This document shows positions 1 to 27,507 of a DNA stretch of 27,507 nucleotides, piece after piece. The position numbers and the translations under genes were made by a program. The number at the start of each line of letters is the position of its first letter. The stretch's first letter is position 1. Origin of the DNA: a virus. The stretch spans positions 1 to 27,507 of IMG/VR virus record IMGVR_UViG_3300046010_006546; one strand, 5' to 3'. The notes beneath the pieces are model-generated. The model did no database searches, was not told the origin of the DNA, and worked only from the letters and a program-made list of their open reading frames with translations.

Positions 1-597
1 TCGTCGGACTATGGGTACATAGACTGCACGGCCAACACGGAGCTACGTCTGCAAGTTGGCGCGGGCACTAAGCTGTCGATAACCAATACGGGCAACGTTT
101 CCATTCCTGCCACCACCGCCTCCACCACCACCTCCTCTGGAGCCTTGGTGGTGAGCGGGGGCGTGGGGGTGGCGGGGGCGATTAACTGCGGCAGCGGCCT
201 TGTCGCAAATCCGCTCTTTACGCAGACGCGCAAGCTGGAAGCCCAAATCCCGCATACTGTATCGACCGAGGACTATCTACGCATTGGCTCCAACACGGGC
301 TCGACCAACACTTATGCTGGTGAGTTCGGGTATGGCTTGACCGCTGGTGGCTCTCCTCAAATCCGGTTCAATCGGGTTCACGCTGGAACGGTAACCACTT
401 GGCTTACTGTTCCTACTTCCACGGGTGATGCGGAATTTGCAGGTAGTGTAAAGACCGCCGCCCCGTCCGGCGGAACTGCCGCCAACTGGAAGCTAGGCAC
501 CGTCGCCACCGTCTCGCCTACGTCGCCCAACCGCACCATCGAGGTGGATATCGGCGGCACCATCTACTACATCCACGCCAAGACCACCAACAACTAA
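1..597 (+). CDS. Phage tail-fibre / virion structural protein, C-terminal part (5' end outside window)
   Basis: The frame is open from base 1, so the N-terminus lies upstream and only the last 198 residues are visible. The segment contains a Thr/Ser-rich linker running into SGALVVSGGVGVAGAI (about residues 43-58), a motif I know from many phage fibre and structural proteins that carry repeated beta-structured modules. The remainder is Gly/Thr/Ser-rich, without Cys clusters or membrane segments, and ends in a short beta-like tail (IGGTIYYIHAKTTNN). An ATG at 145 would give 150 residues, but it falls inside the linker-motif module, so it is not the true start. It is followed after 6 bases by the next small late gene, consistent with one rightward late operon. 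Exact fibre role is inferred from composition and neighbours. Confidence 0.75.
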   Translation, partial: SSDYGYIDCTANTELRLQVGAGTKLSITNTGNVSIPATTASTTTSSGALVVSGGVGVAGAINCGSGLVANPLFTQTRKLEAQIPHTVSTEDYLRIGSNTGSTNTYAGEFGYGLTAGGSPQIRFNRVHAGTVTTWLTVPTSTGDAEFAGSVKTAAPSGGTAANWKLGTVATVSPTSPNRTIEVDIGGTIYYIHAKTTNN

Positions 598-603
598 TCT
601 CCT

Positions 604-852
604 ATGAACATCGCCATCTCCCCCGTATCCGTCTGGACCCCGTCCGGCACCAAGCAGGCCACCCAGTTTGGCGTGCGGTATGTCAACTATGTCAATGGCC
701 CCGCCGTTGCCGACTGCGTCCTCCTCGACGCTGCCGGTGCGGAAGTGAGCGCCCAACTGGTCAATGCTACGGCTGCTCAGACCGCCACTTGGACCACCGA
801 CGAGGCCTTCTACAAAGTTCTTGCCCAGAACGCGGGTTTGTCCCCTCTGTAA
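604..852 (+). CDS. Small hypothetical late protein (82 aa)
   Basis: An 82-residue soluble protein, not recognised as a named family. It begins MNIAISPVSVWTPSGTKQA and is rich in Val, Ala and Thr with alternating hydrophobic residues, suggesting a small beta fold. There is no signal peptide, membrane segment or Cys motif. It sits 6 bases behind a fibre gene and 3 bases ahead of a 48-residue gene, all in the same direction, so it is probably a virion or late accessory protein. Function is unknown. Confidence 0.7.
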   Translation: MNIAISPVSVWTPSGTKQATQFGVRYVNYVNGPAVADCVLLDAAGAEVSAQLVNATAAQTATWTTDEAFYKVLAQNAGLSPL

Positions 853-855
853 GGG

Positions 856-1002
856 ATGGACCCTAAGCAGGCTCTAAGCATCCTCAGTCAGGCTGCCGCC
901 CAATTTCGCGGCACCCGTCAAGATCACGAAGTTCTGGAGCAGGCCCTTAACGCCATCCAGAAGCTCGTTGAACCCTCCGTACAAAAGCCCGAATCGGACT
1001 AA
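856..1002 (+). CDS. Very small conserved-looking helical protein (48 aa)
   Basis: This short frame, ATG at 856 to TAA at 1000-1002, encodes 48 residues beginning MDPKQALSILSQAAAQFRG and containing TRQDHEVLEQALNAIQKL. The pattern is amphipathic-helical throughout, and the RxDHxxLxxALxxI arrangement resembles small proteins I remember beside holin genes in environmental phages, though I cannot name a family. It is squeezed between the 82-residue gene (3-base gap) and a holin-like gene (2-base gap), leaving no room for a promoter, so it is cotranscribed. A GGG immediately before the ATG is only a weak ribosome site. Function unknown; a lysis or virion accessory role is inference. Confidence 0.7.
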   Translation: MDPKQALSILSQAAAQFRGTRQDHEVLEQALNAIQKLVEPSVQKPESD

Positions 1003-1004
1003 CT

Positions 1005-1190
1005 ATGAACGCCTCCGTCATCTCCTCCATTGTTCGTCACCTCCTCGGCATTGCGGGTGGTTGGTTGCTTGCCAAGGGCATTAGCCTAGACGCCGGCACC
1101 ATTGAGACCATTGCCGGCTCCGTAGGCTCCCTGTTGGCCGTAGGATGGTCCCTGTACGCGAAGCGGGGCTCTGCTACCCCCTCGGCCTAA
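1005..1190 (+). CDS. Putative phage holin (small membrane protein, Pam3-gp28-like)
   Basis: A 61-residue protein with two hydrophobic stretches, roughly residues 7-24 (IVRHLLGIAGGWLLAKGI) and 35-51 (IAGSVGSLLAVGWSLYA), separated by a short polar turn and ending in a basic tail YAKRGSATPSA. The N-terminal IVRHLL...GGWLLAKG pattern resembles the small putative holin family named after cyanophage Pam3 gp28. Holins permeabilise the inner membrane and time lysis. It sits in the late operon upstream of the fibre genes, 2 bases after the 48-residue gene. The family match is from memory and topology, not from a search; another small membrane role is possible. Confidence 0.6.
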   Translation: MNASVISSIVRHLLGIAGGWLLAKGISLDAGTIETIAGSVGSLLAVGWSLYAKRGSATPSA

Positions 1191-1193
1191 AAG

Positions 1194-1223
1194 TGGCTTA
1201 AAAGCCAAGGAAACGCCGTTTCC
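1194..1223 (+). other. Two small hairpins between holin-like gene and next ORF
   Basis: In the 55-base gap after the holin-like gene there are two consecutive inverted repeats: TGGC/GCCA (1194-1197 with 1204-1207) and GGAAAC/GTTTCC (1209-1214 with 1218-1223, 3-base loop). Neither is followed by a T-run, so they are not classical terminators. A TAGAAT box (1234-1239) lies just ahead of the ATG at 1246, without a matching -35. They may be processing or attenuation elements. Confidence 0.3.
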
Positions 1224-1245
1224 GGGCATAGGGTAGAATAGACCT

Positions 1246-3223
<1,978 letters not shown>

Positions 3224-3224
<1 letters not shown>

Positions 3225-3952
3225 TGAGGGCGCGGCAGAGACATCTAAATGCGCGTCACGCTGGAGCGATGTTCGTGCTTGATGCCCGCTTTATCAATCA
3301 ATCTGACAATACTGCTGTCAGCACTTGGGCGGATAGAAGCGGCAATAGTTACGATGTTTCTCAAAGCACGGGTGCCAATCAGCCAACTCTTCAGACGGGT
3401 GAAGTGGGAGGTAGTTCCATAGTCCGATTCGATGGGAGCAATGACACCTTGGGACGATCCGATACCGGGTTTCCGACCGGAGACATAACTTTTATTAGCG
3501 TAAGCAAACAGAATAATAGCCTTCTGAATCTGACATACGCTGGCGTTATGATGTACGGGCAAAGTGCATTAACAAAAGGGGTGTTGGTTTTGTATGCAAC
3601 CGATAGCAATTATGGAACAAATGGATTCGGGCCATCGCAATATGGAGATGGCGTGGCTGTCTCAAATTCGACTGGCGTTTACAATGTCTCTAGCTGGTAC
3701 AGGTCATCGACAAATTATTCGGTCCACATAAACGGAGGAACTGCCTCGACGAAATCAATGACTACTGCGACAGCTTTGCAGGGCACAAACGGTCTACACA
3801 TTGGCAGTAGTACATTTACTCAAACTACGCCCGCCAACTTTCTAAACGGCGATATTGGAAATGTGCTGCTTTTTGCCTCAAGCCTTGCCGACAGTTTACG
3901 ACGCCGTATTGAGCGCGGATGCGGACTGACTTGGAAAATCGCCTGCTCGTAA
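3224..3952 (+). CDS. LamG/concanavalin-like carbohydrate-binding adhesin
   Basis: A 242-residue protein. After a short basic N-terminus, residues about 16-75 read DARFINQSDNTAVSTWADRSGN ... QPTLQTGEVGGSSIVRFDG, the standard opening of LamG/concanavalin-like domains that bind surface sugars. The domain continues with SWYRSSTNYSVHINGG and a closing NFLNGDIGNVLLFASSLAD before a short basic tail. ATG 3224 overlaps the preceding stop (TGATG); ATG 3269 (MFVLDAR) is a plausible alternative start exactly at the domain boundary. The gene is visibly richer in A and T than its neighbours, suggesting recent acquisition of this receptor-binding module. The following gene starts at the stop codon (TAATG). 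Confidence 0.75.
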
Positions 3953-4350
3953 TGACCACCTACCTCACCCTCGACTGCGCGCTCCGCGCCGAAACCGACC
4001 CGTCCGTCATCGCTACGCTGGAGCGGAAAGGCTGGGTCGTCACCGTCCCGCCGAGCTACGACCCGGCCACCGAGCAGCCGCCCGTCTGGGAGAACTGCGG
4101 ATGGGTTGTAAAGCCCATCCCGCCTCCCGCGCCCTACCGCGTAAGCAAGGACACGATCACCAGCCGCGTTCTCGACGCCGGAAAGCTGCCCGACCTGATG
4201 ACGCTCATCGCCGGCCTGCCTGCCGAGCAGCAGTTCCTCTGGACCAACTATGCGTGGTTCTGGAACAACAACCAGACAGCCTTGGCTATGTGCGCGCAGC
4301 TTGGCCTTGATCCTGCGATTGTCTTGGCCCCTGATCCCTATTTGACATAA
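3952..4350 (+). CDS. Hypothetical fibre-associated protein (132 aa)
   Basis: I choose ATG 3952 because it overlaps the preceding TAA as TAATG, giving 132 residues beginning MTTYLTLDCALRAETDPSV; an in-frame ATG at 3919 would extend back into the adhesin gene. The N-terminal half is Pro-rich with paired Trp (GWVV, ENCGWVV). The C-terminal half is helical (VSKDTITSRVLDAG, LPAEQQFLWTNYAWFW) and resembles the short helical domain of small proteins encoded next to tail fibres, whose role can be chaperone-like. No confident family. GC-rich composition returns exactly at this gene after the AT-richer adhesin gene. Confidence 0.65.
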   Translation: MTTYLTLDCALRAETDPSVIATLERKGWVVTVPPSYDPATEQPPVWENCGWVVKPIPPPAPYRVSKDTITSRVLDAGKLPDLMTLIAGLPAEQQFLWTNYAWFWNNNQTALAMCAQLGLDPAIVLAPDPYLT

Positions 4351-4352
4351 CT

Positions 4353-4679
4353 ATGAAACTATTCCTCGCCCTCCTCCTACTCGTCAGCAGCGCCTTCGCC
4401 CAAGCCGCCTCCACGCCCGTTCTCGCCGGGCGCAAGGTGGTGTTCATCTCGTCGGCTGAAGGCACTACGCCGTTCACCTACGTCTGGTACAAGGACAATG
4501 TGGTCCTCCCCAATGAAACCCAGTCCACGCTCACCATTGAGAGTGTGACCGCCGCGAACGCTGGCACCTACAAGGTTCGCATCAGCAATTCGGCCGGGTT
4601 TATGGACTCCAACGAGATTGCCATCGTGATTCCGCAGGCGCCGACCAAGGCCACCATCACCATCTCCATCATTCCGTGA
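4353..4679 (+). CDS. Secreted single-domain Ig-like protein
   Basis: A 108-residue protein with a clean signal peptide (MKLFLALLLLVSSAFAQA, cleavage probably after residue 18) followed by one Ig-like I-set type domain. The conserved core Trp is in FTYVWYKDN (W45), and the F-strand signature LTIESVTAANAGTYKVRISN (residues 60-79) is typical. The usual disulphide cysteines are absent, as in many bacterial and phage Ig-like modules. Such domains are normally appended to virion proteins to bind sugars; here the domain is free-standing and carries an export signal. Its TGA overlaps the GTG of the next gene (GTGA at 4676). It may decorate the cell envelope of the infected host or act in lysis or superinfection exclusion; that is inference. 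Confidence 0.8.
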   Translation: MKLFLALLLLVSSAFAQAASTPVLAGRKVVFISSAEGTTPFTYVWYKDNVVLPNETQSTLTIESVTAANAGTYKVRISNSAGFMDSNEIAIVIPQAPTKATITISIIP

Positions 4680-4894
4680 CTGGCTTGGTGGGCCTTATTC
4701 TGGCTCTTGCTAAGGCCATTCCTTTTCTGAACCGGCTGTTGGATGCGGTTCAGGAGGCCCGCCTAGTCTCCACCCACAATGCCATCGACCAAGCCATCCA
4801 GAACGCCCGCAATGGGCCTTCTGTGTGCCCTTATGGGGCTTGTCCTCTCAGGGTGCGCGACGCCAAAGGTCAACCAGTTGCTGCTGCATCCTGA
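4676..4894 (+). CDS. Possible inner-membrane spanin-like protein (72 aa)
   Basis: GTG start at 4676 overlaps the TGA of the Ig-like gene. The first 22 residues (MTGLVGLILALAKAIPFLNR) are hydrophobic and could anchor in the inner membrane. Residues about 23-45 (LDAVQEARLVSTHNAIDQAI) form a helix, and the C-terminal third is Pro/Cys-containing. The lipoprotein gene at 4812 starts inside this one in another frame, the arrangement known for Rz/Rz1 spanin pairs. It is shorter than a typical i-spanin and the helix is short, so a holin-like or different membrane role remains open. Confidence 0.55.
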   Translation: MTGLVGLILALAKAIPFLNRLLDAVQEARLVSTHNAIDQAIQNARNGPSVCPYGACPLRVRDAKGQPVAAAS

Positions 4895-4979
4895 GTTCCC
4901 GGCTGCTGCCCAATTTGCCCCTCATTTCACGTCCGAAGCTCTTAAAGCCTTAGCTGATTATGAGCGCAAGTCGTGGTAA
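4812..4979 (+). CDS. Putative outer-membrane spanin-type lipoprotein
   Basis: A 55-residue lipoprotein that starts within the previous gene, in a different frame, and runs past its end. The N-terminus MGLLCALMGLVLSGC is a complete lipoprotein signal with an LSGC lipobox (Cys 15), followed by ATPKVNQLLLHPEFP and a short helical tail ending YERKSW. An upstream ATG (4779) would add 11 polar residues in front of the signal, so 4812 is the better start. Small lipoproteins nested in or overlapping an inner-membrane partner are the hallmark of o-spanins, which fuse the outer membrane during lysis of Gram-negative hosts. A Gram-negative host is therefore implied. Confidence 0.65.
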   Translation: MGLLCALMGLVLSGCATPKVNQLLLHPEFPAAAQFAPHFTSEALKALADYERKSW

Positions 4980-4989
4980 ACTCCTCCCA

Positions 4990-5139
4990 ATGCTCCATCC
5001 AAGGGACATTCTTGTTGCGGGGACCCCGGCTGTGGCGTCCATCACCCTTTCCCAGGTTAACCAAGTCGTCGGCCTTGTGGCCTCCGTCTTAGGCATCTGC
5101 TATCTCTTGTGGAAGTGGCGGCGGGAGGCTTGTAAATGA
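4990..5139 (+). CDS. Small single-pass membrane protein (49 aa)
   Basis: ATG 4990 to TGA 5137-5139 encodes 49 residues. Residues about 22-42 (VNQVVGLVASVLGICYLLWK) form one transmembrane helix, followed by the positively charged end WRREACK, which predicts a cytoplasmic C-terminus. It lies 10 bases after the lipoprotein gene, and its TGA overlaps the next ATG as ATGA. Placement beside a spanin-like pair suggests a lysis accessory or second holin-like protein, but many tiny phage membrane proteins look like this, so the role is a guess. Confidence 0.7.
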   Translation: MLHPRDILVAGTPAVASITLSQVNQVVGLVASVLGICYLLWKWRREACK

Positions 5140-5378
5140 ACCCCCGCGACCTCCCCTGCAACAGTCCGAGGCGTGATGTGCAGGGTGGTTCCAAATTCGT
5201 CGTCAAAGCCTGTCAGAATGGTCAGGAACGGGTGGTCCGCTTTGGGGACGCCAATATGACCATCAAGAAGTCTATTCCTTCCCGCAAGAAGAGCTATTGC
5301 GCCCGGTCTGGGGGGATCAAGGGTACGTCCAACAAGCTCTCAGCTAACTATTGGTCCCGGCGAGCCTGGGACTGCTAA
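5136..5378 (+). CDS. Small basic conserved phage protein (80 aa)
   Basis: An 80-residue Lys/Arg-rich protein with the pattern VQGGSKFVVKACQNGQERVV, then RFGDANMTIKKSIPSRKKSYCARSGG and a closing LSANYWSRRAWDC. I recognise this arrangement (VVK-C-x-G-x-E...FGDxxMxIKKxIPxRRKSxxAR...YWSxxxW) from a widespread uncharacterised family in marine and freshwater podoviruses. Four Cys and the compact basic sequence could make a nucleic-acid-binding or small virion protein. It starts by ATGA overlap with the membrane-protein gene and precedes two even smaller Lys-rich genes, forming a block of basic mini-proteins. Function unknown. Confidence 0.75.
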   Translation: MNPRDLPCNSPRRDVQGGSKFVVKACQNGQERVVRFGDANMTIKKSIPSRKKSYCARSGGIKGTSNKLSANYWSRRAWDC

Positions 5379-5382
5379 TTCT

Positions 5383-5514
5383 ATGCCCGACCACTACAAA
5401 TCCAAGAAGGAGAAGATGCGCCACGAACGCTCCGAAGGTAAGAAGGAGCGGATGATGGAGTATGGCTCGATGAAGACCAAGAACCACGGCACCAGCCGTA
5501 AGAAGTGCTCCTAA
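5383..5514 (+). CDS. Very small Lys-rich protein (43 aa)
   Basis: ATG 5383 to TAA 5512-5514 encodes 43 residues, almost one third Lys or Arg (KSKKEKMRHERSEGKKERMM ... SRKKCS). It has no hydrophobic core and is likely disordered or wraps nucleic acid or capsid. It is placed 4 bases after the 80-residue basic gene and 1 base before the next one, so it is part of the same polycistron. No family recognised. The exact in-frame fit between flanking genes is the main support for it being real. Confidence 0.65.
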   Translation: MPDHYKSKKEKMRHERSEGKKERMMEYGSMKTKNHGTSRKKCS

Positions 5515-5515
5515 A

Positions 5516-5659
5516 ATGCCTCTGACCAAAAAGGGTAAGAAGATTCTCGCCAATATGGAGGATCAGTATGGCTCCAAGGAGAAGGCCCAGCGGGTCTTCT
5601 ATGCCGCCGCCAACAAGGGCACCATCAAGGGCATCGATTTCCGTAGGAAGAAGAAGTAA
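5516..5659 (+). CDS. Small conserved phage protein of the MPLTKKGKKIL type (47 aa)
   Basis: A 47-residue basic protein, MPLTKKGKKILANMEDQYGS then KEKAQRVFYAAANKGTIKGI and a Lys-rich end. The layout TxKGxKIxxxMxxQYGxKKGExVFYAxxNKGxIxG is one I recognise as a short conserved motif present in many podovirus genomes, often near structural genes, with unknown role. It ends as TAATG with the glycine-rich adhesin gene. The three consecutive basic mini-proteins may be minor virion or DNA-associated components; that is inference. Confidence 0.75.
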   Translation: MPLTKKGKKILANMEDQYGSKEKAQRVFYAAANKGTIKGIDFRRKKK

Positions 5660-6396
5660 TGCCTCTCCTCTCCACCGCTGGCGGGGCCTCCGTTAGGGGG
5701 TTTCGCCCATATTCCACTCTCGTAACGGCTGGGTTCATCTCAGCTACGGGTGGAACCATCACCACTTCCGGGAACTACAAGATTCACACGTTTACGTCCT
5801 CTGGGACGTTTACGGTGACTTCAGCTCCAAGCGGCAAGTACATCGACTTCTTGGTGGTGGGTGGAGGTGGGTCTTGGGGTCAGGGTACGGATAATACTGG
5901 CGGGGGCGGCGGTGGCGTGGTCATAAAGGAGAATCAAGTTCCGAGTGCTGGTTCGTATTCCGTCACGATAGGCGCCGGTGGTTCTACCAATGGGGCCAAC
6001 GGTGCTAGCTCCGTGTTTTTTGGCATTACTGCACTTGGTGGCGGAGCTGGGGCTACCAGCAATACCGTCGGCAATTCAGGTGGAAGTGGTGGCGGTTCTG
6101 CAACTGGACAGGCTGCAAGTTCAGCGTTGCAACCAACTTCGGCTTCTGGTGGATTTGGAAATCCCGGAGCTGCTCGCGGTGGTGGTGGAGCCGGCTCAGC
6201 GGCAAGCGCCGATGTCGGAGGCGATGGGTATTCGGGAAGCCCGCTGAGTTCGTCTCTGTATGGTGCTGGTGGTAACGGCTTTATCAATGCCGTCTCCGTA
6301 TCTGCGAATACGGGTAATGGTGGCGGCGTTTTGTCGAGCGGTTTGGGCACCCCCGGTGCTGCTGGCGTGGTAATCGTCCGCTATCTCTATCAATAA
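5659..6396 (+). CDS. Glycine-rich tail adhesin
   Basis: A 245-residue protein. Residues about 28-60 form a beta-rich start (GTITTSGNYKIHTFTSSGTF). From residue 68 on, poly-Gly runs dominate (DFLVVGGGGSWGQG, NTGGGGGGVVIKENQVPSAG, then GGGAG, GGSGGGS, GGGGAGS), closing with GTPGAAGVVIVRYLYQ. This is the glycine-rich domain used in phage receptor-binding tips, where Gly segments can pack as polyglycine-II helices, as known for the Salmonella phage S16 adhesin gp38. The closing GVVIVRY is typical of the family. The start overlaps the previous stop (TAATG) and its stop overlaps the start of the tail-nozzle gene (TAATG), so expression is coupled to that tail component. Host-recognition role is inferred. 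Confidence 0.8.
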   Translation: MPLLSTAGGASVRGFRPYSTLVTAGFISATGGTITTSGNYKIHTFTSSGTFTVTSAPSGKYIDFLVVGGGGSWGQGTDNTGGGGGGVVIKENQVPSAGSYSVTIGAGGSTNGANGASSVFFGITALGGGAGATSNTVGNSGGSGGGSATGQAASSALQPTSASGGFGNPGAARGGGGAGSAASADVGGDGYSGSPLSSSLYGAGGNGFINAVSVSANTGNGGGVLSSGLGTPGAAGVVIVRYLYQ

Positions 6397-8579
6397 TGCC
6401 CCGCTATTCACAGTATGGTGCGACGGACACGGTGGTTGGAGATGAGGGCGATGTCTCCTTTCTCCGACTAAACACCCGTCTGCGTCCTGACCAGCTCCAG
6501 CCTGGCGATGTGGCGGGGTCTGTGAATGGGCGGATGGATGTAGACGGGGCGTGGCAGGTGAGAAAAGGCGTAGACAGCTTTGGCCCTACCCTGACGGCCA
6601 ATACGGAGGCGCTCATCCTCTCCGCTACCCCGGTCATCAAGCTGTACGGCAGTACGCCGTATGCCATCTCCTCGGCCACCCGCAGCACGACGACAGTCAC
6701 CATCACCACCTCGGCTAGTCACGGGTTTAGCTCCAATACGCTGGTAAACATCTACGGGCTGTCTGGGACTGTGGACCCTAACGGCAACCGGCTCATCACG
6801 GTGACTGGGAGCGCGACGTTCACCTACACCATCACCGGAGCTACAGGGAGTGAAACCTATGGTGGGACGGGGAATGCCCGCAATCCCATCCTGTCCGAAT
6901 CTGCTACGACGGGTGTGTACGGCTCCTGCATCTTTTCCGATCCGTCTACGACGAACACCCGGTACATCCTTCGCGCCACCAATAAGGAGGTGCTGGCGAT
7001 TAACGTGTCTACGGGAGTGTCTACGTCCATCGCCTATCCGTCCGGCGTCACTATCGGTGTCCGGGTGGAGATGCTGCAATGCTTCGACAAGGTGCTCCTC
7101 TTCCGTCCTAGCGGGGTCGCGGCCTTGGAGTGGAACGGAAGCCTGTCTGGTACTCCCGCCTTCACGGTGGTCACCAACGGGACCTACACCCAGCCCGTCT
7201 ATTTCGATGCGGCGGGCAATACGACCATTACCGATGGCGTGGTCACCGTCACCGCCACCAGCCACGGCCTGTCGGTTGGGGATAAGGTGTACGTCATTGA
7301 CCGAGGCTCCTCTGAGCTAGAGGAGGGGGATAAGGACTACACGGTGAGCGAGGTGCCGGGTGTTAGTAGCTTCAAGTTCTACGCCCAGGTGAGGGATATG
7401 GCGGCCAACTTGGTCGTCATCTCCAAGAAGGTTAGCTCTGGACGAGGATTCGTCCATATGCCCTCCCCGGAGTTCGGCGTCTACCACCAGCGTCGTCTGT
7501 GGGTGCCGTACACCCATAACAGCGGTAATCCCGGTACTAGCCGTAATCGGACGGACGAAATCATCGCCTCCGACATCCTCGACTACAACACCTTCGACCA
7601 GCTTCAGAACCAGTATCGGATTACTGCCGGCGTAGCCGACTACGTCATCGGCATCGAGCCCTTCGCGGAGGACAATCTCTTGGTGTTCAACCGCAACTCC
7701 ATCCATCTGATTCGGGGAGTGGGCGGGGCTTTGACGGATACGACCACCCAGCTCATCACGACAGAGGTGGGATGTGTGGCTCGCCGCTCCATCCTCCAAG
7801 TGGGTAATCAGGTGATGTTCCTGTCCGATAACGGGGTGTACGCCGCCCAGTTTGGCGACCTGTACAACCTCCGTGGGGCCGGGGTTCCGTTGTCGGAGCC
7901 CATCAACAGTCTCATCCAGCGTATCAACCGTAACTACGTCGGAAACAGCGTCGCGGCCTATTTCAACAACCGCTACTATCTGGCTATCCCGTTGGACGCC
8001 TCGACGGTGAACAACGCCATCCTGATTTATAATTTCTTGAATCAGGGGTGGGAGAGCCTAGATACGACCGGCCAGAACGGGTGGGAAATCCAGAACTTCT
8101 TGGTCGTGGATAGCGGGGGGTTGTCCAAGCTCTACACCGTTAGCTCCTCCGGTTCCATTCACATCGTGGATGAGCGTTCTGCGGGGAGTGACCGTCTAAG
8201 CCTCTTTGCCGGCGTGCCTGCCACGGTCTACTCCATAGCCCCGAGTGTCACCACCCGGCAATATGCCTTTGGTCAGCTTGGCCGGAAGAAGTTCTCCACC
8301 TACGAACTGCACGTAGAGAGTTCGGAGTCTGAGAGTAGCGAGGGCACCATCTCCATTGACATCGAGAATCCCGACTTCTCGGAGGCCCTATCCACCATTA
8401 GCGCCCTAAATGGGGAGACTCTAGGAGTGGGGGAAGACACCTCCCTGCGTGGTAGAATCGGCAACAAACGTGGCTACGCCGCCCAAATTGTCTTAACTCC
8501 CAGTAATGGGCGTCCCAAGCTCCGGGCGGTGAAGTTGCAGGCGTCCCTCACCGACCCAACCATCACTTCCAAGTCCTAA
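6396..8579 (+). CDS. Tail nozzle / tail tubular B-like or P22 gp10-like stabilisation protein
   Basis: A 727-residue protein, the expected size for podovirus nozzle proteins that cap the portal and gate DNA. It opens with LNTRLRPDQLQPGDVAGSVNG and VDGAWQVRKGVDSF, describing a ring of beta modules. It includes two Ig-like or beta inserts with repeated phrasing (TVTITTSASHGFSSNTLVNI and VVTVTATSHGLSVGDKVYVI). The middle (residues about 355-560) has the characteristic block YHQRRLWVPYTHNSGNPGT ... NTFDQLQ ... EDNLLVFNRNSIHLI ... SDNGVYAAQFGD, which I associate with P22 gp10-type stabilisation and T7 gp12-type proteins. Fibre genes flank it. Assignment is by size, order and motif memory; the exact subfamily is uncertain. 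Confidence 0.7.
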   Translation: MPRYSQYGATDTVVGDEGDVSFLRLNTRLRPDQLQPGDVAGSVNGRMDVDGAWQVRKGVDSFGPTLTANTEALILSATPVIKLYGSTPYAISSATRSTTTVTITTSASHGFSSNTLVNIYGLSGTVDPNGNRLITVTGSATFTYTITGATGSETYGGTGNARNPILSESATTGVYGSCIFSDPSTTNTRYILRATNKEVLAINVSTGVSTSIAYPSGVTIGVRVEMLQCFDKVLLFRPSGVAALEWNGSLSGTPAFTVVTNGTYTQPVYFDAAGNTTITDGVVTVTATSHGLSVGDKVYVIDRGSSELEEGDKDYTVSEVPGVSSFKFYAQVRDMAANLVVISKKVSSGRGFVHMPSPEFGVYHQRRLWVPYTHNSGNPGTSRNRTDEIIASDILDYNTFDQLQNQYRITAGVADYVIGIEPFAEDNLLVFNRNSIHLIRGVGGALTDTTTQLITTEVGCVARRSILQVGNQVMFLSDNGVYAAQFGDLYNLRGAGVPLSEPINSLIQRINRNYVGNSVAAYFNNRYYLAIPLDASTVNNAILIYNFLNQGWESLDTTGQNGWEIQNFLVVDSGGLSKLYTVSSSGSIHIVDERSAGSDRLSLFAGVPATVYSIAPSVTTRQYAFGQLGRKKFSTYELHVESSESESSEGTISIDIENPDFSEALSTISALNGETLGVGEDTSLRGRIGNKRGYAAQIVLTPSNGRPKLRAVKLQASLTDPTITSKS

Positions 8580-8580
8580 A

Positions 8581-9276
8581 ATGGCTATCTTAGCTACTGG
8601 CAACACCTTCGCGGTTGGGGACGAGCTTACTCACACCAAGCTCAACAACTCCGTCAATAATGCGACGTTTGACACGGGAGCTGTGGACAATGCCACCACC
8701 CAGTTGTCGGGCGGGGCGCTCATTGTTAAGGATGGAGGAATCACCCCAGCTAAGCTCTCTACGGGTGGGCCTTCCTGGACGAGTGGCGGGGCTCTGACCG
8801 CTACGTCCATCCAGAACAGTCCTATTGGCTCCACAACGGCCTCTTCCGGGGCTTTTACGACACTTTCTGCGTCTGGGACTACCTCCATCTATGAGACGGT
8901 CGAAAAAGCGGCGATTTCGGGTGCGGCGCTCACTGGTACGGTTAATTTTAGCTGGCTGGATGGAGCGGTGGTTTATGTCACCGCCAATGCTTCCGGGAAT
9001 TGGACGCTGAACGTCCGTGGGGACGGGTCTAACACCCTCAACAGCGTTCTGTCTACCAACGACTCTATCACCCTAGCTCTTCTGGCTACGCAGGGGTCTA
9101 CGGCCTACTACCAGTCTGCGATGCAAATCGATGGCAGTAGTGTTACTCCCAAGTGGGCGGGTGGTACGGCTCCAACCGCCGGCAATGCTAGTTCCATCGA
9201 CGTTTACACGTTCACGATTATTAAGACCGCTTCTGCGACGTTCACCGTTCTGGCTAGTCAGACCAAATTCGCTTAA
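8581..9276 (+). CDS. Tail-fibre-type structural protein (231 aa)
   Basis: A 231-residue protein beginning MAILATGNTFAVGDELTHTK, then a low-complexity hinge (NATTQLSGGALIVKDGGITP), the fibre signature SIQNSPIGSTTASSGAFTTL (residues about 79-98) and a C-terminal beta domain containing GNWTLNVRGDGSNTLN and VYTFTIIKTASATFTVLASQ. The PIGSTTxSxGAFTTLSASG motif is a common joint in phage fibre proteins. It starts 1 base after the nozzle stop and precedes the cupin gene. It probably forms a trimeric fibre or a whisker on the tail; receptor specificity cannot be inferred. Confidence 0.75.
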   Translation: MAILATGNTFAVGDELTHTKLNNSVNNATFDTGAVDNATTQLSGGALIVKDGGITPAKLSTGGPSWTSGGALTATSIQNSPIGSTTASSGAFTTLSASGTTSIYETVEKAAISGAALTGTVNFSWLDGAVVYVTANASGNWTLNVRGDGSNTLNSVLSTNDSITLALLATQGSTAYYQSAMQIDGSSVTPKWAGGTAPTAGNASSIDVYTFTIIKTASATFTVLASQTKFA

Positions 9277-9278
9277 TT

Positions 9279-9797
9279 ATGGTCTACCAAGCCACCGAGG
9301 AATTGGCCCTTGTTGAGACGCAGTCTGCTGAAGTGGCGGCGGGAATCCCGTCGAGTCAGGCCATTGAACTTCAGCGAATTGAGTCCATTGAGAAGACGAT
9401 GCTCAATGTGCCCCAGCTGGACGTGCCCCTGCATCACGCCTTTGCTCCGAATGTCTATCTGCGCCAAGTCACTATGCCCAAAGGGGCTGTGATTATCGGC
9501 CACCAGCATAAGACCGAGCACTTCAACATCGTTCTGTCCGGGAAGGCTACGGTGTTTATGGAAGGCGAGATTCAGGAGATTGTGGCTCCGGCCATATTCA
9601 AATCGTCGGCCAACGTCAGAAAGGTGCTATTCATACACGAGACGATGATCTGGGCCACCGTACATCCCACCACCGAAACCAACCTTGAGAAGTTGGAGGA
9701 TGAACTCGTCGTCAAGAGCGACTCTTTTCAGCAATACCAGCTCGATGTAGCTAAAGCCAAGGAACTTATGAACAGCCAAGACGGAGGTGGCAAATGA
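9279..9797 (+). CDS. Cupin-fold protein in the virion operon
   Basis: A 172-residue protein. A helical N-terminal third (VETQSAEVAAGIPSSQAIEL ... IESIEKT) is followed by a cupin barrel with motif 1 GHQHKTEHFNIVLSG (residues 74-88; His75, His77, Glu80 and His81 are possible metal ligands) and a motif-2 His in WATVHPT (His129). The closing acidic helix ends at a Gly-rich tail. Cupins are metal-binding enzymes or sugar-handling proteins; the same type (MPKGxxxxGHxHxTEHFNxxLSG) is recurrent in phage structural modules with unproven role. The gene ends ATGA into the first ejection-type gene, so it may act during tail or ejection-protein assembly. The enzymatic reaction is unknown. Confidence 0.8.
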   Translation: MVYQATEELALVETQSAEVAAGIPSSQAIELQRIESIEKTMLNVPQLDVPLHHAFAPNVYLRQVTMPKGAVIIGHQHKTEHFNIVLSGKATVFMEGEIQEIVAPAIFKSSANVRKVLFIHETMIWATVHPTTETNLEKLEDELVVKSDSFQQYQLDVAKAKELMNSQDGGGK

Positions 9798-11659
9798 GTT
9801 GGGTTGCAACAGCTATTGCTGGCGGAACCATTGGTTCTGCTCTGATCGGAGCAAATGCCGCCAAGGGCGCGGCTCGTACCGCTGCTGATGCGGCTGCCGC
9901 CAATCGTCCTGCGCCTGTTGATGTCAATCAGGCGATGCGGGACTACATCAACAGCATCACTGATGTAGGGCTTCAGAATCAGATTATGGGGGCGGAAGGC
10001 CAGTTCCGCCCGGGATATATGGCGCTCAATGCCGCCGATATCCAAGCCGGGTTAATTGGTACTGGTGGGTCGCGTGGAGCCCTCGACTTTATCGGTATGT
10101 CCGCCGACCGTATGGCGGAACTCAATCAGCGTCTTGGCACGCAGAATACTGAGTACCAGCTAGCGCAGCTTAATGCATATGGCCCGCAGGCTACGGCGGC
10201 CTATATGGCGGCCAACCCTGACTTTGCGCGGGCTGTTTCCCAGATGCAGAGCCTGGGCGGGCGTCAGGTTAGCGGCTATCTCAACGAGATGGGGAGTCTG
10301 GCAATGCAGCCGGCATCTGCGGCTCAGATTAGCCAGATGGCGGGGACTGGTTTTACCCCCGTCACAGCCCAGCAGCTTCAGGCTGCGGGTACGATGAGCC
10401 CTGAGAGGGTAGCGGCGGAACGAGTAGCGGCTGAACGCATTGCCTCCGGTCAGGTGCAGGCTGGTGAGGTGGGTGCGGGGGCTCTGGGTCAGTCGCTCTA
10501 TCAGCAGGCCCTCGCCAATCAGCAGCTTTCGCCTCTGTCCCAAGCCCTCCAGGCGCAGGGTCTAGGGATGGCTACGGCTCCCGGTCAGATTACCCCGGAA
10601 GAGGCCCGTGCGGCCACGCAGGGTGCCCGTGAGCGGTTTGCAGCCACCGGACGGCTGGAGGACATCTCTGCCATTACGGGCGAGGCTCTGGCCCGTGCTG
10701 GCGCTTCCCGTGAGGCTCGGATGCAGGACTTGGCCGCGTCTCAGGCCATCAATGCCCAGCTCTTGGGCGCTCAACAGGCTGGTCAGGGTCTGGCTACGGA
10801 CGTTCTGCGGGCAGACATTGCCCGTCAGCAGGCCAATGTGGCTACGGGGCTACAGGCCGGGACGTTCAACGTGGAGTCGGCTCTGCGTGCGGCGCAGGCC
10901 AATCAACAGACGGGCTTGCAGGCTGGTCTTGCTAATCAGGATGCGCTCCTACGCGCAGCCCTTGCCAATCAGCAGGCGGGGATGCAGGCGCAGCAGTTCA
11001 ACATCACCAACCTTCAGGGCATTCAGCAGGCCAATCAGGCGGCCAACTTGCAGGCTGCGTTGGCTAACCAGCAAGCCGGTCAGCGCGGCTTTGAGTTCGG
11101 GGCAACGCAGAATCTTCAGACCCAACTCGCCAATCGCGACTTTGCCGCCCAACAGGCCCAGCAGCGGTTTGCCAATCTGGGCGCGGTTCTTGGCGCTGAG
11201 CAGACGATGCTTGGTGCTGATCGAGCCTATGCTGGGACGATGGCTGGTGCACTTGCCGGGATCACTCCTGCGGCCATCTCTCAAGCTGGCATTGGTCAGA
11301 ATGCCGCCGCCATTCCCCTCGGCTTCACCGGCTATGAGGCGGGAGTTGGGCTTGGGTCCAATGTTGGCCCTCGGATGTTCAATCCTGATGTCGGCGTCAA
11401 TCTGGCTCTGGCTAATCAGGCCAATCAGGCTGGCTATGGTGCGGCGGTTGCTGGTGGTGCGGCTACGGCGGCTGGTGCGCGTGCCGGGGCTACCGCTAAT
11501 GTGGCTGGTAGTTTCGCTCAAACCTTGCCGTTCCTTCTCGGCAATATGAACTTTGGTGGGAGCACCGCATCCGCTGGCGTCCCCGCCTCGCTTAGTCGCA
11601 CCGGAACTCCCTATCAAGCCCCCGGCTCTGGATTCAGCTACGGAAGACCCGGAGGTTAA
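9794..11659 (+). CDS. Ala/Gln-rich internal virion (DNA-ejection) protein
   Basis: A 621-residue protein rich in Ala, Gln and Gly. The N-terminus MSWVATAIAGGTIGSALIGA is a Gly/Ala hydrophobic helix typical of podovirus ejection proteins (T7 gp14, P22 gp7/gp20 style). Residues about 185-470 form a long helical region with many AANQQAGLQAALANQ-like repeats (ALANQQLSPLSQALQAQGL, LANQQAGMQAQQFNITNLQG). The C-terminal region is Gly-rich and beta/loop-like. Start overlaps the cupin stop (ATGA). It is followed by two further large helical genes, the three-protein set expected for the ejectosome that crosses the host envelope. Role is inferred from order, size and composition. Confidence 0.75.
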   Translation: MSWVATAIAGGTIGSALIGANAAKGAARTAADAAAANRPAPVDVNQAMRDYINSITDVGLQNQIMGAEGQFRPGYMALNAADIQAGLIGTGGSRGALDFIGMSADRMAELNQRLGTQNTEYQLAQLNAYGPQATAAYMAANPDFARAVSQMQSLGGRQVSGYLNEMGSLAMQPASAAQISQMAGTGFTPVTAQQLQAAGTMSPERVAAERVAAERIASGQVQAGEVGAGALGQSLYQQALANQQLSPLSQALQAQGLGMATAPGQITPEEARAATQGARERFAATGRLEDISAITGEALARAGASREARMQDLAASQAINAQLLGAQQAGQGLATDVLRADIARQQANVATGLQAGTFNVESALRAAQANQQTGLQAGLANQDALLRAALANQQAGMQAQQFNITNLQGIQQANQAANLQAALANQQAGQRGFEFGATQNLQTQLANRDFAAQQAQQRFANLGAVLGAEQTMLGADRAYAGTMAGALAGITPAAISQAGIGQNAAAIPLGFTGYEAGVGLGSNVGPRMFNPDVGVNLALANQANQAGYGAAVAGGAATAAGARAGATANVAGSFAQTLPFLLGNMNFGGSTASAGVPASLSRTGTPYQAPGSGFSYGRPGG

Positions 11660-11664
11660 CTCTT

Positions 11665-12459
11665 ATGGCCGTCTTTGGATCAACCATTAATCCCGCCTTG
11701 GGGCGGGTAGACTACTCGCCGCTCGCTCAGGGCATCGCCCAGGGAGGGATGTTGTCCGCGCAGGGAATCGTCAATCTTGGGCAGGGACTTGCCCAAGGGA
11801 TCCAGACGTATGTCCAGAAGCAGGAGCAGAAGAAGGAAGAGGAGCAGGCTACTACGGCTATTGGCCGCATCCTGAAGAGCAATCCCGGCCTAGCTACCCA
11901 GCTCAATGTTCCTATTGATGAGGCGGGGGACTTTGACCGTGGAGCCTTAAGGGCCGCCATCAAGGGCGCTGGTGGTCCGGCGAATGCTCTTAAGCTCGCG
12001 GCCACCCTAGAGGAGCTTGGCGTGCAGCGTCAGGCCCGCCAGCAGCAGGAGCAGGCTGCGTCCTATGCGGCTATGCTCCGTCAGGGTGGTGGTCAGGTGC
12101 CTTCCCCTGTTAGCAATCAGGCTCTGGCCCAACTCAGCCCGCAGGCTCGTATCGCTGGTGAGGCGGCCTATCTTCAGAGCGAGCAGGCGCGGGCCAACCT
12201 TGGAAAGACCCAGGCCGATACGGCTGAGGCGCGTGCTCGTGCGGCTGCGCTTGCCCTTCCCAAGGCGGGGCCTCGGCTTCCCTCCGAAGAAGCCTTAGTT
12301 CAAGCTAAAATTAAAGCTTGGGAGGATGAGAATCCTGGAAAGACTCTTCCTAGTTCGGAAGAAGCCAAGATTCGGGCGTCTGCACGGGCCGATCTTCGTC
12401 CGGTTACCACCATCAATACCGGAGACAATGTCACCGAGAAATTGGTGGCTGAACGCTAG
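11665..12459 (+). CDS. Internal virion protein, N-terminal part ending at an in-frame amber codon
   Basis: Residues 1-264 of what looks like one continuous 426-codon gene. The N-terminus (GRVDYSPLAQGIAQGGMLSA ... LGQGLAQGIQTYVQKQEQKKEEE) is a Gly/Gln-rich helix pattern known in podovirus ejection proteins; the rest is strongly helical and Ala-rich. The frame is interrupted by TAG at 12457-12459 in the phrase VTEKLVAER-stop-FADRDTAV. The downstream half continues in the same frame without any shift. It starts 5 bases after the first ejection-type gene. If translation stops here the product lacks the conserved C-terminal helical domain. See the separate amber entry and the downstream part. Confidence 0.7.
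   Translation: MAVFGSTINPALGRVDYSPLAQGIAQGGMLSAQGIVNLGQGLAQGIQTYVQKQEQKKEEEQATTAIGRILKSNPGLATQLNVPIDEAGDFDRGALRAAIKGAGGPANALKLAATLEELGVQRQARQQQEQAASYAAMLRQGGGQVPSPVSNQALAQLSPQARIAGEAAYLQSEQARANLGKTQADTAEARARAAALALPKAGPRLPSEEALVQAKIKAWEDENPGKTLPSSEEAKIRASARADLRPVTTINTGDNVTEKLVAER
12457..12459 (+). other. In-frame UAG codon inside an ejection-type gene
   Basis: The codons around it read CGC TAG TTT. A single C-to-T change from CAG (Gln) would explain it, giving the smooth phrase AERQFADRDTAV. UAG is also used as a normal stop by other genes here (15902, and the - strand genes ending at 15871 and 17734), so the phage does not avoid it. Options are a nonsense mutation in this sequence, suppression or readthrough, reinitiation, or a sequencing error. 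Confidence 0.8.
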
Positions 12460-12945
12460 TTTGCAGATCGGGATACGGCGGTGGCTGCACAGCGCGCTCT
12501 TCCGTCTTACGACGAGGCTGAGAAGATTCTCAAAAGCGGAAAGGCTATCACCGGCACCTTGGCAGATGCCCGCTTGACCGTTGCCAAGGCCCTTTCGCCC
12601 TTTGGAATTAACCAAGATAACGCTGCCAACACCGAGGTGCTGCGCGCTCAACTCGCCATCCCCGTCTTGTCTTTGGTTAAGCAACTTGGGTCTGGTGCTG
12701 GCATTTCCAATGCTGACCGCGATTTTGCCGAGAAAGCTGCCGGCGGAAGCATTACCCTTACACCTCAAGCCATTCTGCGTTTGACGGAAATTGGCCGGAA
12801 AGCGTCCAAGTCTGCCATCTCCAACTACAACGAGCGTTTGGACCGGGTTTACCCGGAGGCTGATGAAGGCACGTCTCGTTTGCGCCGCGCTTTGGTTCTT
12901 CCTTCGTCCTCTAGTCGCTTTACGGTTGAGGCAGTAAATCCGTAA
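12460..12945 (+). CDS. Internal virion protein, C-terminal part after the amber codon
   Basis: The same frame as the preceding gene continues open for 161 codons to TAA 12943-12945. The first possible start is GTG at 12481 (154 residues), without a clear ribosome site upstream. The sequence FADRDTAVAAQRALPSYDEA ... ILKSGKAITGTLADARLTVA ... GSGAGISNADRDFAEKAAGG ... ILRLTEIGRKASKSAISNYN matches the helical C-terminal domain I associate with podovirus ejection proteins (GTLADxRLxxAKxL ... GxGISxADRxF). The family residues before the conserved domain lie on the upstream side of the TAG, supporting one split gene. It is followed after 2 bases by the large 984-residue protein. Confidence 0.65.
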   Translation, partial: FADRDTAVAAQRALPSYDEAEKILKSGKAITGTLADARLTVAKALSPFGINQDNAANTEVLRAQLAIPVLSLVKQLGSGAGISNADRDFAEKAAGGSITLTPQAILRLTEIGRKASKSAISNYNERLDRVYPEADEGTSRLRRALVLPSSSSRFTVEAVNP

Positions 12946-12947
12946 CA

Positions 12948-15902
12948 ATGCCCTCCTACACGATTCGGGATTCCAAGACCGGCAAAACACTAGTCGTCCG
13001 GGGAGACTCACCTCCTACGGAGGCTGAGATGGAGCAGCTGTTTGCATCTCAGCCTGAGGCTACTCCTGCCCAAGCCGAGGTTCCTGCACCGCAGCCTGTT
13101 GCTCAACCCGTCACTTCGGTCACTCCCGAGCAGGCGCGGCCCACCTTTGAGACGCCAACGGCTATGTCTGGCCGTAACTTTATGGTGTCCGGCTTCCAAG
13201 CCGCACCGGAGGCCCAGGCTCAGGGCGTCGTTGGGATGGCTCGCTATGCCGCACCTGTGGCCGCTACGCTGGCTACTGGTGGCCTAGGGCTGGTGCCTGC
13301 GATGGTGGCTAGTGGCGCGGCTACGGCGGGTTCCGAAGCCCTGGCGCAGGGCTTGGAGGGTGAGGCTGGAATGCGGGATGCCCTCAATCTGCGTCAGGTG
13401 GCGGCGTCTGGCATTGCCGGGTCTGTTGTTCCTGTGCCCCTGCGGATGGCTGCTGGTGCTGTGCCTTCCGCCAGTCAGTCGGTGGTCAACTTCCTGACCA
13501 ATGCCGGGGCTATGACCTCGGCCAATGAGGCTGCTCGGCTGGTGGAGAAGGGCGAGTTTGAGGCCCCGAAGGGTGTTGCCGACTACCTCCTGCGTATCGG
13601 GGCTCCTGTGGCTCTGGCTGGTGTTGGTACGGCGGCGTCGATGTCTGTTGCCCGTCAGCAGGCCCGCATCGCCAAGGGAGATGCCCTAATCAAGGAACGC
13701 TTTGGCGCGGTGCCTATGTTGGGCGAGGTGATGCCGGGCCTATCGGAGTTTGAGGCTCGCCGCTTCCAAGGGAACAACGTCATAGCCCGCCGTGCGGCGG
13801 AGAATATGGACGCCAACTTGGCCGGCGTCGTTAAGGCCGAGCTTGTGGACAAGGCTCCCAACCCAGACAAGATTGCCCGTCAGCTCCTTCCCTACGTGCA
13901 GGACGTGGAGCAGCTTCGGACTGCCGCGACTCAGGCGCGGGTTAAGGCTGACAATCTGGCTAACCAAGCCACTCAGGCCACCACAGCCGATCTGGTTCTT
14001 GCCCGTCGTCTGGCGGATGAGGCAGATGCTGCTGCGGTGGAAGCCGTCAAGCAGCGTGCCCTGTACACCGAGGGCACCGAGAGGATGCTGGGAAGCTCTA
14101 TTACGGACGTTTCTGACGTGGCTAAGGGCAATCGTCTCCAGAAGCTGACGGAACTAGCCGATGCGGCGGAAAAGTCGGTTAGCGTTGGTTTGGGACGCCT
14201 TTACGGCAAGGCCGGCCTTGAACTGACTGCCCCCGTGGCGCGGGTAAGTGAAGTCCGCAAGAACATCGCTCGGATGGTGAGTGACCCGGTTGAGTCCGGT
14301 CAGTTGATGGAGATGTTTGACGCCGCGATCAAGAAGCCCGGGATGCTCACCAATGGTGGTGATCTTACCTTGGCTGGCTATCGCAATGTCCGGGACCTCA
14401 TCTCCGATGGTCTGGTGACTGCCGGTGGTGATCGTACTGCCGCCACCCGTAAGGCTGGACAGGCTTACAACGCCGCTAAGGCGGCCTCGGAAACCTACAT
14501 CTCCAAGGTTTACCCGAAGAACGTGGCTGATTCGTTCAAGGCTGCCAATGGGGCCGCCGCTTCGGTGTTCCAGAACCGCACCGGGGTCATTGACGACATT
14601 CGTGCGGGGAACATTGATCGGGTGGTTAGCCTAATCGAGGACCAGGGTTATGGTCCGGTGGCTAAGGCCATCCAAGACTATTCCTCAGCCTTGTCTGGCA
14701 TTGGTGATGATGCCTCGCGTGCCGCCTCCAAGCAGTTCGTGGCGAATATGGCGGGTAGCATCAGAGATCATCTGGTGGACACCTCGATGCGGTTGGGTGA
14801 GGGTGTGGACAACGCCACTAAGGCGCTGGATGTTTCCAAGTTGGTTAAGCGGGTGGATGCCCTTCGCCAAAAGGGAATGAGCCCGGAGGCACTTGGGTTC
14901 CCGAATGCTGATGCCGTGCAGGCTTTGGCCCGTGTCGCCTCCACGCCTAACAAGGCGATGGATATGGGTTCGTTGACCCGGTTTATGGACGACGTGGCTC
15001 TGTCCGGCGTCCCCATTGCCGAGGCCCGTCTGTCCTACGACGATGCCCTGCGTAAGTACCTGACCGCCTCCAATGCGGCGGAAAGCACGCGGGAACTCAA
15101 TCGTCTCAACGACCTTCGCAAGAAGGCTGAGTTTGGTGCCGGCGAGGCCGATGCCGCCTATCAGCGGGCAGTGAATGATCCGTTGGTCAGGCTCTTCAAT
15201 GAGCCCGGTCTTAGCGTTTCCCCGGTCGCTGGGGCCAATCCTGAGTATGTAGGCAAGCTCCTGTCCGCAGGTGAGAATGGGGTGAAGCGTCTTACCGCTG
15301 CCCTCCAGACTCCGGTTCCCGGCAGTCCTGAGCTAACCATCCGCCGCTTAAACAATCTGGCTGCCCTGAAGAAGAGCGCCGTGGCTGACGTGTTTGGCGA
15401 GACCTTTCGGGCAGCCCTTGGGCCTGGCGACCAGCGCCTGCGTCTGGAACGCATCACCGACTTCTTCTACGGACCCACGCAGAAGACTGAGCGAGATGCC
15501 TTCCGTTCCTTGGTGGGCAAGGAGGAGTTCAACAACCTCCAGCAGCGGTTTGCGGAGCCCATCAAGCGCATCTTTGAGCAGCGCAAGAAGCTGGGTGTGG
15601 CTATGGGGGACATCCGCGAGGATCTAATCGTGGCATCCGGCAGTTTGGGTCAGCTCCAAGGCCGTAGTACGGCGGGCGTCATCTTGGGCAACTATCTACG
15701 TCGGGCCTTTGATGCCATCTCCAACCGTGGCTACAACGTCCTCTACGGGCTCTACGTTGACCCAACCATCTCCCGCGACTTCCTGAAGGCTAAGGGCGAC
15801 ATCAACGCCTTTGTTAACTCCAACCCCCGCAATGCTCTGATGTACCAGATGATGCTGCGGGAGGATGAGGCTAACAATCCTCAGCAATCACCGGCCAGAT
15901 AG
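12948..15902 (+). CDS. Large internal virion (DNA-ejection) protein, 984 aa
   Basis: The largest protein in the window. Residues 1-34 (MPSYTIRDSKTGKTLVVRGD then SPPTEAEMEQLFAS) form a short N-terminal module often found at the head of podovirus internal virion proteins. Residues about 35-70 are a Pro/Ala/Gln linker. Residues about 90-240 include several Gly/Ala hydrophobic segments (VVGMARYAAPVAATLATGGL, LVPAMVASGAATAG) able to enter a membrane. The rest is a long helical, charged region without recognisable catalytic motifs; I see no lysozyme-type signature. It is the third protein of the ejectosome set. It stops with TAG at 15900-15902, and its 3' end overlaps the last - strand gene by 32 bases. 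Confidence 0.75.
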   Translation: MPSYTIRDSKTGKTLVVRGDSPPTEAEMEQLFASQPEATPAQAEVPAPQPVAQPVTSVTPEQARPTFETPTAMSGRNFMVSGFQAAPEAQAQGVVGMARYAAPVAATLATGGLGLVPAMVASGAATAGSEALAQGLEGEAGMRDALNLRQVAASGIAGSVVPVPLRMAAGAVPSASQSVVNFLTNAGAMTSANEAARLVEKGEFEAPKGVADYLLRIGAPVALAGVGTAASMSVARQQARIAKGDALIKERFGAVPMLGEVMPGLSEFEARRFQGNNVIARRAAENMDANLAGVVKAELVDKAPNPDKIARQLLPYVQDVEQLRTAATQARVKADNLANQATQATTADLVLARRLADEADAAAVEAVKQRALYTEGTERMLGSSITDVSDVAKGNRLQKLTELADAAEKSVSVGLGRLYGKAGLELTAPVARVSEVRKNIARMVSDPVESGQLMEMFDAAIKKPGMLTNGGDLTLAGYRNVRDLISDGLVTAGGDRTAATRKAGQAYNAAKAASETYISKVYPKNVADSFKAANGAAASVFQNRTGVIDDIRAGNIDRVVSLIEDQGYGPVAKAIQDYSSALSGIGDDASRAASKQFVANMAGSIRDHLVDTSMRLGEGVDNATKALDVSKLVKRVDALRQKGMSPEALGFPNADAVQALARVASTPNKAMDMGSLTRFMDDVALSGVPIAEARLSYDDALRKYLTASNAAESTRELNRLNDLRKKAEFGAGEADAAYQRAVNDPLVRLFNEPGLSVSPVAGANPEYVGKLLSAGENGVKRLTAALQTPVPGSPELTIRRLNNLAALKKSAVADVFGETFRAALGPGDQRLRLERITDFFYGPTQKTERDAFRSLVGKEEFNNLQQRFAEPIKRIFEQRKKLGVAMGDIREDLIVASGSLGQLQGRSTAGVILGNYLRRAFDAISNRGYNVLYGLYVDPTISRDFLKAKGDINAFVNSNPRNALMYQMMLREDEANNPQQSPAR

Positions 15903-16122
15903 GCTCCCACTCCGGTTCACAGAAGAACCGGGTGCCGTCGCTCTCCCCTCCGTAAATCTCCCCCTCTAAGCAGGGTTGGCCGCTTGGGTGGGTGGTGGTG
16001 CGCAGAATGTGGAACCTATGTCCCTTGATGGGCAGACACCACAATGTCCCGTCGGCTAGGGTGATGAGCACCGCATCTACGACCGGCTTAAACCTCCAAA
16101 GCTTAGGTTCCTCTATGGTCAC
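15871..16122 (-). CDS. Hypothetical protein (83 aa), last gene of the leftward operon
   Basis: GTG at 16122 is chosen because it overlaps the TGA of the upstream metallophosphoesterase gene as GTGA; a TTG at 16143 would extend it by 7 residues into that gene. The product, 83 residues, starts MTIEEPKLWRFKPVVDAVLI and continues with a small beta pattern (ADGTLWCLPIKGHRF, TTHPSGQPCLEGEIYGGE) and a final FFCEPEWEPIWPV. Three Cys and several Trp suggest a compact fold. No family recognised. Its stop is TAG and lies inside the 3' end of the convergent 984-residue gene, so the two operons meet without a spacer. Confidence 0.65.
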   Translation of the reverse strand: MTIEEPKLWRFKPVVDAVLITLADGTLWCLPIKGHRFHILRTTTHPSGQPCLEGEIYGGESDGTRFFCEPEWEPIWPVIAEDC

Positions 16123-16982
16123 GAGGTGCCGCGAATCTGACAATCAATGCGGTCGTGGCCGCCCTTCTCGGTGCGGGTGTAAGTTATCTCAAACTCAATC
16201 CAGCCCAGAGCACAAGCAGACCGACCCGCGTCCACGTTGTAGCTCACCCTGTCGGGCTCGTAAGCCTTGAGGAAAGAGCCGGTACGGCCTAGCCAAGGGG
16301 TGCGCTCTTGGAGGGAGATGTAGGGAGGGTGCGGCGACTGGTTGAGCCGTAGGCGGGGGCTTGATGGGATACAACCCTTCGCGTGGGTGTGCCCCATCAG
16401 GTAGATGTCAGCCTCTGCCGTTTGGGCCATCTTCTCTATGGTGTTGAACTGCGATCCCGGCAGGCTTCCTCCCCCTTTCCCGTGGTGGGCGAAGATATCG
16501 AGGACGGAGCGGTGTTTGTTGCCGAATTTGAAGACCACCCGAAGCAGCGAGCTAACACCCAGAAAGCGGCAACCAAGCTGATGTGCCAGCAGATGGTCAG
16601 TAGTTTGGCCGTCAGGAAAAGCAAAGTAATGATTGCCCCCAATGAGGCCAAGACAACGCCCACGCATAAACCCAAGCTCATTCCCAAGAGTGCGAGCAAC
16701 ACCCTTGTAAACGTCGTCAAGGGTGCGCTTAGTGGTATCGTGCAGGCCGGGATCATTGAGGACGATTCTTTCCGAGGTGGATACGCCGTCGGTGTAGTCT
16801 CCTAGGCCGAGGAAGAGGGCGTTCTTCTGCTTCTTGGCGTACGTGAGGAAGTCCTGCCAAGCCCGATGGGCGTGCATATCGGAGTCCCGGTGGATGTCCC
16901 CGAAGGGGATGAGGCGGATGGGCTCGCCAAACTTGGCTTCCACCTCGACGCGGTGGGTGGTGAACAAACCAGTCGTTTTTAT
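16119..16982 (-). CDS. Calcineurin-like metallophosphoesterase, probable AUA start
   Basis: All five metallophosphoesterase motifs are present: GDIH (residues 28-31), GDYTD (61-65), GGNH (115-118), HHG (166-168) and GHTH (197-200), which bind a dinuclear metal centre and cleave phosphoesters (nucleic acid, nucleotide or protein substrates in this superfamily). I start it at the ATA codon 16982-16980: it overlaps the TAA of the HNH gene as ATAA, lies 8 bases after a strong AGGAGG, and yields IKTTGLFTTHRV, a natural N-terminus. The first standard alternative is TTG at 16967, 23 bases from that ribosome site. About 287 residues. Neighbouring HNH, SWIM and exonuclease genes suggest a DNA-processing context, but the substrate is unknown. 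Confidence 0.85.
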   Translation of the reverse strand: MKTTGLFTTHRVEVEAKFGEPIRLIPFGDIHRDSDMHAHRAWQDFLTYAKKQKNALFLGLGDYTDGVSTSERIVLNDPGLHDTTKRTLDDVYKGVARTLGNELGFMRGRCLGLIGGNHYFAFPDGQTTDHLLAHQLGCRFLGVSSLLRVVFKFGNKHRSVLDIFAHHGKGGGSLPGSQFNTIEKMAQTAEADIYLMGHTHAKGCIPSSPRLRLNQSPHPPYISLQERTPWLGRTGSFLKAYEPDRVSYNVDAGRSACALGWIEFEITYTRTEKGGHDRIDCQIRGTS

Positions 16983-17335
16983 GGGGTAGTCCTCCTATTG
17001 GATTTTCTCACTTCCCGCTCTTGGCCGGTTTTGACGGCGTGGCAGGCTTGGCAAAGTATTTGGTAGCCGTCTTGCTCGACGAAGAGCCGGGCGATGAACT
17101 CGTCCCAAGAGACAAAGCCGCGAACGGGGTCCACGACAGGCACGATGTGGTCAACCTTGGCTTCCTTGTTTGGGACAATGGAGGAGCAGGCGGCACATTT
17201 GTAGGAGTTGCGGGCAACTCTGGCTGCCTTCTTAGCTCCGTACTTTGGACCCCACCTAGAGGAGGCGCGACGAAGCGCCGACGTGATGAAGGACCGGAAA
17301 CGTGCTGAGGACCACTTTCCATCGTTGTAGGTCAT
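16979..17335 (-). CDS. HNH-type endonuclease (118 aa)
   Basis: ATG 17335 overlaps the TGA of the upstream SWIM gene as ATGA, so I prefer it to an upstream in-frame ATG at 17380. After a basic N-terminus (KWSSARFRSFITSALRRAS) comes a zinc ribbon and beta-beta-alpha metal core: C47-x2-C50, then VDHIVPVV (D62, H63), then ILCQACHAVKT (C95, C98, H99). This is the general HNH layout of phage endonucleases (CxxC ... DHI ... CxxCHxxKT); the central Asn is replaced by the sequence DGYQI. Roles in the family include homing, packaging and DNA repair; no terminase is nearby, so the job is open. It lies between SWIM and metallophosphoesterase genes. Confidence 0.8.
   Translation of the reverse strand: MTYNDGKWSSARFRSFITSALRRASSRWGPKYGAKKAARVARNSYKCAACSSIVPNKEAKVDHIVPVVDPVRGFVSWDEFIARLFVEQDGYQILCQACHAVKTGQEREVRKSNRRTTP
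16984..17000 (-). promoter_or_regulatory. Strong ribosome site that decides an unusual start
   Basis: Reading leftward, AATAGGAGGACTACCCC ends directly at the ATA codon 16982. AGGAGG is a full Shine-Dalgarno core with 8 bases to ATA, but 23 to the nearest TTG in frame. This spacing is the main reason to prefer AUA as the initiation codon. Confidence 0.6.
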
Positions 17336-17604
17336 CCTATGGTGCGGCGAATAAGCATATTCCCCAGCCATAATACACATACGTGGATGTGCTTGCAGCG
17401 GTCTCTTTCGGGGTGGGGGTACTCATTCTGGGGCAAGCCTTGCTTCAGGCGGGGCTGACAGCGTGTTTCCCAGTCCCTACAAGTGCATTGACCCCGCCCC
17501 TTGAAGGAAGCGAGGTCAACGACGTAGAACTCCTCATCTTTGCTCTCGGAAAGAACGTGGAAGAGGAGCTGTCCACGGTGCTCAATTCTTGGCGGAGGCT
17601 TCAC
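17332..17604 (-). CDS. SWIM-type zinc-finger protein (90 aa)
   Basis: A 90-residue protein starting at GTG 17604 (MKPPPRIEHRGQLLFHVLSE). It has the zinc pattern C40-x-C42 in GQCTCRDWETRC and C70-x-H72 in RDRCKHIHV, the CxCx(n)CxH order of SWIM fingers, which usually bind DNA or mediate contacts in recombination factors. The N-terminal half resembles the beta hairpin that precedes the finger in this family. It overlaps the preceding gene by 23 bases and ends ATGA into the HNH gene. A GTG start with an AAGGA sequence upstream is acceptable. DNA-binding adaptor role within the recombination cluster is inference. Confidence 0.7.
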   Translation of the reverse strand: MKPPPRIEHRGQLLFHVLSESKDEEFYVVDLASFKGRGQCTCRDWETRCQPRLKQGLPQNEYPHPERDRCKHIHVCVLWLGNMLIRRTIG

Positions 17605-17758
17605 CTTGCAGCCGGTCCTTGCGGGCCAGGATGAGCTTGTGGTAACGCTCGATGGCTTTGAACTGGTCCACCGGGTCGTCGGAACCCCCGATGTCGTTAA
17701 CCATATCCTCCATCAGTTTCTCCTCTAAGACTTCTAATTTGCGCGGCGTAGTAGCCAT
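17582..17758 (-). CDS. Small helical hypothetical protein (58 aa)
   Basis: Two in-frame ATGs exist (17776 and 17758). I prefer 17758 because GGCGGA lies about 9 bases upstream of it; the longer form adds MGGNTP. The product (MATTPRKLEVLEEKLMEDMV then NDIGGSDDPVDQFKAIERYH and a basic end) is a helical hairpin with a charged first helix. I do not recognise a family with confidence. Its start lies inside the end of the HNH gene and its end inside the start of the SWIM gene. Confidence 0.65.
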   Translation of the reverse strand: MATTPRKLEVLEEKLMEDMVNDIGGSDDPVDQFKAIERYHKLILARKDRLQGEASAKN

Positions 17759-18012
17759 TGGTGTGTTTCCGCCCATTGCGGGTTTGAGTGGATTGTGTCG
17801 TGACAGGTCCGACAGACAGCTAGGAAGATGCTTTCGTCACAGAGCTTCCCACCTCGTCCGAGCGGCAACTTGTGGTGGATGTCCTGGCTGTCTCTTTTCT
17901 GACAGACCTGACAGGTTGGATTGTTGGCGAGGAAGTCGGCCCTGAGACCTCGGTAGATCTTCAGGGCCTCCTGCCTGCGTTTACTTACCCTTCTTAGAGG
18001 CGTTCGCTTCAA
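17734..18012 (-). CDS. HNH-family nuclease-like protein (92 aa)
   Basis: A 92-residue protein beginning MKRTPLRRVSKRRQEALKIY, a start I know from short phage HNH proteins, here at a TTG codon (18012) since no ATG or GTG fits. The zinc ribbon is C34-x2-C37 (TCQVCQKRD) and C67-x2-C70 (VCRTCHDTIH), and the active segment is DIHHKLPLGRGGKL (H46, H47), followed by the H71 and H75 of CHDTIH. It is thus a second HNH gene, only about 400 bases from the other, but the two are not close copies. It ends at TAG (17734-17736). It probably nicks or cleaves DNA; target unknown. Confidence 0.75.
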   Translation of the reverse strand: MKRTPLRRVSKRRQEALKIYRGLRADFLANNPTCQVCQKRDSQDIHHKLPLGRGGKLCDESIFLAVCRTCHDTIHSNPQWAETHQWLLRRAN

Positions 18013-18166
18013 GGAAGGTGATCAGTCGGTCGTAGAGCTTCCAATGGCGCTTGGACACCTTCGGGCTCGTGTTCTTTAGGTTGGCGGCGCGTGATGCTAG
18101 GGAGTAGCACAGGTCCGCCAAGTTCTGCTTGTTAAGCCTTAACCCGGGGATCGTATTTGTTCGCAT
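17981..18166 (-). CDS. Small basic hypothetical protein (61 aa)
   Basis: ATG 18166 gives 61 residues starting MRTNTIPGLRLNKQNLADLC and ending in a Lys-rich tail (EANASKKGK). An ATG at 18208 would lengthen it, overlapping the exonuclease gene more. The composition is helical and basic: ASRAANLKNTSPKVSKRHWK then LYDRLITF. No domain recognised. It overlaps the 3' end of the exonuclease gene by 35 bases and the HNH start by 32 bases, so it is part of the same coupled string. Confidence 0.55.
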   Translation of the reverse strand: MRTNTIPGLRLNKQNLADLCYSLASRAANLKNTSPKVSKRHWKLYDRLITFLEANASKKGK

Positions 18167-18920
18167 AACGCCAGATGTTTGCTGCGGACAGGAACATATC
18201 GAAGGCATCGCGCATCTCCTGTGCGGTGTACTCCACTACCTCCACCCGGTTGGGCTCGGTGGTTGAGATGTAGACGTTGGCCCCGAAGCCGTTGTCCGTG
18301 ATGACTCCACCATTGCACCAGTAGCCGACGTGGTAGGCGGCGATTTGGGGCAGATGGTTGAACCTGTAGCTGAGCGGCTTGCCGGGAGTTGTGCGGATGG
18401 TCTTGAAGTCCACAATGCCGCACATCGATCCTTTGGTGACAGCGCAGTCGGTGGTGCCGGCATACCCGTGTTGCGGGCAGACGACGCTCACCTCAGACTT
18501 GTCCACCGTATAGCCGGCCTTCTGAAAGCCGAGCAGACCAGCCCAAGCCAGGTCGAAGGCGTGCCCTTGATAGGGCATCGGCTCGCCGCGAGTGTAAGCC
18601 TCGATGTTGGCGTGGGTGTCGGTGCCGAGGTCGGCAGCATTAGCCACCTCGTTGAAAGCCTTCTCCAAGGCTGATCCGGTGTACTGCTCCAGCGTTTCCT
18701 CTGGGCCCGGAGGCGCGTTGAAGCACCACTCCACGATACGGGAGTGCTTCCAGCGGTTGAGGGCCGGGTTATCGACGACCCCCATAATGGTGGTGATCGA
18801 CGGGAACAGCCCCAGCTCGCGGGCGTCGGTGATGTTGGTGGGCCGCGTCGGGTTCTTAGCACCCTTCTTAGTGGCCTGGGTATGGCAGGCTTTCCCGGTC
18901 TTGTCGTACCAATGGCTCAC
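18132..18920 (-). CDS. PD-(D/E)XK (RecB/Cas4-like) exonuclease
   Basis: GTG at 18920 overlaps the TGA of the upstream gene as GTGA, giving 262 residues beginning MSHWYDKTGKACH; an earlier ATG is a misleading extension. Catalytic features in order: LGTDTHANIEAYTRGE (residues 98-113, with H103), E143 in KSEVSVV, the AGTTDCAV segment with D158, and GIVDFKTI with D171-x-K173, the D/E-x-K core followed by the Tyr/Gln helix (LPQIAAYHVGYW). This matches phage RecB-like nucleases that resect DNA ends for single-strand annealing. The ERF annealing gene lies two genes upstream, so both together form a phage recombination pair. The nearby SWIM and HNH genes fit. Confidence 0.88.
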   Translation of the reverse strand: MSHWYDKTGKACHTQATKKGAKNPTRPTNITDARELGLFPSITTIMGVVDNPALNRWKHSRIVEWCFNAPPGPEETLEQYTGSALEKAFNEVANAADLGTDTHANIEAYTRGEPMPYQGHAFDLAWAGLLGFQKAGYTVDKSEVSVVCPQHGYAGTTDCAVTKGSMCGIVDFKTIRTTPGKPLSYRFNHLPQIAAYHVGYWCNGGVITDNGFGANVYISTTEPNRVEVVEYTAQEMRDAFDMFLSAANIWRYANKYDPRVKA

Positions 18921-19156
18921 AGCACGTCCTCCCCGCCCGAGGTCTTGGCCGCGCCGATGTTCTTCCCGTTGCCGAGGATGTTGCCCTTGAGGCCAGCCTT
19001 GCGCTGCTCCTTGGTGAGCCCCTGCACGGCCTTCCAATCGTTGCCGTACTGGTCGTTCTCGGTGGGGAAAAGGACGATGTTCAGGTACTTGCCCTGCTTG
19101 CCCTCGTAGAGGTATTCCTTGTTAATCTTGCTGACGTTGATGGTAACGCTAATCAT
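18917..19156 (-). CDS. Small conserved protein beside recombination genes (79 aa)
   Basis: A 79-residue protein starting MISVTINVSKINKEYLYEGK and continuing QGKYLNIVLFPTENDQYGND, then WKAVQGLTKEQRKAGLKGNI and a basic end with LGNGKNIGAAK. I recall similar proteins (V-I-x-V-x-K-I-x-K-x-x-L-y-x-G-K-x-G-x-Y-L-n) next to ssDNA annealing or binding genes in several phages; a ssDNA-binding or replication accessory role is likely but unproven. The stop overlaps the exonuclease start (GTGA). It has an A/C-rich leader with AACCACAG ahead of the ATG and no Shine-Dalgarno. Confidence 0.65.
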   Translation of the reverse strand: MISVTINVSKINKEYLYEGKQGKYLNIVLFPTENDQYGNDWKAVQGLTKEQRKAGLKGNILGNGKNIGAAKTSGGEDVL

Positions 19157-19194
19157 ATGTTTCTGTGGTTTGGTTTTAGTTTACTGACGGAAGC

Positions 19195-19665
19195 TTAGAA
19201 CGGGTCGTCGTTGGCCGGCTTAGGGGCCTCAGCCTTGACGGGAGCCTTAGCGACAGGAGCGGGCTTGGCCGGCATAGCATCCACCCCGTCGTCGTCCTCC
19301 TGGGTGATGCAGAGCATTGCAGCGAGCGAATAGCGACGCAGATATGTCGTAGCCGATCCAACGCCCTGCGGGTCGGCTTTCGGCAGCGGGGACCACGCAA
19401 CGTCGTCGATCCATTGCCCGGAGGTGTGCAGGAGGCGGGTGGTCAGATGCAGGGAGTTGCTCTCCGCAATGCCACCAGACAGGCTCTGGAGGATGACGAT
19501 GCCGTTCTTGTTGAGCGGCTCCTTCACCGCGTCGATAACCGCGCCTAGGTCGGCGTAGTTGTTTTTGAAATGCGGGTTCTTCGCGTTCTTGGTCGCGTTC
19601 CCGATTTCCTTCTGAGCGGCCAGCAATGCCGGCGCAATCAGATCAATCTTTTCGGATGTCATCAT
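19195..19665 (-). CDS. erf: ERF-family single-strand annealing protein
   Basis: A 156-residue protein. The ERF signature is complete: IAPALLAAQKEIGNATKNAK, NPHFKNNYADLGAVIDAVKE, then PLNKNGIVILQS, and the strongly diagnostic ADPQGVGSATTYLRRYSLAA and CITQEDDDG. The C-terminus is an Ala/Pro/Lys linker ending PANDDPF, which resembles the acidic tip of SSB proteins. ATG 19665 has AAAGGA about 8 bases upstream; the ATG immediately after is equally possible. ERF proteins anneal complementary single strands, working with an exonuclease, here the PD-(D/E)XK gene downstream. The first 23 bases are overlapped by the 57-residue gene. Confidence 0.93.
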   Translation of the reverse strand: MMTSEKIDLIAPALLAAQKEIGNATKNAKNPHFKNNYADLGAVIDAVKEPLNKNGIVILQSLSGGIAESNSLHLTTRLLHTSGQWIDDVAWSPLPKADPQGVGSATTYLRRYSLAAMLCITQEDDDGVDAMPAKPAPVAKAPVKAEAPKPANDDPF

Positions 19666-19816
19666 TGGAAGTTCCTTTCTTCTGTTTCTCTGCGCCAATT
19701 TGTGGGGTATTTTTAGCGGGAGTGGAAGCCTTTTCTTTCGAGAAAATCCTATCCCAGTTATCCCGAAAGGTTTGCGTAAAACAATTTCTGGGAGAATCGC
19801 CTTTTCCTGCGCTCAT
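19643..19816 (-). CDS. Small conserved phage protein, MSAGKGD type (57 aa)
   Basis: A short gene between the helicase and ERF genes: ATG 19816 overlaps the helicase TGA as ATGA, and TGA is at 19643-19645. It encodes 57 residues: MSAGKGDSPRNCFTQTFRDN then WDRIFSKEKASTPAKNTPQI and a basic end. The MSAGKGDxPR...F..N(W/F/Y)DxIF(x)K layout is one I recognise as a recurrent tiny phage protein, function unknown. The basic, low-complexity C-terminus and its location between helicase and annealing protein suggest a DNA or replisome accessory role. It overlaps the ERF start by 23 bases. Confidence 0.8.
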   Translation of the reverse strand: MSAGKGDSPRNCFTQTFRDNWDRIFSKEKASTPAKNTPQIGAEKQKKGTSNDDIRKD

Positions 19817-21150
19817 CGTGTTCTGAGTTGGTTGAACTTTGTTGTGGGTCTGTGGAAGGCCATCTTCACCGAGGCGCAGCCGTTGTCCCGGCCTTTGGCC
19901 TGCACCAGCTCCACCTCTAGGGTGGTCAGGTGTTGGTCGTTGACCGTCTGCGGCGCGCCCTCGGAGTTCTCTGCCGGCAAGTGGATGAAGAGCACCCGGT
20001 CGGCGTCCTGCTCCAAGTTGCCGCTCTCTCGGAGGTCTGAGAGGCGGGGCACCCGGGACTCCTTTTCTACCTCACGGCTAACCTGGGCGAGGAGCACGAC
20101 CGGGATTCCAAGGCTCACAGCAAGGTCTTTGAAGGCTAGGCTCACCTGTCCGATGGCGATGTCCCGCGTCTCCCCCTTGCCGTGCGGGGGCACGTAAAGT
20201 TGGAGGTAGTCGATGACGATGGCCTTGATGGACATAAACGCCTTACAGGCTTCGATGCGGGCGGCCACCTGTTGAGCATTCTTGTCGGCGTCGAAGATGT
20301 GGAGCGTCTTGCTGAGGTTCTGCTCGATGTCTGTGAGGGCGGCGCGGAACTTGTTAACGTCCCCGGGCATTGCCTGAGCGTTGGAGACGGCCTTTACGGA
20401 CACCCCCGACATCATCGCGGCTAAGCCTAAGCACACCTTCTTGACCGGCATCTCGCGGGAGAAGAGCAGCACGTTGCCATACTTCGTTGCCCAATGCCGG
20501 CAGATGTCGCGGGCCATTGACGACTTACCGACACCCGGACGGGCGGCGATGATGATGAGTTCCCCTCCCGTAGCTGCGCCCAGTTCCCGCGTCATATCTC
20601 CCCACGGCCAGGTCATCCCCGGCTGCTCCACCTCACCGGAAAGAAGCTTGGCTAGGTCGGCCATAACGAGGCCGGCGGCGTCCTTGAGGCTCACCTGCGT
20701 GGCGGTCTGGTTCCTCAACGCAAGGAGCTTTGAGATTTTGGCGACGAACTCGTCCACCTGTGGCTTGCCCGCTAGGGCCAGTTCCTGCGTCTCTGCGGCC
20801 ACCACGGCTATCTCCCTAGCCTGATATAGCTCCTTTATCCGATCTAGGCTATAAACGAAGGAGATGGAGGTTTGCGCGGCTCCGGTGATGTCCGCGAAGT
20901 TGGCTAGTCCTCCAACCTTCTTGAGGTCGGGATCGGTGCGTTTAAGCTCCTCACAGATGACGTGAGGGTCCAGTCCTTTGCCGCGAACGTGGCACTCGTT
21001 AAGCTGCTTCCAGATGGTGCGGCAGAAAGGGTTGTAGAACCAGTTCTCGCCAACCTTGTAGTCTAGGGCTTTGAGGAGAGCCGAGGAGCCCTCCTGAACT
21101 ATCGTTGAGATGACTATCCTCTCAGCCTGTTCATTGTGTGGTAGTTTCAT
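19813..21150 (-). CDS. dnaB: DnaB-type replicative helicase
   Basis: A 445-residue hexameric helicase. The N-terminal domain (EQAERIVISTIVQEG ... WFYNPFCRTIWKQL) is the DnaB-N helical fold. The RecA-like motor has Walker A ARPGVGKSS (residues 203-211), the B-strand phrase LLFSREMP (228-235), Walker B IVIDYLQL (311-318) and the motif RLSDLRESGNLEQDAD (369-384), which is diagnostic for the family. It unwinds DNA ahead of the phage polymerase, which is not in this window; primase is not fused. ATG 21150 overlaps the preceding small gene by 20 bases; its stop overlaps the MSAGKGD gene (ATGA). Confidence 0.95.
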   Translation of the reverse strand: MKLPHNEQAERIVISTIVQEGSSALLKALDYKVGENWFYNPFCRTIWKQLNECHVRGKGLDPHVICEELKRTDPDLKKVGGLANFADITGAAQTSISFVYSLDRIKELYQAREIAVVAAETQELALAGKPQVDEFVAKISKLLALRNQTATQVSLKDAAGLVMADLAKLLSGEVEQPGMTWPWGDMTRELGAATGGELIIIAARPGVGKSSMARDICRHWATKYGNVLLFSREMPVKKVCLGLAAMMSGVSVKAVSNAQAMPGDVNKFRAALTDIEQNLSKTLHIFDADKNAQQVAARIEACKAFMSIKAIVIDYLQLYVPPHGKGETRDIAIGQVSLAFKDLAVSLGIPVVLLAQVSREVEKESRVPRLSDLRESGNLEQDADRVLFIHLPAENSEGAPQTVNDQHLTTLEVELVQAKGRDNGCASVKMAFHRPTTKFNQLRTR

Positions 21151-21334
21151 CGACTCGTCTCCTTTTTAGTATGTGTGTCCATTCTTCGTTTGTTAGGTGG
21201 TATTTCTTGTATCCCAAATTGGTGATGCGACTACGGATCGCAGAGGCGTTGAGGCGGGTGAATTGGGCCAGCAACTCTTTCAGGTTGGCCCCGCGCCTCA
21301 TCGCGTTTTCAAACTGGATGCGTTCCGTTAGCAT
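21131..21334 (-). CDS. Small HTH-like DNA-binding protein (67 aa)
   Basis: A 67-residue basic protein: MLTERIQFENAMRRGANLKE then LLAQFTRLNASAIRSRITNL and GYKKYHLTNEEWTHILKRRR. Residues about 18-40 have the LKELxxxFxRLNxSAIRSRI pattern of a helix-turn-helix recognition unit (homeodomain-like or loader type). It lies directly upstream of the helicase and overlaps it by 20 bases, so it may be a helicase loader, origin-binding or transcription factor. Start ATG overlaps the stop of the 73-residue gene. I cannot place it in a named family. Confidence 0.6.
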   Translation of the reverse strand: MLTERIQFENAMRRGANLKELLAQFTRLNASAIRSRITNLGYKKYHLTNEEWTHILKRRRVDETTTQ

Positions 21335-21549
21335 TCTAGGCGGTCAATGATGTTTGCCAGATACTCCCGCCGGATGTGGGCAGCGAGAGCCTCAGCCGTC
21401 TTCCATTCCTCGCCGTCTGGACCATATTTGATCCCGGAGCGGAGGTAAGCATCTAGGTCCCATAGGACGCCGGACATCTCAGAAGAGAGGTTGGCGGCTT
21501 TGTAAGCGTGTTGCTCGTCGGGCAGGTCAAATTCAATCGTGGCTTTCAT
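21328..21549 (-). CDS. Small conserved phage protein (73 aa)
   Basis: A 73-residue protein, MKATIEFDLPDEQHAYKAAN then LSSEMSGVLWDLDAYLRSGI and KYGPDGEEWKTAEALAAHIR. The I-E-F-x-L-P-x-E...(A/x)LWDLDxxLRxxIKYG layout is one I recognise from a widespread short phage protein, function unknown. Beta strand then two helices is predicted by pattern. It overlaps the ThyX stop by 17 bases and is followed by the HTH-like gene. Confidence 0.7.
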   Translation of the reverse strand: MKATIEFDLPDEQHAYKAANLSSEMSGVLWDLDAYLRSGIKYGPDGEEWKTAEALAAHIRREYLANIIDRLEC

Positions 21550-22192
21550 AGATGGCGCGGTAGATGTTTGGGAACTTCTCGGTGAAGATGATTTGGATAG
21601 CTTGGGCGATGTCTCGGTGTTCTTTCTGTGTCCCTTCCGCTGTGCGCTGCTCCAGATAGTGAATCCAAGAGCGTATGTTCCCAGTCATATAGAGCCGGGT
21701 TTTCGTGCAGAGCGGCAGCACCATCCTCGCGGTTTCCTTGCTCGCACCCTCGTTGATGAGCGTCTCGTAGGCTTCGTAGGAGGTCGCAATGACGTTCCTA
21801 ACAATCTCCGAGAGACGATAGTCCTCGATGGGTGGACCGGATGCCTGGCGGTTCTTAGGATGCTGCCGGCGCAGCTCCACAGCCTCAAACCCCTGTGCCA
21901 GAGCGTAGCGTTGGCTAAACTCTTGGAAGGTGAATGAGCGGTGACGCAGAATCTGCGCGGCAATGGCTCTGGAGGTCTCAATCTCCACCGTCATCGAGGC
22001 CGTCTCAAAAATGCTCCAATGCCCGTGCTTGATGCAGTAGGCTATGAGGCGGGGAGCCGTCTCCTTGTTGAGCTGGTTGGCCGGGTTGCTGACCCGTGCG
22101 GCGTAGACGATGAGGTCTTCCGCCGTCCAGATGCCGCTGTCTTCTTGAAGCTCTTTGGAGGGCGTGGTGAGGGCAATGAGGCGTACGTTCAC
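21533..22192 (-). CDS. thyX: Flavin-dependent thymidylate synthase ThyX
   Basis: A 219-residue enzyme converting dUMP to dTMP using methylene-tetrahydrofolate, NAD(P)H and FAD. The ThyX motif RHR-x7-S is present: RHRSFTFQEFS at residues 83-93 followed by QR. Further conserved parts are the substrate region with RMVLPLCTKTRLYMTGNIRS (about 156-175). The start is GTG (22192), overlapping the TGA of the upstream coiled-coil gene (GTGA). The phage supplies dTTP for replication, which suits a lytic phage with a high DNA demand. There is no dUTPase or dCMP deaminase in the window. Confidence 0.95.
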   Translation of the reverse strand: MNVRLIALTTPSKELQEDSGIWTAEDLIVYAARVSNPANQLNKETAPRLIAYCIKHGHWSIFETASMTVEIETSRAIAAQILRHRSFTFQEFSQRYALAQGFEAVELRRQHPKNRQASGPPIEDYRLSEIVRNVIATSYEAYETLINEGASKETARMVLPLCTKTRLYMTGNIRSWIHYLEQRTAEGTQKEHRDIAQAIQIIFTEKFPNIYRAIYESHD

Positions 22193-22392
22193 GACTGCGC
22201 CTCCTTTAGGGCTTCGTCTATTTCAGCCTTCACCTGTTCAGGCGTCCAACGATGCCAACCACGACAGAACTTAACTCGGTCTTCTTCGTCTAAGTTAATA
22301 AACCAGTTTAGCCGCGCCGAGTCCTTCCGCAGCGCGGCGTTCTCACGCTGGAGATTTGCAATCATTTCCCTCGGAGTTGTTGGATTGCTCAC
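22189..22392 (-). CDS. Coiled-coil small protein B of a duplicated pair (67 aa)
   Basis: GTG 22392 overlaps the TGA of the preceding paralogue (GTGA). Product of 67 residues: MSNPTTPREMIANLQRENAA then LRKDSARLNWFINLDEEDRV and KFCRGWHRWTPEQVKAEIDE, ending ALKEAQS. The N-terminal part is a coiled coil (IANLQRENAALRKDSARL) and the rest a compact Trp-rich unit. It aligns with protein A upstream through ENxALxxDxxRLxW, a later W, and a C-terminal KEAQ. Unknown function. Confidence 0.65.
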   Translation of the reverse strand: MSNPTTPREMIANLQRENAALRKDSARLNWFINLDEEDRVKFCRGWHRWTPEQVKAEIDEALKEAQS

Positions 22393-22646
22393 GGCTGCGC
22401 CTCCTTTCGGGCCAAGTCGATGACATCGCGAGCCGTGCCGTGTCTCCAGTTTTGGTTTTTGCTCAAAACAGGGAACGTCAGCCAGCAGCCTGTGTTGGTC
22501 AGCCAATCCAACCGTTCCTTGTCTGCCTGCAGCGCGGTGTTCTCGGCCAGTAGCTCCTTTATCTCCTTATTGAGCCCATCAATGGTTTTTTGCATCTCGG
22601 CTGCTACAGAGCCGGGCTTAGGCTGAAACAATTCTTCAAACTTCAT
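22389..22646 (-). CDS. Coiled-coil small protein A of a duplicated pair (85 aa)
   Basis: I start at ATG 22646 because AAAGGAG lies 8 bases before it; an earlier ATG at 22709 would run into the upstream gene and has no ribosome site. The 85-residue product (MKFEELFQPKPGSVAAEMQK then TIDGLNKEIKELLAENTALQ) has a long coiled coil (MQKTIDGLNKEIKELLAENT) followed by ADKERLDWLTNTGCWLTF and a C-terminal DLARKEAQP. It shares the ENTALQADKERLDW segment and KEAQ end with the next gene, so the two arose by tandem duplication. This type of protein (coiled coil, RLDWL, W near the end) is common in phages without known function. Confidence 0.7.
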   Translation of the reverse strand: MKFEELFQPKPGSVAAEMQKTIDGLNKEIKELLAENTALQADKERLDWLTNTGCWLTFPVLSKNQNWRHGTARDVIDLARKEAQP

Positions 22647-22662
22647 TTGACCAACTCCTTTG

Positions 22663-22938
22663 TTATTCGGGTTTAATTCCTGTTGCCATCCACTCCGCGC
22701 ACAACGCATAGCCGTGGATGTCCACCCAGTTGTCGTCCTTGTGCTGGTAAGCCTGGCGGCGCAGCTTTAGTCCAATCATCAGCAAAGGAACATCCTGAGC
22801 CGTGATGGGTGCGTGGAGCTTGTGTTGAAGAATGCCGTTCCAAATGAGAGCTGTGCCCTCAAAGTCGGCCTTAGGATTGCCGTAGGAGTCCTGTCGGTCT
22901 CCCGTTACTACCTTTAATGCTTCGTCGATGTAGCTCAT
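22663..22938 (-). CDS. DUF6378-like phage protein (91 aa)
   Basis: ATG 22938 overlaps the TGA of the 32-residue gene as ATGA. The 91-residue product reads MSYIDEALKVVTGDRQDSYG then NPKADFEGTALIWNGILQHK and LHAPITAQDVPLLMIGLKLR, closing YQHKDDNWVDIHGYALCAEW. This is the pattern (A-x-x-V-x-GDRQDxYGxPxxxF, xDVxLxMxxLKLxR, DNxVDixGYAxC) I know for DUF6378, a conserved phage protein; the related MazG-like fold is a reasonable comparison. It may act on nucleotides. The C-terminus ends about 16 bases before the coiled-coil gene start. Confidence 0.8.
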   Translation of the reverse strand: MSYIDEALKVVTGDRQDSYGNPKADFEGTALIWNGILQHKLHAPITAQDVPLLMIGLKLRRQAYQHKDDNWVDIHGYALCAEWMATGIKPE

Positions 22939-23033
22939 TCGTCGTAATCCGGGCCGTTGTCCGATTGGTACACCACCCCGATGACAAACCCGATGAGGGC
23001 TGAGATGGCTATGGCTGCGAGTAGAAGGGTCAT
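22935..23033 (-). CDS. Tiny membrane protein (32 aa)
   Basis: A very short gene: ATG 23033 overlaps the TGA of the preceding gene (ATGA) and its own TGA overlaps the DUF6378-like start (ATGA). The product, MTLLLAAIAISALIGFVIGV then VYQSDNGPDYDE, is one transmembrane helix with an acidic C-terminal tail. The precise nesting between two coupled starts is strong support. Function unknown; tiny single-helix proteins recur in phages. Confidence 0.7.
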   Translation of the reverse strand: MTLLLAAIAISALIGFVIGVVYQSDNGPDYDE

Positions 23034-23221
23034 TGCGTAAGTCCCATTGAGATTTGGAATTTGGCATCCCGCACCGCCCAGAGGGCGTTCTCCCGCATCA
23101 ACTCCCGCCAGAACTTTGAATTCTGGGGGTAGTGCTTTGCCACTAGGCTGTAAGCCTGTGCGCGGCCAATGCTCCAGTTGGAAAATCCACCTTTGCGGAT
23201 TTGGGCTTTAAGGGCTTTCAC
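23030..23221 (-). CDS. Small basic hypothetical protein (63 aa)
   Basis: GTG at 23221 overlaps the TGA of the first gene of the operon (GTGA). The 63-residue product begins MKALKAQIRKGGFSNWSIGR and continues AQAYSLVAKHYPQNSKFWRE. It is basic and helical with scattered Trp. No family recognised. It is followed by the 32-residue membrane gene by ATGA overlap. Confidence 0.65.
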   Translation of the reverse strand: MKALKAQIRKGGFSNWSIGRAQAYSLVAKHYPQNSKFWRELMRENALWAVRDAKFQISMGLTQ

Positions 23222-23388
23222 GAGGCCACCTCCTTCTGGTTAATCCAGTCGAGATGGTAGGTGAGCACCTCAATCTTCGCATTCTGCTCGTAGAGCAGTT
23301 GGATCGCGGCTTTGATGAGGTCGGCTTGCTCTGAGCAACTAACCTCCAGTTTGGTTTGGAGCCCGTAGGCGATGTCTTTGATGTCCAT
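23218..23388 (-). CDS. Small protein, first gene of the leftward replication operon (56 aa)
   Basis: ATG 23388 to TGA (23218-23220) encodes 56 residues: MDIKDIAYGLQTKLEVSCSE then QADLIKAAIQLLYEQNAKIE and a helix ending NQKEVAS. The helical, charged pattern suggests a small dimeric protein. Its stop overlaps the next GTG (GTGA). The leader ahead of it (GAACCACGAAGAAAA) is A/C-rich with at best a weak ribosome site. No family recognised. As the first gene it is a good reference for mapping the operon promoter. Confidence 0.65.
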   Translation of the reverse strand: MDIKDIAYGLQTKLEVSCSEQADLIKAAIQLLYEQNAKIEVLTYHLDWINQKEVAS

Positions 23389-23417
23389 TTTTCTTCGTGG
23401 TTCGTGTCTTTGTTGGG

Positions 23418-23434
23418 GCCGGCTTGTTGCCGGC
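23418..23434 (-). promoter_or_regulatory. Hairpin in the leader of the leftward operon
   Basis: GCCGGC - TTGTT - GCCGGC forms a six-base-pair stem with a 5-base loop, 30 bases upstream of the first start codon (23388). No T-run follows on the - strand, so it may stabilise or regulate the mRNA rather than terminate it. Confidence 0.4.
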
Positions 23435-23567
23435 TGCTAAAGTTGGAGCAGATTTTCCGTCAGTCGCCAAGCTCATTTCCTGTGCCCGGAATCCCGGCCT
23501 TTGAGAATCAACACTTTGTATCGTATTTGAGTCAAAATCCTCTCATTTCTGATCTATTGGGATGGAA

Positions 23568-23638
23568 ATGTCTCATTTACCTCTCACTTATGAGTGATTA
23601 AGGGGTTAATGTCTCACATATCGGACTTTATGAGACAT
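23568..23638. repeat. Three ATGTCTCA/TGAGACAT boxes with a hairpin
   Basis: Exact octamer ATGTCTCA at 23568-23575 and 23609-23616, and its inverse TGAGACAT at 23631-23638. The last two form an inverted pair with a 14-base spacer. Between the first two lies a perfect stem TCACT-TATG-AGTGA (23584-23597). Clustering in an A/T-rich stretch upstream of the replication operon suggests a protein-binding site set, either an operator or origin iterons. Confidence 0.55.
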
Positions 23639-23682
23639 AAGGCGCGATATACCGGACGTTAACCCTTAAAAAATGGGGTTAA
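23603..23682. repeat. GGGTTAA/TTAACCC repeats
   Basis: GGGTTAA at 23603-23609, TTAACCC at 23659-23665 and GGGTTAA at 23676-23682. The last two form a 7-base-pair hairpin with the A-rich loop TTAAAAAATG. They interleave with the ATGTCTCA boxes. Confidence 0.5.
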
Positions 23683-23752
23683 GGCACATTGGGCTGTGCT
23701 TTATGCGGCTCCTGTAAGGACGCCGCTCCGGGTCGCCGCCTTAGGGTGTAAG

Positions 23753-23770
23753 AAATACTAGGTAGTATTT
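23753..23770. promoter_or_regulatory. Operator-like 18-base palindrome
   Basis: AAATACTA-GG-TAGTATTT has 8-base arms that are exact inverse complements around a GG centre. Its size and symmetry fit binding by a dimeric HTH regulator. There is no adjacent gene for such a regulator; the HTH-like protein at 21131-21334 is one candidate. Confidence 0.45.
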
Positions 23771-24057
23771 TCAACAAACTGCCCTTAGCCGAGATGCAGA
23801 GACTTCCATAGCCTTTCGGCCTGGTTGACTAGTCCCGGTGGCTGCTTCCCGGAAAAGAATCCCGGTTTCGGTGGCGATCCAACTGCCCTTGAGCCTGAGT
23901 GCTTTCGCTCCCACGCCTCGACTATCGAAGTCTCAACAAGTTTCATCGAGGTCTTTTGACCGCCTATCCTATCCACGCTGAGTGTGTCGCCGTTTAAGGC
24001 GTCCGGGGCCTATGGGGCTGATACGTGGCCGGAACCCTACGGGGCTCCTAAAAGCAA

Positions 24058-24092
24058 GAAGCCCGGCGAGGTACGACTCTCGACCGGGCTTC
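24058..24092 (-). terminator. Leftward terminator-like hairpin
   Basis: Arms GAAGCCCGG (24058-24066) and CCGGGCTTC (24084-24092), extended by CGAG/CTCG (24067-24070 with 24079-24082), give a strong stem with one bulged base. On the - strand it is followed by TTGCTTTTAGG, a modest T-rich tail. It would end transcription arriving from the endolysin region. Confidence 0.55.
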
Positions 24093-24191
24093 CCCCGAGA
24101 CTTCCCAGGGAGTAGATTGGTTGAGCGGGCCGTACACCGCAACTGACAACGACTGAACTAAGGGGTAGACGTTTAAGCACAAGTCTTAGAT

Positions 24192-24515
24192 GTGTTCTAT
24201 TGTTATGTTTCTGCTAAGATGTTGCGGATTAGTGCCTTAAGGCATAAAATAGTCCTGTGCCAGTTAGTTCCAAAATGGAAATGCTTGCGCCGCAGGCCGG
24301 GTCGATGCCTTAAGGGCTGCTTGGAGCTAACCCTCGAATCCCCGCAGGAATCCCCGAAGGGTTCCCCGAAGAAATCCCCGAAGGGTATGTCCCTTAAGGC
24401 CCACCCCGGCGCTTCGCTGCCTCCAGGGTTCGTTGTGCGGCCTTTTACGGTGTTTAAGGAGAAAAACCGTACGTGGATATGGCACGAACCAGAAAACCCG
24501 CCAAAATCGATTTAA
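24192..24515 (+). CDS. Doubtful Lys/Pro-rich open frame (107 aa)
   Basis: An open frame over the tandem-repeat area. The middle encodes LESPQESPKGSPKKSPKGMS, repeats of the S-P-K-K/G type known from histone H1 and other DNA minor-groove binders; the end reads PGFVVRPFTVFKEKNRTWIW. No ribosome site stands out and the N-terminal part (FYCYVSAKMLRISALRHKIV) is not convincing. It could be a real small basic protein starting at a later ATG, or a product of repeats only. Confidence 0.25.
   Translation: MFYCYVSAKMLRISALRHKIVLCQLVPKWKCLRRRPGRCLKGCLELTLESPQESPKGSPKKSPKGMSLKAHPGASLPPGFVVRPFTVFKEKNRTWIWHEPENPPKSI
24299..24315. repeat. 17-base direct repeat, copy 1
   Basis: GGGTCGATGCCTTAAGG, identical to the copy at 24601-24617, 302 bases away. 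Both contain a CCTTAAGG palindrome. Confidence 0.85.
24337..24384. repeat. Four tandem 12-base repeats
   Basis: Units at 24337-24348 (AATCCCCGCAGG), 24349-24360 (AATCCCCGAAGG), 24361-24372 (GTTCCCCGAAGA) and 24373-24384 (AATCCCCGAAGG). The word AATCCCCGC recurs further right in the window (24555, 27212, 27261), suggesting a dispersed element. Confidence 0.8.
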
Positions 24516-24585
24516 AGGGCATTTGCGGGCATTTATGGGGCGGGTAAAGCCGCCGAATCCCCGCACCCCGGCGCTTAAAACCACC

Positions 24586-25008
24586 TTAAGGGGGATTTTG
24601 GGGTCGATGCCTTAAGGCGTTTGCTTGGGATTGGGCCTTTAAGGGCCATTTCTGGACAAAGGATAGGTCACGGGAAAGTGCCTCCGCCTTGCGAGAATAC
24701 GCAGTTTCCGCATTTCGGGTTACGGGGACCGAAAAGGGACCGTGGCGCCAGGCGTTCGCCCTATTGCGGGCATTATCGGGCAAGCCTCGCCGGGCAAGGG
24801 TCGCGCCCGTATACGCCCGGAAAAGGGCAAAGCTGCCCGCTAACGTGCGGGGATCCCCTTTCACCCCTAGCTTCGCGCAATCCGCAATCACGCCCGGTTT
24901 GATTTGCGCGGGCCCGATGGCTGCACCATTTCGGGCATTCAAATCCCCGCCGCTTTCCAGCTGCACAATAGCCAAGAAGAGGGAAAGGAGCGCGGAGGAA
25001 TCGGGCAC
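24586..25008 (-). CDS. Lytic transglycosylase (SLT-like) endolysin
   Basis: A 140-residue protein with the core of SLT-type transglycosylases: LAIVQLESGGDLNARN (catalytic Glu18), AAIGPAQIKPGVI (residues 30-42) and the closing helices with ARNRANAWRHGP, comparable to the ANxWNxG/GP segment of the family. It cleaves peptidoglycan glycan strands at lysis. No signal peptide is present, so it needs a holin. The only workable start is GTG 25008, which directly follows the T-tract of a terminator, with no ribosome site visible. The low-complexity last 25 residues (QSQANALRHRPQNPP) are unusual. The lysis genes on the + strand lie about 20 kb away. Confidence 0.75.
   Translation of the reverse strand: MPDSSALLSLFLAIVQLESGGDLNARNGAAIGPAQIKPGVIADCAKLGVKGDPRTLAGSFALFRAYTGATLARRGLPDNARNRANAWRHGPFSVPVTRNAETAYSRKAEALSRDLSFVQKWPLKAQSQANALRHRPQNPP
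24601..24617. repeat. 17-base direct repeat, copy 2
   Basis: GGGTCGATGCCTTAAGG, identical to 24299-24315. This copy lies inside the 3' end of the endolysin gene, just before its stop. Confidence 0.85.
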
Positions 25009-25033
25009 AAAAAAAGGCCCACCGAAGTGGGCC
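25009..25033 (-). terminator. Rho-independent terminator on the - strand
   Basis: GGCCCAC (25016-25022), CGAA loop, GTGGGCC (25027-25033), with seven As at 25009-25015 on the + strand. Read leftward this is a stem GGCCCAC-TTCG-GTGGGCC followed by seven Ts, a textbook terminator. It lies between a tiny membrane gene and the endolysin start. Confidence 0.85.
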
Positions 25034-25053
25034 CGATAGGCAAGGGGAAAGGC

Positions 25054-25146
25054 TTAGCTAAGGAGGACGTAAAGGGCGCTCGCGACTAGCGAACCCAAGC
25101 CCGCAAGCAACCATAAGGCGGAAAGGATAAAGTGGTATCGTTTCAC
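25054..25146 (-). CDS. Tiny membrane protein beside the endolysin (30 aa)
   Basis: GTG 25146 overlaps the TGA of the upstream Cys-rich gene (GTGA), and TAA is at 25054-25056. The 30-residue product MKRYHFILSALWLLAGLGSL then VASALYVLLS is a basic start and one long hydrophobic helix. It precedes the endolysin, separated by a terminator, which raises a holin-like idea, but that is speculative for 30 residues. Confidence 0.65.
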   Translation of the reverse strand: MKRYHFILSALWLLAGLGSLVASALYVLLS

Positions 25147-25820
25147 GTGGTCGCGATTGCGGAAGCCTTGCGCTTTTGTGTTCCGTGTGCGGGGAAGCCA
25201 ATGATCACGGAACGTTCCGCCCTTTGGCAAAGTTGGCAAGACGCGCAGGAAACGCCTTCCCGGTAGGTTGCGGGGCAAATGATCACTTTGCGCCCCGCTG
25301 GCGTGGTGCAATTGGCCTTTCGGCTTTCGGGAAGCACGCAAACCACGGGCCCCGCTTTGGTTTCCGCTAGCGTGTCGGCGTGCGCCAGGGAATTGGCGGA
25401 AAGGTTAACCGTAAATCCCCGGGAATTGGCTTCCCGGATTAAACGCAAATTGCCCCGCAAGCGTGTTTTGTGCGAATAGGTGAACCCTCGCCGCCCGCGA
25501 TTGGCCCGCATAAGGGCCCGCAATTCCGCAGCGTTCACCCTTTCGCCCTCCCCGGGAAGGTCGCCAGCCTGATTATGGCGCCAAAGCTGGCCCGGAGGAA
25601 GCGAAGCGATTTCCCCGCAGAATTTGCCCCAAGCCATTCCGCGCTCGCGTGCCGTGACTTTCCGCCAATGCAAAGCCAAGGGCCCGTTTCCCGCATAGCA
25701 ACCGCCGCCCCTGTTAAAAGGACAAGACGGAGGACAAGTGGCGGAAGACGTAGTGGAAACGGGAATGGGGCCCGTCTTTACGTTCCCGGACGAAAGGGAA
25801 AGGTGAACCCACGTTTTCAT
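25143..25820 (-). CDS. Cys-rich conserved phage protein (225 aa)
   Basis: A 225-residue protein with the recurrent phage pattern LSSGNVKTGPIPVSTTSSAT, CPPSCPFNRGGGCYAGNGPL, then LWRHNQAGDLPGEGERVNAA, RGFTYSHKTRLRGNLRLIRE, FTVNLSANSLAHADTLAETK and CPATYREGVSCASCQLCQRA, ending IIGFPAHGTQKRKASAIA. I know this as a DUF7227-like family (family number from memory) common in phages and of unknown function. Clustered Cys (CPPSC...C near residues 29-42 and CASCQLC at about 191-197) suggest a metal or Fe-S site. Start ATG overlaps the previous TGA (ATGA) behind a GGGGAGGA sequence. Its stop overlaps the tiny membrane gene. Confidence 0.75.
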   Translation of the reverse strand: MKTWVHLSLSSGNVKTGPIPVSTTSSATCPPSCPFNRGGGCYAGNGPLALHWRKVTARERGMAWGKFCGEIASLPPGQLWRHNQAGDLPGEGERVNAAELRALMRANRGRRGFTYSHKTRLRGNLRLIREANSRGFTVNLSANSLAHADTLAETKAGPVVCVLPESRKANCTTPAGRKVIICPATYREGVSCASCQLCQRAERSVIIGFPAHGTQKRKASAIATT

Positions 25821-26137
25821 TCCTCCCCCCCTTCAAAGTCAAAGCCATCTTCCGCCAGGATTTCCCGCACGCATTCCTTCGCTTGCGCGAGGCATTCCCG
25901 GGTATTCTCCAAAGTCACGCCTTCGGATTCAAAGCGGCTTTGCCAATCGTCGCGGAAATCCATTCCGCAGGGCAAATCCGGCAAGTCTTCGATGGAAAGA
26001 CCGCCCGCAAGCTTGCGCGTTGCAAGGTCAAGATAGGCGCTTGCCAATTCCCGCCCGCCCTTGCGTGCGTAAATGCTTTGCGCGACTTCTAAGGGCGTGC
26101 GCTTCAGTTTGGCTTCCGTGGCTTGTGTCGTTTGCAT
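25817..26137 (-). CDS. Acidic small hypothetical protein (106 aa)
   Basis: ATG 26137 gives 106 residues (MQTTQATEAKLKRTPLEVAQ then SIYARKGGRELASAYLDLAT), ending in a highly acidic EDGFDFEGGEE. A TTG at 26170 would add 11 residues and is less likely. The core is a helical bundle without known motifs. The end overlaps the next gene (ATGA). Acidic tails of this kind can mimic DNA, but that is an inference only. Confidence 0.6.
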   Translation of the reverse strand: MQTTQATEAKLKRTPLEVAQSIYARKGGRELASAYLDLATRKLAGGLSIEDLPDLPCGMDFRDDWQSRFESEGVTLENTRECLAQAKECVREILAEDGFDFEGGEE

Positions 26138-26170
26138 CTGTTTATCTTTTGTTTCGGTAGTTGCTGGCAA

Positions 26171-26509
26171 TCAGAAGTTGAGAACTAGGTAACCTTCCTC
26201 AAAGCCAATGACTTGCGTGTTGTCAGCAAGCCATTCCCACGCTTTGCGCTCGCTGGTGTCGTCTCGTTCCTCGCCTTCGGGGGTTTCCGGCGCTTCCCAG
26301 CCGTAAGCTTCCGCAGCCTCAAAAGCGTCTTTGTACTCCGTCCATTCGCAGCATAGGGCAATCGGGTCAAATTCCGTTTCCTCCCCCAAGTCTTGCTCTA
26401 ATTGGTCCAAGTAGTCGAAAAGGGCGACAAGCGCAGGGCGAGAAAACTGATTCGGTCGCAGGGTCGCGAAGGCTTGGATGAAGCGGGATTCGGTAACAGT
26501 CTCTTTCAT
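26171..26509 (-). CDS. Acidic conserved phage protein (112 aa)
   Basis: A 112-residue acidic protein: SRFIQAFATLRPNQFSRPAL then VALFDYLDQLEQDLGEETEF, DPIALCCEWTEYKDAFEAAE and the end LADNTQVIGFEEGYLVLNF. The pattern (RPxNFSrxxLxxLFDYLexLEeDxGEexExDxIALCCxWxEY ... dNTxVIxF) is one I recognise from many phages, function unknown. A two-Cys segment (LCCEW) is typical. ATG 26509 has AAAGGAACC just upstream, a good ribosome site. Confidence 0.75.
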   Translation of the reverse strand: MKETVTESRFIQAFATLRPNQFSRPALVALFDYLDQLEQDLGEETEFDPIALCCEWTEYKDAFEAAEAYGWEAPETPEGEERDDTSERKAWEWLADNTQVIGFEEGYLVLNF

Positions 26510-26519
26510 GGTTCCTTTC

Positions 26520-26533
26520 GTGTGTGTGTGTGT
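26520..26533. repeat. (GT)7 microsatellite
   Basis: Seven GT units on the + strand lie in the short gap between the acidic conserved gene and the 29-residue membrane gene. On the - strand this is a CA-rich leader for the acidic gene. A second (GT)5 lies at 26635-26644. Confidence 0.85.
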
Positions 26534-26536
26534 GGT

Positions 26537-26626
26537 TCAGTCGAAAAACCCGCAGAAGCCAAGGGCAACGGCGGATAAAATGGCGAGAAGAGCGAGGCAA
26601 GCGAGGGTTTCGAGTGTGCGTTTCAT
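26537..26626 (-). CDS. Tiny membrane protein (29 aa)
   Basis: ATG 26626 to TGA 26537-26539 encodes MKRTLETLACLALLAILSAV then ALGFCGFFD: a basic start, one helix, and a short aromatic tail. Its leader is CA-repeat DNA (CACACACACACAAAAACGA) rather than a ribosome site. It is the third tiny membrane protein on the - strand. There is no overlap with its neighbours, so confidence is lower. Confidence 0.5.
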   Translation of the reverse strand: MKRTLETLACLALLAILSAVALGFCGFFD

Positions 26627-26634
26627 TCGTTTTT

Positions 26635-26644
26635 GTGTGTGTGT
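26635..26644. repeat. (GT)5 microsatellite
   Basis: Five GT units upstream of the 29-residue gene, the partner of the (GT)7 tract on its other side. Confidence 0.8.
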
Positions 26645-26674
26645 GCTTTGCTGCCGTAGTGGCGGCAAACCTAT

Positions 26675-26692
26675 GCCCCCCCGAAAGGGGGC
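26675..26692 (-). terminator. GC-rich hairpin without T-tract
   Basis: GCCCCC - CCGAAA - GGGGGC, a six-base-pair GC-only stem with a hexaloop, lies between the 56-residue gene and the 29-residue gene. On the - strand no T-run follows, so it is a weak terminator or an mRNA 3' stabiliser. Confidence 0.4.
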
Positions 26693-26704
26693 AACGGTTT
26701 GGCG

Positions 26705-26875
26705 TCAGTCCGCCGGGAATTGCTTCCGGTATTCGGCAAAGGCCCGGTCAAAGGCCTCCGCGCTCGCCAAGGCCCGGGAAACATCCCGGCCCGCGTCCCC
26801 GCTTTCAACGTAGGCCCGGAGCGCAGCCTCGCGAAGGGCGTTGTCCAAAAGGGCAAGGGTAACGGTACCGTTCAC
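26705..26875 (-). CDS. Small Ala/Arg-rich hypothetical protein (56 aa)
   Basis: GTG 26875 overlaps the TGA of the previous gene (GTGA), supporting it. The product is MNGTVTLALLDNALREAALR then AYVESGDAGRDVSRALASAE and AFDRAFAEYRKQFPAD. It is helical, with an AALRAYVESGD segment related to the SAFRAYVAALD unit of the upstream protein. Function unknown. A strong AAAGGAGGTG precedes the GTG. Confidence 0.65.
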   Translation of the reverse strand: MNGTVTLALLDNALREAALRAYVESGDAGRDVSRALASAEAFDRAFAEYRKQFPAD

Positions 26876-27063
26876 AGGGCACCTCCTTTCACGCTAGCCG
26901 TCCAAGAGTCCAAGGCGGCAACATAGGCGCGGAAAGCGGAATCGTAGGCGGCACTAGCGGCAGCCTCGGCTTCGGTGCCGACCGCGGCGAAATAGGCGCG
27001 GAAAGCGGATTGCTTGGCGGCAAAGGCGGAAGCCTCGGCGTTTTGTAGGTCTTGCGTGGTCAT
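26872..27063 (-). CDS. Ala-rich protein with internal repeat (63 aa)
   Basis: ATG 27063 to TGA 26872-26874: MTTQDLQNAEASAFAAKQSA then FRAYFAAVGTEAEAAASAAY and DSAFRAYVAALDSW. The motif SAFRAY occurs at residues 19-24 and 42-47, a 23-residue period. The repeat is also exact at DNA level (18 bases). It is likely a short helical bundle. No family recognised. The leader is A/C-rich (GAACCACAAAAAAACACA) without a ribosome site. ATG choice is favoured over longer upstream frames, which run into the T-poor tract. Confidence 0.65.
   Translation of the reverse strand: MTTQDLQNAEASAFAAKQSAFRAYFAAVGTEAEAAASAAYDSAFRAYVAALDSWTASVKGGAL
26923..27009. repeat. 18-base direct repeats inside the Ala-rich gene
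   Basis: ATAGGCGCGGAAAGCGGA is identical at 26923-26940 and 26992-27009, 69 bases (23 codons) apart. They encode the two SAFRAY units, so the duplication is relatively recent or conserved. Confidence 0.85.
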
Positions 27064-27507
27064 TGTGTTTTTTTGTGGTTCGCTTCCGGGTATCCCGGTT
27101 GCGTGGTATACATAGAAACGGCTTTTCCGTCGCGTGCAAGACTTTTCTTCAAAAAAGTTGTCGGCCCGTTTCCCGAGGGAAGCCGGTCCCCGCAAGCCAG
27201 CCAAGCAACGGAATCCCCGCCAACCAAAGGCCCAAGGGAAGCCAAGCAAGCCAGCCAGGAAATCCCCGCAGCCAGGCAAGCGAATCCCGGCACTCCAAGC
27301 CAGCCAAGGGAAGCCAGCCAAGGCCCAAGGTCCCCGCAATCCGAAACCCCGCAACCCAAGGCGAACGGAAGGGAGAAGAAGGGAAGGGAAAGCCCAACCC
27401 TTCAAAGCCAAGGGAAGGGAAGCCCAAGGGAAGGACGGTGCCGCAATCGGGGAAGGCGACGGTGCCGCCAAGGTGCTGCCAAGGGTGCTTCAGACGGTGC
27501 TTCAACC
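27064..27507. other. T-depleted region at the right edge, no supported gene
   Basis: In 27181-27480 I count 14 T among 300 bases on the + strand. The text is built from short words such as CCAAGGGAAG, AAGCCAGCCA, AATCCCCGC and GACGGTGC (three times near the end). Because T is nearly absent, no stop codon occurs in any + frame, so the open frames here mean nothing. A W-rich hydrophobic frame on the - strand is also a composition artefact. The region may continue beyond the window. Confidence 0.6.

Follow-up and report, generated by a model that had tools for sequence, protein, structure and literature searches.

Phage lambda has the O protein with an iteron origin. In the ColE1 RNA II/RNA I system, specificity arises through pairing of hairpin loops, and in the CI RNA of phage P4, a small phage RNA, type specificity is conferred by complementary loop sequences. 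According to Wetzel et al. (2020, PMC7157519), cluster A mycobacteriophages that replicate as plasmids rely either on RepA or on a noncoding RNA made from a region of ~400-500 bp; the RNA class has no recognisable initiator gene, its RNA origin was likened to that of ColE1, and the RNA adjoins parABS and serves extrachromosomal prophages.

A comparable arrangement was found in the phages related to a 27,507-base stretch of viral DNA (hereafter, the window), in which a leader RNA is followed by a structured core RNA. As in the mycobacteriophages, protein and RNA are alternatives, and the RNA class is without a recognisable initiator gene. The two cases differ in several respects: the mycobacteriophage RNA origins show no sequence match to the element of the window (blastn, 50,697 phage records); their RNA lies beside parABS, whereas no ParB or integrase was found here; and the protein alternative is given there as RepA, while here it is lambda-O-like. 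In addition, our core has a covariation-supported fold, and its function in replication is a proposal. With ColE1 (PMC7157519), the element shares the idea of RNA-only initiation and specificity by loop pairing, but here both complementary loops lie on one strand of one leader RNA, and an antisense RNA was not identified. The c4 RNA of P1/P7 (PMC12197685) is also a small phage RNA with complementary loops that give type specificity. In contrast to c4 and P4 CI RNA, the leader has its complement in its own terminator-like hairpin, has no Rfam match, and no lysogeny genes were seen. With regard to lambda O, sister phages of the gene class have at the same slot an O-like gene with internal repeated palindromes, whereas the window is without an O-like gene. 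Finally, GOLLD and ROOL (PMC12286853) are likewise large pseudoknotted phage RNAs of unknown function, and the tRNA gene upstream of the core in locus L033 is a point of likeness; however, the core is less than half as long, has no Rfam match and lies outside tRNA islands. The RNA itself is apparently undescribed, while the use of RNA in place of a replication initiator is already known.

Box array upstream of the leftward operon

The first-pass annotation of the window had drawn attention to a dense set of inverted boxes at 23568-23770, and all of these boxes were confirmed by sequence search. The ATGTCTCA/TGAGACAT box lies at 23568-23575 and 23609-23616 on the plus strand and at 23631-23638 on the minus strand; these are its only three copies in the window, with 0.46 expected and at least three found in 2 of 100 shuffles. 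GGGTTAA was located at 23603, 23659 (minus strand) and 23676, and is unremarkable on its own, because three further copies occur elsewhere in the window (six in all, 2.78 expected; at least six in 7 of 100 shuffles). The hairpin TCACT-TATG-AGTGA is found at 23584-23597, and the 18-bp palindrome AAATACTA-GG-TAGTATTT at 23753-23770, directly after the core RNA; alignment of the stretch showed that the palindrome is kept in close relatives, with a compensating double change in L049. The stretch is indeed A/T-richer, as had been claimed, with a GC content of 46% versus about 50-60% for most of the window, and it was correctly placed between two leftward operons, upstream of ThyX, DnaB and ERF.

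In 2,000 dinucleotide shuffles of this stretch, the P value was 0.002 for an 8-mer present three times and 0.0115 for an 8-bp palindrome with a short loop, and no shuffle combined a three-fold 8-mer with the required three-fold 7-mer count (0/2,000). The real-window control tempers these figures: of 1,077 other 203-nt stretches, 45 contained a three-fold 8-mer and seven an 8-bp palindrome. The box set as a whole is unlikely by chance, and the case for boxes other than TGAGACAT is weak. Neither the GGGTTAA boxes, common elsewhere in the window, nor the TCACT hairpin were retained as key elements, as their conservation is unlike that of the TGAGACAT sites.

Read on the minus strand, the TGAGACAT sites are 13-bp near-palindromes spaced by 21 and 41 bp: TTATGTCTCATAA (site 1, 23628-23640, identical in the relatives L002 and L003), ATGTGAGACATTA (site 2, 23607-23619, 21 bp from site 1), and AAATGAGACATTT (site 3, 23566-23578, 41 bp from site 2, present in L003 and not in L002). 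A weak site, TAATCACTCATAA (23588-23600), has three mismatches, four in L003, and overlaps the TCACT-TATG-AGTGA hairpin. The L002 array is spaced by 21 and 21 bp, and in the 38.7-kb record behind L003 the TGAGACAT boxes occur solely at the equivalent place. Sites 1 and 2 are identical in the window, L002 and L003 over 22 scored positions, while the preceding 60 nt and the spacer have drifted. With the ends of the 13-bp sites set by us following the boxes of the first-pass annotation, 22/22 site positions versus 37/70 surrounding ones are identical between the window and L002 (Fisher p = 1e-5), and 22/22 versus 30/39 between the window and L003 (Fisher p = 0.012).

Being near-palindromic, helically spaced, upstream of an operon and conserved against drift, the TGAGACAT sites look like putative operators of the leftward operon. 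The earlier suggestion of a regulatory switch fits this phased, conserved array just upstream of the first gene of the operon. The suggestion of an origin with iterons gained no support for the boxes, which are limited to close relatives of the window: in the numerous relatives sharing both the RNA cassette and this DnaB, the box position spans just ~100 bp and has no array. Nor was there support for the HTH-like protein encoded at 21131-21334 as the box binder, since it has no PHROG match and one weak, off-topic Pfam model; the HTH_3 repressor family was found in 0/7 records. The first gene of the leftward operon (23218-23476, minus strand) starts ~90 bp beyond the boxes. Its L003 orthologue is an intact frame of 85 aa from the equivalent of 23476, and one extra base in an A-run of the window relative to L003 (plus-strand T-run 23388-23392) splits the gene.

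Leader and core RNA

The boxes are real, but the annotation missed what adjoins them, a conserved RNA cassette of ~370 nt of which they are merely the 3' flank. The cassette (leader, then core) occupies 23,777-24,140 on the minus strand, and the core, ~268 nt with two pseudoknots, spans 23777-24044 on the same strand according to the covariance model. By blastn comparison, many distant relatives were seen to conserve the noncoding sequence that lies to the right of the boxes. The DnaB of the window retrieved 30 related viral contigs; a 19-mer from the core was found in 24 IMG/VR stretches, to which a relaxed pattern added L051 alone, and after three further protein scans an nhmmer search over 210 sequences found the core in the new loci L149, L151 and the divergent L152. 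The core was absent from 50,697 phage records (blastn), from 72,556 plasmid records and, in a pattern search and one coding-region coincidence apart, from 84,980 species genomes of bacteria and archaea. A bacterial genome contig considered as a carrier (L050) was dropped, its match being a chance one inside a coding region. In L051 (4736-4884, 40 bits), a contig with portal-like and terminase-like genes, the core is shortened or strongly diverged.

Rfam gave no gathering match in the window and, in nine related loci, none other than to a tRNA; as candidates for a known Rfam identity, there were solely chance-level matches to a CRISPR repeat and sroH. A group I intron or RNase P, weighed on their core motifs, was rejected for want of an Rfam match, and no tRNA or tmRNA was detected in the window. 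Among the papers listed by full-text searches of open-licence PubMed Central, no description of such an RNA element appeared, and the core RNA is apparently undescribed so far. The core is non-coding: in 19 of 21 sequences, each of the three sense frames is interrupted by stops, which argues against a coding origin of its conservation, and the gaps in its alignment are mostly of 1-2 nt.

The fold, comprising eight helices and two pseudoknots, was assessed with 18 aligned sequences; L033, L037 and L040 were excluded, as MAFFT misaligned their variable parts. Standard pairs were formed in 97.8% of 733 cells, where shuffles reached 86.2% and slid structures 38-52%; both sides had changed in 18 of 41 pairs, and none of the five measures was reached in any of 500 shuffles. 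The weakest helix is helix 8 (86%). A covariance model trained without the three excluded sequences recovered all of them at full length with 85-88 bits. The 5' domain of the core is nearly invariant and includes the near-invariant 19-nt motif GTAGGGTTCCGGCCACGTA (24022-24040, minus strand) in the small 5' pseudoknot, where GG/CC is compensated to CC/GG in L152. The long-range pseudoknot helix (helix 6) is formed by GAGACUUC (5' strand, 23927-23934) and GAAGUCUC (3' strand, 23799-23806), both on the minus strand, and seven alleles of it keep 55 of 56 pairs intact. The helix alleles read by hand contain 13 G-U pairs and no A-C pair, and therefore favour an RNA of the minus strand; these alleles were picked by eye for complementarity, and the aligned-column test is the stronger one. 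The double-pseudoknot fold of the core is strongly supported by covariation, on which the case for it rests, because folding 23770-24200 as a single sequence gives no unusual stability (z = -1.55).

Two direct repeats of the core change in step: R1 GGCTCAAGGGCAGTT (23881-23895, minus strand) and R2 GGCTAAGGGCAGTT (23777-23790, minus strand), which forms the 3' end of the core. Across the phages, 85 of 100 cognate positions are equal, versus 5.5 of 10 in non-cognate combinations (0/20,000 permutations). A cis pairing partner for R1/R2 was abandoned as an idea, as no consistent complement was found.

The leader contains the H1 hairpin GCGG-TGTACGGC-CCGC (24125-24140, minus strand), whose loop pairs with the loop of the leader's own terminator-like hairpin, GAAGCCCGGTCGAG-AGTCGTAC-CTCGCCGGGCTTC, which is followed by a T-rich tail (24050-24092, minus strand). 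In the window, the terminator-like loop GUCGUAC is complementary to the H1 loop GUACGGC over 5 Watson-Crick bp, or 7 bp with one G-U. An automatic search in 31 distinct leaders gave 7-9 bp in 23, 6 bp in four, 5 bp (7 with one G-U) in two including the window, and 4 bp in L070 and L051. In L070 the search had picked the wrong hairpin, and the hairpin was set by hand for the allele test; the L051 leader has no loop complement. Over 15 leader alleles, with one representative per allele and L051 not among them, cognate loops paired by a mean of 7.0 bp versus 4.63 for non-cognate ones, the cognate sum being reached in 0/20,000 permutations; 7 bp was attained by 11 of 15 cognate and by 9 of 210 non-cognate pairs. 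The leader structure is thus supported by covariation of the two loops. The same hypervariable loop allele can be found on distant backbones (L013 and L151; L011 and L039).

The 3' arm of the terminator-like hairpin in the window can pair instead with AGGAGCCC just before the core, and such alternative pairing with the bases preceding the core is possible in many leaders. L013 and L014 contain an insert of ~80 nt with hairpins of its own between the terminator-like hairpin and the core; it falls within the loop closed by the alternative pairing, both arms of which are intact. Because the T-run is poor in L012-like leaders, we infer termination with reserve, and the leader promoter is a presumed one, since a consensus promoter scan found none on the cassette. 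In the window lineage, less than 20 nt separates the terminator-like hairpin from the core, which leaves no room for a promoter, and so the core would need read-through.

Exchange of the core with an initiator gene

Eight DnaB relatives without the core have the same flanks and, between them, a different block that holds an ORF. L025, with the RNA, and L023, with the gene, share 86% identity on one side of the replaced block and 96% on the other. The ORF matches the PHROG family 'replication initiation O-like' (3e-11) and Pfam HTH_36 (4e-9), and is likewise preceded by a leader with complementary loops. Among the 31 contigs with this DnaB (the 30 relatives and the window), the core is present in 17 (three of them fragments), the gene in nine (one fragment), and both in none; these counts are of contigs, not independent events, given the near-duplicates L013/L014 and L023/L024/L029. 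The slot is uninformative in five: L004, L007, L008 and L021 end before it, and L030 is not syntenic. Consequently, the lambda-O-like gene and the core RNA exclude each other at the slot in 26/26 informative contigs. The hunch of the first-pass annotation that the region has to do with replication initiation gains indirect support, in that the adjoining right-hand slot holds a lambda-O-like initiator gene in sister phages.

Initiator families were also looked for beyond the slot. HTH_36 and phrog_391 were detected in 6/6 gene-class records and in 0/8 RNA-class records; three of these eight measure 38.7, 39.4 and 40.2 kb, though RNA-class records may be incomplete. Phage_rep_O and phrog_428 were found in 0/5 RNA-class records, so that none of the tested initiator families was found in the window or in four other RNA-class records. 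The ORF list of the L003 record, inspected by eye, showed no obvious initiator and many small proteins without an assigned role. As far as the families searched and possibly incomplete records allow, the RNA class thus combines a conserved noncoding RNA with the absence of an initiator gene, as is expected of an RNA origin; the small genes may include an unrecognised initiator. C75C1 is a distant phage of similar layout and, among named phages that are related, the only one matching over full length (36% identity in a head-closure protein); its leftward DnaB/Erf operon includes a protein annotated for replication initiation, and the core is absent.

The O-like genes contain internal repeats and palindromes in L010 (4480-4600), L020 (5230-5340) and L023 (3880-3990), namely TATGCACCATATGCA twice, ACCAAGGT/ACCTTGGT and AATACTAA, which would fit an origin inside the initiator gene. 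In L021 (1-840), an inserted DNA methyltransferase gene separates the cassette slot from the DUF6378 gene.

Outside the DnaB lineage, the core lies upstream of an SNF2-type helicase in L037 and L040, and upstream of small genes leading to terminase in L033, so the link between the core and initiation rests on the DnaB lineage. In L069-L071, three of the closest relatives of L040, the leader is present, core and initiator are both absent and the slot is empty; the core is thus an optional insert behind the leader. It was found in none of the 79 SNF2 loci (L069-L147). A complementary-loop leader as a general feature of SNF2-helicase phages was discarded, since a terminator-like hairpin is in range in 11 of 74 loci, and those 11 show no excess of loop complementarity (1,715 of 20,000 permutations reach the observed value). 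The closest three (L069-L071, L070 by hand) alone fit; their core-less leaders end directly at the start codon of the SNF2 helicase. In L033, a tRNA-Thr gene (6377-6459) is situated ~150 nt upstream of the core.

Possible mechanism and alternatives

From these data we tentatively propose a cassette that controls replication through RNA, with the core in place of the initiator and the flagged stretch as 3' flank and operator region, a proposal that we regard as credible but short of probable. Leftward transcription would yield the leader RNA, whose H1 and terminator-like hairpins bear the complementary, fast-changing loops, and the leader would probably set the amount of transcription that continues onward. 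Read-through transcripts would include the ~268-nt core, folded as a double pseudoknot, and the core would take over the task of the lambda-O-like initiator that sister phages encode at this slot. Produced at its own template, the core may mark or prime the replication start, e.g. as a persistent RNA-DNA hybrid (R-loop), and might thereby allow loading of the phage DnaB helicase, perhaps within the A/T-richer stretch of the boxes. Phased sites of the TTATGTCTCATAA type would serve as operators, at which a dimeric regulator may bind and control the leftward operon. By analogy with the mycobacteriophage RNA origins, an RNA counterpart of an initiator is the best, if tentative, reading of the core. 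That a phage lineage swapped its protein initiator for a double-pseudoknot RNA, with a kissing-loop leader setting expression and compatibility type, we consider a rather doubtful possibility. Several observations were counted against a replication role: the core also occurs away from DnaB, next to SNF2-type helicase and pre-terminase genes; the slot is empty in L069-L071, with no initiator in its place; the core would need read-through in the window lineage; an A/T-rich melting region is not conserved in other RNA-class phages; and the boxes are absent from most of them.

The main rival is that leader and core form a cis-acting regulatory RNA for the downstream operon, i.e. an attenuator with an antitermination, riboswitch-like or translation-control element behind it, and have no direct role in starting replication, in which case modular gene order would account by chance for the swap with the initiator gene. 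On the observed facts it is as economical as a replication RNA, and we take it seriously while doubting it. The core is invariably downstream of a terminator-like leader and just upstream of an operon, the downstream operons vary (ThyX/DnaB; SNF2 helicase-methylase; small genes before terminase), the second pairing option of the terminator 3' arm, with sequence before the core, hints at a switch, and SNF2 relatives manage without the core; however, a cis-regulatory RNA leaves unexplained both the 26/26 exclusion of core and lambda-O-like gene and the absence of the initiator family from RNA-class records. An unlikely explanation is that the core is a trans-acting phage RNA of the same transcript, serving host take-over, superinfection control or counter-defence, with R1 and R2 contacting one partner. 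The concerted change of R1 and R2 without a consistent cis complement and the recurrence of loop alleles on distant backbones, which resemble specificity determinants, are in line with it, but no target was found. Classic prophage immunity is unlikely, because integrase was found in 0/5, HTH_3 in 0/7 and ParB in 0/7 records; for the same reason, a plasmid-prophage role is unsupported.

The iteron reading of the boxes, in which a phage initiator binds them as a DNA origin, appears very improbable. Conserved 13-bp sites at 21/41-bp spacing (21/21 in L002) resemble iterons as well as operators, and the stretch is A/T-richer, yet the tested initiator families are absent from the window, and the sites are confined to its close relatives, whereas the replication module is common to many more phages. 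Least probable of all is a mobile self-acting RNA element, such as a ribozyme-like insertion landing behind terminators: the core is present or absent between close relatives, with sharp ends and a direct repeat at its 3' end, but its strand and position relative to leader and operon are constant in the loci inspected, and there is no Rfam ribozyme match.

If the core does replace the initiator protein, these phages offer a natural pair in which a protein gene and an RNA alternate at one slot of a common backbone, and whether a folded RNA can do the work of an initiator becomes directly testable. Such an origin would run on RNA alone in phages that show no lysogeny or partition genes, and its sequence would have no relation to that of the mycobacteriophage RNA origins. 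Even if the cassette is merely regulatory, a strongly supported family of structured phage RNA is missing from Rfam, the pairing specificity of its leader evolves by allele exchange, and R1 and R2 evolve in step. Elsewhere in the window, the tail gene (1533-3224) contains collagen-like GPTGPTG repeats at about 2200-2820.

Follow-up and report, generated by a model that had tools for sequence, protein, structure and literature searches.

An array of oriented repeats next to a structured RNA element in the early region of an uncultured phage group

The 27,507 nucleotides of viral DNA analysed here (IMG/VR record IMGVR_UViG_3300046010_006546, referred to below as the window) contain six copies of the word CCTTAAGG, and five of them lie within positions 24235–24617. 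What such a concentration of a short word is for, and whether it belongs to this genome or to a group of phages, is the question raised by this locus. A preliminary description made from the window alone reported the five-copy cluster, a 17-base direct repeat that holds two of the copies (GGGTCGATGCCTTAAGG), a 12-base palindrome (TGCCTTAAGGCA) and a single further copy in coding DNA near 11945, and all four were found as described (Table 1; the sixth copy is at 11945). The count is well above the chance level: dinucleotide-preserving shuffles of the whole window contained a mean of 0.49 copies and none out of 100 reached six or more; likewise, the densest 385 nt hold five copies, versus a maximum of two in 300 order-2 Markov sequences. 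The word is nearly absent from the rest of the window and from the rest of the closest complete relative.

Table 1. Features of the locus in window coordinates
Feature	Position	Strand	Remarks
Degenerate motif unit GGATTTGGGCTTTAAGG	23205..23213	+	5' end of next - strand ORF; weight-matrix score 22.8
Conserved core of RNA element	23778..24046	- (probable)	helix 23799-23806/23927-23934; invariant CGTAGGGTTCCGGCCACGTA
hp1, terminator-like hairpin, loop GTCGTAC	24059..24091	-	U-rich tract 24046-24058 next on - strand
hp2, GCGG-loop-CCGC hairpin, loop GTACGGC	24125..24140	-	loop complementary to hp1 loop
17-nt unit GGATTAGTGCCTTAAGG	24226..24242		carries copy 1
CCTTAAGG copy 1	24235..24242	.	within TGCCTTAAGGCA 24233-24244
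CCTTAAGG copy 2	24308..24315	.	inside direct repeat GGGTCGATGCCTTAAGG 24299-24315; kept in L005, L051
Small + gene, conserved 3' part (MSLKAHPGASLPPGF...PKSI)	24389..24515	+	third-position excess, dN<dS
CCTTAAGG copy 3	24392..24399	.	start of conserved part of + ORF; kept in L006, L051
CCTTAAGG copy 4	24584..24591	.	stop codon of lysozyme-like ORF; kept in L006
Lysozyme-like ORF	24586..25008	-	conserved synteny; transglycosylase/lysozyme-like by eye
CCTTAAGG copy 5	24610..24617	.	second GGGTCGATGCCTTAAGG 24601-24617; kept in L005, L006, L051
CCTTTAAGG, 9-base motif form	24636..24644	+	26 nt after copy 5
Intrinsic-terminator-like hairpin and T run	25015..25041	-	just upstream of lysozyme-like gene

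Related contigs were gathered with the DnaB-like helicase encoded by the window genome (30 contigs), with an invariant 20-mer of an adjacent RNA element (24 hits) and with a pattern of two successive units (17), in sets that overlap. Every relative is a contig from a metagenome, and none from culture was found; many of the contigs are incomplete or have kinship with each other, and several gene names were assigned by eye. Among known phage records no DNA match was obtained for window positions 22300–27000, and the helicase is at most 28.5% identical to its counterparts among the best matches listed. The closest complete relative, G001, has 38,626 bp and was taken as a complete genome because its ends overlap by 123 nt. 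Its late genes, among which the small and large terminase, portal and capsid genes were recognised by eye, are on one strand and its early genes on the other; a profile search with PF03354 returned nothing for the large terminase, and the TerL-like ORF of G001 was the one seen by eye.

In these relatives the word is part of a longer unit of 17–18 nt, GGATTYG.CCTTTAAGG on the window plus strand, that was found in approximately 35 related contigs. The alignment of 93 sites shows GGATT, then three or four variable bases, and then CCTTTAAGG; this 9-base form is the commoner one in the relatives, and the window lineage has mostly the 8-mer. The core bases of the unit are conserved at approximately 90–100% and the spacers vary. 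A weight matrix refined on the units of the relatives was scanned over its own training sequences, 35 contigs with 369 kb in total, and detected 219 sites, all of them on one strand and none on the opposite strand; since each contig had been turned by its own motif before the scan, this figure shows one direction within contigs only. With respect to the conserved neighbouring genes, too, the unit always has the same orientation. The emphasis that had been placed on the palindrome is therefore not supported: the conserved feature is asymmetric and points in one direction, and its left half varies without a matching change in the right half.

The place of the units is shared by the relatives as well. 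The gene order in the relatives is DUF6378 (minus strand), RNA element, small plus-strand ORF, a pair of motifs, lysozyme-like gene (minus), motif array and DUF7227 (minus), so that the units occupy the junction of the small plus gene and the lysozyme-like gene, and in relatives also positions upstream of minus-strand genes. In whole records nearly all the copies of CCTTTAAGG are in this one locus, and isolated exact 9-mers outside it are rare (e.g., in L018, L010 and L005). G001 carries all four of its CCTTAAGG copies (at 12979, 13221, 13413 and 13439, spanning 12979–13446 or approx. 0.46 kb), its sole CCTTTAAGG and every one of its five CTTAAG sites in the interval bounded by the lysozyme-like gene and the RNA element, in a place equivalent to that of the window cluster. 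The distant relatives L042, L059, L064 and L066 have tandem arrays of three to five units at 17–18 nt upstream of minus-strand genes; in L064 and L066 this gene is a DUF932 gene, at a distance of approximately 100 nt. The array of L022 takes up the whole gap of approximately 60 nt that separates a minus-strand terminator from the lysozyme ATG (by eye). Judged by these comparisons, the window carries at this place its own form of an array of oriented 17–18-nt repeats that is specific to this phage family; as a motif family it is kept in the relatives that have the same flanking genes. Neither of the observations that would have refuted the preliminary description, frequent occurrence of the word elsewhere or loss of the cluster from such relatives, was made. 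The unit-unit pattern had no match in 84,980 bacterial and archaeal genomes of GTDB, and for this reason a common host repeat, or one derived from the host, was ruled out. A resemblance of the unit to the 16S 3' end/Shine-Dalgarno region was judged a coincidence, because the units do not lie at a fitting distance from start codons. A long non-coding stretch was observed upstream of the arrays in L014 (approx. 7850–8060, window orientation), L022, L031 and L064, with several small hairpins whose loops are A-rich (GGGGAAACACCC, GAGGAAAACACCTC, GGGGAAAATTCCCC) and a repeated ACTACGTAGG.

The cluster had been placed in a gene-poor stretch, and this part of the description needs correction, as genes are present. 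A small plus-strand gene, whose open frame reaches upstream to 24192/24219 and ends at 24515, runs through it, and the lysozyme-like ORF reaches into the cluster, with copies 4 and 5 on its stop codon and 3' end. Third-position changes are in excess in every pair compared for the plus ORF, and its last 40 codons gave a dN of 0.039 and a dS of 0.331 between the window and L006; by this measure, these codons (24389–24515) are under purifying selection. The C-terminus of the small gene resembles an ORF of approximately 60 residues (orf60) found in the same place in distant relatives. Within the open frame, positions 24339–24386 form a 12-nt tandem repeat (AATCCCCGAAGG) coding for ESPQESPKGSPKKSPKG, and the number and order of its units differ in L005 and L051 with the reading frame preserved. 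The lysozyme-like ORF had no match in Pfam or PHROG.

Short repeats with no function of their own, multiplied through slippage or recombination, would account for several of these features: copy number and spacing shift quickly between relatives, the tandem spacings (17, 18, 26, 27 and 36 nt) are near multiples of 9, units are found both inside and outside genes, and the array of L022 is duplicated. On the other hand, orientation and synteny stay constant even among relatives with no more than 53% helicase identity (L042), and the unit core is kept where the spacers vary. Neutral spread fits a constant direction and place poorly, and we regard it as unlikely.

The reading that we favour, as a tentative one, is that the array is a set of binding sites for a phage protein that controls early leftward transcription in the manner of an operator or stoperator. 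The presence, specificity, orientation, synteny and copy-number turnover of the units, and their lineage-specific occurrence at transcription-unit boundaries of the early region, are the features on which it stands; the CCTTAAGG words would then probably be docking sites for this putative protein. A phage-encoded DNA-binding protein would sit on several units at once and, once bound, would gate early leftward transcription at the unit boundaries, as operators and stoperators do. Several observations count against it. No sigma-70-like promoter was found in 22800–25200; some units are inside coding DNA (the small plus ORF and the 3' end of the lysozyme gene), which would be odd for a pure operator; and the window lineage has a small number of units, degenerate in sequence and set at irregular distances (73, 84, 192 and 26 nt), in addition to the scanning of the matrix on its training sequences. 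No candidate for a cognate repressor was found among the proteins scanned. The only clear winged-helix protein nearby (HTH_36) is present in a subgroup only and, being absent from the window lineage, was ruled out as the general binder.

The stoperators of cluster A mycobacteriophages (L5, TipsytheTRex) are asymmetric repeated sites of 13 bp, with more than 20 of them across the genome, that are located at promoters and in short gaps between genes, have a direction that follows transcription, and are bound by the phage immunity repressor, which stops elongation (PMC9283540). The array units are similarly asymmetric, have one orientation relative to the flanking genes and resemble them in placement; unlike those stoperators, they are 17–18 nt long, often in tandem, and confined to approximately 1–2.5 kb. 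Because they lack the genome-wide spread, we say that the array may work like a stoperator and not that it is one. Cluster K mycobacteriophages have an asymmetric repeated motif near gene starts that is specific to a phage group. The array shares these traits and differs in that many of its copies are at gene ends or inside genes, with no fixed distance to starts; these start-associated sequences of cluster K are the subject of PMC3203893.

The main rival to protein-binding control sites is a replication origin, in which the tandem units would be iterons for a phage initiator beside an AT-rich unwinding region. This is the arrangement of iteron plasmids and of the lambda origin, where tandem iterons bound by the initiator are next to such a region. 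Tandem same-direction repeats of 17–18 nt in three to five copies, as in the relatives, agree with the approximately 17–22 bp of iterons (approx. 17–19 bp in the systems compared), and in L042, L064 and L066 AT-rich tracts lie beside the arrays (by eye); a DnaB-like helicase is encoded in the genome and the HTH_36 protein is close by in some relatives. The window conforms only loosely, with an irregular array and no clear AT-rich tract at the cluster. Moreover, there are at least two separate arrays per genome, no initiator gene common to all carriers was found, and G001 shows no GC-skew turning point at the cluster, as an origin had been expected to do. An origin is therefore considered unlikely, even if, together with a repressor site array, it is one of the earlier suggestions that remain candidates. 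The other two, packaging and partition, are unsupported. A single clustered location in the complete genome would suit a pac, cos or partition site; nevertheless, the small terminase gene of G001 is 2.3 kb away in a divergent late module and nothing partition-like was seen among the genes examined, which makes such a site highly improbable.

The units could also act in the transcript, if adjacent copies paired with each other and in this way directed processing, attenuation or termination. Self-complementary units allow neighbours to pair, and part of the arrays have better folds than their shuffled versions (z from -2 to -4.7). Most arrays, in contrast, fold at least as well on the plus strand even though upstream arrays precede minus-strand genes, z is close to 0 for some pieces of the window, and changes in the left half of the unit (GCTTTAAGG) go unmatched on the right. 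We consider such an RNA-level signal quite improbable.

A conserved structured RNA element lies next to the array. Its sequence, at 23778–24140, does not code for protein and has indels of lengths not divisible by three, yet its similarity between distant relatives exceeds that of the flanking genes (up to 84% over 200 nt). The 8-bp helix of its core has approximately five compensated variants. The hp1 loop is complementary over 7–10 bases to a stretch 36–64 nt upstream, mostly the hp2 loop, in nearly all the sequences scanned. The match that the scan reported for L016 contains G.U, although inspection by eye shows a perfect fit of the hp2 loop; for L066 the script chose a wrong hairpin, and by eye its loops match in the way seen in L042. 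An alignment of 13 sequences showed changes on both sides at each of the five core pairs of the loop-loop helix, with 100% of the cells paired, and for the whole structure 96.9% of the cells were paired versus 83.9% in shuffles and less than 50% when it was slid. Approximately 11 different hp1/hp2 loop pairs were seen, all of them complementary (e.g., CCATCAC/GTGATGG, CTAGCGGA/TCCGCTAG and GTCTAAGCC/GGCTTAGAC). These many compensatory changes are strong support for a predicted loop-loop pairing. The minus strand is the probable sense of the modelled fold, because it folds better against shuffles (z of -10.0 versus -7.9), because a U-rich tract follows hp1, and because A.C cells on the plus strand become G.U on the minus strand (the kissing pair of the window and L006, and stems of L005, L015 and L066, by eye). 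Two direct repeats, 23778–23799 (ACTGCCCTTAGCCGAGATGC) and 23882–23902 (ACTGCCCTTGAGCCTGAGTGC), lie approximately 100 nt apart in the core and by eye co-vary as direct and not as complementary copies (ACTACCCCTTTTT twice in L016, ATTGCGCT twice in L042).

Rfam covariance models gave no match over the element, in the window and L040 to an E-value of 1 and in eight relatives at the gathering score. GOLLD and ROOL are large structured phage RNAs with kissing loops whose function is not known (PMC12286853). The element resembles them as a structured phage RNA with predicted kissing loops, and is different in being shorter (approx. 0.4 kb), in its sequence and in the absence of an Rfam match.

The array and the RNA element are separable modules, since L036, L040 and L043 carry the RNA core without the array; these three share few genes with G001, and in L036 a tRNA adjoins the element. 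In L008, L013, L019, L023, L026, L030, L057, L061, L062, L065 and L067 the core is swapped for the winged-helix HTH_36 gene and hp1 and hp2 are kept. It is conceivable, though doubtful, that array and RNA belong together as a single control cassette of the early region, of a previously undescribed kind, in which a minus-strand terminator-like hairpin, with a loop that kisses the loop of an upstream hairpin through a phage-specific pair that varies yet stays complementary, would be gated by a protein on oriented repeats upstream.

A word count in one genome has thus become a family-wide, testable feature of an uncultured group of approximately 38-kb phages. The array also led to a structured RNA element that Rfam does not contain; many compensatory changes back its predicted loop-loop pairing. 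Kissing loops act as specificity determinants in plasmid copy control and in phage pRNA; if the loops had this role here, the element would be a new riboregulator and its variants a natural set of orthogonal loop pairs. Elsewhere in the window, the right end (27180–27507) is of low complexity, with AAGCCAGCC/AATCCCCGC repeats and no obvious gene, and positions 1533–3224 encode a collagen-like protein with Gly-X-Y repeats (GPTGPTG) amid tail-fibre-like genes.
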